Assembly (NCBI RefSeq): GCF_000621545.1
Contig: NZ_JHYA01000004.1
Coordinates: 186,001 to 250,000 of the forward strand
Length of the DNA stretch: 64,000 nucleotides
DNA from: Anaerovibrio lipolyticus LB2005
Lineage (GTDB): Bacteria; Bacillota; Negativicutes; Selenomonadales; Selenomonadaceae
Direction of reading: 5' to 3'
Made by a program: the position numbers and the translations under genes. Below the pieces are notes generated by a model that was not told where the DNA came from, ran no database searches, and was given only the letters and a program-made list of their open reading frames with translations. Within the stretch, counting starts at the first letter, position 1; the number at the start of each line of letters is the position of its first letter. Shown here in pieces: positions 1-64,000 of the stretch.

Positions 1-806
1 AATCCATTACAGCGGTACCGATTTTAGATAGTCGTTATAGAATTATAGATATTGTTATACTGAAGGAGATTAGTAATGCATCCTTATCGCATAAAAGTCT
101 CAAAGGCGTACCAGTAGTTATAATGGCTGGTGGCAAAGGTACCCGCCTTTACCCGTTTACCAAAATCCTCCCTAAGCCTCTTATTCCTATTGGGGACACT
201 CCTATCGTTGAGCGTATAATTGACTGTTATGTAGAATACGATATTAATGAATATTACATGACAGTTAATTATAAAAAAGGGATGTTGCGTTCCTATTTTA
301 ATGATTTGTCACCTCAATACAAGGTAAAATTTGTCGAGGAAGATAAGCCTTTGGGAACTGGTGGTAGTATCAAACTAATAGAGGATAAGTTTGATAGGCC
401 TCTTTTTGTAACGAATTGTGATGCATTGATAAGGGCAGATTATGCTGATATATATGAGCATCATATTAATTCGGGTAACGATATTACCATGGTCTCAGCA
501 TTAAAAAATATTACGGTTCCTTATGGTGTTGTTAATTCAGGAGTGAATGGTGAGTTGCTTTCCATGGAGGAAAAACCAACACTTTCCTATTTTATTAATA
601 CTGGTATGTATATCATTAATCCTGAAACTATTGATTTGATACCAGCTGATACCTTGTTCCACATGACTCATTTGGTGGAAAAAGTAATTAAGAGTGGCGG
701 CAAGGTTGGTACGTATCCTATAAGTGAGGATTCATTCCTGGATATGGGTGAGTTTGAAGAAATGAAGCGAATGGAGCAGAAGTTGAATATAATTTCTGAG
801 AAATGA
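1..806 (+). CDS. ptmE: Nucleotidyltransferase with N-terminal CBS region, PtmE type (5' end outside window)
   Basis: The reading frame is open from base 3, so the gene begins before the window and the ATG at 123 is internal. The residues before that ATG (VPILDSRYRIIDIV and after) look like the end of a CBS domain. Then comes the nucleotidyltransferase signature MAGGKGTRLYPFTKILPKPL and later an NCDALIRADY metal/sugar site. CBS plus NTP-transferase is the architecture of PtmE, which makes GDP-GlcN from glucosamine-1-phosphate at the start of the Campylobacter legionaminic acid route. The next four genes are the later steps of the same route and overlap or nearly touch this one, which supports the role. 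The exact nucleotide specificity is inferred from context. Confidence 0.85.
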   Translation, partial: SITAVPILDSRYRIIDIVILKEISNASLSHKSLKGVPVVIMAGGKGTRLYPFTKILPKPLIPIGDTPIVERIIDCYVEYDINEYYMTVNYKKGMLRSYFNDLSPQYKVKFVEEDKPLGTGGSIKLIEDKFDRPLFVTNCDALIRADYADIYEHHINSGNDITMVSALKNITVPYGVVNSGVNGELLSMEEKPTLSYFINTGMYIINPETIDLIPADTLFHMTHLVEKVIKSGGKVGTYPISEDSFLDMGEFEEMKRMEQKLNIISEK

Positions 807-1378
807 TTATGGAAGATATTGTGATAGTTGGCTTTGGTGGTCACGCGAAAAGTGTGGCTGACTGTATTGAACGGGAAGGAAAATACCATATAGTTGGTTA
901 CACTGATTTACAAAAAGCAGACTCGCAGTATTCCTATATGGGAACTGATGATGAGCTTCAAGCTATTTTTGATAGTGGTATAAAAAATGCTGCTATTGGT
1001 GTCGGCTATATGGGGAAAGGTGAAATCAGGCGGCAGCTTTATAGTAAGTTGAAAGACATTGGTTTCAAATTACCAATTATTGTAGATCCATCAGCTAGTG
1101 TCTCTGATACAGCTGCAATCGGGGAAGGGTCTTTTGTGGGTAAAGGTGCAATAATAAATACTGAGGCTGGTGTTGGCAAGATGGTTATTATCAACACAAA
1201 GGCTCTTGTTGAACATGAATGTGTTGTGGGGGATTATGCCCATGTGGCTGTTGGGGCAGTATTGTGTGGGCAAGTTAAAGTTGGAGAAGCTGCCTTTATT
1301 GGAGCGAATGCCACAGTGATACAGTGTCGTGAGGTAAAGGGTAATGCCATCATTCCGGCGGGAGCTACTATTAGATAA
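803..1378 (+). CDS. Sugar O-/N-acetyltransferase, NeuD/PglD/LegH family
   Basis: A 191-residue protein. It has an N-terminal Rossmann-like substrate domain (IVIVGFGGHAKSVADCI) and a C-terminal left-handed beta-helix made of hexapeptide repeats from about residue 95 (PSASVSDTAAIGEGSFVGKG). PglD, NeuD and LegH share this build and acetylate amino-sugar nucleotides or sialic-acid-like sugars with acetyl-CoA. The histidine expected to act as base lies in EHECVVGDYAHVAVGA. The ATG overlaps the stop of the upstream nucleotidyltransferase; an ATG six bases downstream is an alternative start. Position in the legionaminic cluster favours the LegH-type 4-N-acetylation step, but O-acetylation of the finished nonulosonate is equally possible from sequence alone. 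Confidence 0.85.
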   Translation: MIMEDIVIVGFGGHAKSVADCIEREGKYHIVGYTDLQKADSQYSYMGTDDELQAIFDSGIKNAAIGVGYMGKGEIRRQLYSKLKDIGFKLPIIVDPSASVSDTAAIGEGSFVGKGAIINTEAGVGKMVIINTKALVEHECVVGDYAHVAVGAVLCGQVKVGEAAFIGANATVIQCREVKGNAIIPAGATIR

Positions 1379-1389
1379 GGACGATTTTT

Positions 1390-2388
1390 ATGCAAAAGGT
1401 ATGTATTATCGCTGAAGCAGGCGTAAATCATAATGGTGACATAACAACTGCTAGAAAAATGGTTGATGCTGCTAAAAAAGCTGGTGTTGACTATATTAAA
1501 TTTCAGACATTTGTGCCAGAGAAGCTAGTTTCCCGTTATGCTGAAAAGGCGGAGTATCAAAAAGAGACAACTGACTCCGCCGAATCCCAGTTGGATATGC
1601 TAAAAAAGTTGTCATTATCCAATAATGAATTTGTGTCTTTAAAAGCGTACTGTGATGAGATTGGAATAGGCTTCATCTCTACTCCTTTTGATTTGGAAAG
1701 TATTGATTTCCTGGAAAAGTTGGAAATGGATTTTTGGAAAGTTCCATCCGGCGAGATTACCAATTTGCCATATCTTGAAAAAATAGCCGGAACGGGGCGC
1801 AAAGTTATTCTTTCCACAGGTATGAGTGATATTCAGGAGATTAAGGAGGCTGTCAAGGCCTTGGAGAAAGGCGGTACACCGGAAATAATTCTTCTTCATT
1901 GTAATACGCAGTATCCTACCCCATTTGAAGATGTAAATTTATCAGCTATGAATACTATTGCTCAGGAGACGGGCAAGCCTGTTGGTTATTCTGACCATAC
2001 CAAGGGGATTGAAGTACCTATTGCTGCGGTGGCTATGGGGGCAACAGTTATTGAGAAACATTTCACTTTGGATAAAACGCTGGAAGGCCCTGACCATAAG
2101 GCTAGTCTTGAGCCAAATGAGCTTACACAGATGGTAAGTGCTATTCGGCACATAGAAAAAGCTGTAGGTACCAGTATAAAAGGAACTACAGCTTCTGAAG
2201 TTGGCAACAAAAGCATTGCTAGAAAAAGTATTGTTGCGGCATGTAAAATTGTCAAGGGTGAAATTTTATCAGAAAAAAATATAACCACCAAACGACCTGG
2301 GAATGGTATTTCTCCAATGAAATGGTATGAGATTATTGGTAAAGTTGCTCCAAGGGATTTCAGTGAAGACGAGTTGATAGAACTATGA
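1390..2388 (+). CDS. legI: N,N'-diacetyllegionaminate synthase (NeuB family)
   Basis: A 332-residue cytosolic enzyme that condenses phosphoenolpyruvate with a 6-deoxy-diacetamido-mannose-type sugar to give a nine-carbon nonulosonic acid. Residues 1-270 form the NeuB TIM barrel, with IAEAGVNHNGD at the start and HCNTQYPTPFEDVNL and GYSDHTKG further on. The last 60 residues are the SAF antifreeze-like lid (RKSIVAACKIVKGEIL). The FEDVNL stretch is more typical of legionaminate/pseudaminate synthases than of sialic acid NeuB. The 3' end overlaps the next start by four bases (ATGA), showing translational coupling. Confidence 0.88.
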   Translation: MQKVCIIAEAGVNHNGDITTARKMVDAAKKAGVDYIKFQTFVPEKLVSRYAEKAEYQKETTDSAESQLDMLKKLSLSNNEFVSLKAYCDEIGIGFISTPFDLESIDFLEKLEMDFWKVPSGEITNLPYLEKIAGTGRKVILSTGMSDIQEIKEAVKALEKGGTPEIILLHCNTQYPTPFEDVNLSAMNTIAQETGKPVGYSDHTKGIEVPIAAVAMGATVIEKHFTLDKTLEGPDHKASLEPNELTQMVSAIRHIEKAVGTSIKGTTASEVGNKSIARKSIVAACKIVKGEILSEKNITTKRPGNGISPMKWYEIIGKVAPRDFSEDELIEL

Positions 2389-3548
2389 AAAAGATAGCTG
2401 TAGTTACAGCAACAAGAGCTGAATATGGACTGCTGTCGCCTGTTATAAAGAAATTGCGGTCGCTTGAGAGTGCAATGTTTAAGGTCGAGTTAATCGTGAC
2501 GGGAACCCATCTTAGTGAACATTATGGTATGACTATCGATGATATTGATGACCGTATTGACCATAAAATACCTATATCAGTGCAATCAGCTTCTTGTGCA
2601 GACATTTCCTCTAATCAGGCAGAAGCTTTGGTTAAGTTCACGGATTTGTTTGCGGCAGAAAAATATGATGGTATTGTTATACTTGGAGACCGTTATGAAA
2701 TGCTTGCTGTAGCTATTGCGGCCGGTAACACCCATACCCCAGTTTTTCACCTGTGCGGTGGTGACACAACAGAAGGTGCCTTGGATGAATGGATTAGACA
2801 CTCCATAACCAAGATGAGCTATCTCCATTTTGTTACCAATGAGGACAGCAGGAAACGGGTTGTTCAGCTTGGAGAAAATCCTAATCGCGTTTTCAATTAC
2901 GGTTCTACCAGTATTGACAACATACTCAATGTTGCTGATATGACAAAAGCTGAAGTGTTACAGAGTATTGGCGTGGATGATTGTAAATATGCTCTTTGCA
3001 CCTATCATCCGGTAACAATGGAAGATAGCTGTGTTGATGGACATATAGAGTCTTTCCTTGCGGCGATTAAGTCTTTCCCACAATTGCAGTTCATTGTAAC
3101 CAAATCCAATGCGGATCAGGGCGGTGCAAGGATAAATGAGCTGTTGGATGAAGCGGAAAAGAGAATAGATAATCTTCATGTGTATACTTCTCTTGGGGTG
3201 AGGAGATATCTTTCACTGATGAAATTCGCTGAATTTGTTCTGGGCAACTCATCAAGCGGGATAATTGAAACCCCAGCCTTCCATGTGCCAACAGTGAATA
3301 TTGGTGATAGGCAGCGCGGTCGTTTACAGTCTGAAAGTATAATAAACTGTGGTGAAGATACTTGTAGTATTGCCATAGCTATAAATAAAGCAATGTCTGC
3401 TGCTTTTAGAGCAGTGTGTGATTCAGTTGTCAGTCCATATGGTGCTGGGAATACTTCTGAAAAAATAGCTAAGAAGATTCATGAAGTTGTCAACATAGAT
3501 AATATAGATCTTAAAAAGAAGTTTTTTGACATTGAGGCAAATATATGA
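2385..3548 (+). CDS. legG: Hydrolysing UDP-sugar 2-epimerase, NeuC/LegG type
   Basis: A 387-residue enzyme of the hydrolysing UDP-GlcNAc 2-epimerase family. It inverts C2 and removes the nucleotide to give the mannose-configured substrate for the neighbouring synthase. Family marks are the N-terminal VVTATRAEYGLLSPVI, the LGDRYEMLAVAIAA segment, HLCGGDTTEGALDEWIRH and the nucleotide-binding LGNSSSGIIETP near residue 290. Length fits NeuC/LegG (about 380). The gene overlaps both neighbours by four bases. Specificity for a diacetamido-trideoxy sugar rather than UDP-GlcNAc is inferred from the CBS-type nucleotidyltransferase and LegI-like synthase in the same operon. Confidence 0.87.
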   Translation: MKKIAVVTATRAEYGLLSPVIKKLRSLESAMFKVELIVTGTHLSEHYGMTIDDIDDRIDHKIPISVQSASCADISSNQAEALVKFTDLFAAEKYDGIVILGDRYEMLAVAIAAGNTHTPVFHLCGGDTTEGALDEWIRHSITKMSYLHFVTNEDSRKRVVQLGENPNRVFNYGSTSIDNILNVADMTKAEVLQSIGVDDCKYALCTYHPVTMEDSCVDGHIESFLAAIKSFPQLQFIVTKSNADQGGARINELLDEAEKRIDNLHVYTSLGVRRYLSLMKFAEFVLGNSSSGIIETPAFHVPTVNIGDRQRGRLQSESIINCGEDTCSIAIAINKAMSAAFRAVCDSVVSPYGAGNTSEKIAKKIHEVVNIDNIDLKKKFFDIEANI

Positions 3549-4225
3549 AAAACATTGCGATTATTCCAGCCAGGAGCGGTTCTAAAGGCTTGAAGAATAA
3601 AAATATAAAACTGCTAAATGGGAAACCGTTAATGTGGTATTCTATTCAAGCAGCTATAAAATCTGACTGTTTTGATGAAGTAATGGTATCTACAGATAGC
3701 GCAGGGTATGCTGAAATAGCAAAAGAATGTGGTGCAAATGTGCCATTCCTAAGAAGCGCTAAAGAATCCACAGATACGGCATCATCTTGGGATGTTGTTA
3801 GAGAAGTACTTGCTAATTATCAAGACGAGGGAAAAGTTTTTGATAATGTGATGTTATTACAGCCCACATCACCTTTACGCACAGATAAAGATATTGTGGG
3901 GGCGTTTAATCTTATGCAAGAAAAAAAAGCCAGCACCATCATTGGGGTATGTGAAACAGACCATTCTCCGTTGTGGTGTAACATTTTGCCTGAAGATGGT
4001 AGCTTAAATGGATTTATTCGACCTGAAGCAAAAAGTGCCTCTGGGCGGCAGGGATTACCAACTTATTACCGTATTAATGGAGCTATATATTTGACCAAAG
4101 CAGTATCTGATATTGGCAAAGATTTGTACAATAACCATTGTTTTGCATATATAATGCCTCGGAATCGTTCAATAGATATTGATACCGAACTTGATTTTAA
4201 AATAGCAGAGGCCCTTCTGAAATAA
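3545..4225 (+). CDS. legF: CMP-nonulosonate cytidylyltransferase (NeuA/LegF)
   Basis: A 226-residue cytidylyltransferase that activates the nonulosonic acid with CTP for glycosyl transfer. The N-terminal IIPARSGSKGLKNKN is the CTP-binding loop. LLQPTSPLRTDKDI and the terminal SIDIDTELDF are the other conserved CMP-NeuAc synthetase segments, carrying the metal-binding aspartates. It is a single-domain protein without the C-terminal esterase seen in some NeuA proteins. It is the last gene of the leg operon; the next gene is on the other strand and ends 15 bases away. Confidence 0.88.
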   Translation: MKNIAIIPARSGSKGLKNKNIKLLNGKPLMWYSIQAAIKSDCFDEVMVSTDSAGYAEIAKECGANVPFLRSAKESTDTASSWDVVREVLANYQDEGKVFDNVMLLQPTSPLRTDKDIVGAFNLMQEKKASTIIGVCETDHSPLWCNILPEDGSLNGFIRPEAKSASGRQGLPTYYRINGAIYLTKAVSDIGKDLYNNHCFAYIMPRNRSIDIDTELDFKIAEALLK

Positions 4226-4240
4226 TGGGATTACTGTTGG

Positions 4241-5443
4241 TTATAGAGATGTTAAGTAACAATCTAGTTCTTTTTCTGTCTTTGGAACAAAGAATTTACC
4301 TCTATAATTTTTGGTAAGCTTGTCATAGAGGGTAGTCAGAGCCGGATTGATATTTTGTGGCATCATCAAGTGGTGTAATAATATGTATTTATTTCCATCA
4401 TTTTCATTGCCCAAAACTGCGTGATGCATAATAACAGAGCTGGAAAAAGGTGTTATGAAAAGCGTATTTTTTATACGATAATTTGCACTTATCAGTTCAA
4501 ATGGGAGGTTTTTTTCAGCTAACACTTTTACATTAACATCGTGGTATTCACCCAGCATGGTTGTAGCATGTCTGGGATGAAATTTTATGTATGCTTCCCG
4601 CTTAGGCATGCCCCCGATTACTTTTTTAAATAGCCTAATTTCTTCATCGTACAATACACTATTTTTTATATGCTTTTTATAAGAATTAGCGAAAATAGTT
4701 TTTCTCAGTTTACCGGCATTGCTTAAATAAGGTGGCATTTTTTGAAAACCCTGATCACACATAATTATTGCATTGTTAATTTCAGTATGTGGTAAATCAG
4801 AGGCTTTAAATACTGCGTTAATAGTGTCAATGAATGCAGTTTCATCATGGTTGATTTTAGGAATTTTAACAGTACTTTTTATTGCTTCTCTATATATGGC
4901 ATTATTTGGCTCATATAGATAGGCAGTATCAGCTTCAATTTCATCAATATCCATCCTAAGATATGAGCCAGCCCCTTCGTCAAGTAAATTGAATTTACAA
5001 CCTTCGGGCTGGTTTTTTAAGTGACTAATTAACGACCTATATACTGTGCCATTAGTGAAGGCAAACACCTCGTCATAGGCAATGGTTTTGATTTGATCGA
5101 ACCCTTTTATCCTTTGGGACAAGATTTCTTCGCTTCCCCAAAATTTTTGTCGCATGTTATCGTAACATAGCTTTGAGCTGTTCTGCAAAGCTTCAAATAT
5201 TCCCATTCGCTGTTCGTTATTTTGTAAATCCCTTATATATTGATGGACTCCTTGCAGTTCATCTATAAATGAGTAAATGTTTCTAAATTGATTTGTCCCC
5301 TTAATTCTATCTATAAGATCTTTATCCTCAGGATGACGGTTATGGACTAAAATGTCAGCTGTATCATCCTTTAATAAATGATATTTAATATTTATGGCAT
5401 TTAATAACTGAAATTCAGTATCACAAACAAATAAACAAATCAC
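4241..5443 (-). CDS. Putative sialyl/nonulosonyl transferase, GT52-like
   Basis: A 400-residue protein beginning MICLFVCDTEFQLLNAINI, a start typical of GT52 lipooligosaccharide sialyltransferases and related polysialyltransferase-like proteins. Further marks are a central YDEVFAFTNGTVYRS region, LLDEGAGSYLR, and KFHPRHATTM followed by TPFSSSVIMHHAV, matching the HP and SS motifs of bacterial sialyltransferases. It converges on the legionaminic operon, so it probably uses the CMP-nonulosonate made there; its acceptor is unknown. The start is GTG with AGGAGG eight bases upstream on the minus strand. Family assignment is by remembered motif only. Confidence 0.65.
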   Translation of the reverse strand: MICLFVCDTEFQLLNAINIKYHLLKDDTADILVHNRHPEDKDLIDRIKGTNQFRNIYSFIDELQGVHQYIRDLQNNEQRMGIFEALQNSSKLCYDNMRQKFWGSEEILSQRIKGFDQIKTIAYDEVFAFTNGTVYRSLISHLKNQPEGCKFNLLDEGAGSYLRMDIDEIEADTAYLYEPNNAIYREAIKSTVKIPKINHDETAFIDTINAVFKASDLPHTEINNAIIMCDQGFQKMPPYLSNAGKLRKTIFANSYKKHIKNSVLYDEEIRLFKKVIGGMPKREAYIKFHPRHATTMLGEYHDVNVKVLAEKNLPFELISANYRIKNTLFITPFSSSVIMHHAVLGNENDGNKYILLHHLMMPQNINPALTTLYDKLTKNYRGKFFVPKTEKELDCYLTSL

Positions 5444-5468
5444 ACTAATTTCCTCCTAAGCATTGGTT

Positions 5469-5510
5469 TTGACAGCGTTCTGAGATAAAACCACAGAAAT
5501 AGTGTATAAT
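5469..5510 (+). promoter_or_regulatory. Candidate promoter region upstream of the GT4 gene
   Basis: The 130-bp gap between two divergent glycosyltransferase genes holds a consensus TATAAT at 5505-5510, about 65 bases before the plus-strand start. A TTGACA lies at 5469-5474, but 30 bases separate the two hexamers, too far for one sigma-70 promoter. Only the -10 element is offered with any weight. The downstream gene has a good ribosome site (GGAGAGG) before its ATG. Confidence 0.3.
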
Positions 5511-5573
5511 AATTAGTATGTTAATACAACAATTGGTCGTGAATTTTATTTATAGAAAAATGGAGAGGATGTT

Positions 5574-6755
5574 ATGCGCCTACTATTGGCTAATTTTACG
5601 AAAATGGTTGGAGATACTGGAGGCACAGCCAAAGTACATTGTAACTTTGCCAATGTTATGCAGCAAAGAGGCTATGATGTAGCCATGGTTTATCAGGACC
5701 ACAAACAAGGGGCTTGCTTTTTCCCGGTAAATAAGGAAGTGCGTCAATACAATATATGCCATTATGATGGTCATGATTATACTTTGCCACTAAGCTATCG
5801 TATTCGACGTGAGATGGTTCGTGGATTCAGCAAAAAAATGGCTGCCACTATAGGTGATGAATTTATAGAGAATTATTTGTTGGATAATGTTCGGGCAATT
5901 TTGGAAAAGGAACAACCTGATATTATCATTGCTTTTCAACCTGCAGCTGCCAAGGTATTTCTGCAAGATTTAAAGACAGATATTCCTATTATTCTCATGT
6001 GTCATGGGGAGGCGGAGGACTGGTTTCATAATTATCCCGATAAGCAGGTACAGGCTATAAAGGATTGTGATGTGGTACAGGTATTGATGCCGTCCTTTAA
6101 GAAAGCAATTACCAGTAGATATCCGGATACTAAGACAGTGGTCGTTGGCAATGTTGTACCACAGTTCGAAAAAGAAGATATTGGTTCCCATACTGGACGC
6201 CATAAAATTACCTTTATTGGTCGTTTGGCACGCAAACATAAACGACCTCATTTATTAGTGGAGGCATTTATTCCATTAGCTTCAACTTATACGGATTGGG
6301 ATGTTGAAATCTGGGGAAATGAGGATAGCCGAGGATATATTAAGGAAATGCAGGTCAAGATAGATAGTGCAGGTTTGCAGGATCGCATAAAAATTATGGG
6401 GACAACCCATGATGTGGAGTCAGTCCTTAGGCAGGGCGATATTTTTGTTTTCCCTAGTGCCTATGAGGGGTTTGGACTTACTATTGCTGAAGGCATGAGT
6501 GTGGGACTCCCTGCTGTGGCCTATGCCAGCTGCCCAGCTGTAAATGAACTAGTTCATGACGGTGTAGATGGTTTCTTGGTTGAAGATGGTGTGGAGCCAT
6601 TGCGGGAAAAGATAGAGCTGTTAATGTCAGATATGGACCTTCGTGTAAAAATGGGTGCCGCAGCCCATGAGGCAATGAAGGAATACAGTGATGATAAAAT
6701 CTGGGCTACTTGGGAAAGTCTTATTCAAGAAACAGTGAATAAAGCGGATAAATAA
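5574..6755 (+). CDS. Glycosyltransferase family 4
   Basis: A 393-residue GT-B retaining glycosyltransferase. The N-terminal domain has the glycine-rich acceptor-side loop (MVGDTGGTAKVHCNFANVM). The C-terminal donor domain has ITFIGRLARKHKRPHLLVEA and the GT4 E-x7-E motif in PSAYEGFGLTIAEGMSVG (about residues 297-314). No membrane segment is evident, so it should act on the cytoplasmic face on a nucleotide-sugar donor. It sits downstream of the legionaminic genes but has its own promoter region and ends at a terminator shared with nrdD, so it may be a single-gene unit. Donor and acceptor cannot be told from sequence. Confidence 0.85.
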   Translation: MRLLLANFTKMVGDTGGTAKVHCNFANVMQQRGYDVAMVYQDHKQGACFFPVNKEVRQYNICHYDGHDYTLPLSYRIRREMVRGFSKKMAATIGDEFIENYLLDNVRAILEKEQPDIIIAFQPAAAKVFLQDLKTDIPIILMCHGEAEDWFHNYPDKQVQAIKDCDVVQVLMPSFKKAITSRYPDTKTVVVGNVVPQFEKEDIGSHTGRHKITFIGRLARKHKRPHLLVEAFIPLASTYTDWDVEIWGNEDSRGYIKEMQVKIDSAGLQDRIKIMGTTHDVESVLRQGDIFVFPSAYEGFGLTIAEGMSVGLPAVAYASCPAVNELVHDGVDGFLVEDGVEPLREKIELLMSDMDLRVKMGAAAHEAMKEYSDDKIWATWESLIQETVNKADK

Positions 6756-6760
6756 GAGCA

Positions 6761-6804
6761 AAAAACAAGCTGCTATCACATAAAAGTGATTGCAGCTTGT
6801 TTTT
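6761..6804. terminator. Bidirectional intrinsic terminator between GT4 and nrdD
   Basis: A near-perfect 18-bp stem with one mismatch. The arms are AAAAACAAGCTGC then ATCAC, and GTGAT then GCAGCTTGTTTTT, with a short A-rich loop. The A run on one side and T run on the other let it work for both converging genes. Confidence 0.9.
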
Positions 6805-6821
6805 ATATTGCTAATATTCAA

Positions 6822-9086
6822 TTACTCAAACACAGGTCTCTTCACAATCTTATGTCCAGTGATGATTTCCTTCCGTTTGCAGTGTGGGCATTCGTTTTCA
6901 ATAATGCCAGTGTAGCCACACACAGGGTCACGGTCAACAGGGTGGTTAATGGAGAAGTAGCCCATGTTGGCATCGTGCATGGCACGAACCAGAGCCTCAA
7001 AGGCCTTCACATTCTTGGAAGGGTCGCCGTTCATTTCTACATAAGCGATATGCCCCGCATTTTCCAGCTCGTGGTAAGGTGCCTCGATGCGAATTTTATC
7101 CAAAGCCTTAATGTCATAATATACAGGCACATGGGAGCTGTTGGTCATATAATCTCTGTCGGTAACTCCCGCAATTTTGCCGAATTTCTTGCGGTTTGCC
7201 CGTTGGAACTGACCGGCAGTGGACTCGGCTGGAGTACCAAAGCAGGTCCAGTTCATACTTTCTGCCTTGGTATATTCATCAGTCTTCTGACGGATATGCC
7301 CCACGATTTCCAGCCCCAGCTTCTGGGCCTCCTCAGACTCGCCGTGATGCTTGCCGATGAGAGCCACCAGGCACTCAGCCAGACCACAGAAACCAATGGA
7401 ATAGGAAGCGTGCTTCAATACTTCCTCAATGGAGTCGGTATTCTTCAGCTTATCGCTGTCCATCCAGATACCCTGTCCCATAAGGAACGGATAGTTATAG
7501 ACGTGCTTATGCTTAATGGTCTGCAGTCTGAAGAGAAGATAGTCGTGGCTAATCTGAATGTATTTATCCAAGAGGCACCAGAACTTATCCATATTTCTGT
7601 CAGCCTCCAGGGCCAGCATAGGCAGATTAATGGTGGTAAAGGAGAAGTTACCCCTGCTGCCCACCTCGCTAGGGCCATTTACATTACCAATAGTGCGGGT
7701 ACGACAGCCCATGGTGGCAATTACGCTGTTGTAGTTGCCAGGCTTGTAGTACTGGAGATTATATGGAGCATCCACATTTACGAAGTTAGGGAACAATCTT
7801 TTGGCAGAGGTCTTGCAGGCCTGCTGGAAAAGATCATAGTTAGGATCCCCAGGATTGTAGTTAACCCCGGACTTAAGCTGGAATACGGAAATAGGGAAAA
7901 TAGCGGTTTCACCATTACCCAGACCGCTCATAATAGCGTTCATAACCTCCCGCATGGCAAGGCGTCCCTCAGGAGAGGTATCCATACCATAGTTAATGGA
8001 GCTGAATGGCACCTGGGCACCAGCGCGGGAATGGAGGGTGTTGAAATTGTGAATCAGTGCCTCCATAGCCTGATGGGTTTCCTCAGTGGTATCATCACAG
8101 GCCAAGCGATAAATATTGGCAGCATCCAGCCTTAACTCCGGACTGGTCTCCATAATATCTGCAGGCAGCACCTTGCCCAGGGCTTCAGTAATAGCCTTAA
8201 TGTTATCTTCCGTTGCTATTGGTTCACCATCGGTAAAGGTGCAGCGGTCGTAGTCCATAGCTGCCATAAAGGCCTTACGGAATTCCTTGGCAGCGATTAA
8301 CTTTTCTCCGCCAAAACGATAAAGGCAGGCCTTGTAGGCTTCATCCGCAATAGCCTTTTTAAAGGTCTTGCGCACACCCTCAGCCATGGCGTAATCAAAG
8401 GCGTTGATGGACTGGCCACCAAACATATCATTCTGGTTGGACTGAATTGCAATACAGGCCAAAGATGCGTACGCGCGGATGGAATTTGGCTCACGCAGGA
8501 AGCCGTGGCCCGTGGAAAAGCCACCATGGAACAGCTTCAGCAAATCAATCTGACAGCAATTCAGGGTAATAAGGGAGAAGTCCTTGTCGTGGATATGGAT
8601 ATAATTTTCTCTGTCGGCCTTGGCAAATTCCTCAGGCAACATATAGTTATCCACGAAATGCTTGGCACCCTCGGCACCTAATTTAAGCATAATACCCATT
8701 GAGGCGTCGGTGTTTATATTGGCGTTGTCACGCTTCATGTCTGAGTCCACAGCATCAGCGAAGAAAATATCCCTGTAGCTGTTCATCAGATGCTTCTGGG
8801 CCTCACGGCGATTAGCATGACGCTGGCGATACATGATGTAGCGCTTGGCTATCTCATAGTAATCCTGCTCCATGAGGGTCTTCTCAACAATATCCTGAAT
8901 ATCCTCTACGTTAATATTTTCCCAGTTCTCAATGGCGGACTCCACCTGGTCCACCACTTTCTGAATATCCCTTGTAGATAAGGAATCATTTACAGCCTTG
9001 CTGGCTCCTGCAATGGCGTTAAAAATTTTGGAGGAATCGTAGTCCACCACAACGCCGGAGCGCTTTATAACATGCTTTAGCTTCAT
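6822..9086 (-). CDS. nrdD: Anaerobic ribonucleoside-triphosphate reductase, atypical C-terminus
   Basis: A 754-residue class III ribonucleotide reductase, which makes deoxynucleotides without oxygen. Residues 1-90 are an ATP-cone (VIKRSGVVVDYDSSKIF). The barrel follows, with GGFSTGHGFLREPNSIRAYA, AIQSNQNDMFGGQSINAFD and ATMGCRTRTIGN. The C-terminal finger has DPVCGYTG and ECPHC (Cys723, 733, 736). The protein ends 18 residues after the last cysteine, and I cannot find the RxxGY-type glycyl-radical motif expected after that finger; the nearest match is ITGHK. The reading frame closes normally 18 bases before a terminator, so no frameshift is apparent. No nrdG activase gene lies beside it. Confidence 0.93.
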   Translation of the reverse strand: MKLKHVIKRSGVVVDYDSSKIFNAIAGASKAVNDSLSTRDIQKVVDQVESAIENWENINVEDIQDIVEKTLMEQDYYEIAKRYIMYRQRHANRREAQKHLMNSYRDIFFADAVDSDMKRDNANINTDASMGIMLKLGAEGAKHFVDNYMLPEEFAKADRENYIHIHDKDFSLITLNCCQIDLLKLFHGGFSTGHGFLREPNSIRAYASLACIAIQSNQNDMFGGQSINAFDYAMAEGVRKTFKKAIADEAYKACLYRFGGEKLIAAKEFRKAFMAAMDYDRCTFTDGEPIATEDNIKAITEALGKVLPADIMETSPELRLDAANIYRLACDDTTEETHQAMEALIHNFNTLHSRAGAQVPFSSINYGMDTSPEGRLAMREVMNAIMSGLGNGETAIFPISVFQLKSGVNYNPGDPNYDLFQQACKTSAKRLFPNFVNVDAPYNLQYYKPGNYNSVIATMGCRTRTIGNVNGPSEVGSRGNFSFTTINLPMLALEADRNMDKFWCLLDKYIQISHDYLLFRLQTIKHKHVYNYPFLMGQGIWMDSDKLKNTDSIEEVLKHASYSIGFCGLAECLVALIGKHHGESEEAQKLGLEIVGHIRQKTDEYTKAESMNWTCFGTPAESTAGQFQRANRKKFGKIAGVTDRDYMTNSSHVPVYYDIKALDKIRIEAPYHELENAGHIAYVEMNGDPSKNVKAFEALVRAMHDANMGYFSINHPVDRDPVCGYTGIIENECPHCKRKEIITGHKIVKRPVFE

Positions 9087-9113
9087 ATATCAACACATTC
9101 CTTTCATGTATAG

Positions 9114-9156
9114 CCTTCCTCCTTGGGGAAGGTCCCTCCACAGGAGGGGGATGAGG
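9114..9156. repeat. REP-like double hairpin in the nrdD leader
   Basis: Two adjacent small hairpins lie between nrdD and pyk: CCTTCC paired with GGAAGG (9114-9132), and CCCTCC/ACA/GGAGGG (9134-9148), followed by GGATGAGG. The order resembles a dispersed intergenic palindromic repeat I associate with several Firmicute genomes. On the minus strand it lies in the nrdD 5' leader, 28 bases before the start codon. Confidence 0.4.
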
Positions 9157-9231
9157 TTCAAAAAACTATCCTATATAGAATATACCAAACAACAATGAAT
9201 AACAATTCTTGATTTTTTACCGTGTTTGTGC

Positions 9232-9260
9232 TAGACATTCGTGGTACAATAGAATAGAAT
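9232..9260 (+). promoter_or_regulatory. Candidate sigma-70 promoter of pyk
   Basis: TAGACA (9232-9237) and TAGAAT (9255-9260) each differ from consensus by one base and are separated by exactly 17 bases. They lie about 80 bases before the pyk start, in the only gap available to drive it. Confidence 0.5.
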
Positions 9261-9338
9261 GTATAGGCTAACTATAATAGCTTTTTATTACTATTTTAAT
9301 ATACATAAACAGAAATAATGTAAGGAGTGTGCTGAGCA

Positions 9339-10757
9339 ATGTTTAAGAAAACCAAAATCGTTTGTACCATGGGTCCTACCACCGATAAGCCTGGAGTTAT
9401 TGAAGAACTGATGAAAAACGGCATGAACTGCGCCCGTTTTAATTTTTCCCATGGCGACCATGCAGAGCAGCTGGGGAGAATCGAGAAAGTTCGAGAGGCG
9501 GCCCGACACACCGATACCATTATTCCGCTTCTGTTAGATACCAAGGGTCCTGAGATGCGTCTTGGTTCCTTTAAGGATGGTAAGGTTCAGCTGGTCAAGG
9601 GCAACACCTTCCGTCTCACCCAGTCCGATGAGCCAGGTGATGAAACTGGGGCTCCTATCAGCTACAAGAATCTTTATCAGGAGGTTAAGCCAGGTGACAC
9701 CATTCTTCTTTCTGATGGTCTTGTGGGGCTTAAGGTAAAAGAGATTGATGGTCAGGATATTGTTACTGAGATCCTCAACAATGGTCCAATGAGCACCCGT
9801 AAGCGCGTGGCTGTGCCAGGAGTAGCCATCGGTTTGCCGCCAATTTCCGAGCAGGATGAAAAGGATATCCTCTTTGGTATTGAGCACGACATGGACTTCG
9901 TGGCAGCTTCCTTTATTCAGCGTGCCAGCGATGTGGAGGCCATTAGAAAGCTCATTAAGGACAATAACGGCCACATGGAAATTATTGCCAAGATAGAAAA
10001 TCTTGAAGGCGTAAAGAATATTGATGCCATTATCGCTGCTGCCGATGGTATTATGGTAGCCCGTGGCGATTTGGGTGTGGAAATTCCTGCTGAGGATGTT
10101 CCTGTTATTCAGAAGGATGTTATCGCCAAGTGTAACAAGGCCGGCAAGCTGGTAATCGTGGCCACTCAGATGCTGGAGTCCATGACCAGCAATCCTCGTC
10201 CAACCAGAGCTGAGGTTTCCGATGTTGGTAATGCAGTATTCGATGGCACTGATGCCATTATGCTCAGCGGTGAAACTGCCAGTGGTGATTACCCAGTAGA
10301 GGCTGTGCAGACCATGAGCACCATTGCCAAGCGCATTGAGGAGTCCATCCATTACGAGAACCGCTTTATTACCAAGGGTATGGAGCATAAAAAGAGTATC
10401 ACTGATGCAGTGGCCCATTCCACTGTACAGCTGGCCTACGAGCTGGATGCTACTGCTATCATTACTCCAACTGAGACTGGCTTTACCACTCAGATGGTTT
10501 CCAAATATCGTCCACAGGCAACTATTATAGCCTATGCTTCCACCTCCAAGGTGGCCCGTCAGCTGAACCTTCGCTGGGGTGTACAGCTGGTTAACGGCCG
10601 TATCTGGGATGATGAGCCAGACCGTACTGGTGCCTCCATTGCGGCAGCCCTTCGCTCCGGTTTAGTCAACAAGGGTGATATTGCCGTGGTAACCTCTGGT
10701 ATTAACATGAGCAAGGGTAACAACACCAACAAGATTCAGATCAGAACCATCGACTAA
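9339..10757 (+). CDS. pyk: Pyruvate kinase
   Basis: A 472-residue glycolytic enzyme converting phosphoenolpyruvate and ADP to pyruvate and ATP. It starts FKKTKIVCTMGPTTDKP. The active-site block IEIIAKIENLEGV-type sequence is present (EIIAKIENLEGVKNIDAIIA), as are MVARGDLGVEIP and the MLESMTSNPRPTRAEVSDV segment with the conserved threonine. The length fits the compact form without the extra PEP-utilising C-terminal domain of Bacillus enzymes. The ribosome site is AAGGAG before the ATG. It appears monocistronic: a candidate promoter lies upstream and a strong hairpin lies before secG. Confidence 0.97.
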   Translation: MFKKTKIVCTMGPTTDKPGVIEELMKNGMNCARFNFSHGDHAEQLGRIEKVREAARHTDTIIPLLLDTKGPEMRLGSFKDGKVQLVKGNTFRLTQSDEPGDETGAPISYKNLYQEVKPGDTILLSDGLVGLKVKEIDGQDIVTEILNNGPMSTRKRVAVPGVAIGLPPISEQDEKDILFGIEHDMDFVAASFIQRASDVEAIRKLIKDNNGHMEIIAKIENLEGVKNIDAIIAAADGIMVARGDLGVEIPAEDVPVIQKDVIAKCNKAGKLVIVATQMLESMTSNPRPTRAEVSDVGNAVFDGTDAIMLSGETASGDYPVEAVQTMSTIAKRIEESIHYENRFITKGMEHKKSITDAVAHSTVQLAYELDATAIITPTETGFTTQMVSKYRPQATIIAYASTSKVARQLNLRWGVQLVNGRIWDDEPDRTGASIAAALRSGLVNKGDIAVVTSGINMSKGNNTNKIQIRTID

Positions 10758-10796
10758 TACATCTCTTGTATTTAATCATATATTGTGTTATGATAT

Positions 10797-10827
10797 ATCG
10801 AAGTTGATAAACTATATATACTTCGAT
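10797..10827. repeat. Inverted repeat downstream of pyk
   Basis: An 8-bp perfect inverted repeat, ATCGAAGT and ACTTCGAT, separated by 15 bases. There is no T tract, so it is not a convincing terminator. It could be an operator or part of a longer folded 3' end. Confidence 0.35.
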
Positions 10828-10842
10828 GAAACGCTATGAGGT

Positions 10843-10872
10843 AATTTTTCCTCATAAAAATGAGGAAAAATT
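10843..10872 (+). terminator. Strong hairpin between pyk and secG
   Basis: A perfect 13-bp inverted repeat, AATTTTTCCTCAT and ATGAGGAAAAATT, around a four-base A loop. The arms are A/T-rich outside and C/T-rich inside. It probably ends pyk transcription. The secG promoter must then lie in the following 50 bases, where TATACT occurs twice. Confidence 0.6.
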
Positions 10873-10922
10873 TGAACAATTGCGTTATACTATACTTTGA
10901 GATGGAATAGGAGGTCCGTAGA

Positions 10923-11147
10923 GTGCTTACGGTTTTGATGGTAATAGATGCATTGGTAGCTATCGTTCTGATTGGTTCAGTGTTAGCTCAGTCTCCAAAG
11001 TCTGCAGGTATGGGCCTGGGCGGCGGTAGTGACACAGTATTTAGCAGCAGTGCCCGCGGTATGGATGCACTTCTGGCAAGAGTAACTGTGGTCTTTGCGA
11101 TTCTTTTTGCAGTAATCACTTTGGTGATTGCCAAGATGACCATGTGA
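10923..11147 (+). CDS. secG: Preprotein translocase subunit SecG
   Basis: A 74-residue inner-membrane protein with two hydrophobic helices (about residues 2-22 and 50-72). The loop between them carries the SecG-type glycine-rich stretch (SAGMGLGGGSDTVF). SecG associates with SecYE and helps SecA-driven export. The start is GTG with AGGAGGT eight bases upstream. It opens the conserved secG-est-rnr-smpB neighbourhood of Firmicutes, though a terminator separates it from est here. Confidence 0.95.
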   Translation: MLTVLMVIDALVAIVLIGSVLAQSPKSAGMGLGGGSDTVFSSSARGMDALLARVTVVFAILFAVITLVIAKMTM

Positions 11148-11158
11148 TTTGACACAAG

Positions 11159-11213
11159 GCGCTTACTATCCATCATAGTTTCTATGGTAGGTAGTAGGCG
11201 CTTTTTCTTTTTT
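11159..11213 (+). terminator. Intrinsic terminator after secG
   Basis: An 18-bp stem (GCGCTTACTATCCATCAT against ATGGTAGGTAGTAGGCGC, three G-U pairs) with a 7-base loop is followed at once by CTTTTTCTTTTTT. It lies just before the est ribosome site, so est-rnr probably depend on readthrough or an internal promoter. Confidence 0.85.
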
Positions 11214-11228
11214 GAAAGGATAACCAGC

Positions 11229-11972
11229 ATGATTATTAACGGCGGCGAGCCTTTCTTCTTAAAGGGAGGCCCACACGGCATACTTTTAATTCACGGTTTC
11301 ACCGGAGTTCCGGCAGAAATGCTTTTGTTGGGCAGATATCTTAATGACAAGGGATACACCGTACTGGCAGTGCGTCTGGCCGGGCATGGCACCACCACCG
11401 AGGATATGGCTCACATGACCTCGGAGGATTGGTATGATTCCGTGTGCGACGGTTATTCCATATTAGCTTCGATATGTGAAAAAATCTCTGTGGTGGGACA
11501 GTCTATGGGGGGCCTGCTCAGCATTCTTCTTGCCGCCAATGCCAGCGTAAAATGCTGTTGTACCTTGGCGGCTCCCATATTTATTCACGAGGATAAGCAG
11601 CTTTATCGTTTGCCGGCCAAGGAATATTGCAAAAATAAATACTGGCCTAAAAAGAAGCGGATGCATTTCGATGTGCCTCAGGTGTGTAATGCTTCCTACG
11701 GTGAGTACCCAATGGTGTCCGTACATGAGCTTCTGGATCTTATTGACAGAACCAAGCGAGAACTGCCAAGGGTAAAGTGCCCAATGCTGGTGATGCACAG
11801 CCACGGTGACCATACTGCCCGTGACCGTAGTGCAAATAAGATTTATGATTTGTCCGGAAGCTATGAGAAGGAACTGATATGGCTGGAGGAGTCCGGGCAT
11901 CTGATAACCATAGGATGTGAGCGGGACAAGGCTTTTGAGTTGGTGGATGAGTTTATCCGTGAGCATTCATAA
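11229..11972 (+). CDS. est: Carboxylesterase / monoacylglycerol-lipase-like alpha/beta hydrolase
   Basis: A 247-residue alpha/beta hydrolase of the Est30/YvaK type found between secG and rnr in Firmicutes. The oxyanion segment is LLIHGFTGVPAEM. The nucleophile elbow GQSMGG carries the serine, the acid is in HSHGDHTARD, and the histidine is in EESGHLIT. The ATG at 11229 was chosen because GAAAGGA lies just upstream and the homologous N-terminus starts here; the frame is open 45 bases further, but that stretch is inside the preceding terminator. No signal peptide is seen, so it should be cytosolic. The physiological ester is unknown. Confidence 0.92.
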   Translation: MIINGGEPFFLKGGPHGILLIHGFTGVPAEMLLLGRYLNDKGYTVLAVRLAGHGTTTEDMAHMTSEDWYDSVCDGYSILASICEKISVVGQSMGGLLSILLAANASVKCCCTLAAPIFIHEDKQLYRLPAKEYCKNKYWPKKKRMHFDVPQVCNASYGEYPMVSVHELLDLIDRTKRELPRVKCPMLVMHSHGDHTARDRSANKIYDLSGSYEKELIWLEESGHLITIGCERDKAFELVDEFIREHS

Positions 11973-12000
11973 ATATATAATGATTTAAGAAAGATAAATT

Positions 12001-14304
12001 ATGAAGAGAAAATTACAACATAAGAAAATAGATAAGAAAATAAAACAAGTAAAGAACCAAATAACACATAGGGAGCCGATGGCAGAGGAGCTGGTTACAG
12101 GCGTTCTGTCCTTGTCCTCCCGTGGCTTTGGTTTTGTTACCCCTGAGGGAAAGCAGAAAAATGAGGATGATATCTTCATTTTGAAAAGTGGCCTTCATAC
12201 CGCCATGAATGGCGACACCGTGCAGGTGCGCCTCTTTCCACAGTATGCCGTTACTCCCGGACGTTCCAAGGAGGGAGAGGTATATAAAATTATTAAGCGG
12301 GCCAACAGCAAAATCGTTGGTATTTTTTCCGCCAGCCGTAACTTCGGCTTCGTTTCTCCGGATGATACCCGTATAAGGGAGGATATTTATATTCCTTTAG
12401 GTCAGTTTTTGGGGGCCAAGACCGGTGACAAGGTGGTAGTGGAGGTTTCCCAATGGCCTGAGGGCGGCAAAAAGGCTGAAGGCCATATTGTGGAGGTGCT
12501 GGGAAAATCTGGTGCTCCCGGTGTGGATATCCTTTCTATTATGCGTCAGTATGATTTGGCAGAGGAATTTCCAGATGTTGTTCAGCAGGCTGCCAATGCT
12601 GTGGAGCAGTCCATAAATGCAGAGGAGCATATTGGCAAAAATGGCCGTGAGGATCGCAGACATCTTAAAATTGTTACCATTGATGGCGAGGATGCCAAGG
12701 ATCTTGATGATGGCGTCTACGTGGAAAAACACGATGATGGCAGCTTCTTCCTTGGTGTTTATATAGCGGATGTAAGCTGGTATGTGCGGGAAAATCAGCC
12801 ACTGGACATTGAGGCTCAGGCCAGAGGCACCTCTGTGTACCTTGTGGACCGTGTGGTGCCAATGCTTCCAAGGGAGCTTTCAAACGGTATTTGCAGTCTT
12901 AATGCAGGGGTGGACCGCCTGTCCATGGCCTGTGAAATGGAGATCAGCCCTGAGGGCAAGGTAACAAAATACAAGATTTTGCCGGTGGTGGTTCATGTAT
13001 ATCGCCGTTTGACTTATACCTTGGTAAACAAGATTTTGGTGGATAGGGATAAGGATTTCTGTCAGGATAATGAGGATATTTTGCCACTTCTTTATAATCT
13101 GGAAGAGGTGCGCAATGCCATGTACAAGTATCGCCATAATCGTGGTGCCATTAACTTTGAGGTACCGGAGATAAAGGTGAAGCTGGATGAAAATGGCAGG
13201 GCTGTGGGCCTTAAAAAGCGTGTCAGCAATCTGGGTGAATCCATTGTGGAGCAGTGTATGCTGGCGGCTAATGAGACTGTGGCAGAGCACATGTGCCGCC
13301 GTAAGCAGCCATTTATGTACCGTATCCATGAAACACCTGAGCCAACGAAAATCGAGGCATTAAATCGCCTTATGGGTACTTTTGGACTGCATTTAAAGAC
13401 CTCTGCAGAGGGGAATATCCGTCCAAAGGAGCTTCAGCTTGCCCTTGAAAAAATTGCGGGGAAGCCTGAGGAAAAGATTTTGGGCACTGTATCTCTCCGG
13501 TCCATGCAACAGGCAAGATATGCTGCAGAAAATGAAGGACATTTCGGTCTTGCTGCCGAATACTATACACACTTCACTTCTCCTATTCGTCGTTATCCCG
13601 ATTTGATAGTACATAGATTACTGCGGGAGAGCTTCCCAACAGGGAGTATTCCAAAGGGGCGCCGGGAGCAGCTGGTTAAGAAGCTGCCGGAAATGGCGGA
13701 GCATGCCTCTAAAAGGGAGCGGGTGGCAGTATCTGCGGAGCGGGATACCACCGACCTTAAGAAGGTAGAATACATGGAGCGGTTCGTGGGGGACACCTTC
13801 GAAGGGGTTATCAGCAGCGTTACCGGCTTTGGCTTCTTTGTGGAGCTGGATAACGGCGTAGAGGGACTGGTTCACATGACCACCCTGAAGGATGACTATT
13901 ACGACTATGTGGAAAATCGCTACGCTTTGGTGGGGAATCATCATCATCGCAGCTACCAGTTAGGTGATACGGTTGAGGTTATTCTCGTACGGGCCAGTGT
14001 TGAGGAAAAAGCACTGGATTTTGTGGTAAAGGATAATTGCGACCCACGGGCCATAAATATGGAAAATTCCTCTGGCAGAAAAGCCAAGGAAAAAATCGCT
14101 AAAGGAAGCAAGGCTGGTAAAAAAACTGCAAAAACTGAGAAGAAATCCAGTAAGAAATTTGACAGAAAAAAGCCAGCTAAGGAGAAGAAAAAGGTTGAAA
14201 AGACTACTTCTGATAAACCTAAAAAGAAGACTAAGATTAATAAGAGAAACAAACATGATCATAAAGCTGCTAAACGACGCAAGAAGCGGGATATTATAGC
14301 GTAA
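12001..14304 (+). CDS. rnr: Ribonuclease R
   Basis: A 767-residue processive 3'-5' exoribonuclease that degrades structured RNA and, with SmpB and tmRNA, defective messages. In order: a basic N-terminal tail, two OB/cold-shock-type domains (about residues 40-200), the RNB catalytic domain with the IDGEDAKDLDDGVYV metal-binding aspartates (about 225), an S1 domain (GDTFEGVISSVTGFGFFVEL) and a long lysine-rich tail from about residue 690. The ribosome site before the ATG is weak. smpB is the usual next gene, but here two acyltransferase genes intervene. Confidence 0.96.
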   Translation: MKRKLQHKKIDKKIKQVKNQITHREPMAEELVTGVLSLSSRGFGFVTPEGKQKNEDDIFILKSGLHTAMNGDTVQVRLFPQYAVTPGRSKEGEVYKIIKRANSKIVGIFSASRNFGFVSPDDTRIREDIYIPLGQFLGAKTGDKVVVEVSQWPEGGKKAEGHIVEVLGKSGAPGVDILSIMRQYDLAEEFPDVVQQAANAVEQSINAEEHIGKNGREDRRHLKIVTIDGEDAKDLDDGVYVEKHDDGSFFLGVYIADVSWYVRENQPLDIEAQARGTSVYLVDRVVPMLPRELSNGICSLNAGVDRLSMACEMEISPEGKVTKYKILPVVVHVYRRLTYTLVNKILVDRDKDFCQDNEDILPLLYNLEEVRNAMYKYRHNRGAINFEVPEIKVKLDENGRAVGLKKRVSNLGESIVEQCMLAANETVAEHMCRRKQPFMYRIHETPEPTKIEALNRLMGTFGLHLKTSAEGNIRPKELQLALEKIAGKPEEKILGTVSLRSMQQARYAAENEGHFGLAAEYYTHFTSPIRRYPDLIVHRLLRESFPTGSIPKGRREQLVKKLPEMAEHASKRERVAVSAERDTTDLKKVEYMERFVGDTFEGVISSVTGFGFFVELDNGVEGLVHMTTLKDDYYDYVENRYALVGNHHHRSYQLGDTVEVILVRASVEEKALDFVVKDNCDPRAINMENSSGRKAKEKIAKGSKAGKKTAKTEKKSSKKFDRKKPAKEKKKVEKTTSDKPKKKTKINKRNKHDHKAAKRRKKRDIIA

Positions 14305-14328
14305 ATCTAACTTTTGAGGAGAGCATGG

Positions 14329-15720
14329 ATGCTTTTTAATACATATGAGTTCATTATTGTTTTTTTGCCTATTGTTTTTGCCGGATATTATCTAATCGGG
14401 CGAAAATCATGGCAGTGGGGGATGTACTGGATTGTTGTTGCGTCATTAGCATTTTATGGCTATTGGGATATTAGATATGTGCCATTGCTCATGGCGTCAA
14501 TACTTTTCAACTATTTCATGGGGCGTAAGATAGAAGCAGGATTTAATCGCAAGAAATGGATTGTTGCTGGCATTTGTGGTGATGTTGCATTACTTGGATA
14601 TTTCAAGTATACAGCCTTTTTTCTGACTACTATAAATGATGTCCTGGGAACAGAATATTTTTGGGTTCCTGAGATTATTTTACCTTTGGGTATTTCCTTC
14701 TTTACCTTTACTCAGATTGCCTATCTGGTTGATGTTTATCGTGATGATGTTCATAGTGCCAATTTTGCCTCGTATTGTGAATTCGTTACTATTTTTCCAC
14801 ATTTAATTGCGGGTCCAATTATTAATAATCGGGAAATGATACCGCAATTTATTTCAGAGGAAACCTATAAAATTAATTATGATAATGTTGCCAAAGGCAT
14901 GACCTTGTTTTTTTTAGGACTTTTTAAAAAGGTGGCAATTGCTGATAGCATAGCCCCATGGGTAAATGAATATTTTTCCCGTCCAGACAGCCTTCTGCCA
15001 TTAGAAGCGTGGTTTGCTGCCATTGGTTATACTTTTCAGCTATATTTTGATTTTTCCGCGTACTCTGAGATGGCCATAGGTCTTGGACTTATGTTTAACC
15101 TGCGCCTTCCACGGAATTTTGATTCACCCTATCAAGCCACCAGCATTATTGATTTTTGGCGACGGTGGCATATGACATTGGGACTTTGGGTTAAAAATTA
15201 CCTTTATATTCCCATGGGGGGCAATAGACATGGCTTCATTAGCAAAATGCGTAATTTGATATTGAGCATGCTTATTATTGGTTTATGGCATGGCGCTGGT
15301 TGGACATATATTTTGTGGGGTGGAATACATGGTGTGTATTTAGCTGTTAATCATTCATGGCGCACACTGAATTTTTCGTTGCCACGGATTATTGCTTGGC
15401 CTATAACCTTTATTGCCGTTGTTATGGCTTGGGTTTTTTTCCGTGCAGACAGTGTGGGCAGCGCATTGGAAATTATTTCCTCCATGGTTGGAATCTTTGA
15501 TGGTTCGGTAGTTGGCTTGGTTTTCCATGGACCGACTGGGGTTCGCGTTCGTATGCTTGTGGCATTTGCAGTTTTACTGCTGTTTTGCCCCAGTGCACAG
15601 CGTTTGGTGGAAAAATATTACAGCCCCAATAAAGTCTGGCTGGCAGTGACTCTGTTGGCTGGATTTGTGTCCTTTTATTTCTTTTCCCATATATCTGATT
15701 TTTTGTATTTCCAATTTTAA
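14329..15720 (+). CDS. MBOAT family O-acyltransferase (copy 1)
   Basis: A 463-residue polytopic membrane protein of the AlgI/DltB/PatA MBOAT family, which passes acyl groups across the membrane to surface glycans. The MBOAT core is clear: LPLGISFFTFTQIAYLVD, FPHLIAGPI, DFWRRWHMTLGLWVKNYLYI and the catalytic histidine in GLWHGAGWTYILWGGIHG. The ATG at 14329 follows AGGAG by seven bases; a TTG at 14314 is in frame but lies over the ribosome site. It is much closer to the copy at 49927 than to the one at 20450. It sits with its SGNH partner between rnr and smpB, genes normally adjacent, so the pair looks inserted. Confidence 0.93.
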   Translation: MLFNTYEFIIVFLPIVFAGYYLIGRKSWQWGMYWIVVASLAFYGYWDIRYVPLLMASILFNYFMGRKIEAGFNRKKWIVAGICGDVALLGYFKYTAFFLTTINDVLGTEYFWVPEIILPLGISFFTFTQIAYLVDVYRDDVHSANFASYCEFVTIFPHLIAGPIINNREMIPQFISEETYKINYDNVAKGMTLFFLGLFKKVAIADSIAPWVNEYFSRPDSLLPLEAWFAAIGYTFQLYFDFSAYSEMAIGLGLMFNLRLPRNFDSPYQATSIIDFWRRWHMTLGLWVKNYLYIPMGGNRHGFISKMRNLILSMLIIGLWHGAGWTYILWGGIHGVYLAVNHSWRTLNFSLPRIIAWPITFIAVVMAWVFFRADSVGSALEIISSMVGIFDGSVVGLVFHGPTGVRVRMLVAFAVLLLFCPSAQRLVEKYYSPNKVWLAVTLLAGFVSFYFFSHISDFLYFQF

Positions 15721-15734
15721 TGTGAGGATATATA

Positions 15735-16841
15735 ATGACTTCCAAAAAGTATTGTTTGGCACTTTTTTTAGTAATAAGTGTGTTTTTTATAGCCAATATG
15801 GTTCTTTGGCAGACTGTATCCAGTAATTCTTTTTATGATGAAGATGGCCATGGTGATCTCAGTCGTATGGGCATGATAAACATGACCAGTTCATTGACCC
15901 ATCCTATTGAATATCCCCAAAAGCATATAGAGTATAGTGAGGTGGCGGATAAATTAGAGCAAACTCATGTAGATATTTTAACTATCGGAGATTCCTTTTC
16001 TAACGGTAGTGGGGGAAATTATTATCAGGACTATATATGCTCTGAATATGGTGTATCGGTTATGAATGTTCCATGCCGGCCGTATAATGATGCTTTAAAA
16101 ACATTTTATATTTTAAAAAATACCGGGCTGTTGGAGCAGATAAAGCCCAGGGTAATTATTTTAGAGTCCTTAACGGCTAATATGAAAGAGCGTTTTGGCA
16201 TGAAGGAACCAGAGCAGTATGATTATACTGTTGAGGGCTTTAATCAGGCCCAGATGGCTGGACGGATAAAGGCTGATGTACAAGCGCAAATTGCTGAGGA
16301 AAAGCTCGCTCCCGGGATTATGGTAAAAGCCAATGCTGAATTCATAAAGTCGTGGCTCAGACGAATGACCAACGATGATGATTACCGGTTTAATGATGCT
16401 GTAGGTATTTGGAAGCTTAATATAAGAGCCTTTTCCAATCCAGGCTGGGAGGATAAATTACTGTTTCCTTTATCCAATGCTAATGTGCGATTTGAAGAGC
16501 AGGTTGTTTATAACATTAACAATAACTTAAATGATGTGGCAGGTTATTGCGAAAAACAGGGTATAAAGCTGATTTTGTTGCCGGTATCGGATAAATATGA
16601 TGTCTATTCACCTTATTTTGCATCGCCACCTTCAGACTGGAGGGAAAATACCGTAATTAATGATTTGAAAAAACTGTCCCATCGTTATGCTATTATAGAT
16701 ACAACAAATTCCTTGCGTAAGGTAATAGAGTCATCCGACAGAAGTGAGTATACCGATTTATTTTGGGCAGATGATATGCATTATTCTTGGAAAGCTAATC
16801 AGATTATAGTTAAAGAAATAATGCAAAATATAAGTAATTGA
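15735..16841 (+). CDS. SGNH/AlgX-like acyltransferase partner of MBOAT copy 1
   Basis: A 368-residue protein with one N-terminal membrane anchor (about residues 7-27) and an extracytoplasmic domain. [16 protein letters not shown] is the SGNH nucleophile block, and [11 protein letters not shown] near the C-terminus supplies the Asp-x-x-His pair, as in AlgJ/AlgX-type acetyltransferases. It starts 15 bases after the MBOAT gene with GTGAGGA as ribosome site. By family logic the MBOAT exports the acyl group and this protein places it on the glycan. The target polymer is not indicated. Confidence 0.8.
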
Positions 16842-16864
16842 GATTTATATTATTAGAGGTACCA

Positions 16865-17329
16865 ATGGGAAGAAAAAATGCAGGAATGAAAATAGTCTGC
16901 GAAAACCGCAAGGCTCGTCACGATTATTTTATCCATGACACCTTCGAGGCAGGGCTGGTCCTTCAGGGAACCGAAGTAAAATCTCTCCGCGAAGGCAAGG
17001 CTAACCTTAAGGACAGCTACGCTGAAATCAAAAATGGCGAAATATTTATTGTGAATATGCACATCAGTCCGTACGATCACGGAAATATTTTTAATCACGA
17101 CGAACGCAGGCCCCGTAAGCTTTTGATGCATAAACAGGAAATAATAAAATTATTTAGTAAGACCCGTGAGAAGGGTTTTACCATAGTTCCGTTGAAAATA
17201 TACTTTGTTAAGGGCAGAGCGAAAATTGAAATTGCTCTGGCAAGTGGAAAACATAATTATGACAAACGGCAGGATCTTAAGGATAAGGCTGTAAAACGAG
17301 ACATCGAGCGCGATTTACGCAATAGATGA
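16865..17329 (+). CDS. smpB: SsrA-binding protein SmpB
   Basis: A 154-residue RNA-binding protein that brings tmRNA to stalled ribosomes. The conserved core is present: [34 protein letters not shown], the HISPYDHGN segment and the basic tail [11 protein letters not shown]. The ATG at 16865 gives the usual MGRKNAG start with AGAGGT upstream. The frame extends nine codons further back, overlapping the SGNH gene, but homologues do not. No ssrA gene is recognisable downstream in the window. Confidence 0.96.
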
Positions 17330-17339
17330 TATTTTTTGA

Positions 17340-17516
17340 TAGGGGTAATTTCTTGAAGCGTTGGGCGAAGTGCGTTAAGAGACTATTTTTTGCATACTTA
17401 CACAGCGAGAAAACATCCATTGTTTGAGCGAAGCGAGTTTGGATTTTTCTTGCTGACTAATTGAAAGCAAAATAATAGTTTTAGCACTGAGTCCCTTGCT
17501 GAAAGAAATACCCCTA
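17340..17516. mobile_element. MITE-like 177-nt imperfect palindrome
   Basis: Almost the whole smpB-pfkA gap is one long imperfect inverted repeat. The outer ends are TAGGGGTA and TACCCCTA. The arms continue to pair inward: ATTTCTT with AAGAAAT, AGTGC with GCACT, ACTATT then TTTTGC with GCAAAATAATAGT, and CAGCGAGAAAA then ATCCA with TGGATTTTTCTTGCTG. They surround a loop of about 20 bases containing GAGCGAAGCGAG. No protein is encoded. Full-length terminal inverted repeats bounded by TA suggest a miniature element mobilised by a Tc1/IS630-like transposase. A structured leader or terminator is the alternative. Confidence 0.55.
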
Positions 17517-17554
17517 ATAAAAGAAACCATATACAGTAAGAGGGGGCATTATAA

Positions 17555-18532
17555 ATGTTGCAGAATATAGCCGTACTCACCAGCGGCAATGACTGCCCAG
17601 GCATGAATGCCTGTATTCGGGCAGTAGTCCGCACAGCAGTCCATCAGGGTGTCCATATTTGGGGTGTCCACAACGGTTATAGGGGACTTGTTAATGATGA
17701 GATCGAGGAGCTCACCACCCGCAGTGTGGGAGATATGATTCAGCGTGGGGGTACTTTCTTGGGGATTGCCCGCAGCGGAGAATTCTTTGAGGAGGATGGT
17801 CGTCGTCAGGGCTATGAAAATTTAAAAAAGCATGGTATTGAAGGCCTTATCGTTATCGGTGGCAGTGGCAGCATCAAGGGTGCCGCCACCATGAGCAAGG
17901 AATTCGGCATGCCGGTTCTCGGGATTCCGGCCACCATTGAAAATGACGTGTGGGGCACGGATTACACCATTGGCTCTGATACAGCGGCCAATACAGTGGT
18001 GGATGCAATAAATAAGCTCCGCGATACCGCCTGTGCTCATCGTCGCATAGTCCTTATTGAGGTAATGGGCAAGACCTCCGGCTGGCTGGCCATGACAGCT
18101 GGTATCGCCGGTGGTGCTGAGTATGTATTGGTGCCTGAAACCAAGTCCAATATTGACCAGATTTGTGAGGAAATCCGTGCAGATTATGCCAAGGGGAAAA
18201 AGTATAGTCTGTTGGTGGTTGCTGATGGTGCCCTGAAGGGAATGGGCGTCACCACCACAGAGTTGGGCAAGCAGATTCAGGAGAAAACTGAGATTGACAC
18301 TAGAGTTACTGTTCTGGGACATATCCAGCGGGGCGGCTCCCCTACTGTGGAGGACCGCATAAATGCCAGCATGCTGGGGGAAAAGGCTGTACTGGCAATG
18401 ATTGAAGGCAAGAAAGATGTGGTAGTAGGATTCGATACGGGGGTTGTGGTAGAGATTCCTATAGATGAGGCCACTAATAACAGAAAGACTCTGGATACAG
18501 AGTTTATCAGACTTTCCAAGGTGTTAGCTTAA
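17555..18532 (+). CDS. pfkA: 6-phosphofructokinase-like enzyme with altered active site
   Basis: A 325-residue, single-domain PFK of normal length. Fructose-6-phosphate and effector residues are mostly kept (GGTFLGIARSGEF, HRRIVLIEVMG, GHIQRGGSP). Several positions that are near-invariant in bacterial ATP-PFK are changed. The TSGGD loop is TSGND. The Mg-binding GGDGS is GGSGS, with Ser104 at the place of E. coli Asp103. The catalytic TIDND is TIEND, with Glu129 at Asp127. EVMGR is EVMGK. It may be a divergent active PFK or a paralogue with another role. The ribosome site is AGAGGGGG before the ATG. The upstream gap is filled by the palindromic element. Confidence 0.88.
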   Translation: MLQNIAVLTSGNDCPGMNACIRAVVRTAVHQGVHIWGVHNGYRGLVNDEIEELTTRSVGDMIQRGGTFLGIARSGEFFEEDGRRQGYENLKKHGIEGLIVIGGSGSIKGAATMSKEFGMPVLGIPATIENDVWGTDYTIGSDTAANTVVDAINKLRDTACAHRRIVLIEVMGKTSGWLAMTAGIAGGAEYVLVPETKSNIDQICEEIRADYAKGKKYSLLVVADGALKGMGVTTTELGKQIQEKTEIDTRVTVLGHIQRGGSPTVEDRINASMLGEKAVLAMIEGKKDVVVGFDTGVVVEIPIDEATNNRKTLDTEFIRLSKVLA

Positions 18533-18600
18533 AAATTTAAATAAAAAAGAATGGAATAGGATGAAAGAGAGGTTTACTATTTCACAAGGGGGAAACTTAA

Positions 18601-20304
18601 GTGAACAATTTAAAGGTAACAGTCAAGATTTTGATTTTGGTAGCAATCAGTATTGTAGGCATGTTGTTTGTGGGGTACAGGGGGTATTCTTCCATAGACA
18701 AGGCCGCGGTGGAGCTGGATTTTCTTTATGCCAGAGAGCTCCAGAGCGTAAATATGCTGGGTAGCTGTACTGAGAAGATGAGAACCATTCAGGTTCGCTC
18801 CATGCAGGCCATTGCTGATCCATCCCGCTGCGATGAGGTTAAGAAGTCACAGGCCAAGGATATTGCTTCCTTTGATGAGGAGATCAATGAATATGCCGCA
18901 TTGGTAAAGGACAACCCAGCAACTGATGCCAAGGTCAAGGAAATGATGGGGACATGGAATAAGTTCAAGACATCTCTGCCAGCAGTAATTGATGCTGTTA
19001 AGGCTGGCGGCTCCGAGGCTGGTACTGCTGAGTACAATCGTGCTGGTAAGGATGATACCACCAAGCTGCGTGACCAGTTGAAGGCTTTGACCAAGGATGC
19101 AGTGGAAGAAGCTGCTGCCGTTAATGCCGCCAACCAGGAGGCCAGTGCAAGCTCTACCCGTACCATGATTCTCAGCATTGTAGCGTGCTTCGTATTATTG
19201 CTCTTCGTAAGCCTGTATATTATCAAGGAAATTAAGGCTCCACTTACGGAAATGATAGAGACCTGTAATCGCCTTAAGTCCGGTAATTTCGTAATTCAGG
19301 GCCAAGCTTCTTCCCGTGGTGATGAGTTCGGTGATGTAGAGCGCGCTCTCTTCGAAATGTCCAAATCCGTAAATTCCTTCCTCAGTGAAGTGGCCAAGAG
19401 TGCCGAGCAGATAGCCTCTGCTTCTGAGGAGCTTACTGCCAGCTCCATGCAGTCTGCTGATGCAGCTGTATCTGTAGCCCAGTCCGTTACTGGTGCTGCC
19501 GAAATCGTTGAAAAGCAGCAGGGCGCTGTGGACAAGGGCAGCTCTGAGGTTACAAAGATCAGTGATTCCGTAGAAAACATTAGCAAAGAGGCTGAGACTG
19601 TGGCAGATAAGTCCAGACAGGCGGCCGAGAAGGCTTCTGCTGGTACTGTGGAGGTTGGTAGCTCCGTTAAGCAGATTCATAGCGTGCGTCAGAGCTCCGA
19701 ATATGCTTCTCAGCTGGTAGACAAACTGGGTGAGCGTTCTCAGGAAATCGGTGCCATCGTAGATACTATTTCCGATTTGGCTGGCCAGACCAATTTGCTG
19801 GCATTGAATGCCGCCATTGAGGCAGCACGCGCTGGTGAACAGGGCCGTGGCTTCGCCGTAGTAGCAGAGGAAGTCAGAAAGCTGGCAGAGCAGTCCGGAG
19901 AGGCAGCTCAGCAGATTGCCCAGCTTATCAGTGGAATTCAGAATGATACCAGCAAGGCTGTGGATGCCATGGCCAAGGGTAACGATGCCGTTATCGAGGG
20001 CACTAAGTCTGTTGAAGGCCTCAGCCAGGTATTTGATGAAATCGCCGGCATTGTAAATCAGGTCAGCGACAATGTAAATCAGATGGCCGAGACAGTTCAG
20101 ACCGTTGCCCGTCAGGCCGAGGGCATCACCGGTGAAATGCACGAAATCGATGCCGGTGCCCGCCGCGTAGCTGACGAAATGCAGTCCGTATCCGCCGCCA
20201 CCGAGGAACAGTCCGCATCCGCCGAGGAAATCGCCTCCGCATCTGATGCATTGGCCAAGTTGGCACAGGATGTACAGACTGTACTGAGGAAGTTTAAGTT
20301 TTAA
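18601..20304 (+). CDS. Methyl-accepting chemotaxis protein (full length)
   Basis: A 567-residue transmembrane chemoreceptor. TM1 is about residues 8-28. A periplasmic four-helix-bundle sensor of about 160 residues follows, then TM2 (about 188-208), HAMP ([16 protein letters not shown]) and a long coiled-coil signalling domain. The CheA/CheW-binding hairpin tip is intact ([20 protein letters not shown], then [20 protein letters not shown]). The start is GTG after AAGGGGGAAA. Two decayed partial copies of this gene lie at 22993-23994 and 37271-37626, making it the likely intact member of a local family. The ligand is unknown. Confidence 0.95.
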
Positions 20305-20323
20305 AAATATAAAGAGTTGAATT

Positions 20324-20370
20324 AATAAGGCTGTGGGATCACATATGTTTTTCTCACAGTCTTATTTTAT
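20324..20370 (+). terminator. Terminator after the chemoreceptor gene
   Basis: AATAAGGCTGTGGGA pairs with TCTCACAGTCTTATT around a 12-base loop, followed by TTATTT. It differs in sequence from the terminators that follow the two chemoreceptor remnants. Confidence 0.75.
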
Positions 20371-20449
20371 TTGGTAAATTATTGCTGAATGAATATGTAT
20401 GTGGTAGTATGTGAAGGATGTCGGAGGTGAAAAGCGTTTTAGCGTTATT

Positions 20450-21874
20450 ATGAATTTTAATTCTCAACAATATGCAATATTTTTGCCAGTAGTGTTTTTA
20501 TTATATTGGGGGATGCCACATCGGTTTCGTTGGGGCTTGCTTTTGGTTGCCAGCTACTATTTTTACATGAGTTGGAACCCGCAGTATGTGGTATTGATAT
20601 TGGGAACGACCATAGTATCTTATATTTCAGCTATTATATTGGAACGAACAGAATCGACAAAACAAAAGAGGCTTATTATAGCGGTAGCTAGCCTGATTTG
20701 TTTAGGGGTTCTGTTTGTGTTTAAGTATTTCAATTTTGTATTAGAATCGGTAGCCTACGTCTGTGCTCAGTTGGCACTGCCATTACATCCTGTTACTTTA
20801 CAGGTATTGTTGCCGGTGGGAATATCCTTTTATACCTTCCAGACCTTGAGTTATGTTATCGATGTTTATAAAGGTAAGGTAAAAGCTGAACGTCATTTTG
20901 GACAATATGCAACCTTTATCTCCTTCTTTCCACAGCTCGTTGCAGGTCCTATCGAAAGAACTCAAAACTTATTGCCACAGATAAAGTCAGTTAAGACATT
21001 TAGTTATGATGAAGCTGTATATGGCCTCAGATTAATGGCATGGGGATTTTTTAAGAAGCTGGTAGTGGCGGATAATGCAGCCATTATTGTAGACAATGTA
21101 TATGGCTCTTTGGACAAATGCACAGGTTTTGATTTACTGTTGGCAGTATTCTTGTTTACATTACAGATCTATTGTGACTTTTCCGGTTACTCTGACATTG
21201 CTATTGGTTCTGCTAGAATACTCGGTATTAAGTTAATGACCAATTTTAAAAGTCCATATTGGTCCAGTAGTTTAAAAGAATTCTGGGGGCGGTGGCATAT
21301 TTCTCTGTCTACCTGGTTTAGAGACTATCTATATATTCCCATAGGTGGCAGCAGATGCTCAGCTTTACAACATAATATAAATATTATGATAACCTTCTTG
21401 GTGAGTGGCCTGTGGCATGGCGCAAGCTGGACGTTTGTATTCTGGGGTGGAATCCATGGGCTTATCCAGGTTATTGAGAATTTGTTGGGCTTTAATAAAA
21501 TTGAAAGACGCGGTCTTAGAAAAGTCCTTTCAATAATGTTTATCTTTGCGGTTTGTAATATAGCGTGGGTGTTCTTCAGAGCCAGAACGATTTCGGATGC
21601 CTTTTATATTTTAGGTAATATCATTATTCCAATTGGTGGTATAGATTGGTTCATGTATAGTGGCGTGGGAATTACAATATTTGATGTGCCATCATTGCTT
21701 GTACCAATATTTGTGATATTTGCATTTGATTATGTGTCGCTTAAACAGGATGTTTTGGAGTGGGTATCACATCGTAGATTAATAGCGCGCTGGGGTATCT
21801 ATATTGTCATTATCTATTGGACTATTTTAAAGATGCCATTGGCTACATCCTCTTTTATATATTTTCAGTTTTAA
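20450..21874 (+). CDS. MBOAT family O-acyltransferase (copy 2)
   Basis: A 474-residue polytopic MBOAT protein. Core motifs are LLPVGISFYTFQTLSYVIDV, FFPQLVAGPIERTQNLLPQ, EFWGRWHISLSTWFRDYLYI and the catalytic histidine in GLWHGASWTFVFWGGIHG. It is clearly distant from copies 1 and 3 and closer to the common AlgI branch (PIERTQNLLPQ). The ATG at 20450 is taken because homologues begin MNFNS/MLFNS. The GGAGGTG upstream is about 20 bases away, so the start is uncertain; a GTG at 20411 is in frame. It is followed after 12 bases by an SGNH-type partner. Confidence 0.9.
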   Translation: MNFNSQQYAIFLPVVFLLYWGMPHRFRWGLLLVASYYFYMSWNPQYVVLILGTTIVSYISAIILERTESTKQKRLIIAVASLICLGVLFVFKYFNFVLESVAYVCAQLALPLHPVTLQVLLPVGISFYTFQTLSYVIDVYKGKVKAERHFGQYATFISFFPQLVAGPIERTQNLLPQIKSVKTFSYDEAVYGLRLMAWGFFKKLVVADNAAIIVDNVYGSLDKCTGFDLLLAVFLFTLQIYCDFSGYSDIAIGSARILGIKLMTNFKSPYWSSSLKEFWGRWHISLSTWFRDYLYIPIGGSRCSALQHNINIMITFLVSGLWHGASWTFVFWGGIHGLIQVIENLLGFNKIERRGLRKVLSIMFIFAVCNIAWVFFRARTISDAFYILGNIIIPIGGIDWFMYSGVGITIFDVPSLLVPIFVIFAFDYVSLKQDVLEWVSHRRLIARWGIYIVIIYWTILKMPLATSSFIYFQF

Positions 21875-21886
21875 CGAGGCGTAATT

Positions 21887-22963
21887 GTGAAAAAGTTTAT
21901 TATAAAAATAGTATTGATAACTCTTATAACCTTTGTGCCAATTGTATGCTGTAATTATATTGTGGACCCGGCAAATATTTTTCATGATGATGTGGTCAAC
22001 CAGATTGCAGAATATCTTAATGTTGGGCACATAGTGGAAGCACCTGCGAATATGGATGAAGGCTTATTGCAGGAGAGAAGAATAGCTTCTATGGAATGTG
22101 CACCGGAAACTGTAATAATTGGCTCCAGCCACGTTATGTATATACCATTTGATTATGAAAATATATACAATGCGGGGATGTCCGGGGCATATTTAGGTGA
22201 TTACTATTCAATAGTAGGGCTTCTGAAATACTATGACAAAATGCCTAAACGGGTAGTTATTGGTGTGGATCCATGGGCTTTTTTGCGTGATGCTACCGCT
22301 GGTCGTCAGGCAACCATAAATAAATATGCCGTGTATTTGAAGAATGGCATTGAAAATGAGTCGGCTTTTGATGATAAACATTTGAGAAGCAAAATGGCGT
22401 ACTCTAAATTAAAAGAATTGTATTCTCTTTCATATTTTCAATCGGCAAAAAAATCGTTGGAACAGAATGGTTTTAGTGCAATAGAAAAAACGGTATCATT
22501 GGCTGATGATGCAGAAATGGGAGCAAAGCAGAAGATATTACCAGAAGGTCGTTATGTTCCTCCTACTGCAGGTTTTCATAATACAGATGATATTGATAAA
22601 GAGATAAATGAACAAATAAAGTCAGGCTCAATTTATCAGCTGGGGCAAGGTTTTACTGATGTTCATTCCCAACGCTGGAAGGATTTTGAGCGGTTAATAA
22701 AATACTTGTTAGATAATGGTATAGAGATACAGCTATATCTACCAGCTTGGCATCCAAAAGTTTACGAGTTATTTGCTACTGATGATAAATTTCTTGGTGT
22801 AATAAAACTGGAAAACGATGTCCGCAAGCTGGGAGAAAAATATAATATCCCTGTACATGGCAGTTATAATCCAAAATTCAATAAATATAATACAGAAGAT
22901 TTTATGGATTGGCTTCATTTGAAACCTAATAAAATGTATTTGGACTATCAGAGTATACATTAA
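21887..22963 (+). CDS. SGNH-like acyltransferase partner of MBOAT copy 2
   Basis: A 358-residue protein with an N-terminal membrane anchor (residues 4-24) and an exported domain. IIGSSHVMYIPFDYE occupies the nucleophile position; GSS replaces the GDS of classical SGNH enzymes, as in DltD-like proteins. The C-terminal DWLHLKPNKMYL gives the Asp/His pair. The start is GTG after CGAGGCG. It pairs with the preceding MBOAT gene. The 3' end is 30 bases from the start of a chemoreceptor remnant, so its downstream context has been rearranged. Confidence 0.75.
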   Translation: MKKFIIKIVLITLITFVPIVCCNYIVDPANIFHDDVVNQIAEYLNVGHIVEAPANMDEGLLQERRIASMECAPETVIIGSSHVMYIPFDYENIYNAGMSGAYLGDYYSIVGLLKYYDKMPKRVVIGVDPWAFLRDATAGRQATINKYAVYLKNGIENESAFDDKHLRSKMAYSKLKELYSLSYFQSAKKSLEQNGFSAIEKTVSLADDAEMGAKQKILPEGRYVPPTAGFHNTDDIDKEINEQIKSGSIYQLGQGFTDVHSQRWKDFERLIKYLLDNGIEIQLYLPAWHPKVYELFATDDKFLGVIKLENDVRKLGEKYNIPVHGSYNPKFNKYNTEDFMDWLHLKPNKMYLDYQSIH

Positions 22964-22992
22964 TAATGTTTGTTGATTGTAATAATTAAGGT

Positions 22993-23994
22993 GTAAGCCT
23001 CTTCTCGTGGTGATGAATTCGGTGATGTGGAGCGTGCCCTCTTTGAAATGTCCAAATCCGTAAGTTACTTCCTTAGTGAAGTATCCAAGAGTGCTGAACA
23101 GATTGCCTCTGCTTCTGAGGAGCTTACCGCAATCTCCATGCAGTTCGCCGATGCAGCTGTATCTGTAGCCCAGTCCGTAACTGGTGCTGCTGAAATTGTT
23201 GAGAAGCAGCAGGTGGCTGTAGACAAGGGCAGCTCCGAGGTTATCAAGATCAGTGACTCCGTAGAAAACATCAGCAAAGAGGCTGAAAATGTTGCAGATA
23301 AGTCCAGACAGGCAGCCGAAAGGGCCTCTGCCGGTACTGTGGAGGTTGGCAGCTCTGTTAAGCAGATTCATAGCGTGCGCCAGAGTTCCGAATATGCTTC
23401 TCAGCTGGTAGATAAGCTGGGCGAGCGTTCCCAGGAAATCGGTGCCATTGTAGATACTATTTCTGATTTGGCAGGTCAGACCAACTTGCTGGCATTGAAT
23501 GCGGCTATTGAGGCAGCCCGTGCCGGTGAGCAGGGCCGCGGCTTCGCTGTAGTAGCAGAGGAAGTAAGAAAACTGGCAGAGCAGTCCGGAGAGGCGGCTC
23601 AGCAGATTGCCCAGCTTATCAGCGGTATCCAGAACGATACCAGCAAGGCTGTTGATGCTATGGCCAAGAGTAATGATGCCGTTATCGAAGGCACCAAGTC
23701 CGTTGAAGGTCTCAGCCAGGTATTTGATGAAATTGCCGGCATTGTAAATCAGGTTAGTGACAATGTTAACCAAATGGCTGATACAGTTCAGACCGTTGCC
23801 CGTCAGGCAGAGGGCATCACTGGTGAGATGCATGAATTGATGCCGGTGCCCGCCGTGTAGCTGACGAAATGCAGTCCGTATCCGCCGCCACTGAGGAGCA
23901 GTCCGCATCCGCCGAGGAAATCGCCTCCGCCTCCGATGCTTTGGCCAAACTGGCCCAGGATGTACAGACTGTATTGAGGAAGTTTAAGTTTTAA
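22993..23994 (+). pseudogene. Chemoreceptor 3' remnant, truncated and frameshifted
   Basis: Homology to the intact receptor at 18601 begins abruptly at its HAMP-to-signalling junction ([17 protein letters not shown]) and runs to the last codons ([12 protein letters not shown]). The sensor, both membrane helices and most of HAMP are missing. Near 23836 a one-base deletion turns [10 protein letters not shown] into [10 protein letters not shown] and a stop, while the rest of the gene continues in another frame to 23994. An ATG at 23027 keeps a 277-codon frame open, but there is no clear ribosome site. Many synonymous differences show that this is an old duplicate rather than a recent copy. Confidence 0.9.
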
Positions 23995-24000
23995 GAATAA

Positions 24001-24090
24001 AATAATACAACAAAATAAATGATATTTAAAAAAGGAACTCAAATTGTTTGGGTTCCTTTTTTTGTTACCCCTCAGCAAGACAAACGGATG
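24001..24090. repeat. Left copy of shared tail downstream of chemoreceptor remnants
   Basis: After the remnant, about 90 bases are nearly identical to those at 37627-37720. They include AATACAACA, AAATGATATTT, the GGAACTCAA terminator and CAGCAAGACAAACGGATG. The intact receptor does not have this tail. It marks the left edge of the glycan island. Confidence 0.8.
24028..24064 (+). terminator. Terminator after the first chemoreceptor remnant
   Basis: AAAAAGGAACTCAAA pairs with TTTGGGTTCCTTTTT across a 4-base loop and ends in a T tract. The same structure recurs at 37655-37693. Confidence 0.85.
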
Positions 24091-24183
24091 TTAAAACCAA
24101 TATAGAAAGTTAAAACTATTTAGTTATTTAGTATAAGGCCGATTTCCCGGCCGATGAAGATGCCGACCTGAAGGACAGATGTC

Positions 24184-24212
24184 TTGCGGAGGGGGGGCAT
24201 TTGTGATAATAT
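24184..24212 (+). promoter_or_regulatory. Candidate promoter of the glycan island, with a G7 run in the spacer
   Basis: TTGCGG (24184-24189) and TAATAT (24207-24212) are 17 bases apart. The spacer contains seven consecutive G residues (24191-24197). It lies about 60 bases before the first gene of the island and after a terminator. The hexamers are only moderate matches. Confidence 0.35.
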
Positions 24213-24270
24213 GAAGCAAGATGTATACATGTGGATATTAGAAAAATAGTTTTAGGGGGCACTGAACAAC

Positions 24271-25236
24271 ATGTTACCAATAGGCGTTATCGGTGTTGGC
24301 CATATGGGGAGAAACCATGTTCGCAATCTGAATGAAGAGAAATGTTTTGATTTGGTTGGTATATATGATAGCAATTATGATGCAGCTATGAAAGTGGGAC
24401 AAAAATATGATGTACATGTTTGTAGATCAATAGAAGAACTATTAGAGTCTGTAGAAGCTGTTGTTATAGCTGTCCCATCATCCTTACACAAAGAAATTGG
24501 CCTAATGGCAGCTCATCATGGTGTACACGCTTTAATTGAGAAGCCCTTGGCAACTAATGCTGAGGATGCAAAATTTCTTTCTGAAGTATTTAAAGAGAAA
24601 GGCCTTGTATTGTCTGTTGGCCATATAGAGCGTTGCAATCCAGTTTTTGTTGAGTTGCAGAAGTTGGTGAAGCCTTCTGATATATTCTACGTTGAGGCAT
24701 GTCGTTACAGTCCTTTTGTAAACAGTGGCCGGATTAGTGATACAAGTGTAGTCGAAGATTTGATGATTCACGATATTGATTTGGTATGTGAATTAATGAA
24801 TGGTGTCCCGGTAAAATCCGTACAAGGTTATGGGGAAATCATTCAGTCTAAACAGCCAGATTTCGCCACATGTGTTCTTCAATTTAATGCTAATGCTCAC
24901 GCAGTTATCCACGCAAGCCGTGTATCTCAGGATAAAGTTCGCACGCTGGAAGTTCATACAAAGGATTTTTGTATATATGCTGATTTGATTGCAAAAACCT
25001 TGTCTGTAAGTAAAAATACTCATTTGGTTGTCGATCAAAACAGAGATAATTCATATATGCAAGACAGTATAATTCAAAAAATCTATGTTCCGATACAAGA
25101 ACCGCTTCGTGCAGAACTTATCATGTTTTATAACGCTGTGCGTAATGGTAGCCCAGTTTTGGTTGATGGTTTTGCTGGGACACGGGCTATTGACTGCTGT
25201 GAGAAGGTTATAAGGCAAATTAATGATAATATTTAA
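24271..25236 (+). CDS. Gfo/Idh/MocA-type NAD-dependent sugar dehydrogenase
   Basis: A 321-residue oxidoreductase with the N-terminal Rossmann motif GVIGVGHMGRNHVRNL and the family EKP motif in HALIEKPLATNAEDA. A typical C-terminal substrate domain follows. It resembles UDP-GlcNAc 3-dehydrogenases (GnnA) and is followed by a DegT-family aminotransferase and a hexapeptide acetyltransferase. That order is used to make 3-amino or 3-acetamido nucleotide sugars. It is shorter than, and different from, the WlbA/WbpB enzyme at 47177. First gene of the island, with GGGGG before the ATG and a candidate promoter upstream. Confidence 0.85.
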   Translation: MLPIGVIGVGHMGRNHVRNLNEEKCFDLVGIYDSNYDAAMKVGQKYDVHVCRSIEELLESVEAVVIAVPSSLHKEIGLMAAHHGVHALIEKPLATNAEDAKFLSEVFKEKGLVLSVGHIERCNPVFVELQKLVKPSDIFYVEACRYSPFVNSGRISDTSVVEDLMIHDIDLVCELMNGVPVKSVQGYGEIIQSKQPDFATCVLQFNANAHAVIHASRVSQDKVRTLEVHTKDFCIYADLIAKTLSVSKNTHLVVDQNRDNSYMQDSIIQKIYVPIQEPLRAELIMFYNAVRNGSPVLVDGFAGTRAIDCCEKVIRQINDNI

Positions 25237-25271
25237 GGTAACGCTAAATACACTATTTGGAGGAATTAAAG

Positions 25272-26474
25272 ATGAAGGTGCCATTTTTAGATTTAAAGAA
25301 ACAATATAATAGTCTTAAAACTGAGCTAGAGCCAGTAGTTTTAGAGGTGATGAGCAGTTGTGCATACATTGGAGGCCGTTATGTTAATGATTTTGAATCT
25401 AAAGTTGCAGAGTATTTAGAAGTAAAGCATGCAATTGGATGTTCAAGCGGAACTGCAGCTCTTATATTGGCATTAAGGGCATGCAATATCAAGCCAGGAG
25501 ATGAGGTTATTACAACTCCATTTACGTTTTTTGCAACGGCAGAGGCAATTGCGTGTGTAGGCGCCAAACCGGTTTTTGTTGATGTTCGCCCTGATGATTA
25601 CACAATTGATCCAGAAAAAATCGAGGAAGAAATCACAGGAAAAACGAAAGCAATCCTTCCTGTCCACATTTTTGGTGCTATGTGCGATATGGATAAGATT
25701 ATGGCAATAGCGAGGAAACATGGATTAAAGGTTATAGAGGATGATGCACAGGCTATTGGCAGTGAATATCATGGTCGTAAGGCCGGGACAATAGGTGATA
25801 TTGGTTGTTTTTCATTCTATCCAACAAAAAATCTTGGTGGCTGTGGTGATGGTGGCCTGGTTACGACTAATGATGATTGTTTGGCAATAAACTTAAGATC
25901 GTTGCGTGAGCATGGAGCTGGTAAGAATGGTGCAAAAGCACGAGAGAATATGACCGGTGTTTCATCAATGATTTCTACAGGAGAGCAAGTGACGGAGCTT
26001 TACGATCCTTATAAGTATTATAATTATTTGATAGCTTACAATTCTCGTCTTGATGCATTGCAGGCGGCGGTTCTTTCCGTTAAGCTTGGACATTTAGAAG
26101 AATTTAATAAGCAACGTGATAGTATTGCTCAACGTTACATAAAAGGACTAACGGCTAATGTGCGTTGCCCAAAATATAAGAAGGATAACAAGACATGCTG
26201 GCATCAATTTGTAGTTTGTACAAATAAAAAACAGGAATTGTGTCAAGCTTTATCTGAGAAGGAGATTGGTGTAGGGACTTTCTATCCTGTTCCGCTCCAT
26301 AAACAGGCGGCATTTGATGGAGAGAATTCAAGAGTAGCCAAGCAAGGGTGTCCAGTTGCTGAAAACCTTGCAAAAGAAACGGTTTGCCTTCCAATTTTTC
26401 CGGAGATGACCGATGAACAGGTTCAATATGTTATTGAGACAGTAAATGATTTTTTCGAGGGGGAAAAAGCGTGA
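25272..26474 (+). CDS. DegT/DnrJ/EryC1 sugar aminotransferase (island copy 1)
   Basis: A 400-residue PLP enzyme of the sugar-aminotransferase family. It starts VPFLDLKKQYNSLKTELEPV. The cofactor pocket has GCSSGTAALILAL and EDDAQAIGSEYHG, and the Schiff-base lysine is in SFYPTKNLGGCGDGG. A segment of about 30 residues after LREHGAGKNGA is longer than in WbpE. The ATG at 25272 follows GGAGG by eight bases. It probably transaminates the 3-keto sugar made by the preceding dehydrogenase. It overlaps the acetyltransferase gene by four bases. Confidence 0.88.
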   Translation: MKVPFLDLKKQYNSLKTELEPVVLEVMSSCAYIGGRYVNDFESKVAEYLEVKHAIGCSSGTAALILALRACNIKPGDEVITTPFTFFATAEAIACVGAKPVFVDVRPDDYTIDPEKIEEEITGKTKAILPVHIFGAMCDMDKIMAIARKHGLKVIEDDAQAIGSEYHGRKAGTIGDIGCFSFYPTKNLGGCGDGGLVTTNDDCLAINLRSLREHGAGKNGAKARENMTGVSSMISTGEQVTELYDPYKYYNYLIAYNSRLDALQAAVLSVKLGHLEEFNKQRDSIAQRYIKGLTANVRCPKYKKDNKTCWHQFVVCTNKKQELCQALSEKEIGVGTFYPVPLHKQAAFDGENSRVAKQGCPVAENLAKETVCLPIFPEMTDEQVQYVIETVNDFFEGEKA

Positions 26475-27010
26475 GTGATATATATATCCATCCAACAGCA
26501 GAGGTTAGCAGTAAGGCATCAATTGGTGATGGGACCAAAATATGGAATCAGGCTCAAGTTCGTGAAGGTGCAATCGTTGGTGAGGGGTGCATTATTAGCA
26601 AAAATGTTTATATCGACGAAAACGTTAGCATTGGATCACATGTAAAAATTCAGAATAATGTTAATGTATATCATGGCGTGACTGTGGAAGATGATGTTTT
26701 TCTGGGGCCATCTATGACCTTCACAAATGATATGTTTCCGCGCGCCTTTAACAATGAGTGGCGTGTATCTGAAACCGTTGTAAAAAAAGGAGCATCCATT
26801 GGAGCAAATGCCACAATTCGTTGTGGTGTAACCATTGGTAGGTATGCTACTGTTGGTTGTGGAAGTGTAGTAACTAAAGATGTGCCCGAATATGCTCTGG
26901 TTGTAGGGAATCCTGCCCATCAAATCGGATGGGTGTGTGAATGTGGTTTCAAGTTGAATGATGGAGTATGTCCGGAATGTGGCAAAAAGTACAGTATGAA
27001 GGGTGAATAA
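26471..27010 (+). CDS. Hexapeptide-repeat N-acetyltransferase, WbpD/WlbB-like (island copy)
   Basis: A 179-residue left-handed beta-helix acetyltransferase (IHPTAEVSSKASIGDGTKIW, GASIGANATIRCGVTIGRYA). It ends in a small zinc-ribbon-like tail, CECGFKLNDGVCPECGKK, as WbpD/WlbB-type enzymes do. It should acetylate the new amino group using acetyl-CoA. GTG start overlapping the aminotransferase stop. It resembles the 48256 enzyme in order of parts but is a separate gene with a different C-terminus, so the two were probably acquired separately. Confidence 0.88.
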   Translation: MSDIYIHPTAEVSSKASIGDGTKIWNQAQVREGAIVGEGCIISKNVYIDENVSIGSHVKIQNNVNVYHGVTVEDDVFLGPSMTFTNDMFPRAFNNEWRVSETVVKKGASIGANATIRCGVTIGRYATVGCGSVVTKDVPEYALVVGNPAHQIGWVCECGFKLNDGVCPECGKKYSMKGE

Positions 27011-27014
27011 TAAC

Positions 27015-28238
27015 ATGAAAAAATATCCTGTTACAAAACCTTATTTTACAGATGAGGAAATTCAGCTTATATCTGATAGCCTTAATTCGGGTTGGGTGGC
27101 GCAGGGCCCTAAAGTGGCAGAATTTGAAAAGCAAACTGCTAAGCACGAAGGCATATCTGAAGGTGTAGCAACTACCTCTTGTACGACAGCTTTACATCTT
27201 GCCATGGTTGCATATGGACTTAAGGCTGGAATGGATGCTATAGCACCAGCATTTACTTTTGTCGCAACAACGAATGCTATTGTAATGACAGGTGCAGTGC
27301 CTGTTTTATGTGATATTCGTCAAGATACATTCAATATTGATACCGAAAATCTTCGTCAAATTATTGAAAATCAATATGAGTCTAAAAATGGTAGACTTAT
27401 CAATAAAAAGACCGGCAATGTTCTTTGGGGTATTGTTCCTGTGCACGAATTTGGTTTGTGTTGCGATATTTATGAGGTTAATAAGCTGGCTACGGAATAT
27501 AATCTTACGGTTATTGAGGATGCGGCATGTGCTTTGGGAGCTAAGATCAATGGTATCCATCAGGGAGCATTCGGAAATGCATCTTGTATTAGTTTCCATC
27601 CCCGTAAATCCATTACAACTGGTGAAGGTGGCATGGTGCTGACGGATGACAGTAATCTGGCCAAAAGAATGCGAGAGCTTCGTACGCATGGAAGTACGGT
27701 TTCGGCGGATGCGCGAGATAAAGGAAAAGGCTTTTTGCTTCCTGAGTTCAATGAAGCTGGTTACAATTATCGTATGACGGATGTACAGGGAGCAATGGGA
27801 CTTGCCCAAATTAAAAAACTGGATACAATTATTGAGGAAAAACGTAAAGGTGCCGTTATTTATAATGAGTTGATATCGGATATTTTACCTGAGTTTATCA
27901 CCCCCGTAGAACCGGAAGGATATTTTCATACATATCAATCCTATGTTTGTATGCTAAATCTTGAGGTGTTGGGTATTGGCTCTGTTGAAGAAGGCGGTAA
28001 GTACCGTAACACTCTTTTGGAAAAGTTGGAGGCTATTGGTATTGCTACTAGGCAGGGAACTCATGCAGTACATATGCTTGGATATTATAAAAACAGGTTT
28101 GGCTATGTATCAGAGGATTATGTAAACGCCTATGCTTGTGATCATTTATCAATTACTTTACCGTTATATGTGGGGATATCCAGGGATGACCAGGAAGATA
28201 TTGTCCGCAATATCCGTAAAACGGTCGATGCAATGTAA
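27015..28238 (+). CDS. DegT/DnrJ/EryC1 sugar aminotransferase (island copy 2)
   Basis: A 407-residue PLP-dependent aminotransferase starting KYPVTKPYFTDEEIQLISDS. It has TTSCTTALHLAMVAYGL, IEDAACALGAKING and the PLP lysine in SFHPRKSITTGEGGMVL. The family's usual PVHxFG appears as PVHEFGLCCDI. The ATG at 27015 is preferred over the in-frame GTG at 27003, which overlaps the upstream stop and is farther from homologous starts. A second aminotransferase in one short operon suggests either a doubly aminated sugar or two different aminosugars. Confidence 0.87.
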   Translation: MKKYPVTKPYFTDEEIQLISDSLNSGWVAQGPKVAEFEKQTAKHEGISEGVATTSCTTALHLAMVAYGLKAGMDAIAPAFTFVATTNAIVMTGAVPVLCDIRQDTFNIDTENLRQIIENQYESKNGRLINKKTGNVLWGIVPVHEFGLCCDIYEVNKLATEYNLTVIEDAACALGAKINGIHQGAFGNASCISFHPRKSITTGEGGMVLTDDSNLAKRMRELRTHGSTVSADARDKGKGFLLPEFNEAGYNYRMTDVQGAMGLAQIKKLDTIIEEKRKGAVIYNELISDILPEFITPVEPEGYFHTYQSYVCMLNLEVLGIGSVEEGGKYRNTLLEKLEAIGIATRQGTHAVHMLGYYKNRFGYVSEDYVNAYACDHLSITLPLYVGISRDDQEDIVRNIRKTVDAM

Positions 28239-28259
28239 CGCAGAAGGAGAAAAAATATT

Positions 28260-29228
28260 ATGGCACAAATAGAAGGAAAAAATGTATTAGTAACAGGTGG
28301 TGCAGGCTTTATAGGCAGTCATCTATGTGATGCACTGCTGGCAAATGGAGTCGGTAAGGTTGTTTGCGTGGATAATTTTTTCCTGGGTAAGATGGAAAAT
28401 ATTGCAGAGGCCATGACAAATGATAATTTTGTTCTTTATCGTGATGATTGCCGGCAGTTCGGTGTAATGCAGTCTATTATTGAAAGGGAAGAAATAGAAG
28501 TTGTATTTAATATGGCAACAATTGCACTGAACTACTCCTTCTTTAATCCTTTCGATGCATATTTGGTAAACGTACAGATTGCTAATACATTGCTAGAACT
28601 TCTTAAAGTAGGTGCTTACAAGACACTTATCCACACATCTTCTTCGGAAGCTTATGGAACAGCTCAATATTCGCCGATGGATGAGAATCATCCTACAGAT
28701 CCTACCACTCCGTATGCAGCAGGGAAGGCGGCTGCAGATTTGATGGTACATTCATTTTCGAAGGTTTTGGATTTGGATATATCAATAATACGTCCATTTA
28801 ATAATTATGGGCCAAGACAGAATGCAGAAGGTCCGCTGGCGGCCATAATTCCGGTAACGGCTAAGAGAATAAAGCATGGTGGCAGACCGGTAATCCATGG
28901 TGATGGTGAGCAGACCCGTGATTTTATTTATGTAAAAGATACTGTGAGAGGTTTGCTTCTTGCTTATGAAAAAAAAGAAGCTAGGGGCAAAATTATAAAT
29001 CTTGGTTCCGGAAAAGGCATGACGATGAATCATTTGCTGCAGGGCATTTGTGATTATATGGGTTACAAGGGAAAATGGGATCATTTACCTGAAAGAACAA
29101 GTGATGTACGGAACCTTTGTGCGGATATTCGGCTTGCAGAGAAAATTCTTGGATTTGAACCGAAAATGTGTTTTGATAGAGGAATTAAAGAGACACTGGA
29201 TTGGTATAAAAATAATAGCGTTATTTAA
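28260..29228 (+). CDS. Extended SDR nucleotide-sugar epimerase/dehydratase (first)
   Basis: A 322-residue extended short-chain dehydrogenase. VTGGAGFIGSHLCDALL binds NAD, HTSSSEAYG carries the catalytic serine, and TPYAAGKAAAD has the Tyr-x-x-x-Lys pair. RPFNNYGPRQN and GDGEQTRDFIYVKD are nucleotide-sugar-binding segments shared with UDP-glucose 4-epimerases, UDP-glucuronate decarboxylases and dTDP-glucose dehydratases. Which reaction it performs cannot be decided from motifs. AGAAGGAG precedes the ATG. Confidence 0.87.
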   Translation: MAQIEGKNVLVTGGAGFIGSHLCDALLANGVGKVVCVDNFFLGKMENIAEAMTNDNFVLYRDDCRQFGVMQSIIEREEIEVVFNMATIALNYSFFNPFDAYLVNVQIANTLLELLKVGAYKTLIHTSSSEAYGTAQYSPMDENHPTDPTTPYAAGKAAADLMVHSFSKVLDLDISIIRPFNNYGPRQNAEGPLAAIIPVTAKRIKHGGRPVIHGDGEQTRDFIYVKDTVRGLLLAYEKKEARGKIINLGSGKGMTMNHLLQGICDYMGYKGKWDHLPERTSDVRNLCADIRLAEKILGFEPKMCFDRGIKETLDWYKNNSVI

Positions 29229-29250
29229 CAGTTGTCGGGGGCAGCTAGTT

Positions 29251-30147
29251 ATGAATATTCTTATAACAGGAACAAACGGTTTCGTAGGAAGCGCAATAGC
29301 GGAAAGATTTTATAATAAGTATCATATTGTGGGGTGTGGAACAAAAAAAAACTCTGAGACGCAAATTGATACGTATTATAGGTGGGATATGGGGCACGAA
29401 GAAATGCCACCGGAAATGGCTGATGAACATATGGATGCCATTATACACGTTGCTGCAAATAAGAGTACGAATGATATTAATCTTGAATTATCATATTCCA
29501 ACATTGTAGGCACGCATAGACTAATAAATTATTGCATAAAACAAAAGGTAAAAATGTGTACACTCATTTCTGGTATACCAATATTAGAGGGGACTATTAA
29601 TGGTAAGTACGTATATAATTCGAAATATGCACCACCAACGATGTATCATGTGACAAAAGCATCTCAAGAGATGATGTTTGAGCAAATGGAGAAGTATGGA
29701 ATACGTGTGGTAATCTTAAGGATACCATCCCCAATTGGTCGTGATATGAAACAAAAAACTATTTTTACAATTTTTGGAGATCGTGCAATTTTAGGCGAAG
29801 ACTTGATTTTGAATGGAAAGGGGTCTCGCAGACAAAATTATATTGATGTAAGAGATGTTGCTCAGGCATGTGAAAAAGTATTGGAAAATGCAGAAATAAA
29901 TGGAATATATAATTTGGGATCTGCTCTTACAGTTTCAAACTTAGATCTTGCGCGCAAATGGATTGAGACTACTTCAAGCACATCGAAAATTATTTTTTCT
30001 GGCAACGCAGATCCTACAGATGGACAAAATTGGGAGATTGATATTGAAAGATTTGAAGCAATATCGGGGTATAGACAGGAATTTCAAATAGAGGATACTA
30101 TGCGGGATTATGCAACGATGAAAAGGAGATTTTTAAAAAATGAGTAG
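29251..30147 (+). CDS. Extended SDR nucleotide-sugar reductase/epimerase (second)
   Basis: A 298-residue SDR protein. NILITGTNGFVGSAIAERF is the nucleotide-binding loop, TLISGIPIL takes the catalytic-serine position and MYHVTKASQEMMFEQ carries Tyr/Lys. ILRIPSPIGRDM and RQNYIDVRDVAQACEKVL are typical of the extended class. The frame is open 201 bases further upstream, but that part overlaps the previous gene out of frame; the ATG at 29251 gives the usual N-terminus. It overlaps the methyltransferase gene by eight bases. It may reduce or epimerise a keto sugar made by its neighbour. Confidence 0.82.
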   Translation: MNILITGTNGFVGSAIAERFYNKYHIVGCGTKKNSETQIDTYYRWDMGHEEMPPEMADEHMDAIIHVAANKSTNDINLELSYSNIVGTHRLINYCIKQKVKMCTLISGIPILEGTINGKYVYNSKYAPPTMYHVTKASQEMMFEQMEKYGIRVVILRIPSPIGRDMKQKTIFTIFGDRAILGEDLILNGKGSRRQNYIDVRDVAQACEKVLENAEINGIYNLGSALTVSNLDLARKWIETTSSTSKIIFSGNADPTDGQNWEIDIERFEAISGYRQEFQIEDTMRDYATMKRRFLKNE

Positions 30148-31297
30148 TAGAACTAACTATAGGATTGGTGACATACCGTTTGTTTTTGCACCACTGAATG
30201 AGGCACATAATCCTGAGGGGATTCCTGATAGCATATCAATGAATTTAGAGTGCAGAGATGGAGTGGTTTCACAGGTTAAATCTGAAACGACAGAACGTGT
30301 GCTCGACAAAGCGTATTCATTAGGATCTGCCATTAGCGGACAAATGGATGATTTTGGTAATGGTAAAGATTATGCTAATGATTTTTTACATTGGATGGAT
30401 AATGCTGGTGTAGATTTGAATGGCAAACGTGTTCTTGAAATAGGGTGTGGCACAGGATATCTTATGAATGAGATGGAAAGAAGAGGTGCTTCGTGCGTTG
30501 GGGTAGAGCCAGGAGATAGTGCCGAATATGGTAGAAAAAAATATGGTGTAAATATTAGACGAGAGTTCTTTAAGCCTGGTAATTTTAGTGAAAAATTTGA
30601 TTATATTGTATTTTTTGGTGTTTTAGAACACCTATATGATAGAAATGCTTTTTTGACAGGTGTTAAGAGCCTTCTGAAACCTAATGGAGGGGTACTGATT
30701 TCCGTTCCAAACTGTGAAAAAAACATAGAGATTGGTGATATTTCAATGCTCTTATCCGAACACTGGAGTTATTTTACCCAAAAGACTCTTGAGTATACTT
30801 TATTAGGTAATGATTTGATTGGAGATGTGATGGTTTCTGATCTTGGCAATGTATTAAATGCATATGTAAAAAAATCTGATGATTCAGCAAGTAAAAGATT
30901 GTTGGAACAGATTCCGAGTGAAAGCGAAGCGTTATTAAAGGCATTTTATGAAAAATACACACTTAAGAAGGTGAAAATGGTTGACTGGTTCAGTAAAGAA
31001 CTAGTATCTGGTAATAGTATTGGAATTTATGTACCTGGGCGATTTATTAATTGGCTAAATATTATATCCGAGTCTGTAGATAGTATAAATTTGAGATTTA
31101 TTGATGATAATAAAATTTTATCAAATACATATTATCCAGGATTTGATAATCCTATTGAATCGCTAGAAGACTTTATGAAAAGGCCAACTGAAACGGTACT
31201 CGTTTGTTCATACACGTTTGAGGATAATATACGTAAAAAACTTATAGATGCAGGTTATAAGGGGAAAGTTACTTCATTACGAATTGTTCTTGAATAG
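30140..31297 (+). CDS. SAM-dependent methyltransferase with C-terminal extra domain
   Basis: A 385-residue protein. The class I SAM fold is central: RVLEIGCGTGYLMNEME (about residue 98), VGVEPGDSAEYG, FDYIVFFGVLEHLYD and LLKPNGGVLISVPN. An N-terminal segment of about 90 residues and a C-terminal domain of about 130 residues flank it. The C-terminal part (ESLEDFMKRPTETVLVCSY, then a Rossmann-like end) recalls sugar C-methyltransferases, but the zinc-binding cysteines of that family are not seen at the N-terminus. A sugar or its attached group is the probable substrate. It overlaps the upstream SDR gene. Confidence 0.8.
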   Translation: MSSRTNYRIGDIPFVFAPLNEAHNPEGIPDSISMNLECRDGVVSQVKSETTERVLDKAYSLGSAISGQMDDFGNGKDYANDFLHWMDNAGVDLNGKRVLEIGCGTGYLMNEMERRGASCVGVEPGDSAEYGRKKYGVNIRREFFKPGNFSEKFDYIVFFGVLEHLYDRNAFLTGVKSLLKPNGGVLISVPNCEKNIEIGDISMLLSEHWSYFTQKTLEYTLLGNDLIGDVMVSDLGNVLNAYVKKSDDSASKRLLEQIPSESEALLKAFYEKYTLKKVKMVDWFSKELVSGNSIGIYVPGRFINWLNIISESVDSINLRFIDDNKILSNTYYPGFDNPIESLEDFMKRPTETVLVCSYTFEDNIRKKLIDAGYKGKVTSLRIVLE

Positions 31298-31309
31298 AGG
31301 AAAACAAAA

Positions 31310-31993
31310 ATGCGATATGCAATTTGCTCCGATGCGCATGGAAATAGAATCTTTTATGATTTGTGTATGAATAAGATTGAATCTTATTGCGTGGATAGAA
31401 TCATATATCTTGGGGATATCTTTGGATATATGGATGAGGGACTATATATAAAAAGAGATTTGATTAATAGAGGCGCGCTTGTTCTAAAAGGTAATCACGA
31501 GGCAATGCTTTTGGGTGAACTCCCTATTGATTCAGAAAAAGATAAAATATATGGTCTCAAGAGCCAGATGATAGATATGAATAAAGAGGATTTTGAATGG
31601 ATAAAAAAGTTGCCAGAAGAATATGAGTTGGAGACTTCGGAAGGAAAAATTTTTTTTATTCATGGTTCTGCAGAAAATCATATCAATGGGTATCTGTATG
31701 AGGATGACGAATCTTACGGATGGAATGAACCCGAATATAGAATGGTTTTTATGGGGCATACACATAGATCTTTTTTTAAAAAAGTGAATAATAGTACCAT
31801 ATTTGTTAATGTCGGCTCCATTGGTCTTCCTAGGGATATTGGAAACCGACCATCTTTTTGTATATTGGATACAAGTAATATGAGTGTTGAAATGGTGAAT
31901 TTTTTGGTTGATGATGTTTTTTTTCATGATGTTTTTTTTCAAAATGTAAATAACAAGGTCATGGAGGTTTTAAATAGAAGATGGAAAAAGTGA
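31310..31993 (+). CDS. Calcineurin-like metallophosphoesterase
   Basis: A 227-residue phosphoesterase of the YfcE/diadenosine-tetraphosphatase-like group. Metal ligands are visible in order: SDAHGN (Asp/His), LGDIFGYM, KGNHEAML, FIHGSA and GHTHRSF. Such an enzyme inside a sugar-decoration operon is unusual; it could remove a phosphate from a sugar-linked intermediate. Near the C-terminus a perfect 15-bp tandem duplication (31911-31940), each half with eight T residues, encodes repeated DDVFFHDVFFQ and could be length-unstable. Its end overlaps the ATP-grasp gene by 13 bases. Confidence 0.88.
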   Translation: MRYAICSDAHGNRIFYDLCMNKIESYCVDRIIYLGDIFGYMDEGLYIKRDLINRGALVLKGNHEAMLLGELPIDSEKDKIYGLKSQMIDMNKEDFEWIKKLPEEYELETSEGKIFFIHGSAENHINGYLYEDDESYGWNEPEYRMVFMGHTHRSFFKKVNNSTIFVNVGSIGLPRDIGNRPSFCILDTSNMSVEMVNFLVDDVFFHDVFFQNVNNKVMEVLNRRWKK

Positions 31994-33066
31994 ACGTACT
32001 TATTACCGGTGCAGGTGGCGGTGGAGTAGGAGAACAGATAATTAAATGCTTAAAGTTATCAGAACTGTCTGTATATATGATATGTACTGACATTGGTAGG
32101 GCAAGCAAAGGGTTTGCTGAGGTTGATAAAGGTTATTTGGTTCCGAAAGCTGATGATCCTCGATATTTAGAAAAAATCCTAAAAATATGTAAGTCAGAGG
32201 GCGTAAAGATAATTTTTCCTGGGTCAGAGAAGGAACTTTCGATAATTAGTAACTATAGAGCTTTATTTGAATCAAATGATATATGCCTGGGAATAAACTC
32301 TAAAGAAGTTATCGATGTGTGCATGGACAAGAATAAAACCTTGGATTTCTTGGAAAAAAATTGCATTGAAATTCAGAAGCATTGGAATGTTGCAAGTCAT
32401 GAGGATATGGACAAGATTGATGTTTTCCCTGTGGTTCTAAAACCGTCTGTAGGTGGTGGGGGGTCTGCTAATACTTTTGTCGCACAGGATAAGAAAGAAC
32501 TGGAATTATTCGGTGAGTACTTGCTTAGCATATATGATGTGTTTACTGTTCAGGAGTACATAGGTGATCCTGAACATGAATATACAGTAGGTGTTATGTC
32601 TGGGCAAAATGGTGAGTATATTAATTCTATAGCAGTTAAAAAGAATATATTAAGTGGTTTATCTAATAGGATGAAAATCCCGAATAGAACGGGGCGTGCC
32701 GAATTAGGAGATATAATTGCAATTAGTAGCGGTGTGTCTCAAGGAAGAATCGGAAAATTTAAGGAAGTTACTGAGCCGTGTAAAAAAATTGCAAATGCAT
32801 TGAAATCAAAGGGGCCAATAAATATTCAAGGCCGTATTCATAATGGAAAGTTTTATGTATTTGAAATAAATCCTAGGATATCTGGCACATCACCTTTAAG
32901 GGCAATGGTTGGATATAATGAACCGGAGATGCTTATTAGAGAGCGTATACTTGGTGAAACAATACAGAGTGACTTTGAATATAGAGAGGCTGATATAGTA
33001 AGAGGCTTATCAGAAATTCTCATAGATGATGAGAAAATAAAAAATATTACGGATTTCACTACTTGA
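31981..33066 (+). CDS. ATP-grasp ligase, carbamoyl-phosphate-synthase-like
   Basis: A 361-residue ATP-grasp enzyme. The N-terminal pre-ATP-grasp Rossmann part is VLITGAGGGGVGEQIIKCL. The ATP-binding central domain has VVLKPSVGGGGSANTFVA and VQEYIGDPEHEYTVGVM. The metal/ATP end is NIQGRIHNGKFYVFEINPRI. ATP-grasp enzymes of this kind join a carboxylate to an amine or thiol through an acyl phosphate. In this operon it may attach an amino acid or other acid to an amino sugar, but no substrate is indicated. It is the last gene of the tightly packed run; 94 bases separate it from the GT2. Confidence 0.87.
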   Translation: MEKVNVLITGAGGGGVGEQIIKCLKLSELSVYMICTDIGRASKGFAEVDKGYLVPKADDPRYLEKILKICKSEGVKIIFPGSEKELSIISNYRALFESNDICLGINSKEVIDVCMDKNKTLDFLEKNCIEIQKHWNVASHEDMDKIDVFPVVLKPSVGGGGSANTFVAQDKKELELFGEYLLSIYDVFTVQEYIGDPEHEYTVGVMSGQNGEYINSIAVKKNILSGLSNRMKIPNRTGRAELGDIIAISSGVSQGRIGKFKEVTEPCKKIANALKSKGPINIQGRIHNGKFYVFEINPRISGTSPLRAMVGYNEPEMLIRERILGETIQSDFEYREADIVRGLSEILIDDEKIKNITDFTT

Positions 33067-33160
33067 TATGGACATCATCCTGTATGGCAAATAAGTAATA
33101 ATATACCCTGTTGCATACATTATTGTGGATGAAAAATTAATGCTTTAGAGAGGCGATTTT

Positions 33161-34105
33161 ATGGATAACGCAAAAGGGCTATCTATTGTGGTGCCGTTTT
33201 TGAATGAGCATGAGACTTTAGGCTTTTTTTGTGAAACAATTGATAATTATGCAAAAGAAAGCCTTTTTCCAATTGAAATTATCTTTGTAGATGATGGCTC
33301 AACAGATAAATCTGTGCAAATAATTAAAGAATATAATTTTAAATGTATTAGTTCTGTTAAATTGCTTGAACTATCAAGAAATTTTGGGTTTCATGCCGCT
33401 GTTAGAGCTGGAATAAAGGCGTGCAGTTATGATATCTGCACATGGTTTGGAGCGGATTTGCAGGAACCGTTGGAAATAATAAAAATTGCACATGAAAAAA
33501 TATCATCGGGTAGTACAGAAATTGTTTATTTTTCAAAGAAGACTATTGAAATTTCGCGCATTTCAAGATTGTTCTCAAGAATTTATTCGAGTTTGATGAA
33601 AAAGTATGCGATTAGTACATATTCTTCTGAGGGCACAGCAACAGTTGCTTTTGGTAGGAAGGTTATTGATCTCCTTAATGAAAATGTGGAAGCCAACTCA
33701 CAGGTAATTTTGCAGATTATGAATATGGGATTTCGGTATGAAAATGTTTCTCTTGATTATAATGCAAGATCAGCTGGGGGGTCCAAATGGACATTGTCAA
33801 AAAAAATTAAAGCCTTCATAGACTCATTCGTTGCGTTCTCGTATATGCCTATTCGATTGGTGAGCTTTATGGGGATTATTATTTTTATTGTGGGAATGGT
33901 TATAGGCAGTATTACTATAATTAACAGATTTACCAATCCTAATGTACAGCTTGGATATTCGACTCTTGCGAGTATATTGGCTCTAGGCTTTGGCTTGACA
34001 AATATTTCTCTAGGAATTATTGCAGAATATATTTGGAGAACTTTGGATGCCTCTAGGAGTAGACCGGTTTATATCATTGCGAAAACATATAAGGTCAAAG
34101 GATGA
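33161..34105 (+). CDS. Polyprenol-phosphate glycosyltransferase, GtrB/ArnC type GT2
   Basis: A 314-residue membrane glycosyltransferase. The GT2 domain starts LSIVVPFLNEHETLGFF, with VDDGSTDKSV and WFGADLQEP as nucleotide/metal motifs. The interfacial RSAGGSKWTLSKKIKAF segment is characteristic of dolichol/undecaprenyl-phosphate sugar synthases. Two C-terminal transmembrane helices follow (about residues 232-258 and 268-292). It should move one sugar from a nucleotide to undecaprenyl phosphate on the cytoplasmic side. An SMR-type flippase pair and a GT-C-like protein downstream complete a Gtr/Arn-like route. GAGAGGCG precedes the ATG. Confidence 0.88.
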   Translation: MDNAKGLSIVVPFLNEHETLGFFCETIDNYAKESLFPIEIIFVDDGSTDKSVQIIKEYNFKCISSVKLLELSRNFGFHAAVRAGIKACSYDICTWFGADLQEPLEIIKIAHEKISSGSTEIVYFSKKTIEISRISRLFSRIYSSLMKKYAISTYSSEGTATVAFGRKVIDLLNENVEANSQVILQIMNMGFRYENVSLDYNARSAGGSKWTLSKKIKAFIDSFVAFSYMPIRLVSFMGIIIFIVGMVIGSITIINRFTNPNVQLGYSTLASILALGFGLTNISLGIIAEYIWRTLDASRSRPVYIIAKTYKVKG

Positions 34106-34114
34106 TGTCAGTAA

Positions 34115-34252
34115 ATGAATTTTTTAACAGTTGATATGGATTGGGCCTTAGATGAGGTATTGGGCGATTTCAGAGTTAATGATTGAATTGAGTTAGACAT
34201 ACACCCTAATTACAATAACTTTTTTATTGACTTCAAAAAGAACAAATATTAG
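34115..34252 (+). pseudogene. Remnant of a polysaccharide-deacetylase-like gene
   Basis: One frame reads MNFLTVDMDWALDEVLGDF, an in-frame TGA at 34184, then IELDIHPNYNNFFIDF and a second stop. These two blocks resemble the start and the ELGIHPNFN motif of deacetylase-like proteins (WbmS-like) found in surface-polysaccharide loci. The intervening residues are missing. Identification is from motif memory only, on about 45 residues. Confidence 0.45.
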
Positions 34253-34548
34253 CCAAACTGCTTTAAAATATAAAGAGTATCGTTTTCTAGTTCTATAATT
34301 AAACATGAAATTATCCTAAAAAGGCGGACTTCACTTGTATTTGTTTAAAATGCTTTTTACTGTCAAGGTACATCGATGCTTTATTACTCAATTTGTATTT
34401 TTAAACCAGCAATGTTGGATGGCGTTTAGTAGATCGCTACCATCTTAAGTAGTAACCACATTAGGTGTAATTACTGTTTGCCTGATGAGGTTTATTCTTC
34501 TTAGGAATGAAATAAAAGAATTAAAAAAGCAAATAAAAGAATTAAATC
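34253..34548. other. Non-coding decayed stretch
   Basis: No intact gene. All forward frames are interrupted by stops. Near the end (34503-34550) one frame reads NEIKELKKQIKELNHD from a direct repeat of AAATAAAAGAATTAA, a heptad-like scrap that may be the tail of the decayed gene before it. It directly precedes the first SMR gene, whose AT-rich leader has no good ribosome site. Confidence 0.5.
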
Positions 34549-34896
34549 ATGACAGACAAACAAAAAGAAATAAAAAAATATGTCCTCTTATATATTGATT
34601 TAATTATATATTCTCTTGTAGCGGTAATGGCTAAATTTGCCGCTATGCGAGAGAATATTTTGATGATATCGTTGTTTATGGGAATAGAAGTAATTCTGCT
34701 TGTAGTACATGCCATCATATGGCAAAAGGTACTGAAGCATTTTGATCTCGTAATAGCCATGTCTAATAAAGGTGTTACGGTTATTTTGGGGCTGATATGG
34801 TCTGCACTTATATTTGGGGAAATAATAACAATATGGAATGTTGTGGGGGCCGTTATTATCGTATTTGGTATTTGGATAGTGACAAGCGATGAGTAG
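34549..34896 (+). CDS. SMR/EamA-type membrane protein, flippase subunit 1
   Basis: A 115-residue protein with four hydrophobic helices after a short basic N-terminus, the size and spacing of small-multidrug-resistance/ArnE-ArnF proteins. The third and fourth helices carry GVTVILGLIWSALIFGEIIT and NVVGAVIIVFGIWIV, the end typical of EamA half-units. It overlaps the next, related gene by eight bases, so the two probably form a heteromer. Between a polyprenol-phosphate GT2 and a GT-C-like protein, it most likely helps flip the lipid-linked sugar. The start codon choice is uncertain. Confidence 0.75.
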   Translation: MTDKQKEIKKYVLLYIDLIIYSLVAVMAKFAAMRENILMISLFMGIEVILLVVHAIIWQKVLKHFDLVIAMSNKGVTVILGLIWSALIFGEIITIWNVVGAVIIVFGIWIVTSDE

Positions 34897-35227
34897 TTAT
34901 GTAGGGATTGCAGTTTTTTCTGGAATATTATCTGCGTTTTCACAGGTATTATTAAAAAAGAGCAGCAATGTTGAGCGAGATTCACGAATAAAGGAATATC
35001 TGAATCTGTTGGTTATTATAGGATACGGGTTATCTTTTATATGCATGATACTGATGATAATTGCATTTAAGGGAATGCCATTGAAATATGGAGCAGTAAT
35101 AGAGTCTTTGGTATATCTATATATTATGATATTAGGGAGAATTTTTTTGGAAGAAAAGATAACTCTAAAACGACTAGTTGGTAACATTATTATTATTGCA
35201 GGGGTAATCATTTTTTCGATGGCATAA
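34889..35227 (+). CDS. SMR/EamA-type membrane protein, flippase subunit 2
   Basis: A 112-residue, four-helix protein of the same family as its neighbour. It has GIAVFSGILSAFSQVLLKKS near the start and GRIFLEEKITLKRLVGNIII at the end of the third helix, the conserved FxExxxxxxxxGxxxI signature of EamA/ArnE proteins. The overlapping start implies coupled translation. A decayed relative follows directly at 35243-35495. The role as a lipid-linked-sugar flippase is inferred from context. Confidence 0.78.
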   Translation: MSSYVGIAVFSGILSAFSQVLLKKSSNVERDSRIKEYLNLLVIIGYGLSFICMILMIIAFKGMPLKYGAVIESLVYLYIMILGRIFLEEKITLKRLVGNIIIIAGVIIFSMA

Positions 35228-35242
35228 GATAGCCACATTTTT

Positions 35243-35495
35243 GTGTGGGTGCTTGCTTTTTCTGGAATATTGATAAATGAATCCACATGTAATTATAGGG
35301 GCGGTATCACATTTTGCTGTATGATTATTGCGTATAGAGGCTTTCTGTATTGAATTGGTGCCGTCTTAGTTTCATGGGGATATATTACGATTTTGAGCAG
35401 GACATTTTAAAAGATAAGTGATCCATTCGAAGGATAATAGGTAACCTTATCATTGGGTGCGGAATTATTATTTTTTTTAGTGTAAACAAAAATGT
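35243..35495 (+). pseudogene. Decayed third SMR/EamA gene
   Basis: The bases GTGGGTGCTTGC then TTTTTCTGGAATATT closely match the start of the SMR gene at 34889 (GTAGGGATTGCAG then TTTTTTCTGGAATATT). Further on, in shifting frames broken by several stops, one reads CMIIAYRGFLY, IGAVLVSWGYITILSRTF and RRIIGNLIIGCGIIIFF, matching the helices and the GRIFLEEK-GNIII end of the intact gene. It is therefore a dead paralogue, not an unexplained spacer. Confidence 0.75.
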
Positions 35496-35504
35496 ATATG
35501 TGGT

Positions 35505-37277
35505 GTGAACATGATGGAAAAAAATGGATTAATAAATCAAAAGAAAGTTGATTTAGGATTTATCTTTACAACAATGGTGAGCATTGTATTTGTTTTTTTA
35601 TTTGTGAACAGGCTTTTTTATGGTATTGAGACATCTGATGAAGCCTTCTATAATGTAACGGGATATAGACTACTTCAGGGCAATGTGCCTTATGGAGATA
35701 TGTGGGAACTAAATGCGCCAGATGCGTATGTCATGCTTCCTTTTTTACTTCTCCATAAGATGATATATGGAAGCATGGATGGCGTATTTCTATTTTTGCG
35801 ACTTTCCTATATATTTTTACAGATTATAGGTCTATGTTGTGTATATTTATACGCAAAAAAAGAAATCAACGGAAAGTATGCCTTTTTACTTGGCATTGCT
35901 TTTTGGTTGCATGCACCATTTAATCTTTATAATTTCTCATATAATAATATGTTGGAGCTTTTTTTTACTGCATCGATATGTATGATGTTGTTGAGGTTTG
36001 ACTATGAACAAAAAAAATATGAATATTTGACCGGTGTATTTATGGGATTGGCAGTTCTAGTATATCCAAGCTTTATTTTTGGTTGTTTTGCTATTGCAGC
36101 TATCATTCCAATGGTAATTAGAAGTAAAAAGTCTTTAAAGTTTCTCATTATGTATGTTGTTGGTGGACTGACAGTGGCAATACCTGTTTTATGTCATATT
36201 GCTGTTACATATGGCTTGCAGAATGTAATTCATAATTTGTCTATAATTATGTCATCAGGTTCAACAGCATATATAGGGGAAAATCACTTGATAAAAAATA
36301 TCTATGATGGAATTACATATCTGGGGGCTCCATTCATTGTAGGTGGGAAAGCTTTTGTATTATATTTTATTACAATACTAATATTAGGATTTATTAATAA
36401 AATAAGACATATTGGTAAATATTTTTTGGCATTATATCCGATTATTTGTTGTTATTGTTGTGTATTAAGTGGCAGGTATTATTTATTCCCTTTAGCGGTA
36501 TGTGTGGTTGCCCCTCTGGTAATAGAGTACTCTGATAACCGAATGGAAATGTTAAAGAAGGTTGCTATTGAATGGGGATCTTCTATGCTAATCTATTTTG
36601 TTATAGCTTTTTCATCTAGTGGTGGAGCTTCAAATGCGTGTAGGAGCACAATGTTTGCCGCAATTGTTACTATAAAATTAATAATTGAAGTCATTCAGAA
36701 TGATTTTTTGTTAAAATTTAAAAAACTTATTCCATATATCCCGCTTACATTATTTCTGTTTGGATTATTAATTATATTTTATAGCGGAATGTATAGAGAT
36801 AATCCATATAAGGAATTAACAACAAAAGTTGAATCAGGGGTTTATAAAGGAATATACACAACCCCTCAAAGAAAACAACACATAACAGACTTGGAAAATA
36901 TTATGTCACGTATTGAAAAAAAGGGAGAGACTGTGATGATATTGTATCATAGTTGTTACGCGTATCTTATGGTAGATATGGTGCCAAAGACTCCATCATC
37001 TTGGGGATGTTTTGATTATGAAGCATATGGCTATGATAATCAAGATTTATTTATGCATTATCTGTCAGATAGGGGGAATATCCCTGAAAATATTATTATT
37101 ATAGATATTCCAGAACAGTTCGATTATGCTGGGCAACAAGTTGAAAAATATATGCCATATTATCCTATGTTAAATCAGTTTATAAAAGATCATTATATAT
37201 ATCAAGGGGAATATGAAGAAGGATTATCTGGCCAGGTCGTAACATATGAATTGGATAAGGGGACACTTGAGAATTAA
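35505..37277 (+). CDS. Polytopic membrane protein, putative GT-C glycosyltransferase
   Basis: A 590-residue protein with about a dozen hydrophobic segments and a final soluble domain of about 150 residues. The first external loop has the acidic motif ETSDEAFYNVTGYRLLQ, the position and kind seen in GT-C enzymes that use polyprenol-phosphate sugars (GT39/GT83, GtrC-like). It follows the GT2 and flippase genes of the same route and would transfer the flipped sugar to a surface glycan. The GTG at 35505 or ATGs at 35511/35514 could start it; no strong ribosome site helps. Its stop codon lies within a few bases of the point where chemoreceptor-remnant homology begins. Confidence 0.72.
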   Translation: MNMMEKNGLINQKKVDLGFIFTTMVSIVFVFLFVNRLFYGIETSDEAFYNVTGYRLLQGNVPYGDMWELNAPDAYVMLPFLLLHKMIYGSMDGVFLFLRLSYIFLQIIGLCCVYLYAKKEINGKYAFLLGIAFWLHAPFNLYNFSYNNMLELFFTASICMMLLRFDYEQKKYEYLTGVFMGLAVLVYPSFIFGCFAIAAIIPMVIRSKKSLKFLIMYVVGGLTVAIPVLCHIAVTYGLQNVIHNLSIIMSSGSTAYIGENHLIKNIYDGITYLGAPFIVGGKAFVLYFITILILGFINKIRHIGKYFLALYPIICCYCCVLSGRYYLFPLAVCVVAPLVIEYSDNRMEMLKKVAIEWGSSMLIYFVIAFSSSGGASNACRSTMFAAIVTIKLIIEVIQNDFLLKFKKLIPYIPLTLFLFGLLIIFYSGMYRDNPYKELTTKVESGVYKGIYTTPQRKQHITDLENIMSRIEKKGETVMILYHSCYAYLMVDMVPKTPSSWGCFDYEAYGYDNQDLFMHYLSDRGNIPENIIIIDIPEQFDYAGQQVEKYMPYYPMLNQFIKDHYIYQGEYEEGLSGQVVTYELDKGTLEN

Positions 37278-37626
37278 GGAAATGATGGGGGCTTTGAACA
37301 AGTTCAAGACCTCCTTGCCAGCAGAATTTGACGCTGTTAAGGCTAATGGTCCTGTGACTGGTACTGACGAGTACAACAGAGTTGCCAAGGATGATACCAC
37401 TAAGCTTCGTGACCAGTTAAAGGCTTTAACCAATGAGGCTTCCCGTGGTGATGAATTCGCTGGCATTGTAAATCAGGTTAGCGACAATGTTAACCTGATG
37501 GTTGACACAGTTCAGACCGTTGCCCGTCAGGCAGAGGGCATCACCTGCGAAATGCAATCCGCATCTGATGCACTTGCCAAACTGGCCCAGGATGTACAGA
37601 CTGTACTGAGGAAGTTTAAGTTTTAA
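37271..37626 (+). pseudogene. Chemoreceptor remnant with several internal deletions
   Basis: Four pieces of a receptor like that at 18601 are joined. A sensor-domain piece ([16 protein letters not shown] to [12 protein letters not shown]) is fused to SRGDEF from the HAMP end. Next comes [12 protein letters not shown] to GITCEMQ from late in the signalling domain, and finally [22 protein letters not shown]. The joins keep one reading frame, so a 126-codon frame remains open from 37246, but the CheA-binding tip and membrane helices are gone. Homology starts right at the stop codon of the upstream membrane protein. Confidence 0.88.
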
Positions 37627-37720
37627 AAATAATACAACAACATAAATGATATTTTAAAAAAGGAACTCAAGTTGTTTGGGTTCCTTTTTTTTGTTCCCCT
37701 CTCAGCAAGACAAACGGATG
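37627..37720. repeat. Right copy of shared tail downstream of chemoreceptor remnants
   Basis: Nearly identical to 24001-24090, including the terminator and CAGCAAGACAAACGGATG, after which the sequences diverge. It marks the right edge of the island. Confidence 0.8.
37655..37693 (+). terminator. Terminator after the second chemoreceptor remnant
   Basis: AAAAAAGGAACTCAA pairs with TTGGGTTCCTTTTTT and continues in a T run. Same structure as at 24028-24064. Confidence 0.85.
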
Positions 37721-37837
37721 GTCTTATGTCAATAAAGTGGACACCGAAAGTGCGACTTTACGCCGCACCCTCTTTGGCTCACATTTAGATTAGCATTTAT
37801 ACTGATTTTTAAAGATCATGTTGAAAAGGGGACGAAA

Positions 37838-39233
37838 ATGATTCCGTTTAACCAACCACTATTTATAGGTAAAGAAATAAATTATATAAAACAGGCAATG
37901 GAAAACCATAAAATTTGTGGTGATGGCCCATTTACAAAGAAATGTAGCAAGTGGTTTGAGGAACAGACTAGTTCAGCAAAAGTTTTGATGACGACATCGT
38001 GTACCCATGCAACGGAAATGGCTGCGTTATTGATCGGTATAAAGCCTGGCGATGAAGTTATAATGCCATCTTATACTTTCGTATCTACTGCAGATGCTTT
38101 TGTATTAAGAGGTGGTGTACCAGTGTTTGTTGATATTCGTCCTGATACTATGAATATTGATGAAAAGCTCATTGAAAAGGCTATAACAAAAAACAAAAGC
38201 AATCGTTCCAGTGCATTATGCAGGTGTGAGTTGTGAAATGGACACTATAATGGATATCGCTCAAAAATATAATTTATATGTCATAGAAGATGCTGCACAG
38301 GGAGTTATGAGTACCTATAAGGGGCAGGCGCTTGGTTCTATCGGTGATTATGGTTGCTACAGTTTTCATGAGACAAAAAACTATTCAATGGGTGAAGGCG
38401 GAGCACTACTGATAAAAAATGAAGACATGATTGAACCAGCCGAGATTATAAGAGAAAAAGGCACTAATCGCAGTAAGTTTTTCCGGGGACAAATAGATAA
38501 ATATACATGGGTGAACTATGGTTCATCATATCTCCCAAGTGAGCTGAATGCTGCTTATTTGTATGCTGAGTTGGAATGTGCTGAAGAAATTAATAAAGAC
38601 AGATTAGCTAGTTGGGAAAAATATTATTATGGTCTTAGTGACTTGCAGGAAAGAGGATATATTGAGTTACCGGTTATTCCAGACGGCTGTCAACACAATG
38701 CCCATATGTTTTACATAAAGGCTGGTTGTTTAGCTGAGCGTACAAAACTTATAAAATATTTGAAAGATCACGAAATTAGTACTGTTTTCCATTATATACC
38801 ATTGCATTCTTCACCGGCAGGCATAAAATTCGGTAGGTTTTCAGGAAAGGATATTTTTACAACAAAGGAAAGTGAGCGCTTAGTACGGTTACCAATGTAT
38901 TTTTTAATGTCAAATGGTATTGTTTGTGATATAATGACTTGGAATTCTATGCAATATAGCTATGTAATAACAGGTGAAGCTGAAGATAATCCTTCTATTA
39001 TGTTTCGTTACTATAAAAACATTGATAATATTCCTGATAAATACATTTATATTGATTTTGGACGTGACAAGATTTTAAGTTGTGATAATCCAACATTTCA
39101 GTTTAACAAGTGACTTAACTCATATTATGAAAAGGTAGATGATAAAAGGATAAACGAGCGTTTTTCTGCACACAAATATCAATACAAAGGTAATTTTGAT
39201 GGGGATTACGATTGTTGGATTAATGGCTCTTAA
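37838..39233 (+). pseudogene. Frameshifted WecE/RffA-like aminotransferase with unrelated 3' end
   Basis: The first 132 codons (MIPFNQPLFIGKEINYIKQA, TTSCTHATEMAALLIGIKPG) and the next frame from about 38200 (HYAGVSCEMDTIMDIAQKYN, SFHETKNYSMGEGGALL, KGTNRSKFFRGQIDKYTW) together match WecE, the dTDP-4-keto-6-deoxyglucose 4-aminotransferase, almost end to end. A one-base loss near AAAACAAAAGC (about 38195-38205) separates them. After LVRLPMYFLMS the sequence no longer looks like WecE. It ends at TGA 39111, and the same frame continues with protein-like residues to TAA at 39231. The enzyme is probably dead, with its C-terminus fused to debris of another gene. Confidence 0.82.
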
Positions 39234-39266
39234 TGCCTGATAACAGTAAAACATAATTTTTTCTTT

Positions 39267-39297
39267 GGTCGACAGATATTTTTCTGTCGACCTCTTT
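39267..39297 (+). terminator. Terminator before the WbpM/PglF-type gene
   Basis: A perfect 10-bp stem, GGTCGACAGA and TCTGTCGACC, with a 6-base loop and trailing TCTTTT. It separates the broken aminotransferase from the next operon. Bases 39234-39412 otherwise hold nothing recognisable. Confidence 0.75.
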
Positions 39298-39412
39298 TAT
39301 GTGGCAAAATACATGGCTAAATGCCAATTGCGTTTACGAAAGTACAAGAGTATAATAATAATGAGTTTTTGTGAGCAAAATGACTCATATAATTCGTTTT
39401 ATATAAAAATGA

Positions 39413-41332
39413 ATGGATTTAATTGTTATGAATAGGTTCTTAAATATTAGTTTTTCTTTGATCACATACGATGCAATTATTTATTTGGTAGTTGCTTCGT
39501 TGATGTTGGCATTTTATCAGGGGGCTGGACGCCTAGATAATTACGGTATTATTCTGCACAGCGTTGTTGCAGCTATAATAATTTTTGGAAGCCGTCTGAT
39601 GTGGAACATATATCGCCAAATTTGGCGTTATGGTGGAATACAATGCTATATAAGATTACTTTTGGCCGATGGTATTGCCATGTTTCTATACTTAGCTGTT
39701 GATAAGTTGCTTATAGTGCCAAGTATTTCAGCAGCTAAGCTCATTGCCTTGTGTTGCACGAACACATTGTGTGTTCTGACTATAAGAATGGTGTACAGGT
39801 ATGCCTACAAGTGCGGTGGGAGAAATGATAAGCGTGGTGAAGTGTCCAGGTTACTGCTTCAAATATTTACTCGCGGTAAGGTAGTTGCTGAGCCGACTCC
39901 TGAATCTGGCAAGATAAAAATTGCCATTGTGGGGGCTGGCTCTGTAGGTGTGTCTTTGGCGGAGGAATTACGGGAAAATCCTTCATCAAAATACGCTCCA
40001 ATGTACTTTATAGATAACAAAAAAAATAAGGTTGGCCGCACAATACATGGTTTGGAAGTTAAGGCTGAAGACAGTAATGATACTTTGGCGGAGATGCGGG
40101 AGGCTGGCATTAATCTTGTAGTTATGGCCATACCAAATATGGCGGCTGAACGGCGTAAAGAACTTTATAATTTTTACCAAAATAATGGTTTTAAACTGAA
40201 GATTTATGATTATCCTACAGTTCAGAATGCAGGCAACAAAAGAGTTCTTCGTTCCTTTGAGATAGAGGAACTGCTTTTCAGAAAAGCAATGAATGTATTG
40301 GATGATAATACCTATAACTACTACCCAAATAAGGTAGTTATGATTACAGGTGGTGGCGGTTCCATTGGTTCTGAGCTTTGCCGCCAGATTGCGGCCATGT
40401 CACCGAAAAAGCTAATAATTCTTGATGTCTACGAAAATGGTGCTTATGACATCCAGCAGGAGCTTTGTATCAAGTATAAGCAGATTCTTAATATGGTTGT
40501 GGAGATTGTGTCCATTACCAACAAGGAGGGCCTGGAAAAAGTTTTCGTAGAGCATAAGCCACAGATTATTATTCATGCTGCAGCCCACAAGCATGTTCCG
40601 CTCATGGAACGAAACTGTATTGAGGCAGTAGAAAATAACGTTTTTGGAACATTGAATGTGGTAGAGCTGTGCGAGCAATATAACGCGGAGCGTTTTATGA
40701 TGGTGTCCACTGACAAGGCTGTAAACCCTACCAATGTTATGGGTGCCACAAAGCGTATGTGCGAGATGATAGTCCAAAGCTACAGCACATTTGGCAAGGT
40801 GAAATACAGTGCCACCAGATTTGGTAATGTACTTGGATCGGCGGGTTCAGTCATTCCACTATTTAAAAAGCAGATTGCCAGTGGTGGCCCTATCACTATT
40901 ACAGATAAGCGGATTATTCGTTATTTTATGACTATACCGGAAGCCAGCCAGTTGGTGCTTCAGTCTGGGGCAATGGCTCAAAATGGCGAACTATTTGTAC
41001 TTGATATGGGCGAGCCAGTAAGGATTCTTGATTTGGCCGAAAATATGATAAAGCTTAGCGGTGTGGATGGTATCGAAATAGTTGAAACTGGGCTGAGACC
41101 TGGAGAAAAGCTTTATGAGGAGCTGTTGATGGATTCTGCTGATTTAAGCAAAACCAGTAATGAGAAGATTTTTATTGAGCAGGATGAAGCAATTCCTTTT
41201 GAAGAGCTTAATACTAAACTGGATGTACTGCGAAGGGCCTGCACCGCAGATGACAACGCTGTGCGGGAGGCACTTCATAAGGTTGTCAGTACCTATAAAA
41301 CACCGGACGAAGTAAACGGGCAAATAGATTAA
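39413..41332 (+). CDS. Membrane-bound UDP-sugar 4,6-dehydratase, WbpM/PglF/CapD type
   Basis: A 639-residue protein. Four N-terminal transmembrane helices (about residues 1-130) are followed by a CoA-binding-like Rossmann domain (IAIVGAGSVGVSLAEEL) and a C-terminal SDR domain. The SDR domain has MITGGGGSIGSELCRQI, HAAAHKHVPLMERN, STDKAVNPTNVMGATKRMCE and ATRFGNVLGSAGSVIP. Enzymes of this build remove water from UDP-GlcNAc to give a 4-keto-6-deoxy sugar, the first step toward bacillosamine, QuiNAc or FucNAc. A small initiating sugar transferase lies three genes downstream, as in pgl and P. aeruginosa O-antigen loci. The 4-aminotransferase that could follow it at 37838 is broken. Confidence 0.92.
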   Translation: MDLIVMNRFLNISFSLITYDAIIYLVVASLMLAFYQGAGRLDNYGIILHSVVAAIIIFGSRLMWNIYRQIWRYGGIQCYIRLLLADGIAMFLYLAVDKLLIVPSISAAKLIALCCTNTLCVLTIRMVYRYAYKCGGRNDKRGEVSRLLLQIFTRGKVVAEPTPESGKIKIAIVGAGSVGVSLAEELRENPSSKYAPMYFIDNKKNKVGRTIHGLEVKAEDSNDTLAEMREAGINLVVMAIPNMAAERRKELYNFYQNNGFKLKIYDYPTVQNAGNKRVLRSFEIEELLFRKAMNVLDDNTYNYYPNKVVMITGGGGSIGSELCRQIAAMSPKKLIILDVYENGAYDIQQELCIKYKQILNMVVEIVSITNKEGLEKVFVEHKPQIIIHAAAHKHVPLMERNCIEAVENNVFGTLNVVELCEQYNAERFMMVSTDKAVNPTNVMGATKRMCEMIVQSYSTFGKVKYSATRFGNVLGSAGSVIPLFKKQIASGGPITITDKRIIRYFMTIPEASQLVLQSGAMAQNGELFVLDMGEPVRILDLAENMIKLSGVDGIEIVETGLRPGEKLYEELLMDSADLSKTSNEKIFIEQDEAIPFEELNTKLDVLRRACTADDNAVREALHKVVSTYKTPDEVNGQID

Positions 41333-41353
41333 CTATAAAGGAGCCTAAAGAAA

Positions 41354-42184
41354 ATGCCTTTGAAATTGATGTATATTACAAATGATCTTGCTGTGGCCCA
41401 AATTGCTGAAAAGGCCGGTGTTGACCGGATATGGATAGATTTGGAAATCCTTGGCAAAGAGGAGCGACAAAAAGGATTAAATACTGTAAAATCGCATCAT
41501 TCAGTAGAGGATATTAAGAAAATAGCCCCCAAACTAACATCTTCGGAGATGATGGTTAGGGTAAATCCTTGGAATGATAATTCAGAGGCTGAACTTAATC
41601 AGGTAATAACAGCCGGTGCACAGATTGTGATGCTTCCAATGTGGAAAAATGTTACTGAGGTTGAGTCCTTTTTGCAGGCAGTATCGGGACGCTGCAAGAC
41701 CAGCTTGCTGTTAGAAACGAAAGAAGCTGTTATGTGCATTGATAAAGTGTTAGCATTAAATGGAATTGATGAAATACATATAGGACTTAATGACTTACAT
41801 CTGTCTTACGGTATGGATTTTATGTTTGAATTATTGGCAGATGGTACCGTCGAAAAGCTATGCAAGAAAATTGCTGCAACCGGTATACCATACGGCTTCG
41901 GTGGTATTGCGAAAATTGGTGAAGGTATTCTCCCAGCTGACTATATTGTTACAGAACATTATAGATTGGGCTCCACAAGAGTTATATTGTCCAGAAGCTT
42001 TTGTAATGTGGAAGAAATTAGTGATAATGCAGAAATTGAAAAGCTGTTTTCTTTGAATGTCAGGAAGCTTCGGGAGTTTGAAGCAAATCTTGATAAACTG
42101 ACTCCCATTGAGTTTCAGGATAATCTAAAAAAAATTTGTGAATGTGTAAAACTAGTTGTGGATAAAAAGAGGAATAATCAATGA
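41354..42184 (+). CDS. HpcH/HpaI aldolase / citrate-lyase-like protein
   Basis: A 276-residue TIM-barrel protein. Family marks are DRIWIDLEILGKEERQKG near the start, the metal-ligand glutamate in TSLLLETKEAV and aspartate in IHIGLNDLHLSYG. Such enzymes make or break C-C bonds with pyruvate- or acetyl-derived donors. It overlaps the next PLP decarboxylase gene by four bases and lies in a run with a class-IV aminotransferase. This suggests a small pathway to an unusual keto or amino acid, perhaps a glycan substituent. The substrate is unknown. AAGGAGCC precedes the ATG. Confidence 0.8.
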   Translation: MPLKLMYITNDLAVAQIAEKAGVDRIWIDLEILGKEERQKGLNTVKSHHSVEDIKKIAPKLTSSEMMVRVNPWNDNSEAELNQVITAGAQIVMLPMWKNVTEVESFLQAVSGRCKTSLLLETKEAVMCIDKVLALNGIDEIHIGLNDLHLSYGMDFMFELLADGTVEKLCKKIAATGIPYGFGGIAKIGEGILPADYIVTEHYRLGSTRVILSRSFCNVEEISDNAEIEKLFSLNVRKLREFEANLDKLTPIEFQDNLKKICECVKLVVDKKRNNQ

Positions 42185-43392
42185 ATATTAATGCGGAAAT
42201 AGTTTCAAGTCTTAGAGAAAAATATGGTGAAGCATTCTATTTACTGGATTCGGAGCAGTTTAAACAGAATTATGTAGAATTAAGAAAAGCATTTACGGAT
42301 ATTTATCCTAAATTTAATATTGCATATTCATTTAAGACCAACTATATCCCGGATTTGTGCCATATTGTAAAAGATATGGGGGGATATGCAGAGGTTGTCT
42401 CTGAGATGGAGCTTGAATTGGCATATAGAGTCGGTTTTCCTGTTGAAAATATAGTATGGAATGGGCCAATTAAAACTGAAGAAGCAGAAGAAAAGTTCCT
42501 GCTTAATGGAGGCGTGCCACATATTGATGGAATTGAAGAGGCTGCATTTGTGGTTTCTGTTGCCAAGAAGCATTCTGATAAAACATTTAATGTAGGCTTA
42601 CGTTGCAACTTTGATGTCAACGATGGTGTATTATCCAGGTTTGGTTTTGATATAGATGGAAATGATGTAAAAAAGGTATTATCCATGTTTAATGAACAGC
42701 CTAATATTCATCTGAAAACTATACATTGCCATTTTGCCAAAAGAAATATTGAATATTGGCCTGCAAGAGCAAAAGGGATTTGTGATTTTGTCAAAAGAAC
42801 AGGTATTATTACGGACAGAATAGATATTGGTGGCGGACTGTTTGGAAAAATGGCACCATCTCTAAAAGAGCAGTTTCATTATGACATTCCATCATATGAC
42901 GAGTATGCCAAGGCTGCCGCAACGGAGTTTAAGAAATCCTTTTCTGAACTTGACAATCATCCGGAGCTTGTCATAGAACCGGGTTCTGCTTTGGTAGGAG
43001 ATTGTATGAAATTTGTCGGCACAGTTAAAACGATTAAATGTGTTCGGGGCAAGTATATTGCAACTGTTTTAGGCAGTCAGAAGAATATCAGTATGACAGG
43101 GGTTAATCCGCCGGCAGAGGTAATTGCCATGGGGGGGAAGCAAGCAGAATACCATGATTTGGATTTTGTTGGATTTACCTGTATAGAAGGTGATAACCTG
43201 TATAGAGGCTATAATGGCCCATTGTCTGTTGGAGACGCTTTAGTTATTAGCAATTGCGGCTCGTACTCTATAGTTATGAAGCCACCATTTATACTGCCTA
43301 ATTTCCCGATACTTGATATTTGCGGGGAAAAGGTTAAAGTAATCAAATGTCAAGAAACGTTTGATGATGTATTCCATACATACAATTTGTAG
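42181..43392 (+). CDS. PLP-dependent decarboxylase, DAP/Orn/Arg decarboxylase family 2
   Basis: A 403-residue fold-III PLP enzyme related to diaminopimelate decarboxylase. The PLP lysine is in NIAYSFKTNYIPDLC. HCHFAKRN, the phosphate-binding DIGGGLFGKM and VIEPGSALVGD follow. The catalytic cysteine occurs in FTCIEGDNLYRGY, where ordinary LysA has CESGD. The altered motif and the location between an aldolase and an initiating sugar transferase argue against a lysine-pathway role. It may decarboxylate a special amino acid to an amine for the glycan. The start ATG overlaps the aldolase stop. Confidence 0.82.
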   Translation: MNINAEIVSSLREKYGEAFYLLDSEQFKQNYVELRKAFTDIYPKFNIAYSFKTNYIPDLCHIVKDMGGYAEVVSEMELELAYRVGFPVENIVWNGPIKTEEAEEKFLLNGGVPHIDGIEEAAFVVSVAKKHSDKTFNVGLRCNFDVNDGVLSRFGFDIDGNDVKKVLSMFNEQPNIHLKTIHCHFAKRNIEYWPARAKGICDFVKRTGIITDRIDIGGGLFGKMAPSLKEQFHYDIPSYDEYAKAAATEFKKSFSELDNHPELVIEPGSALVGDCMKFVGTVKTIKCVRGKYIATVLGSQKNISMTGVNPPAEVIAMGGKQAEYHDLDFVGFTCIEGDNLYRGYNGPLSVGDALVISNCGSYSIVMKPPFILPNFPILDICGEKVKVIKCQETFDDVFHTYNL

Positions 43393-43401
43393 GTGTTTTT
43401 G

Positions 43402-44085
43402 ATGCAAGGTTTTAATAATGTTTTAAAGAGAATATTTGATGTAATATCATCGGGGATAGCCATTGTCTGTTTGTTGCCTTTATGGATAATTGTTGCACTG
43501 GCGATAAAGATGGATTCCAAGGGCCCGGTGATTTTCAAGCAGGGGCGACGTACCAAGAATGGCAGAGTTTTTAATATGTATAAGTTTCGTTCTATGGTCG
43601 TGGATGCTGAGAAAAAAGGTGCTGGGCTGTTTAATTATGAGAATGATCCCCGAGTGACGAAAGTTGGCCGCATTCTGCGTAATACAAGTATAGATGAATT
43701 GCCACAACTCTTTAATATTTTCTTCGGAGATATGAGCGTTGTGGGCCCTAGGCCTTGTGTAACCTATGAACTGGGAGACTTTGATACACTTAACAAGCGT
43801 TATAAAAAACGGTTTCAGGTGAAGGCCGGACTTACTGGATTGGCACAAGTAAAAGGGCGTAATGATATATCCTGGGATGATAAAGTAACCTTTGATAATC
43901 AATACGTTGATGAGTTTAATGATAAAGGTTTTATTGTTGATATAAAGATTATCATTGAAACTGTCATAAAAGTGTTTAAAAAAGAGGATATTTACGAAAC
44001 AAAGTCGGATGAGAGCCTGGATGATGTTGAAGCTGCCAAAAAGGCCGAAGAAGAAATTATCAGAATTGCGCATTTACCGGATTGA
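43402..44085 (+). CDS. Initiating sugar-phosphate transferase, small monotopic PGT (WcaJ/PglC-like)
   Basis: A 227-residue phosphoglycosyltransferase that loads sugar-1-phosphate on undecaprenyl phosphate. One hydrophobic N-terminal hairpin (about residues 12-35) precedes the catalytic domain. Motifs are [32 protein letters not shown], the [19 protein letters not shown] block and VGPRP. The C-terminus carries an acidic tail ([17 protein letters not shown]) longer than in PglC. The ATG at 43402 has TAGGTG seven bases upstream. The 4-keto-6-deoxy sugar made by the WbpM/PglF-type enzyme is a likely precursor of its substrate. Confidence 0.92.
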
Positions 44086-44100
44086 TATGGAGGATTTGCT

Positions 44101-45027
44101 GTGAAATATGATGTTGAACATAGAAGAATATGGTTTAAAGGTGACATTGTGGATGTCAATGATGCAAAAATAAATGTTTTGGCTCCAACCTCCCAGTTTG
44201 GCCTGAATGTATTTGAGGGCATTCCTTGTTATTGGAACGAAGAAGATAAGCAATTATATGCATTTAGGTTGGAAGATCATTATGATAGGTTGCTTCGTTC
44301 TGTGAAATTGTTGCAGCTGGATTGCAGGTATTCCAAGGACGATTTTAAAAAAGGTTTTATTGATGTTATAAAAGCCAACGAATATGATGAAAATTTATCA
44401 GTAAGGCAAACTCTTTTTGTTGACGGATTTGGTTCCTGGGGCAGTGAAGGTCCTGTAGAAATGTTTATTGCTCCGATTCCTCGGGGACGCACAAGTGCTG
44501 AATATAATAAAAAAGGTTTAAAATGTTGTGTTACCTCATGGCGCAGAATTAGTGATGACAATCTTTCTCCCAGGATAAAATGCGGAGCCAACTACATCAA
44601 CAGTAGAGTTGGCCAGCGTGAAGCATTGAGAAATGGCTATGATACTTGTATTTTTTTAAATAAAAATGGCAATGTGGCTGAAGGTCCAGGTTCTTGCTTT
44701 TTTATGGTGAAAAATGGAGAGTTAATAACTCCTAAGCTGTCCAATAGCGTTCTTGAAAGCATAACCAGAGATACCATAATTAAAATTGCAAGAAATATTG
44801 GTATTACAGTTATTGAGAGAACCATAGAGAGAACTGAGCTGTATACCTGTGACGAAGCTTTCCTTTGTGGCTCTGCCATGGAACTGACACCTGTTTTAAG
44901 TATAGATGGGTATACTATTGGTAATGGTTCAGAAGGAGATATGGTAAAAGAATTACATAGAGAGTATTTATCCGTGGTCAGAGGTATGAATAAAGATTTT
45001 ACTGATTGGATAACTCCAATTTATTGA
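44101..45027 (+). CDS. Class IV PLP aminotransferase (IlvE-like)
   Basis: A 308-residue fold-IV aminotransferase resembling branched-chain amino acid transaminase. FGLNVFEGIPCYWNEE is near the start, the PLP lysine is in SPRIKCGANYINSRVGQ, and AEGPGSCFFMVKNGEL and LESITRDTIIKIARNIG form the cofactor pocket. GTG start with GGAGG upstream. A lone IlvE-like gene inside a polysaccharide locus, close to an aldolase and a decarboxylase, suggests that it aminates a keto acid for a glycan-linked amino acid. Ordinary leucine/valine metabolism is less likely in this context, but cannot be excluded. Confidence 0.83.
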   Translation: MKYDVEHRRIWFKGDIVDVNDAKINVLAPTSQFGLNVFEGIPCYWNEEDKQLYAFRLEDHYDRLLRSVKLLQLDCRYSKDDFKKGFIDVIKANEYDENLSVRQTLFVDGFGSWGSEGPVEMFIAPIPRGRTSAEYNKKGLKCCVTSWRRISDDNLSPRIKCGANYINSRVGQREALRNGYDTCIFLNKNGNVAEGPGSCFFMVKNGELITPKLSNSVLESITRDTIIKIARNIGITVIERTIERTELYTCDEAFLCGSAMELTPVLSIDGYTIGNGSEGDMVKELHREYLSVVRGMNKDFTDWITPIY

Positions 45028-45038
45028 GGTGTTATTAG

Positions 45039-45806
45039 TTGAGCAGTAGATATGTAGATGGAAGAGTTTCTGTAATAATGCCGGTTTATAATGCTGGCAG
45101 ATTTATAGGCAGAGCTTTAGAGTCTGTATTTAAGCAAACATATAGGGATATAGAGATTGTTTTGGTGGATGATTGTTCAACCGATAACTCCGCAGAAATA
45201 ATCAAATCATATCAGACTGAACATCCAGAGATTATTTATCATTTACAGGAAAAAAACATGGGGGCTGGAGTAGCCAGAAATATGGCTCTTGAAATGGCTA
45301 CTGGGCGCTATGTGGCATTTCTTGATAGTGATGACGTTTGGCTGCCAGATAAAATATCTCGTCAAATAAGTTTGATGAAGCAAAAAGAAGCACAGTTTTC
45401 TTATGCGGCTATCGAAATGATTGATGAGAATGATATGGTTGTAAAAACTAAAAGGAGTATTAGAGAGGAATGCGATTATTATTATTTGCTTAAGAATACT
45501 ATTATAGCTACTTCATCTGTGGTTGTTGATCGTGTGTTGGCAGGTGATTTTCGTATGTCACTGCGCAGGGGGGGACAGGATTATGCAACTTGGCTTAAAC
45601 TGTTGCGTGGAGGTACTATAGCTCATGGGATAAACGAGGTATTGGTTAAATATAGATTAACTCCTGGCTCGTTATCATCAAATAAATTTAAGAGTATACG
45701 TCAGGTGTGGGAAATTCAAGTTAATGACGAACAAATAAACGTTTTTAAAGCAAGTGTTAATATTATATTTTTCTTAATAAATGCGTTAAAAAAATATTTA
45801 TTTTAA
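45039..45806 (+). CDS. Glycosyltransferase family 2
   Basis: A 255-residue GT2 protein with the inverting-transferase N-terminus VSVIMPVYNAGRFIGRALES, VDDCSTDNS and FLDSDDVWLPDKIS (the DxD-like metal site). The C-terminus is hydrophobic and basic (NIIFFLINALKKYLF), which may hold it at the membrane. TTG start with GAGGTG upstream. Likely an early transferase of the O-unit built on the preceding initiating transferase; sugar unknown. Confidence 0.87.
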   Translation: MSSRYVDGRVSVIMPVYNAGRFIGRALESVFKQTYRDIEIVLVDDCSTDNSAEIIKSYQTEHPEIIYHLQEKNMGAGVARNMALEMATGRYVAFLDSDDVWLPDKISRQISLMKQKEAQFSYAAIEMIDENDMVVKTKRSIREECDYYYLLKNTIIATSSVVVDRVLAGDFRMSLRRGGQDYATWLKLLRGGTIAHGINEVLVKYRLTPGSLSSNKFKSIRQVWEIQVNDEQINVFKASVNIIFFLINALKKYLF

Positions 45807-45828
45807 TATGTTTTAAGGGGATATAGTG

Positions 45829-47157
45829 ATGGATTATAAAGAGATATATAAATATCTTATCTCTGGTAAGTATAAATTGGCATTGGTAGGTCTTGGTTAT
45901 GTTGGAATGCCTATAGCTGTAGAATTTGCCAAGCATATAAAGGTAATCGGTTTTGACATCAATGAAAAGCGTATAGAAGAATATAAAAATGGTATTGATG
46001 CTACCAATGAAATTGGTGCGGCTATCAAGGATAGTACTGTGGAATTTACCGCTGACCCAAAGAAGTTGTCCGAAGCAAAATTTATTATTGTGGCAGTTCC
46101 GACACCTGTAAAAGAGGATAACTCTCCAGATTTAAGACCTGTGGAGGGGGCTTCAAGAACTGTGGGCCAGAATATTAAACCAGGAACAGTGGTAGTTTTT
46201 GAGTCTACAGTTTATCCAGGTGTAACTGAGGATATCTGTGTACCGATTATTGAAAAAGAGTCTGGTTTAAAGTGTGGTATTGACTGGAAAATAGGTTATT
46301 CCCCTGAGCGTATAAATCCAGGTGACAGAGTGCATACTCTCACCAACATCCAGAAGATTGTTTCAGGCATGGATGAGGAATCGGCCCATGTCATTAAGAA
46401 AGTATATGATATTGTCATTAAGGCTGGTACCTTCCCAGTTTCTACTATAAAGACTGCCGAGGCGGTAAAGGTGGTAGAGAATAGCCAGCGTGATATTAAT
46501 ATTGCCTTTGTAAATGAAGTGGCCATGATTTGTGATAAGATGGGAATTGATACTGCTGAGGTCATTGCCGGGATGAATACCAAGTGGAATGCTCTTGGTT
46601 TTAAGCCAGGATTGGTGGGCGGTCACTGCATAGGTGTTGATCCATATTATCTTACTAATGCTGCTGAAAAATATGGTTACCACAGTCAGATTATTATTAA
46701 TGGCCGTAAGGTGAATGACAGCATGGGGGCCTATGTGGCCGATGCTGCCATTAAGCAGATGATAGAGGCTGGTATGGCACCGAAAAAAGCCACTGTGGTT
46801 ATTTTGGGCATTACTTTTAAGGAGAATTGTCCTGATACCAGAAACAGCAAGGTGGCAGATATTATTAACCGCCTGAAGGAATATGATATTCAGCCAGTCG
46901 TAGTGGACAACTGGGCAGACAAGGCTATTGCCAAGCAGGAATATGGTGTGGATTTGGTGCCGATGAATGAAGTACCAAAGGCAGATTGTATTATTGTGGC
47001 TGTGGGGCATAAAGAGTACAGAAATCTTTCTATGATGCAACTTAAGGACATGTTTAAGTCTGAGCTTCCGGACGAGGAAAAGGTACTTATTGATGTAAAG
47101 AGCCTTTATCGTAAGGATGAATTGGATATTTCTGGTATGAGATACTGGAGACTTTGA
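45829..47157 (+). CDS. tviB: UDP-N-acetylglucosamine 6-dehydrogenase (TviB/WbpA role)
   Basis: A 442-residue nucleotide-sugar dehydrogenase. LALVGLGYVGMPIAVEFAKH binds NAD, ESTVYPGVTEDICVPII and GYSPERINPGDRVH are family segments, and the catalytic cysteine is in GGHCIGVDPYYL. These sequences are closest in memory to TviB/WbpO. Oxidation of UDP-GlcNAc to UDP-GlcNAcA is inferred because the next three genes use that product. The ATG at 45829 follows AAGGGG; the GTG at 45826 is in frame. Confidence 0.9.
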   Translation: MDYKEIYKYLISGKYKLALVGLGYVGMPIAVEFAKHIKVIGFDINEKRIEEYKNGIDATNEIGAAIKDSTVEFTADPKKLSEAKFIIVAVPTPVKEDNSPDLRPVEGASRTVGQNIKPGTVVVFESTVYPGVTEDICVPIIEKESGLKCGIDWKIGYSPERINPGDRVHTLTNIQKIVSGMDEESAHVIKKVYDIVIKAGTFPVSTIKTAEAVKVVENSQRDINIAFVNEVAMICDKMGIDTAEVIAGMNTKWNALGFKPGLVGGHCIGVDPYYLTNAAEKYGYHSQIIINGRKVNDSMGAYVADAAIKQMIEAGMAPKKATVVILGITFKENCPDTRNSKVADIINRLKEYDIQPVVVDNWADKAIAKQEYGVDLVPMNEVPKADCIIVAVGHKEYRNLSMMQLKDMFKSELPDEEKVLIDVKSLYRKDELDISGMRYWRL

Positions 47158-47176
47158 TTTTGGAGGTTTACAAGGA

Positions 47177-48256
47177 ATGAAATACGCATTGATTGGCTGT
47201 GGACGTATAGCTATAAATCATGTTATTGCTACCATAAATAATAAATTGGAATTCGTGGCAGTGTGTGATGTGCTTCCGGAGGCAATGGAAAATTTGCTTG
47301 CCAAAAAGGAGCTTAATAATGACGCATCTATAAAAAGATATACTGACTACAGGGAAATGCTTGATAAGGAACAGCCTGAACTTGTATCTATTGCTACAGA
47401 GAGTGGTCTTCATGCGGAGATTGCTTTGTACTGTATAGAAAAGGGAGTCAATGTAATCATTGAAAAACCAATGGCTATGAATATTGATGATGCCCAGCGC
47501 ATTATTGATTTGGCTAAGGAAAAAGGTGTCAAGGTGTCCGCTTGCCATCAGAATCGCTTTAATATTGCTGTGCAGAAGCTTCGCAAGGCTGTTGAAGCAA
47601 AGCGCTTTGGCAAGCTGTCCCATGGTTCTATTCACGTGCGTTGGAACCGCAATGAGAACTATTACAAGCAGGCCCCATGGAGAGGCACATGGGCCCAGGA
47701 CGGCGGTGCTCTTATGAATCAGTGCATTCACGGTATAGATTTGCTCCGCTGGATGATGGGCGAGGATATTGTGGAGGTTTACGGTCAGACCCGTCAGCAG
47801 TTCCATGATTATTTGGAGGCTGAGGATCTCGGAATGGCAGTATTGACCTTCGCCAATGGTGCAGTTGCTACCATCGAAGGCACAACCAATGTATATCCAC
47901 AGAATTTGGAAGAAAACCTTTATATTTTTGGTGAAACAGGTACTGTAAAGCTGGGGGGCAAGTCCACTAATACTATTGACGTTTGGGATTTTGCTGACAA
48001 CCAGCCAGAGGATGAAGAAAATCGTGGTTTTCAGGAGCCAACCAGCAATGTTTACGGCAATGGCCACACAAAACTCTTTGCAGATATGATGGATGCAATA
48101 GAAAACAATCGTCAGCCATACGTGGATGCGATTGCAGGCAAGAATGCTCTGGAAACAGTATTGGCTATTTATAAATCCGCTGCTGAAGGTAAACCGGTAA
48201 AATTACCTTTAAATAATTGCAGTTCCCTTGATTTTGTGGGGAGGTTTAGTAAGTAA
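47177..48256 (+). CDS. wbpB: UDP-GlcNAcA 3-dehydrogenase, WbpB/WlbA
   Basis: A 359-residue Gfo/Idh/MocA oxidoreductase. GCGRIAINHVIATI is the NAD loop, VIIEKPMAMNIDDAQ the EKP motif, and WNRNENYYKQAPWRGTWAQD plus GGALMNQCIHGIDLL is the WlbA/WbpB active-site stretch. It oxidises C3 of UDP-GlcNAcA, with NAD regenerated through 2-oxoglutarate in known homologues. It overlaps the acetyltransferase start by one base. The whole tviB-wbpB-wbpD-wbpE run is colinear and tightly spaced. Confidence 0.92.
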   Translation: MKYALIGCGRIAINHVIATINNKLEFVAVCDVLPEAMENLLAKKELNNDASIKRYTDYREMLDKEQPELVSIATESGLHAEIALYCIEKGVNVIIEKPMAMNIDDAQRIIDLAKEKGVKVSACHQNRFNIAVQKLRKAVEAKRFGKLSHGSIHVRWNRNENYYKQAPWRGTWAQDGGALMNQCIHGIDLLRWMMGEDIVEVYGQTRQQFHDYLEAEDLGMAVLTFANGAVATIEGTTNVYPQNLEENLYIFGETGTVKLGGKSTNTIDVWDFADNQPEDEENRGFQEPTSNVYGNGHTKLFADMMDAIENNRQPYVDAIAGKNALETVLAIYKSAAEGKPVKLPLNNCSSLDFVGRFSK

Positions 48257-48813
48257 TGGAAAAGGATTATTTTGTCCATGAATCTTCCTATGTGGATGAT
48301 AATGTAAAAATCGGAAAGGGAACCCGTATCTGGCATTTCAGTCATGTCTCCTCTGGGGCAGAAATTGGCGAAGGTTGTAACTTTGGCCAAAATGTATTCA
48401 TTGGCAATGGAGTTAAGATTGGTAATAAGGTAAAAATACAGAACAATGTCAGCGTATATGAGGGAGTAACTCTGGAAGATTATGTATTCTGTGGTCCAAG
48501 TATGGTATTTACCAATGTGCGTACTCCTCGGTGCGAATATCCAAGAAATACCTCGGCGGATTATACCGATACCTTGATAAAGCGTGGTGCCAGCATCGGT
48601 GCTAATGCTACCATAGTATGTGGTACCACACTTGGTAAAAATGCTTTTGTAGGGGCTGGCTCTACTGTAACTAAGGATGTGCCGGATTATGCCATGGTTT
48701 ATGGTAATCCAGCGACCATTCACGGCTATATGTGTGCATGTGGTGATACTATCTTAAAAGCAGATGCCAAGCATTTGAAATGTGACCGTTGTGGCGTAGA
48801 TGTAGATTTATAA
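48256..48813 (+). CDS. wbpD: UDP-GlcNAc3NA N-acetyltransferase, WbpD/WlbB
   Basis: A 185-residue hexapeptide-repeat acetyltransferase. HESSYVDDNVKIGKGTRIWH opens the beta-helix, FVGAGSTVTKDVPDYAMVYG closes it, and a CACGDTILKADAKHLKCDRC zinc-ribbon-like tail ends it. It acetylates the 3-amino group added by WbpE to give UDP-GlcNAc(3NAc)A. Its ATG shares a base with the stop of wbpB. A second enzyme of this family is at 26471. Confidence 0.92.
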   Translation: MEKDYFVHESSYVDDNVKIGKGTRIWHFSHVSSGAEIGEGCNFGQNVFIGNGVKIGNKVKIQNNVSVYEGVTLEDYVFCGPSMVFTNVRTPRCEYPRNTSADYTDTLIKRGASIGANATIVCGTTLGKNAFVGAGSTVTKDVPDYAMVYGNPATIHGYMCACGDTILKADAKHLKCDRCGVDVDL

Positions 48814-48832
48814 TTTGAAAAGAGGATAAATC

Positions 48833-49915
48833 GTGCAATTTTGTAATCTGGCTGCTCAGCAGCAAAAAATAAAAAAATCCTTGGACGAAAGAATATCCAA
48901 GGTGTTGGCTCATGGCGCATATATTCTTGGTCCGGAGGTAACTGAACTTGAACAAAAGCTGGCAGAATATGTAGGAGTAAAGCATTGTATTGCCTGTGCC
49001 AGTGGCACGGATGCCTTGCTTATTGCCCTGATGGCATTGGGAATAAAGCCGGGGGATGAGGTAATTACCACAGCTTTTACATATGTGGCAACTGGTGAAG
49101 TAATTGCTCGTATTGGTGCAAAGCCAGTTTTCGTGGATATTGATGCCAAGACTTATAATTTTGATCCTACAAAGCTTGAAGCAGCTATTACCGACAAGAC
49201 TAAGGCTATTATGCCAGTAAGTCTTTACGGCCAGTGTGCAGATATGGATGCTATAAATGTCATTGCTAAGAAGTATAATCTTCCAGTAGTGGAGGATGCT
49301 GCCCAGAGCTTTGGTGCAACATATAAAGGCCGTAAATCCTGTAGCTTATCAACCATTGGTTGTACTAGCTTCTTTCCAACCAAGCCATTAGGCTGCTATG
49401 GAGATGGTGGTGCAGTTTTTACCAATGATGATGAGCTGGCAGCCAAGCTGGTAATTCTCCATAAGCATGGTCAGGACAGAAAGTATCATCATATTTGCAT
49501 GGGACTGAACAGCCGTCTTGATACTTTGCAGGCTGCTATACTGTTGGCCAAGTTTGAAGTGTTTGAGGAAGAAGTAAGGCTTCGGGCTGAGATTGGCAAA
49601 AAGTATGCAGAAGCATTGAAAAATATTGACGGTGTAGTTACACCGTTCGTTGAGGAGCATAATACCAGTGTATTTGCCCAGTACACTATTCAGGTGGAAA
49701 ATCGGGATGAAGTACAGGCAAAATTAAAGGAAGCGGGTATTCCAACTGCGGTACATTACCCAATCCCACTTAGTCAGCAGCCAATGTTTGATTACCTTGG
49801 TATCAGAGGTAGCGTACCTATTGCCGAAAAGGTAGCAAAGCATGTAATGAGTCTGCCTATGAGTGCTTATGTCAGTGATGAAGAGATAAAACTGATTGCA
49901 GAAGTTTTGAGGTAA
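48833..49915 (+). CDS. wbpE: UDP-3-keto-GlcNAcA aminotransferase, WbpE/WlbC
   Basis: A 360-residue DegT-family aminotransferase. QFCNLAAQQQKIKKSLDERI begins the protein, CASGTDALLIALMALGI and EDAAQSFGATYKG line the cofactor site, and the PLP lysine is in SFFPTKPLGCYGDGGAVF, which is the WbpE/WlbC form. It transfers an amino group from glutamate to C3 of the keto-uronic acid. GTG start after GAGGAT. Length and motifs fit the family exactly. Confidence 0.93.
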   Translation: MQFCNLAAQQQKIKKSLDERISKVLAHGAYILGPEVTELEQKLAEYVGVKHCIACASGTDALLIALMALGIKPGDEVITTAFTYVATGEVIARIGAKPVFVDIDAKTYNFDPTKLEAAITDKTKAIMPVSLYGQCADMDAINVIAKKYNLPVVEDAAQSFGATYKGRKSCSLSTIGCTSFFPTKPLGCYGDGGAVFTNDDELAAKLVILHKHGQDRKYHHICMGLNSRLDTLQAAILLAKFEVFEEEVRLRAEIGKKYAEALKNIDGVVTPFVEEHNTSVFAQYTIQVENRDEVQAKLKEAGIPTAVHYPIPLSQQPMFDYLGIRGSVPIAEKVAKHVMSLPMSAYVSDEEIKLIAEVLR

Positions 49916-49926
49916 CAACAAATATT

Positions 49927-51303
49927 ATGTTATTCAATTCCTATGAGTTTATATTGGCTTTTTTACCAATAACTTGTATAGTGTTTTTTATTTTAGGCCA
50001 TCAAGGCAAGCCGCAAATGGCTACAATTTGGCTGGTGGTGGCCTCATTTTTCTTCTATGGGTGGTGGGATATTCGTTATGTTCCATTGTTGTTTGCATCC
50101 ATAACCTTTAACTATATGGTTGGGCGTAAGCTTGAGAAAAGTCCAGGTCAGAAATCATGGTTGATATGTGGCATAGCTGTAAATCTACTTCTGTTAGGAT
50201 ATTTCAAGTATACTGATTTCTTTATAACTACGGTCAATGACATAGCAGGGGTGAATTATTTTGATTTACCACATATCGTTTTACCTCTTGGTATTTCTTT
50301 TTTTACATTTACACAAACTGCATATTTGGTTGATGCGTTTCGTGGTGAAGCAAAAAACGAATCTTTTATCACTTATTGTGAATTTGTGACAATTTTTCCT
50401 CATTTAATTGCTGGACCGATTATAAATCACAAGGAAATGATTCCGCAATTTATTTCGCCTATTACCTTTAAGCTGGATTACGAAAATATGGCCAAGGGTT
50501 TGACGATTTTTTCTTTGGGACTGTTTAAAAAAGTGGTTATAGCTGACAATCTCGCCATTTGGTCTAATAAAGCGTTTAGTGCTATTGATGCATTAACCCT
50601 GCTTGAAGCTTGGTGGGGGGCTCTGAGCTATTCATTACAGCTATATTTTGATTTTTCAGGCTATAGTGAGATGGCCATTGGCTTAGGTTTGATGATTAAT
50701 CTTAACTTTCCAATTAATTTTAACTCCCCATATAAAGCGTGTAGCATAATTGATTTTTGGCGTCGGTGGCATATGACTTTGGGATTGTGGGTAAAAAACT
50801 ATCTATATATTCCTATGGGAGGTAATCGTCACGGCGAATTAATGAAGATGCGTAATCTCTTGTCATCTATGTTATTGATTGGTTTATGGCATGGTGCTGG
50901 ATGGACATTTGTCATCTGGGGGGGGATTCATGGCGCTGCATTGGTTATTAATCATCAATGGAGACGACTGAAATATTCGTTGCCTCAGGTCATTAATTGG
51001 CTTCTAACTTTTATTTGTGTAGTTTTCCTTTGGGTGTTTTTTAGAGCGGAAAATGTTCAAGATGGTTGGAAATTTGTAACGGCAATGGTGAATGTATCGA
51101 ATATAGATGCTTCTTGGGTAACATTACGAAAGTTTCTGATATTGTGTATAGCAATAGGTTTAATGAGATATTTGCCAAATACCTTAGATTTGATGGATAA
51201 ATTTCACCCAAGCAAGAAGTGGGCAGTCATTATTGCTGCGTTACTTATATATTCTGTAATGCAATTAGATAGTTATTCGGAGTTTTTGTATTTTCAATTT
51301 TGA
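49927..51303 (+). CDS. MBOAT family O-acyltransferase (copy 3)
   Basis: A 458-residue polytopic MBOAT protein, very like the copy at 14329. Both start MLFN then YEF and share LPLGISFFTFTQ, FPHLIAGPIIN, DFWRRWHMTLGLWVKNYLYI and GLWHGAGWT with the catalytic histidine. It begins 11 bases after wbpE, in the place where the P. aeruginosa O5 locus also has an acyltransferase (WbpC), although that enzyme is of another type. It is probably for O-acylation of the polysaccharide made here, with the following gene as partner. Confidence 0.93.
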   Translation: MLFNSYEFILAFLPITCIVFFILGHQGKPQMATIWLVVASFFFYGWWDIRYVPLLFASITFNYMVGRKLEKSPGQKSWLICGIAVNLLLLGYFKYTDFFITTVNDIAGVNYFDLPHIVLPLGISFFTFTQTAYLVDAFRGEAKNESFITYCEFVTIFPHLIAGPIINHKEMIPQFISPITFKLDYENMAKGLTIFSLGLFKKVVIADNLAIWSNKAFSAIDALTLLEAWWGALSYSLQLYFDFSGYSEMAIGLGLMINLNFPINFNSPYKACSIIDFWRRWHMTLGLWVKNYLYIPMGGNRHGELMKMRNLLSSMLLIGLWHGAGWTFVIWGGIHGAALVINHQWRRLKYSLPQVINWLLTFICVVFLWVFFRAENVQDGWKFVTAMVNVSNIDASWVTLRKFLILCIAIGLMRYLPNTLDLMDKFHPSKKWAVIIAALLIYSVMQLDSYSEFLYFQF

Positions 51304-51345
51304 TGTTGTGCGCTGCAAATGACTTCTGGGAAGGATTATATATAG

Positions 51346-52464
51346 ATGGAATATAAGCGTTATACATATTTTATTATTGGAGCTTTGTTATGTTCTTTGC
51401 TGTGTCTTATTAGCGTGTTTTATATTGTAGATCCGATAGGTATATGGGGAAGCTATGAGATTCAAGGATTTAATCAAGCAAAAGTAAAGCAAGGAAACTA
51501 TCTTGATGTTTACAAGCCCTATGAATACGCTCGTGTACAGCCAGATGTAATATGGATTGGAACCAGTCGGGTGTATGTTGGATTTGCTCCATATGAAAGC
51601 GCAAATGAATATAATTTGGGCATGAGTTCAATTTCTCTTGCGGATGTCAAAAAATATTTGCAGTTTGTATATAGTGTAAAGAAGCCATCAAAAGTGTATG
51701 TCGGTCTTGATTTGTTTCAGTTTGGTCCAGAATATAAAAGAATGGCTTCAGATGAATTGGTGGATAAACGCCTAAATGCAATTAAAACTGGACATATATA
51801 CCATTGGGCAATGGCTGTGAAAGATAGTTTTGGAGTCAAAAAAACTATTTTACCAACCATGGAAGATAGCCGAGATAACAATACGGTTTATTATCAACGA
51901 GGTTGGGATGTAAAACGAGGTAATGCAGATAGCATTAATGTTGATGAATACTACGCATCACTAAATATTTATGGGAAAACCTATAATGATTTTAGCTATG
52001 ATCCAGAGGCAATGGATTGTTTTAGGGATATAGTAAAAGATGCAGCTGATAACAGTGTAGAACTGGTTGTATTTTTCAATCCCATAACTGTAGATTTGCA
52101 AGCCATGCAAGATATATATGATATTTCAGATGATTTTTACAGTATTAAGAAAGAAGTTGCCTCTATTCACCCAGTCTATGATTTTTGTTGGGTAAATGAA
52201 TACACTATAGATAGACAAAAGTGGTTTTACGATGCATCACACTTTCGGGATAATTATGGTAAAATGTGCCGTGATGCTATGAATGGTGATGATAACAGAA
52301 CGGCAATTTATTTAAAGAGCGAAAACGTGAATGAGATGATAGCGAGGGAACGACTTCTGTTTGATGAATGGAAAATTGTTAATATAACTTATTGTGATGA
52401 GTTATCTCGGCGAGTAATGGAAAATATAAGTATTGGAAGCTTAAAAAAATATATTGGGTTTTAA
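51346..52464 (+). CDS. SGNH-like acyltransferase partner of MBOAT copy 3
   Basis: A 372-residue protein with an N-terminal membrane anchor (residues 8-28) and exported domain. VIWIGTSRVYVGFAPYE replaces the GDS nucleophile block, and FYDASHFRDNYGKM supplies Asp and His. The pairing with an upstream MBOAT gene matches the two other pairs, yet the three partner proteins are far more different from each other than the MBOATs are, so they may recognise different glycans. Bases 52465-52648 after it hold no recognised feature apart from the next ribosome site. Confidence 0.75.
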   Translation: MEYKRYTYFIIGALLCSLLCLISVFYIVDPIGIWGSYEIQGFNQAKVKQGNYLDVYKPYEYARVQPDVIWIGTSRVYVGFAPYESANEYNLGMSSISLADVKKYLQFVYSVKKPSKVYVGLDLFQFGPEYKRMASDELVDKRLNAIKTGHIYHWAMAVKDSFGVKKTILPTMEDSRDNNTVYYQRGWDVKRGNADSINVDEYYASLNIYGKTYNDFSYDPEAMDCFRDIVKDAADNSVELVVFFNPITVDLQAMQDIYDISDDFYSIKKEVASIHPVYDFCWVNEYTIDRQKWFYDASHFRDNYGKMCRDAMNGDDNRTAIYLKSENVNEMIARERLLFDEWKIVNITYCDELSRRVMENISIGSLKKYIGF

Positions 52465-52648
52465 AATAGTTTTAATACAGTCATATTTGTTAGGTAAGTG
52501 TTTGATTGACCATATAGAAAAGAGTGTAATAATTGAACTTGAATGGTTATGACAACTTGAAGATTTGTAAATTGTGAAAACTATTTTGGTAGAAGATTTA
52601 TATGATGTATTATAAATAATTGTAAGGTACTTGGTGAAAGGTGTTAAT

Positions 52649-53263
52649 ATGATTGGTATTGTGGACTATGGAATAGGCAATATAGGTTCTATTGCTAATA
52701 TGTTAAAGAAAATTGGCTGTCTTGATGTAAAATTACTACATAAATCAGATGAGTTTCATAGTGTCGATAAGTATATTTTGCCAGGAGTGGGATCATTTGA
52801 TGCGGGAATGAAATTACTAAATCAATCTGGCATGCGCAGGGAACTTGATCTACAGGTACTACAAAATAAAAAGCCTATTCTAGGCATATGTTTAGGTATG
52901 CAGATGTTAGGCAGAGGTAGCGAAGAAGGGTGCATTCCTGGGCTAGGTTATATTCCTTTTGAGTGTGTAAAGTTTAACTTTGATGATAATAGCTTAAAAG
53001 TTCCTCATATGGGCTGGGATTATGCTGAAATAGCAAAGCGCAGTCCAATTGCAGTAAATCCAAAAGATATGTTACGTTTTTATTTTGTACATGCATATTA
53101 TGCTGTTTGCGATAATCATGAAGATATTTTAATGAAGTGTCAGTACGGTATTAATTTTGCAGCAGCAGTTAATAAGGATAACATATATGGTGTGCAGTTT
53201 CATCCTGAGAAAAGCCATGGTTTTGGAAAGTGGTTGTTGAAAAATTTTGTGGAGGAAGTGTAG
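52649..53263 (+). CDS. hisH2: Glutamine amidotransferase subunit for sugar amidination (HisH2)
   Basis: A 204-residue class I glutaminase like HisH. The nucleophile is in ILGICLGMQMLG, and the His-Glu pair is in VQFHPEKSHGFGKW. With HisF2 it delivers ammonia to WbpG. It is not a histidine-pathway gene here: no other his gene is present, and wbpG lies in the same locus. The ATG at 52649 has GAAAGGTG six bases upstream; the frame opens at a TTG 18 bases earlier. Confidence 0.9.
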   Translation: MIGIVDYGIGNIGSIANMLKKIGCLDVKLLHKSDEFHSVDKYILPGVGSFDAGMKLLNQSGMRRELDLQVLQNKKPILGICLGMQMLGRGSEEGCIPGLGYIPFECVKFNFDDNSLKVPHMGWDYAEIAKRSPIAVNPKDMLRFYFVHAYYAVCDNHEDILMKCQYGINFAAAVNKDNIYGVQFHPEKSHGFGKWLLKNFVEEV

Positions 53264-53264
53264 T

Positions 53265-54029
53265 ATGTACCTGCGCCCGCGTATAATACCGTGCTTGCTA
53301 TTAGAGGATGGCAATTTGGTTAAATCAAAACAATTTAAAGATAATACATATCTAGGAGATCCTATTAATGCAGTAAAGATATTCAATGAAGAAGAGGCAG
53401 ATGAATTGTGTCTTTTAGATATTTCATCACATAGAAATAACAAGGTAGATTTTGAATTGCTTGAGGATATCGTATCAGAGGCATTTATGCCATTAGCTTA
53501 TGGTGGCCATATATCTTCATTGGATGAGGCTAAACGACTTTTTAGAATGGGATTTGAAAAAGTGATTTTTAATACGGCAATTATTGATAACCCTGATTTA
53601 GTAAGGGCGGTCGTTGATTTTGCTGGAGGACAGAGTGTCGTAGCTTCTGTCGATGTGAAAAAGAATTTTCTGGGACGCTATAAAATATATGTTGATTGTG
53701 GTAAAAGAAGCATAAGTCAGTCTTGCGAGGAGTACGTTTCTTTTGTGGAAAAACTTGGTGTTGGAGAAATATTTTTAAATTCTATTGATAATGATGGTAT
53801 GATGAAAGGTTATGATATTAATCTCATAAAGAAAGTGTCATCTGGAACCAATTTACCGGTAATTGCCTGTGGTGGCGCTGGAAATTTGGGAGATTTGCGA
53901 AAGGCTATCAATCAAGGTGGAGCACATGCAGTTGCTGCCGGGAGTTTATTTGTTTATTGGGGACCAAGAAAAGCAGTTTTAATAAATTATCCTAAGGAAG
54001 AAGAATTGAAAGAAGTAGGATTATTCTAA
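53265..54029 (+). CDS. hisF2: Imidazole-glycerol-phosphate-synthase-like ammonia channel (HisF2)
   Basis: A 254-residue TIM barrel. It begins YLRPRIIPCLLLEDGNLVKS; true HisF has an aspartate after PCL (catalytic Asp11), which is leucine here, as expected when only the ammonia channel is needed. PLAYGGHISSLDEA and IACGGAGNLGDL are the phosphate-site loops of the fold. GGAGG lies nine bases before the ATG, one base after the hisH2 stop. Together they feed WbpG, which turns a 3-acetamido group into 3-acetamidino. Confidence 0.9.
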   Translation: MYLRPRIIPCLLLEDGNLVKSKQFKDNTYLGDPINAVKIFNEEEADELCLLDISSHRNNKVDFELLEDIVSEAFMPLAYGGHISSLDEAKRLFRMGFEKVIFNTAIIDNPDLVRAVVDFAGGQSVVASVDVKKNFLGRYKIYVDCGKRSISQSCEEYVSFVEKLGVGEIFLNSIDNDGMMKGYDINLIKKVSSGTNLPVIACGGAGNLGDLRKAINQGGAHAVAAGSLFVYWGPRKAVLINYPKEEELKEVGLF

Positions 54030-54084
54030 AATACCAAATATAAGTTATAAAATATGACGATTCTGAATTATGGAGGAATATTTT

Positions 54085-54915
54085 ATGTCTAATGACGGGT
54101 TTGCTAGAGATGTGGTGATGGTTATTCGTCGATATTATATTATTAGCTTTGTGATAGTTGCGGTATGTGTCGGCGGGGCGTGTTTTTTTGCAATATCTCG
54201 TCCTGATGTGTATCAAAGTGAATGTACGTTTTCTGTAAAAATGAATCAGCCGATATCCAAAGTGGGAGATACTAGACTTTCGGAAATATCCAAAATAGCT
54301 GAATCTGATTATGTAAAAAAACCTATAAAAGTTGAAAATAATAATGGGAACCATAGTACCGAATTACTGGATGAAGATTATCGTGGCAGTAACATTAGAG
54401 TACAGAATCTTCAAACGTTAAATTTATTCCGTTTGTTTGCTCATGGTAATACACCAGAAGAAGCCCAAAGAAAGTGCAGAGGTATGTATGAGCATATAGC
54501 TGCATTTTCAGAAAAGAATAATTGCTTTGAAATAGACAATTTAACTTCATCAAGCACGCTAGTGGAATATACCCGTAAAAATTATGAAAAATCCAAAAGT
54601 GCGTATAAAGAGTATATTGATACCTATGAAGATCTAAATGGAGCAACCATAACTACTTTTGATGAAAAAAAAGAAAGATTATATGATAATTATATTTGTT
54701 GGTTTAAACTTTATCAGGACGTAATGCTTGATGAATTAAAAACAAGATGGTATAACAGTTGGCAGGTTAATATTGTTGATGAGGCATCATTGCCTGAAAA
54801 GCCAATACCAAAACGTACTGGGTTTATTATTTGTATTGGTTTTATTATGGGGGCATTTTTATGTTTGCTATTTGGAATGATAATAGTCTTTAAGAATGAA
54901 CATAAGGGTGGTTAA
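54085..54915 (+). CDS. wzz: Wzz-type polysaccharide chain-length regulator
   Basis: A 276-residue inner-membrane protein with one N-terminal helix (about residues 18-38), a mostly helical periplasmic domain and a C-terminal helix (about 245-268). This is the layout of Wzz co-polymerases that set O-antigen length. The N-terminal DVVMVIRRYYIISFVIVAV and the PxxP-like LPEKPIPKRTG before the last helix fit the family. There is no kinase domain. GGAGG lies seven bases before the ATG at 54085, so the ATG 15 bases earlier is rejected. Confidence 0.82.
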   Translation: MSNDGFARDVVMVIRRYYIISFVIVAVCVGGACFFAISRPDVYQSECTFSVKMNQPISKVGDTRLSEISKIAESDYVKKPIKVENNNGNHSTELLDEDYRGSNIRVQNLQTLNLFRLFAHGNTPEEAQRKCRGMYEHIAAFSEKNNCFEIDNLTSSSTLVEYTRKNYEKSKSAYKEYIDTYEDLNGATITTFDEKKERLYDNYICWFKLYQDVMLDELKTRWYNSWQVNIVDEASLPEKPIPKRTGFIICIGFIMGAFLCLLFGMIIVFKNEHKGG

Positions 54916-54918
54916 CTG

Positions 54919-56169
54919 TTGAAGAATTGGAATGGTTTTTATAAGAATATTGCCGTAATGTTCTCGGGCAATATTGTAGCACATCTTTTGGTCGTCATAT
55001 CTACGCCGGTATTGGCACGTCTTTTTTTACCTGATGAGTTTGGGTTATACCAGCTATTCTTATCTTTTACAAGTATATCTTCCATGGTGGCTACAGGAAA
55101 ATATGAGTTGGCAATAATTGCTCCTAAATATGATTTCGTTGCAGTTTCGATAGCTATCGCAACCACTGTTATAAGTCTAGCCTTATCTTTAATTTTAGGC
55201 GTTGCCTGTAATTTATGTGTTGATAGTGTTGATTTTTTTAAGTCCATGTATTTTTCAGGTATCTCTTTTTGGATTGGAAGTTTTACTTTTGTGCTTTGTA
55301 TATATCAGATTTGCTATATGTTATTTATAAGGCACGCTTGTTACAAGATTACTGTTACGGCGAATTTGATATATTCTATTGGATGTGTGGCTTTGCCAAT
55401 ATTGGCCTATTATTGTTCAGCTGATAATGGTTTGATTAAGGGAATGGTAATTGCAAAGTTTATAGCATGTTTATATTTTCTTTATAATATAAAAAAAATA
55501 GGTTTAAAAATCTATCGCCATGTAAATGTTAATTATTATATAAGAATTCTTGTACGCTATAGTGATTTTTTCAAGTTTGCATTACCAGGTAATGTATTGA
55601 ATACATTATCAGCTAATGCACCTGCATTTTTATTAAATTATTTTTATGGCATGAATGTAACTGGGTATTATAGTATGGCAAATAGGTGTGTTGGTTTGCC
55701 TATAGCTTTAGCATCTAAATCAGTAGGTGATGTTTTTAAACAGGAGGCAGGTAAGGCATATCAGCTATATGGTGAATGTTACAGTATATTTAGTCGTGTT
55801 ATGATAATGTTAATTAAAGGTAGTGCTGTTTATTCGCTAGTAATTTTATTATTGGCACCATACATATTTACAATTGTTTTGGGAGAACAGTGGAAAATTG
55901 CTGGTGTATATGCTCAATTATTGGTTTTGGCTGGTGCTACAGGACTAATATATTCTCCTTTAAGTAGTATTTTTGACTTGGCGGTTAGAGAATATGAGTA
56001 TATGATTTTACAGTTGTTTTCTTTGATTCTTGTAGTGATGGCTCTATTATGTAGTGGAAAGTTTTTTAGAGTAGAATACACTTTGTTTATTTATGCGCTT
56101 GCAATTTCAATTATCAATATTGCAGGAATTATTTACTGCAGGGAGATCTCTAAAGGTGAAAAGAAATAA
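54919..56169 (+). CDS. wzx: O-unit flippase, Wzx
   Basis: A 416-residue polytopic protein of the MATE/MOP polysaccharide-export family with about 12 helices. The N-terminal block FSGNIVAHLLVVISTPVLAR then LFLPDEFGLYQLFLS and the central FKFALPGNVLNTLSANAPAF are typical of Wzx. It would flip the lipid-linked repeat unit to the outer face. TTG start three bases after wzz; its end overlaps wzy. Confidence 0.9.
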   Translation: MKNWNGFYKNIAVMFSGNIVAHLLVVISTPVLARLFLPDEFGLYQLFLSFTSISSMVATGKYELAIIAPKYDFVAVSIAIATTVISLALSLILGVACNLCVDSVDFFKSMYFSGISFWIGSFTFVLCIYQICYMLFIRHACYKITVTANLIYSIGCVALPILAYYCSADNGLIKGMVIAKFIACLYFLYNIKKIGLKIYRHVNVNYYIRILVRYSDFFKFALPGNVLNTLSANAPAFLLNYFYGMNVTGYYSMANRCVGLPIALASKSVGDVFKQEAGKAYQLYGECYSIFSRVMIMLIKGSAVYSLVILLLAPYIFTIVLGEQWKIAGVYAQLLVLAGATGLIYSPLSSIFDLAVREYEYMILQLFSLILVVMALLCSGKFFRVEYTLFIYALAISIINIAGIIYCREISKGEKK

Positions 56170-57448
56170 TCTATTTTTTGTTATTTGTATATATAGGATA
56201 TTGGTGGATATCTTATATAATTTTGGGTTAAAGTTTTCAACTTCACGGGTTGATTTTGTGTTTAGTTTCTCAATAGAATCTTACCTTATTTCATGGTTAG
56301 CTTTTTTGTTAATATGTGGAATATATATTTTTTTATTCTTGGATGAGAACAGATTATCATACAACTTTTCACAACAGTTTTTTGTATTATTATTTCTTTT
56401 ATCTGTAATTCCGGTAACGGTTATGTTTGGTGGTGGAGGTATATCGGTTGAGTGCTTTAGGGGATACTTTTTATTAATAATATGGTTGTTGATTTTGCAA
56501 TCAATTGTTTATGGACTTTTGCAACACGAAATATTAGATGAAGAAATAAAAAGGAATAAATGGAAAAAAAGTGTGTTCGCTTTTATTGGGATAGTTTTTC
56601 TTTTGGTTATTGTTGTGACTTTTTTTTACTTTAATGGTGGAAATTTTTATTCAGGAGGCCTTAATGTTTATAAGCAACGTTTTCTTTGGAAACAAATGGT
56701 GAGTGCTATGCCAATTGTTCTAACATATATGTTGATGATGGCAAATGTTATTGAAATGATGTTGTTATTGTTTTGTTTACGTCAAAAAAAGTATATAGTT
56801 GCCTTTGTGGTGCTTGTAATATGGTATATGCATTTTTCGTTAGGTGGAGATAAGATAGTTTTACTTAGTTTAATGATTACTGTTATTACATATTATTTTG
56901 CCAAAAGTTTATCTATTGAAAGAATTTTCTATGGTGGGTGTTGTGTAGTTTGTCTATGTATATTTGAACTTTGTTTATATCAATTTAAATTTTTGAATAC
57001 TGATTTGGGGACCACATTGCTTAGAAGAATATTATTTGTTCCGGCTGGGCTACAGGACTGTTGGTTTGATTTTTTCACTAAACACGATTCAAATCTATGG
57101 GGAATTAATACTGATTACACAATAGGATATGGCCTGGAAAATATTATTTCAGATGTTTATTTGAATGAACCGCTGGGGCATGCTGATACTGGGCTGTTAG
57201 GGGATTGTTTTGGTAACTTAGGCTTATATGGTATAATTTTATATCCAGTTGTGTTGGTCGTAATACTTATGTTATTCGATTATGTTGTACGGCGAAAGGA
57301 TTGTAGAATCTTTTTAGGTGTTTCCTTGTTATTTGTTATGAATATAATGGATAGTATGTTAACAACTGCGATGGTGTCTCACGGCGGATTTTTAATGATA
57401 ATTATGTTGTGGCTTTTTCCTGCCCAAAATGATACTGAGGGAGCGTGA
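56156..57448 (+). CDS. wzy: O-antigen polymerase, Wzy
   Basis: A 430-residue protein with about ten or more hydrophobic helices and a large loop in the second half (GGNFYSGGLNVYKQRFLWKQ), the general picture of Wzy polymerases, which share little sequence. The GTG at 56156 is chosen because it lies after GGGAG and overlaps the wzx end by 14 bases; the frame is open from 56093. Placement right after wzx and wzz is the main support. Its specificity for this repeat unit cannot be read from sequence. Confidence 0.8.
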   Translation: MKRNNLFFVICIYRILVDILYNFGLKFSTSRVDFVFSFSIESYLISWLAFLLICGIYIFLFLDENRLSYNFSQQFFVLLFLLSVIPVTVMFGGGGISVECFRGYFLLIIWLLILQSIVYGLLQHEILDEEIKRNKWKKSVFAFIGIVFLLVIVVTFFYFNGGNFYSGGLNVYKQRFLWKQMVSAMPIVLTYMLMMANVIEMMLLLFCLRQKKYIVAFVVLVIWYMHFSLGGDKIVLLSLMITVITYYFAKSLSIERIFYGGCCVVCLCIFELCLYQFKFLNTDLGTTLLRRILFVPAGLQDCWFDFFTKHDSNLWGINTDYTIGYGLENIISDVYLNEPLGHADTGLLGDCFGNLGLYGIILYPVVLVVILMLFDYVVRRKDCRIFLGVSLLFVMNIMDSMLTTAMVSHGGFLMIIMLWLFPAQNDTEGA

Positions 57449-57455
57449 AAATTCT

Positions 57456-58568
57456 ATGGAATACAAAATTTGTACTAGATGTATTATGGACAACAGCTCT
57501 GATCCTTTAATTACTTTTGATGAGCAAGGAGTATGTTGTCATTGTAAAGCATATGATAATGCTATAGCTGATTTACCTAAAACTGCAGAAGAAAAAAAAA
57601 TTCAGTTTGATAAACTCGTAAATGAAATGAAAAATGCTGGTAGGGGGAAGGAGTTTGATTGTGTTCTTGGTATTTCAGGTGGAGTGGACAGTGCATATTT
57701 AGCGTATGTTGCCCATAATGCTGGACTGAGGATTTTAGCGGTTCATGTTGATGCTGGCTGGAATACAGATATCGCTGTGGATAACATAAAAAAAATGTGC
57801 TCTAAATTAAAAATAGAGTTACATACAATTGTAGTCGATTGGCCTACTATGAAGGAATTGCAAAGAGCATATATGTTTTCAGGATTACCTAATATAGATG
57901 TTCCGCAAGATCATGCGTTTTTGGCTGCCACAATAGCTTATGCTAGGAAATATAACATTAAATACATGTTAAATGGAAGTAACTTCGCGACTGAGGGCAT
58001 TTTGCCATCAAATTATGGGTATAGTGCTTTAGATTTTCGCTGTATTGCTGATGTATACAAAAAATGTGGAAGAGGTAAATTGTCACTAAGAAAATATCCC
58101 AAAATGAATTTATTTGAATATGCTATGGTATACATGGCAAAGACTAGACGAATAAATCTTTTAAATTATGTTGAATACTCTAAAACAAAAGCAATAGAAG
58201 TATTACATCACGAGTTTGATTGGAATTATTATGGAGGTAAGCATTTTGAATCTAGGTTTACAAAATTTTTCCAATCGTATTATTTGCCTAAAAAATTTGG
58301 CTATGATAAAAAAAGGGCACACATTTCTAGCCTTATTGTTGGTGGAGAATTAACTCGTGAGCAGGGATTGGTAGATATGCAGGATTATTCAGAGTATAAC
58401 GAAGTACAAATGTTAGAGGATAGAGATTATATTTTAAAAAAATTAGATATTTCCTTAGAGGAGTGGGAATATATTATGAGTACGCCAAACAAGACTGAGG
58501 ATGACTACAGAAATAATAAAAGATTGGTAAAACTGTTGGTATTAGCCAAAGAAGCTCTTCATAGATAA
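57456..58568 (+). CDS. wbpG: N-acetyl-sugar amidotransferase WbpG
   Basis: A 370-residue ATP-pyrophosphatase-type amidotransferase. KICTRCIMDNSSDPLITFDE and GVCCHCKAYD carry the Cys pairs of the family, and CVLGISGGVDSAYLAYVA is the PP-loop. With ammonia from HisH2/HisF2 it makes the acetamidino group of ManNAc3NAmA in P. aeruginosa, or of a similar sugar (PseA-like reactions). Nine consecutive A residues (57592-57600) lie in codons 46-49. The ATG at 57456 is preferred to the open frame from 57429, which overlaps wzy. Confidence 0.92.
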   Translation: MEYKICTRCIMDNSSDPLITFDEQGVCCHCKAYDNAIADLPKTAEEKKIQFDKLVNEMKNAGRGKEFDCVLGISGGVDSAYLAYVAHNAGLRILAVHVDAGWNTDIAVDNIKKMCSKLKIELHTIVVDWPTMKELQRAYMFSGLPNIDVPQDHAFLAATIAYARKYNIKYMLNGSNFATEGILPSNYGYSALDFRCIADVYKKCGRGKLSLRKYPKMNLFEYAMVYMAKTRRINLLNYVEYSKTKAIEVLHHEFDWNYYGGKHFESRFTKFFQSYYLPKKFGYDKKRAHISSLIVGGELTREQGLVDMQDYSEYNEVQMLEDRDYILKKLDISLEEWEYIMSTPNKTEDDYRNNKRLVKLLVLAKEALHR

Positions 58569-58634
58569 AGTGTTATACAGTTCGTATTTTGAAAAATCTT
58601 CATAATCAGTAGTTTGAGAAGGGATGAACTAATT

Positions 58635-59741
58635 GTGATAAAGAAAATTTGTCATATGACCTCGGTACATTCATGGAATGATACCAGAATATATCTCAAG
58701 GAATGCCGTTCGTTAGCACTTGCTGGGTATGAAGTATGGCTGGTGGCTGAAGGAAAGGACCAAAATGTAAATGGAATAAATATAGTTGGATGTGGAGATA
58801 AGCCCACAAGTCGTAGAGAAAGAATGAGGTATTTTGCAAAAAAAGTTTGTGATAAAGCATTTGCTTTAGATTGTGATATATATCACTTTCACGATCCAGA
58901 ATTAATACCATATGCATTAAAGTTAAAAAAATGTGGCAAAAAGGTAATATTTGATATTCATGAAGATGTTTCGGGGCAAATTTTATCTAAAGACTATATT
59001 CCATTGCCGCTTAGATATATTATTTCGAAATTATATAGTTATTATGAATTGTATGCCATAAAAAAAATGGATGCTGTTATAACGGCTACGCCGCATATTG
59101 CCTCATTATTTTATACAACCAATTCAGTAGTTGAAGTAATTAATAACTATCCTCTGTTTGATGACATCATTTTTCAAGATAAAGAATTTTCTGAGCGTGA
59201 AAGAAATATTTGTTATACCGGCTCCATTAACGATATCCGTGGTGAGAAAATTATGATAGATGCGATGAAAGGCATAAAAGATATTAGTTTGATATTAGCT
59301 GGTCCAAGAGATGAAAGTTCTGTAGGTTATGATTGTGATAATGTTAATTATACAGGGAAATATACTCGTGCAGAAGTTAATGAGATATATAAGAAATGCC
59401 GTGCAGGATTAATAATATTTCAGCCAGAGCCTAATCATATTAATGCAAAACCGAATAAAATGTTTGAATATATGGCTTCTGGTCTGCCAATTGTTTGTTC
59501 AGATTTTCAGTTGTGGCGTGAGATTGTTGAGGGGAATGGATGTGGGATATGTGTTGATCCCACGAACCCACAGGAGGTTCGGGAGGCATGTACATACTTG
59601 GTTAATAATCCGGATGTTGCGCAGGCAATGGGGAGACGTGGCTATGACGTTGTAAAAAATAAGTTTAATTGGAATAATGAGGAAAAAAAATTATTAGATC
59701 TATATAACAGAATTTTAAGTAATGGCAGTGTGTCATTATAA
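58635..59741 (+). CDS. Glycosyltransferase family 4
   Basis: A 368-residue GT-B glycosyltransferase. ICHMTSVHSWNDTRIYLKEC starts the acceptor domain and YHFHDPELIPYALKL lies mid-domain. The donor domain has NICYTGSINDIRGEKIMIDA and the E-x7-E-like PNKMFEYMASGLPIVCSD. This N-terminus is common in O-antigen loci that make uronic-acid-containing units. The GTG at 58635 follows GAAGGGA; a TTG lies 21 bases upstream. Confidence 0.87.
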   Translation: MIKKICHMTSVHSWNDTRIYLKECRSLALAGYEVWLVAEGKDQNVNGINIVGCGDKPTSRRERMRYFAKKVCDKAFALDCDIYHFHDPELIPYALKLKKCGKKVIFDIHEDVSGQILSKDYIPLPLRYIISKLYSYYELYAIKKMDAVITATPHIASLFYTTNSVVEVINNYPLFDDIIFQDKEFSERERNICYTGSINDIRGEKIMIDAMKGIKDISLILAGPRDESSVGYDCDNVNYTGKYTRAEVNEIYKKCRAGLIIFQPEPNHINAKPNKMFEYMASGLPIVCSDFQLWREIVEGNGCGICVDPTNPQEVREACTYLVNNPDVAQAMGRRGYDVVKNKFNWNNEEKKLLDLYNRILSNGSVSL

Positions 59742-59777
59742 AATGTGTAAAAGTATGATGACATACATGATGTAAAG

Positions 59778-60723
59778 GTGAGTAGTGTTCTTATGTTAAT
59801 AAACTGGAAATTTAAAAATATTGTTTATTGTATTATTTCGAATATGCCATTTGGCAAAATGATTTATTATATTCTGCAGAAGTATATTACCAAAACAGTG
59901 TGGGTAAGTGATAATCAATTTGAATCTTATTATGAAATGAAGGTGGTAAAACACTTAAAATTTATAAAAAAATATGGTCAATGTCCGATAGATAAAGCAA
60001 TTTTTTTTTGAATTTGGGACTGGTTGGGATATGTTTGCTCCTATTGGTTTTTCACTAAATGGTGCAAAAAAATATATAACTGTTGACATAAATAGATATG
60101 TACATCCTGAACTAGTAAAAAATACGATAGAGGTATATAAGCGAAATGTTAGATGTGATAATGGAATCCAATCCAATGCTAAATTAGAGAGGTGCTTGGG
60201 GCGATTTGTAAAGTTGACAGATAAAGTAGAAGACCTATTACGGGAAGAGTTTGCAGTGGAGTATGTTGCACCACTAGATGCAGGCAATACCAATTTCGAA
60301 TCCAACTCTTTTGATTATGTTATCTCTAATGTAACGTTGGAACATATCCCCTACAAGGACATCGAAAGAATTTTTGGGGAGTGTAACCGAATTTTGAAAC
60401 CAGGCGGTCTGATATCTGCGACGGTTGATTATTCAGATCATTTTGCGCATTCTGACCCTAATATAAGTGTTTTTAATTATATAAAGTATTCAGATTTAGA
60501 GTGGGAAAAATATAATAGTTCAATTCATTTTCAGAATAGATTAAAAAGAAGTGATTACATAAAATTGCTAACAAATAGTGGTTTTGAAATTGTAAATTTA
60601 TTCTCTATTGTTTCTAAAGAAAATGAATTAAAAGATATAAAGTTAGATAAAAAGTTTGCTAAGTATCCATTGGAGGAATTATTGGTAACACACGACCACT
60701 TTTTAGCACGAAAAAAGGTGTAG
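59778..60723 (+). pseudogene. SAM methyltransferase interrupted at a T9 tract (possible phase switch)
   Basis: The frame from 59778 reads into nine T residues (60001-60009) and stops at TGA 60009-60011. Removing one T continues it as AIFFEFGTGWDMFAPIGFSL, exactly the SAM-binding motif I of a class I methyltransferase. The rest runs to 60723: ITVDINRYVHPEL, NSFDYVISNVTLEHIPYKD and CNRILKPGGLISATVDY. The restored protein would be about 315 residues. The gene is therefore out of frame in this sequence by a slip in a homopolymer, which may be reversible, fixed, or a sequencing error. A sugar O-methyltransferase role is inferred from context. Confidence 0.85.
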
Positions 60724-60793
60724 CTACTTTAAAAAAAGATAGCTATACGTGTAGTGATTATTTTCTGTGGGGGATAGTTGTTTGGTGGAGAAA

Positions 60794-62029
60794 ATGAAAA
60801 ATAATATTGCAGTGGCTGGTACTGGCTATGTAGGATTATCTATGGCAGTGCTGTTGGCACAGCATAATCATGTAATGGCAGTTGATGTTGTACCAGAGAA
60901 GGTACAACTAATTAATGCTAAGAAATCGCCTATTCGAGATGAATATATTGAAAAATATTTGAGGGAAAAGGAATTAGATTTGGTAGCTACTCTTGATGGG
61001 GAGAGTGCCTATAGTCAGGCAGATTTTGTCATAATTGCCACTCCAACCAATTATGATAGCACGAAAAATTATTTTGACTGTAGTGCAGTAGAAAAGGTTA
61101 TTGAATTGGTACAAAAGGTTAATCCTAATGCTATGATGATTATAAAATCTACTATTCCGGTTGGCTTTACGAAACGAGTTCGGGAGAAATACAATACCAA
61201 TAATATTATTTTCAGTCCGGAATTTTTGCGGGAATCCAAGGCTCTTTATGATAATCTTTATCCATCTCGTATAATTGTTTCTTGTGATGAATCAAGTCGT
61301 GAAAAGGCGGAAATATTTGCGGGCCTTCTTCAGCAAGGGGCAATAAAAGAGGATATAGATACCTTATTTATGGGCTTTACAGAAGCTGAGGCAGTAAAGC
61401 TATTTGCCAATACGTATCTGGCTCTTCGTGTGTCCTATTTTAATGAACTTGATACATATGCAGAAAGCAAGGGGCTAGATACTCAGCAGATTATACAGGG
61501 AGTATGCCTTGATCCGCGTATTGGAACACACTATAATAATCCTTCCTTTGGTTATGGTGGTTATTGTCTGCCGAAGGATACAAAGCAGCTGTTGGCCAAC
61601 TATGCCGATGTGCCTCAGGATATGATCGGAGCTATTGTGGAAGCCAACCGTACCCGCAAAGATTTTATTGCAGACCAGGTGCTGAAAAAGGCTGGTTATT
61701 ATGATTATTATAGTCGTGGTGACTATAGTAAGGATGAGGAAAAGGAATGTATTATTGGTGTTTATCGACTGACCATGAAGAGTAATTCGGATAATTTCCG
61801 ACAGTCGGCTATACAAGGTATCATGAAGCGTATCAAAGCAAAAGGTGCAACCGTGGTTGTATATGAGCCAACTTTGGAGGCTGGAAGCACTTTCTTTGGC
61901 AGTAAGGTAATGGGGGATTTGGAGAAATTCAAGAATCTTAGTAAAGTTATCCTGGCTAATCGTTATGATGTAGCTTTGGATGATGTTAAGGATAAGGTTT
62001 ATACCAGGGATATCTTCTGTAGAGATTAA
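60794..62029 (+). CDS. ugd: UDP-glucose 6-dehydrogenase
   Basis: A 411-residue nucleotide-sugar dehydrogenase of the short Ugd type. [20 protein letters not shown] binds [19 protein letters not shown] and [20 protein letters not shown] are family blocks, and the catalytic cysteine is in [15 protein letters not shown]. It makes UDP-glucuronic acid, giving the locus a second acidic sugar. The ATG at 60794 follows GGTGGAG; the frame is open from a GTG at 60767. Confidence 0.93.
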
Positions 62030-62061
62030 TAGCCATGGTCGGTGATGTGAGAGGTGAAAGT

Positions 62062-63153
62062 ATGAAATTAATCACAGTAATAGGTGCTCGGCCACAGTTT
62101 ATCAAGGCAGCTGTGGTGTCCAGAGCCATTGAAAAGTACAATAAATCAGCTGGTAAAACGGAAATAGAGGAAGTCATTGTTCACACCGGCCAGCATTATG
62201 ATGCCAATATGTCTGAGGTGTTTTTTGAAGAAATGAGTATTCCTCAGCCTAAGTACAACCTTCATTTAGGTGGTGGTACCCATGGCGCTATGACTGGTCG
62301 GATGCTGGAAAAGCTGGAAGAGGTTATGATTTCTGAAAAACCGGATGTTGTGCTGGTATATGGGGATACTGACTCAACTTTGGCTGGTTCCGTGGCGGCG
62401 GCTAAACTGCATATTCCAGTGGCTCACGTGGAGGCAGGTCTTCGCTCTTTCAACACGGATATGCCAGAGGAAATCAACCGTGCGTTGACGGATAGAGTTT
62501 CTAAGTGGCTGTTTTGCCCAACGGAAACTGCTATGGATAATCTTAGAGCCGAAGGCTATGAAAAACTCGGTGCCAATATGCTGTGCATCGGTGATGTAAT
62601 GTATGACGCGGCATTGTTTTATCGGGCCCAGGGCAAGGCAAGTGATGAGATAAAAGCGTTGGCAAAGGAAGACTATTACTTGGCCACCGTTCATCGTGCA
62701 GAGAATACTGATGATCCTGCAAGGATTAAAGGTATTTTTGAGGCATTAGAGAACATTGCACAGAAAACAAAGGTTATTTTTCCACTTCACCCTCGTACCA
62801 GAAAGGTATTGGAAAAGTTAGGGATGAAACTCCAACACATAACTTGTATTGATCCTGTGGGTTATTTTGATATGCTCCATTTGCAGGGGAATTGTCTGGC
62901 TGTGTTTACTGATAGTGGCGGAGTCCAGAAGGAAGCCTTCTTTGCTGAAAAGCCATGTATTACTTTGCGGGATGAAACCGAATGGGTGGAGCTGGTTAAA
63001 AATGGTTATAACACCTTGGTTGGGGCAGACAAGGAAAAGATTTTGGCTGCTGAAAATGATCTGGCCAACAAAAAACTGGATTTCTCCATGAATCTCTACG
63101 GCGACGGTCATGCCGGAGATAAAGTGGTTAAGATGATACTGGAAACGAAGTAA
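62062..63153 (+). CDS. wbpI: UDP-GlcNAc3NAcA 2-epimerase, WbpI type
   Basis: A 363-residue non-hydrolysing 2-epimerase. VIGARPQFIKAAVVSRAIEK, HTGQHYDANMSEVFFEEM, YGDTDSTLAGSVAAAKLH, HVEAGLRSFNTDMPEEINR and TDSGGVQKEAFF are all present. They match the WbpI subgroup (IGARPQFIKA, GGTHG, MTGRML), which completes UDP-ManNAc3NAcA synthesis. Ordinary WecB remains a possibility, but the locus has all four preceding enzymes. The ATG at 62062 has GAGAGGTG upstream. Confidence 0.88.
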   Translation: MKLITVIGARPQFIKAAVVSRAIEKYNKSAGKTEIEEVIVHTGQHYDANMSEVFFEEMSIPQPKYNLHLGGGTHGAMTGRMLEKLEEVMISEKPDVVLVYGDTDSTLAGSVAAAKLHIPVAHVEAGLRSFNTDMPEEINRALTDRVSKWLFCPTETAMDNLRAEGYEKLGANMLCIGDVMYDAALFYRAQGKASDEIKALAKEDYYLATVHRAENTDDPARIKGIFEALENIAQKTKVIFPLHPRTRKVLEKLGMKLQHITCIDPVGYFDMLHLQGNCLAVFTDSGGVQKEAFFAEKPCITLRDETEWVELVKNGYNTLVGADKEKILAAENDLANKKLDFSMNLYGDGHAGDKVVKMILETK

Positions 63154-63163
63154 TGGGAATAAG

Positions 63164-64000
63164 ATGAAAATATTGACCATTGTAGGTGCTAGGCCGCAGT
63201 TTGTCAAAGCGGCCATGGTGTCTGATGCTATTGCAAAATGGAATACTGATAATCCTGAATGTCATATTGAGGAAATAATGGTTCATACCGGGCAGCATTA
63301 TGATGATAATATGTCCGGTGTGTTTTTTAGGCAACTGGGGATTCCGGCTCCTAAATATAATCTGGGCGTTTCTGGTGGCAGTCAGATAGATAATCTGTCC
63401 CGTATGATGACTGGGTTAGAGTCTACGATAATAGACGAACAGCCAGATGCCGTACTTATATATGGTGATACTAATTCTTCATTAGCTGGGGCTCTTACGG
63501 CTGCTAAGCTGGGTTTTACGATTGTTCATGTGGAGGCTGGGGATCGTGCTGACAATAAAAATAATCCGGAGGAGCTGAACCGGACTATTATTGATCATAT
63601 TTCTAATTTATTGTTGTGCACTACTGAGACAGCTAAGAAGAATTTAGCTAGTGAAGGGATAAGAGAGAATGTTTTTGCGGTGGGGAATCTTATGGGGGAG
63701 GCGTTGTTGAAATATGCTTCAAAACCTTGGGATTATAAATTATTGGTTGATTATTCCGGGGATAAGGTTTTGGCGCCCGATGAATACTATTATCTCACCT
63801 GCCATCGTCAGGAAAATACTGCCAATGATGATGCGTTGCGGGAAATATTGATGGCAATGGAATCTTTGGACTTGCCTACTGTATTTCCAGTACACCCTCG
63901 AAATAAAGAGCGTGCTACTCGCCTAATCAAGGAATTGGGCTGTACAAAGATATTGGCAGTGGAGCCAGTTGGATATTTTGAATCAGTTCATCTCATCAAG
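63164..64000 (+). CDS. Second UDP-sugar 2-epimerase, divergent (3' end outside window)
   Basis: Open from ATG 63164 to the window end (279 codons seen), 10 bases after wbpI. It has IVGARPQFVKAAMVSDAI, HTGQHYDDNMSGVFF and YGDTNSSLAGALTAAKL, so it is a non-hydrolysing 2-epimerase paralogue. The usual VEAGLRSFxxxMPEEINR is VEAGDRADNKNNPEELNR here, followed by TIIDHISNLLL. That variation, with DHIS, recalls FnlC/WbjD-type enzymes acting on 6-deoxy sugars. It probably epimerises a different substrate from wbpI. Confidence 0.88.
   Translation, partial: MKILTIVGARPQFVKAAMVSDAIAKWNTDNPECHIEEIMVHTGQHYDDNMSGVFFRQLGIPAPKYNLGVSGGSQIDNLSRMMTGLESTIIDEQPDAVLIYGDTNSSLAGALTAAKLGFTIVHVEAGDRADNKNNPEELNRTIIDHISNLLLCTTETAKKNLASEGIRENVFAVGNLMGEALLKYASKPWDYKLLVDYSGDKVLAPDEYYYLTCHRQENTANDDALREILMAMESLDLPTVFPVHPRNKERATRLIKELGCTKILAVEPVGYFESVHLIK

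Follow-up and report, generated by a model that had tools for sequence, protein, structure and literature searches.

An nrdD gene of Anaerovibrio lipolyticus LB2005 raises the question of how a class III ribonucleotide reductase can work when its catalytic subunit has no glycyl-radical loop. The gene (6822..9086, reverse strand) lies in the window, by which we mean the whole stretch of 64,000 nucleotides analysed. The original prediction held that its product lacks a usable glycyl-radical motif, and was silent on how the enzyme works. Class III reductase is essential in the anaerobes of the Selenomonadaceae, and its radical is described as residing on its own C-terminus. We consider it very likely that the reductase is split here into a catalytic NrdD and a trans-acting small glycyl-radical protein, sGR, derived from a spare part; the evidence is comparative only, with no binding, EPR or activity data.

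A truncated NrdD with its catalytic residues kept

The 754-aa product meets the criterion of a class III NrdD catalytic core in both sequence and fold: it scores 942 bits against NF005497 (cut-off 764), and its AlphaFold2 model (pLDDT 86.7) has Prevotella copri NrdD as its top Foldseek match in the PDB (8p2c, E 8e-52). An ATP-cone (PF03477, E 1.8e-21) occupies residues 4-91 (8814..9077, this and the following features all on the reverse strand). Invariant in our alignment of 46 NrdDs (A4), and kept here, are the NxN flap motif Asn121-Ala-Asn123 (8718..8726), which has been described for P. copri NrdD (PMC11226230), the barrel cysteine Cys177 (8556..8558) and, in the MGCRTR of the finger loop, Cys461 (7704..7706), the expected thiyl-radical cysteine. 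The role of the barrel cysteine is known from the NrdD family.

What is absent is the C-terminal RRxTGY radical glycine on the same chain. The PF13597 match covers only model positions 1-531/562, and the last cysteine, Cys736, is 18 residues from the end, as predicted, with only KRKEIITGHKIVKRPVFE beyond it. This tail (6825..6878) stops where ITGYL should start: intact NrdDs in the alignment read FERIRR|ITGYLVG at this point, and the absent radical loop is RRITGYLVG. The claim that no frameshift explains the missing motif also held, as none of the three frames downstream of the gene encodes a radical loop. A sequencing error at the 3' end is excluded because the window-type orthologues of relatives end at the same place. 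The truncation is thus real. For the terminator claimed after the stop, reading of the DNA gives a hairpin with T runs on both strands, a probable terminator, at 6761..6806 past the TAA; the same reading suggests that the converging glycosyltransferase gene probably shares it.

Two further points raised by the original prediction did not survive as signs of decay or of a radical site. Its count of only three clear finger cysteines was correct, the zinc-ribbon ligands being Asp720, Cys723, Cys733 and Cys736 (6879..6929), with Asp720 at the first-cysteine position of the four-cysteine fingers of short NrdDs. Fused, intact NrdDs of the subgroup (L007-L012) have the same D+3C ligands, which are therefore normal there and not decay of the finger. 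Gly744 (6855-6857), named as a possible functional radical glycine, aligns with the linker before FERIRR rather than with the RRITGYL glycine, and is missing from a second NrdD of the genome, described below.

Elsewhere in the window, near nrdD, the open reading frames at 123-4225 (nucleotidyltransferase, acyltransferase-like, NeuB-, NeuC- and NeuA-like) appear, from sequence alone, to resemble a nonulosonic/sialic acid set.

The missing loop is encoded by a second locus

A search of the genome for a second nrdD, for nrdG and for a separate small glycyl-radical protein, as had been suggested, finds all three about 50 kb outside the window. They lie on the same contig (G000:C4), ~57 kb from the window nrdD, in the order second nrdD, sGR, nrdG. 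The sGR gene (P0001; G000:C4:135717-136019) is an open reading frame of 101 aa, with translation probably starting at the second Met to give 94 aa; it carries the missing loop, and its C-terminal end is KFERIRRITGYLVGTIDRWNNAKRSEEHDRVKHGLN. It thereby meets the criterion, set by YfiD/GrcA, of a stand-alone small protein with a glycyl-radical loop. The criterion of an NrdG activase is met by a 165-aa NrdG-like open reading frame directly behind sGR, the start of which overlaps the end of sGR; relatives are arranged alike. The second NrdD (P0002, 756 aa) is 52% identical to the window NrdD, and its truncation falls at the same column of the alignment. On the P. copri NrdD chain (8p23), the match to the window NrdD runs as far as residue 706 and that to sGR covers residues 707-738, and therefore the window NrdD and sGR jointly make up one NrdD.

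This genome, which is rated 100% complete, yielded no NrdD-type glycyl-radical loop besides that of sGR. Dependence on another class of reductase was considered and rejected, as a search for class I/II enzymes (PF02867, RTPR) found none in the genome; with no such enzyme in a complete genome, class III must work, with the radical on sGR.

The sGR protein falls outside the GrcA/PFL-type Gly_radical family. It has no match to GrcA or PF01228 at E up to 1, its significant matches being to NrdD families, and none of the libraries searched has a family dedicated to it. When sGR is modelled by itself, its N-terminal beta-alpha-beta-beta domain is confident (pLDDT ~90) and the radical loop is loose and of low confidence (pLDDT ~60-70). 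The N-terminal domain is without a Pfam family and without a fold match in the PDB at E < 0.001, and the idea that it was copied from the C-terminal region of NrdD is unsupported (hhalign probability < 1%).

It could be argued that sGR only repairs NrdD cleaved by oxygen, and that the window NrdD obtains its radical by another route, for example through a remodelled Gly744. In favour of this are the presence of sGR in genomes with intact NrdD (see below) and the retention of Gly744 across window-type orthologues. Against it, no other NrdD-type loop is present in the genome, and Gly744 falls in the linker of intact NrdDs, has no Tyr-Leu after it and is lacking in the operon paralogue. This explanation can be set aside almost entirely.

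Distribution in the Selenomonadaceae

Truncated NrdDs are found in 65/69 of the Selenomonadaceae genomes sampled. Among these 65, sGR is listed in 60 (that of G155 is picked up by the A3 profile alone). For four (G116, G174, G177, G183) its presence is deduced from how many matches they gave, and in one, G195, which also has a fused NrdD, an insertion interrupts it. Two genomes were not counted: in G172 the NrdD runs off its contig and in G175 no NrdD was seen. In the genomes with only a fused NrdD (G096, G131), sGR is absent. In the class sample, one fused NrdD is the sole match in 54 genomes (counted by hand), which therefore have no sGR at that sensitivity. The site of truncation, the location of the loop on sGR, the conservation of that loop and its co-occurrence with truncated NrdD are thus shown at the sequence level. 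Where a genome has NrdD of one length only, two loop types can be distinguished, a VGT-type with long NrdD and an S-type with short NrdD.

By our count a truncated NrdD is the only reductase in 50/69 genomes of the family. Roughly half of the family genomes have no NrdD besides one of the window type. In these sGR is on another contig or distant, the separation being 429 kb on the single contig of G023 and 250 kb on that of G160; sGR directly precedes nrdG in all five unlinked cases examined (L036, L038, L040, L041, L053).

These data bear on whether the window nrdD could be a duplicate in decay, with its C-terminus lost and only the operon copy working. The existence of a second NrdD and the lack of NrdR boxes or a neighbouring nrdG at the window copy would be consistent with this. 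However, close pairs of window-type genes have dN/dS of 0.02-0.04 (~0.03), the operon copy stops short at the corresponding point, all catalytic residues of the window NrdD are kept, and the window type is the only NrdD in many genomes, these single-copy genomes arguing strongly against decay. We regard decay as all but ruled out.

Several peculiarities of these genes were observed along the way. The G195 insertion (L187:662-1722; G195:C135:16150-17210) sits exactly at the radical glycine (RRITG | YLVG); it is ~0.7 kb and has an HNH-endonuclease-like open reading frame, as in self-splicing introns, with no match to Rfam at gathering scores. Large insertions are also seen in the NrdD genes G189:C2:43649-46507, G193:C16:7326-10784, G191:C233:8269-11526 and G197:C147:17827-20818, with open frames of 1078-1230 aa; these could be inteins. 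Extra diverged sGR copies occur in L047, L048 and L050 (G015, G001 = Anaerovibrio slackiae), with no nrdG match nearby. In several Selenomonadaceae there are sGR paralogues (L188:1381-1734, L192, L193, L194, L195) that keep the N-terminal domain and FERIRR and are missing the ITGYL loop, the one in L188 adjoining an Rrf2-type regulator and a cysK-like gene. Conceivably, such loop-less paralogues are regulators occupying the same site.

NrdR boxes and the partner of the window NrdD

The consensus of the NrdR box is established knowledge and was used for scanning. Tandem pairs of boxes lie upstream of Anaerovibrio's own operon (second nrdD-sGR-nrdG); they precede sGR-nrdG in 7/7 loci and the sole window-type nrdD in 3/5, with at most 1/1000 dinucleotide shuffles as good. 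No NrdR boxes are found before the window nrdD or its orthologues in two-copy genomes.

A third explanation is that sGR serves the operon NrdD only, the window NrdD having another partner or a regulatory role. Operon linkage, the absence of NrdR boxes at the window gene and the mere 52% identity of the two NrdDs speak for it. Against it, there are genomes with a single sGR and no NrdD other than a window-type orthologue, where NrdR boxes precede both the orthologue (3/5) and every sGR-nrdG examined, and both Anaerovibrio NrdDs stop at the same alignment position. We find this explanation very improbable. Nevertheless, because the window gene is without NrdR boxes and outside the sGR operon, the pairing of sGR with the window NrdD in Anaerovibrio itself is only inferred from relatives whose sole NrdD is of the window type.

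A proposed two-component class III reductase

In the split reductase that we favour, the window NrdD would supply the ATP-cone, the barrel with the NxN flap, Cys177, Cys461 and the zinc ribbon, and sGR would supply the glycyl-radical loop and the C-terminal tail. NrdG is predicted to make the radical on the sGR glycine. With either NrdD, sGR may then dock at the zinc ribbon and the mouth of the barrel, a step for which there is no complex structure, and the glycyl radical of sGR would turn Cys461 into a thiyl radical. Docking or activation is the probable function of the N-terminal sGR domain. That the window NrdD and sGR together reduce NTPs via a glycyl radical, and that sGR restores activity, are likewise inferences without biochemistry. 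A likely advantage of such a division is that oxygen would destroy a cheap, replaceable protein of 94 residues and not an NrdD.

The closest whole enzyme is P. copri NrdD (8p23; PRK07111 subgroup), with which the system shares the ATP-cone, barrel, MGCRTR cysteine, NxN flap, zinc ribbon, NrdG partner and fold of the whole model; in Anaerovibrio, however, a separate chain carries the radical loop and C-terminal tail. YfiD/GrcA, the spare part of pyruvate formate-lyase, can replace the large enzyme's C-terminus (PMC8683613; in vivo context PMC12338860) and resembles sGR in being a small, autonomous protein that joins a glycyl-radical loop to an N-terminal part of its own. In contrast, sGR has an NrdD-type loop, has no GrcA family match and is encoded with nrdG, and whereas YfiD/GrcA is a repair part, sGR in Selenomonadaceae is apparently an obligate partner. 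In the literature searched, spare parts have been validated for pyruvate formate-lyase only, with PMC8683613 merely speculating on other enzymes. In the split class II NrdJa/NrdJb (PMC9669993) a C-terminal part of a reductase is also on a second chain, but the class is another and so is the part split off. Phage nrdD, broken by introns, inteins and endonuclease genes (PMC3653736), is similarly coded in pieces; those are interruptions of one protein, while in Selenomonadaceae two conserved proteins are encoded apart, sGR with a new N-terminal domain. We found no published split NrdD of this kind in the literature searched, although subscription papers were mostly outside the search, so absence is not proof. 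If the enzyme is obligately two-component, it would to our knowledge be the first glycyl-radical enzyme in nature to have its radical on a separate protein at all times.

Origin of the proposed split

Outside the family, sGR-like proteins occur beside intact NrdD in Clostridia, Erysipelotrichaceae and Coriobacteriia, as in Ruminococcus flavefaciens FD-1, Anaerotignum sp. MSJ-24 and Adlercreutzia hattorii; in these examples there is no nrdG match near sGR. By analogy, an sGR next to an intact NrdD would resemble a spare part of the YfiD type. No full-length sGR was found in phage and plasmid records. RRITGYL is intact in 117/117 of the small proteins collected, which holds by construction because the set was gathered with that motif. 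On a quick tree (SH-aLRT only), truncated and fused states of NrdD switch at least seven times across well supported branches. The Desulfovibrio MAG G501 (L164-L167) has two truncated NrdDs and two loop open reading frames of 71 and 76 aa, and apparently represents an independent split, mis-binning not being ruled out. The likeliest course is that the spare part came first and the built-in NrdD loop was then lost repeatedly, a direction that is inferred.

For annotation, a truncated NrdD of this kind is at risk of being wrongly called broken. The natural split means that the catalytic and radical parts should be separately purifiable, so that radical installation, docking and transfer can be studied singly. 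In a bolder reading, which we think likely, the sole deoxynucleotide route of most Selenomonadaceae would be an obligately two-component enzyme, in which glycine-less NrdDs share one diffusible sGR made together with NrdG, and which would have arisen repeatedly from NrdD spare-part proteins widespread in gut anaerobes.
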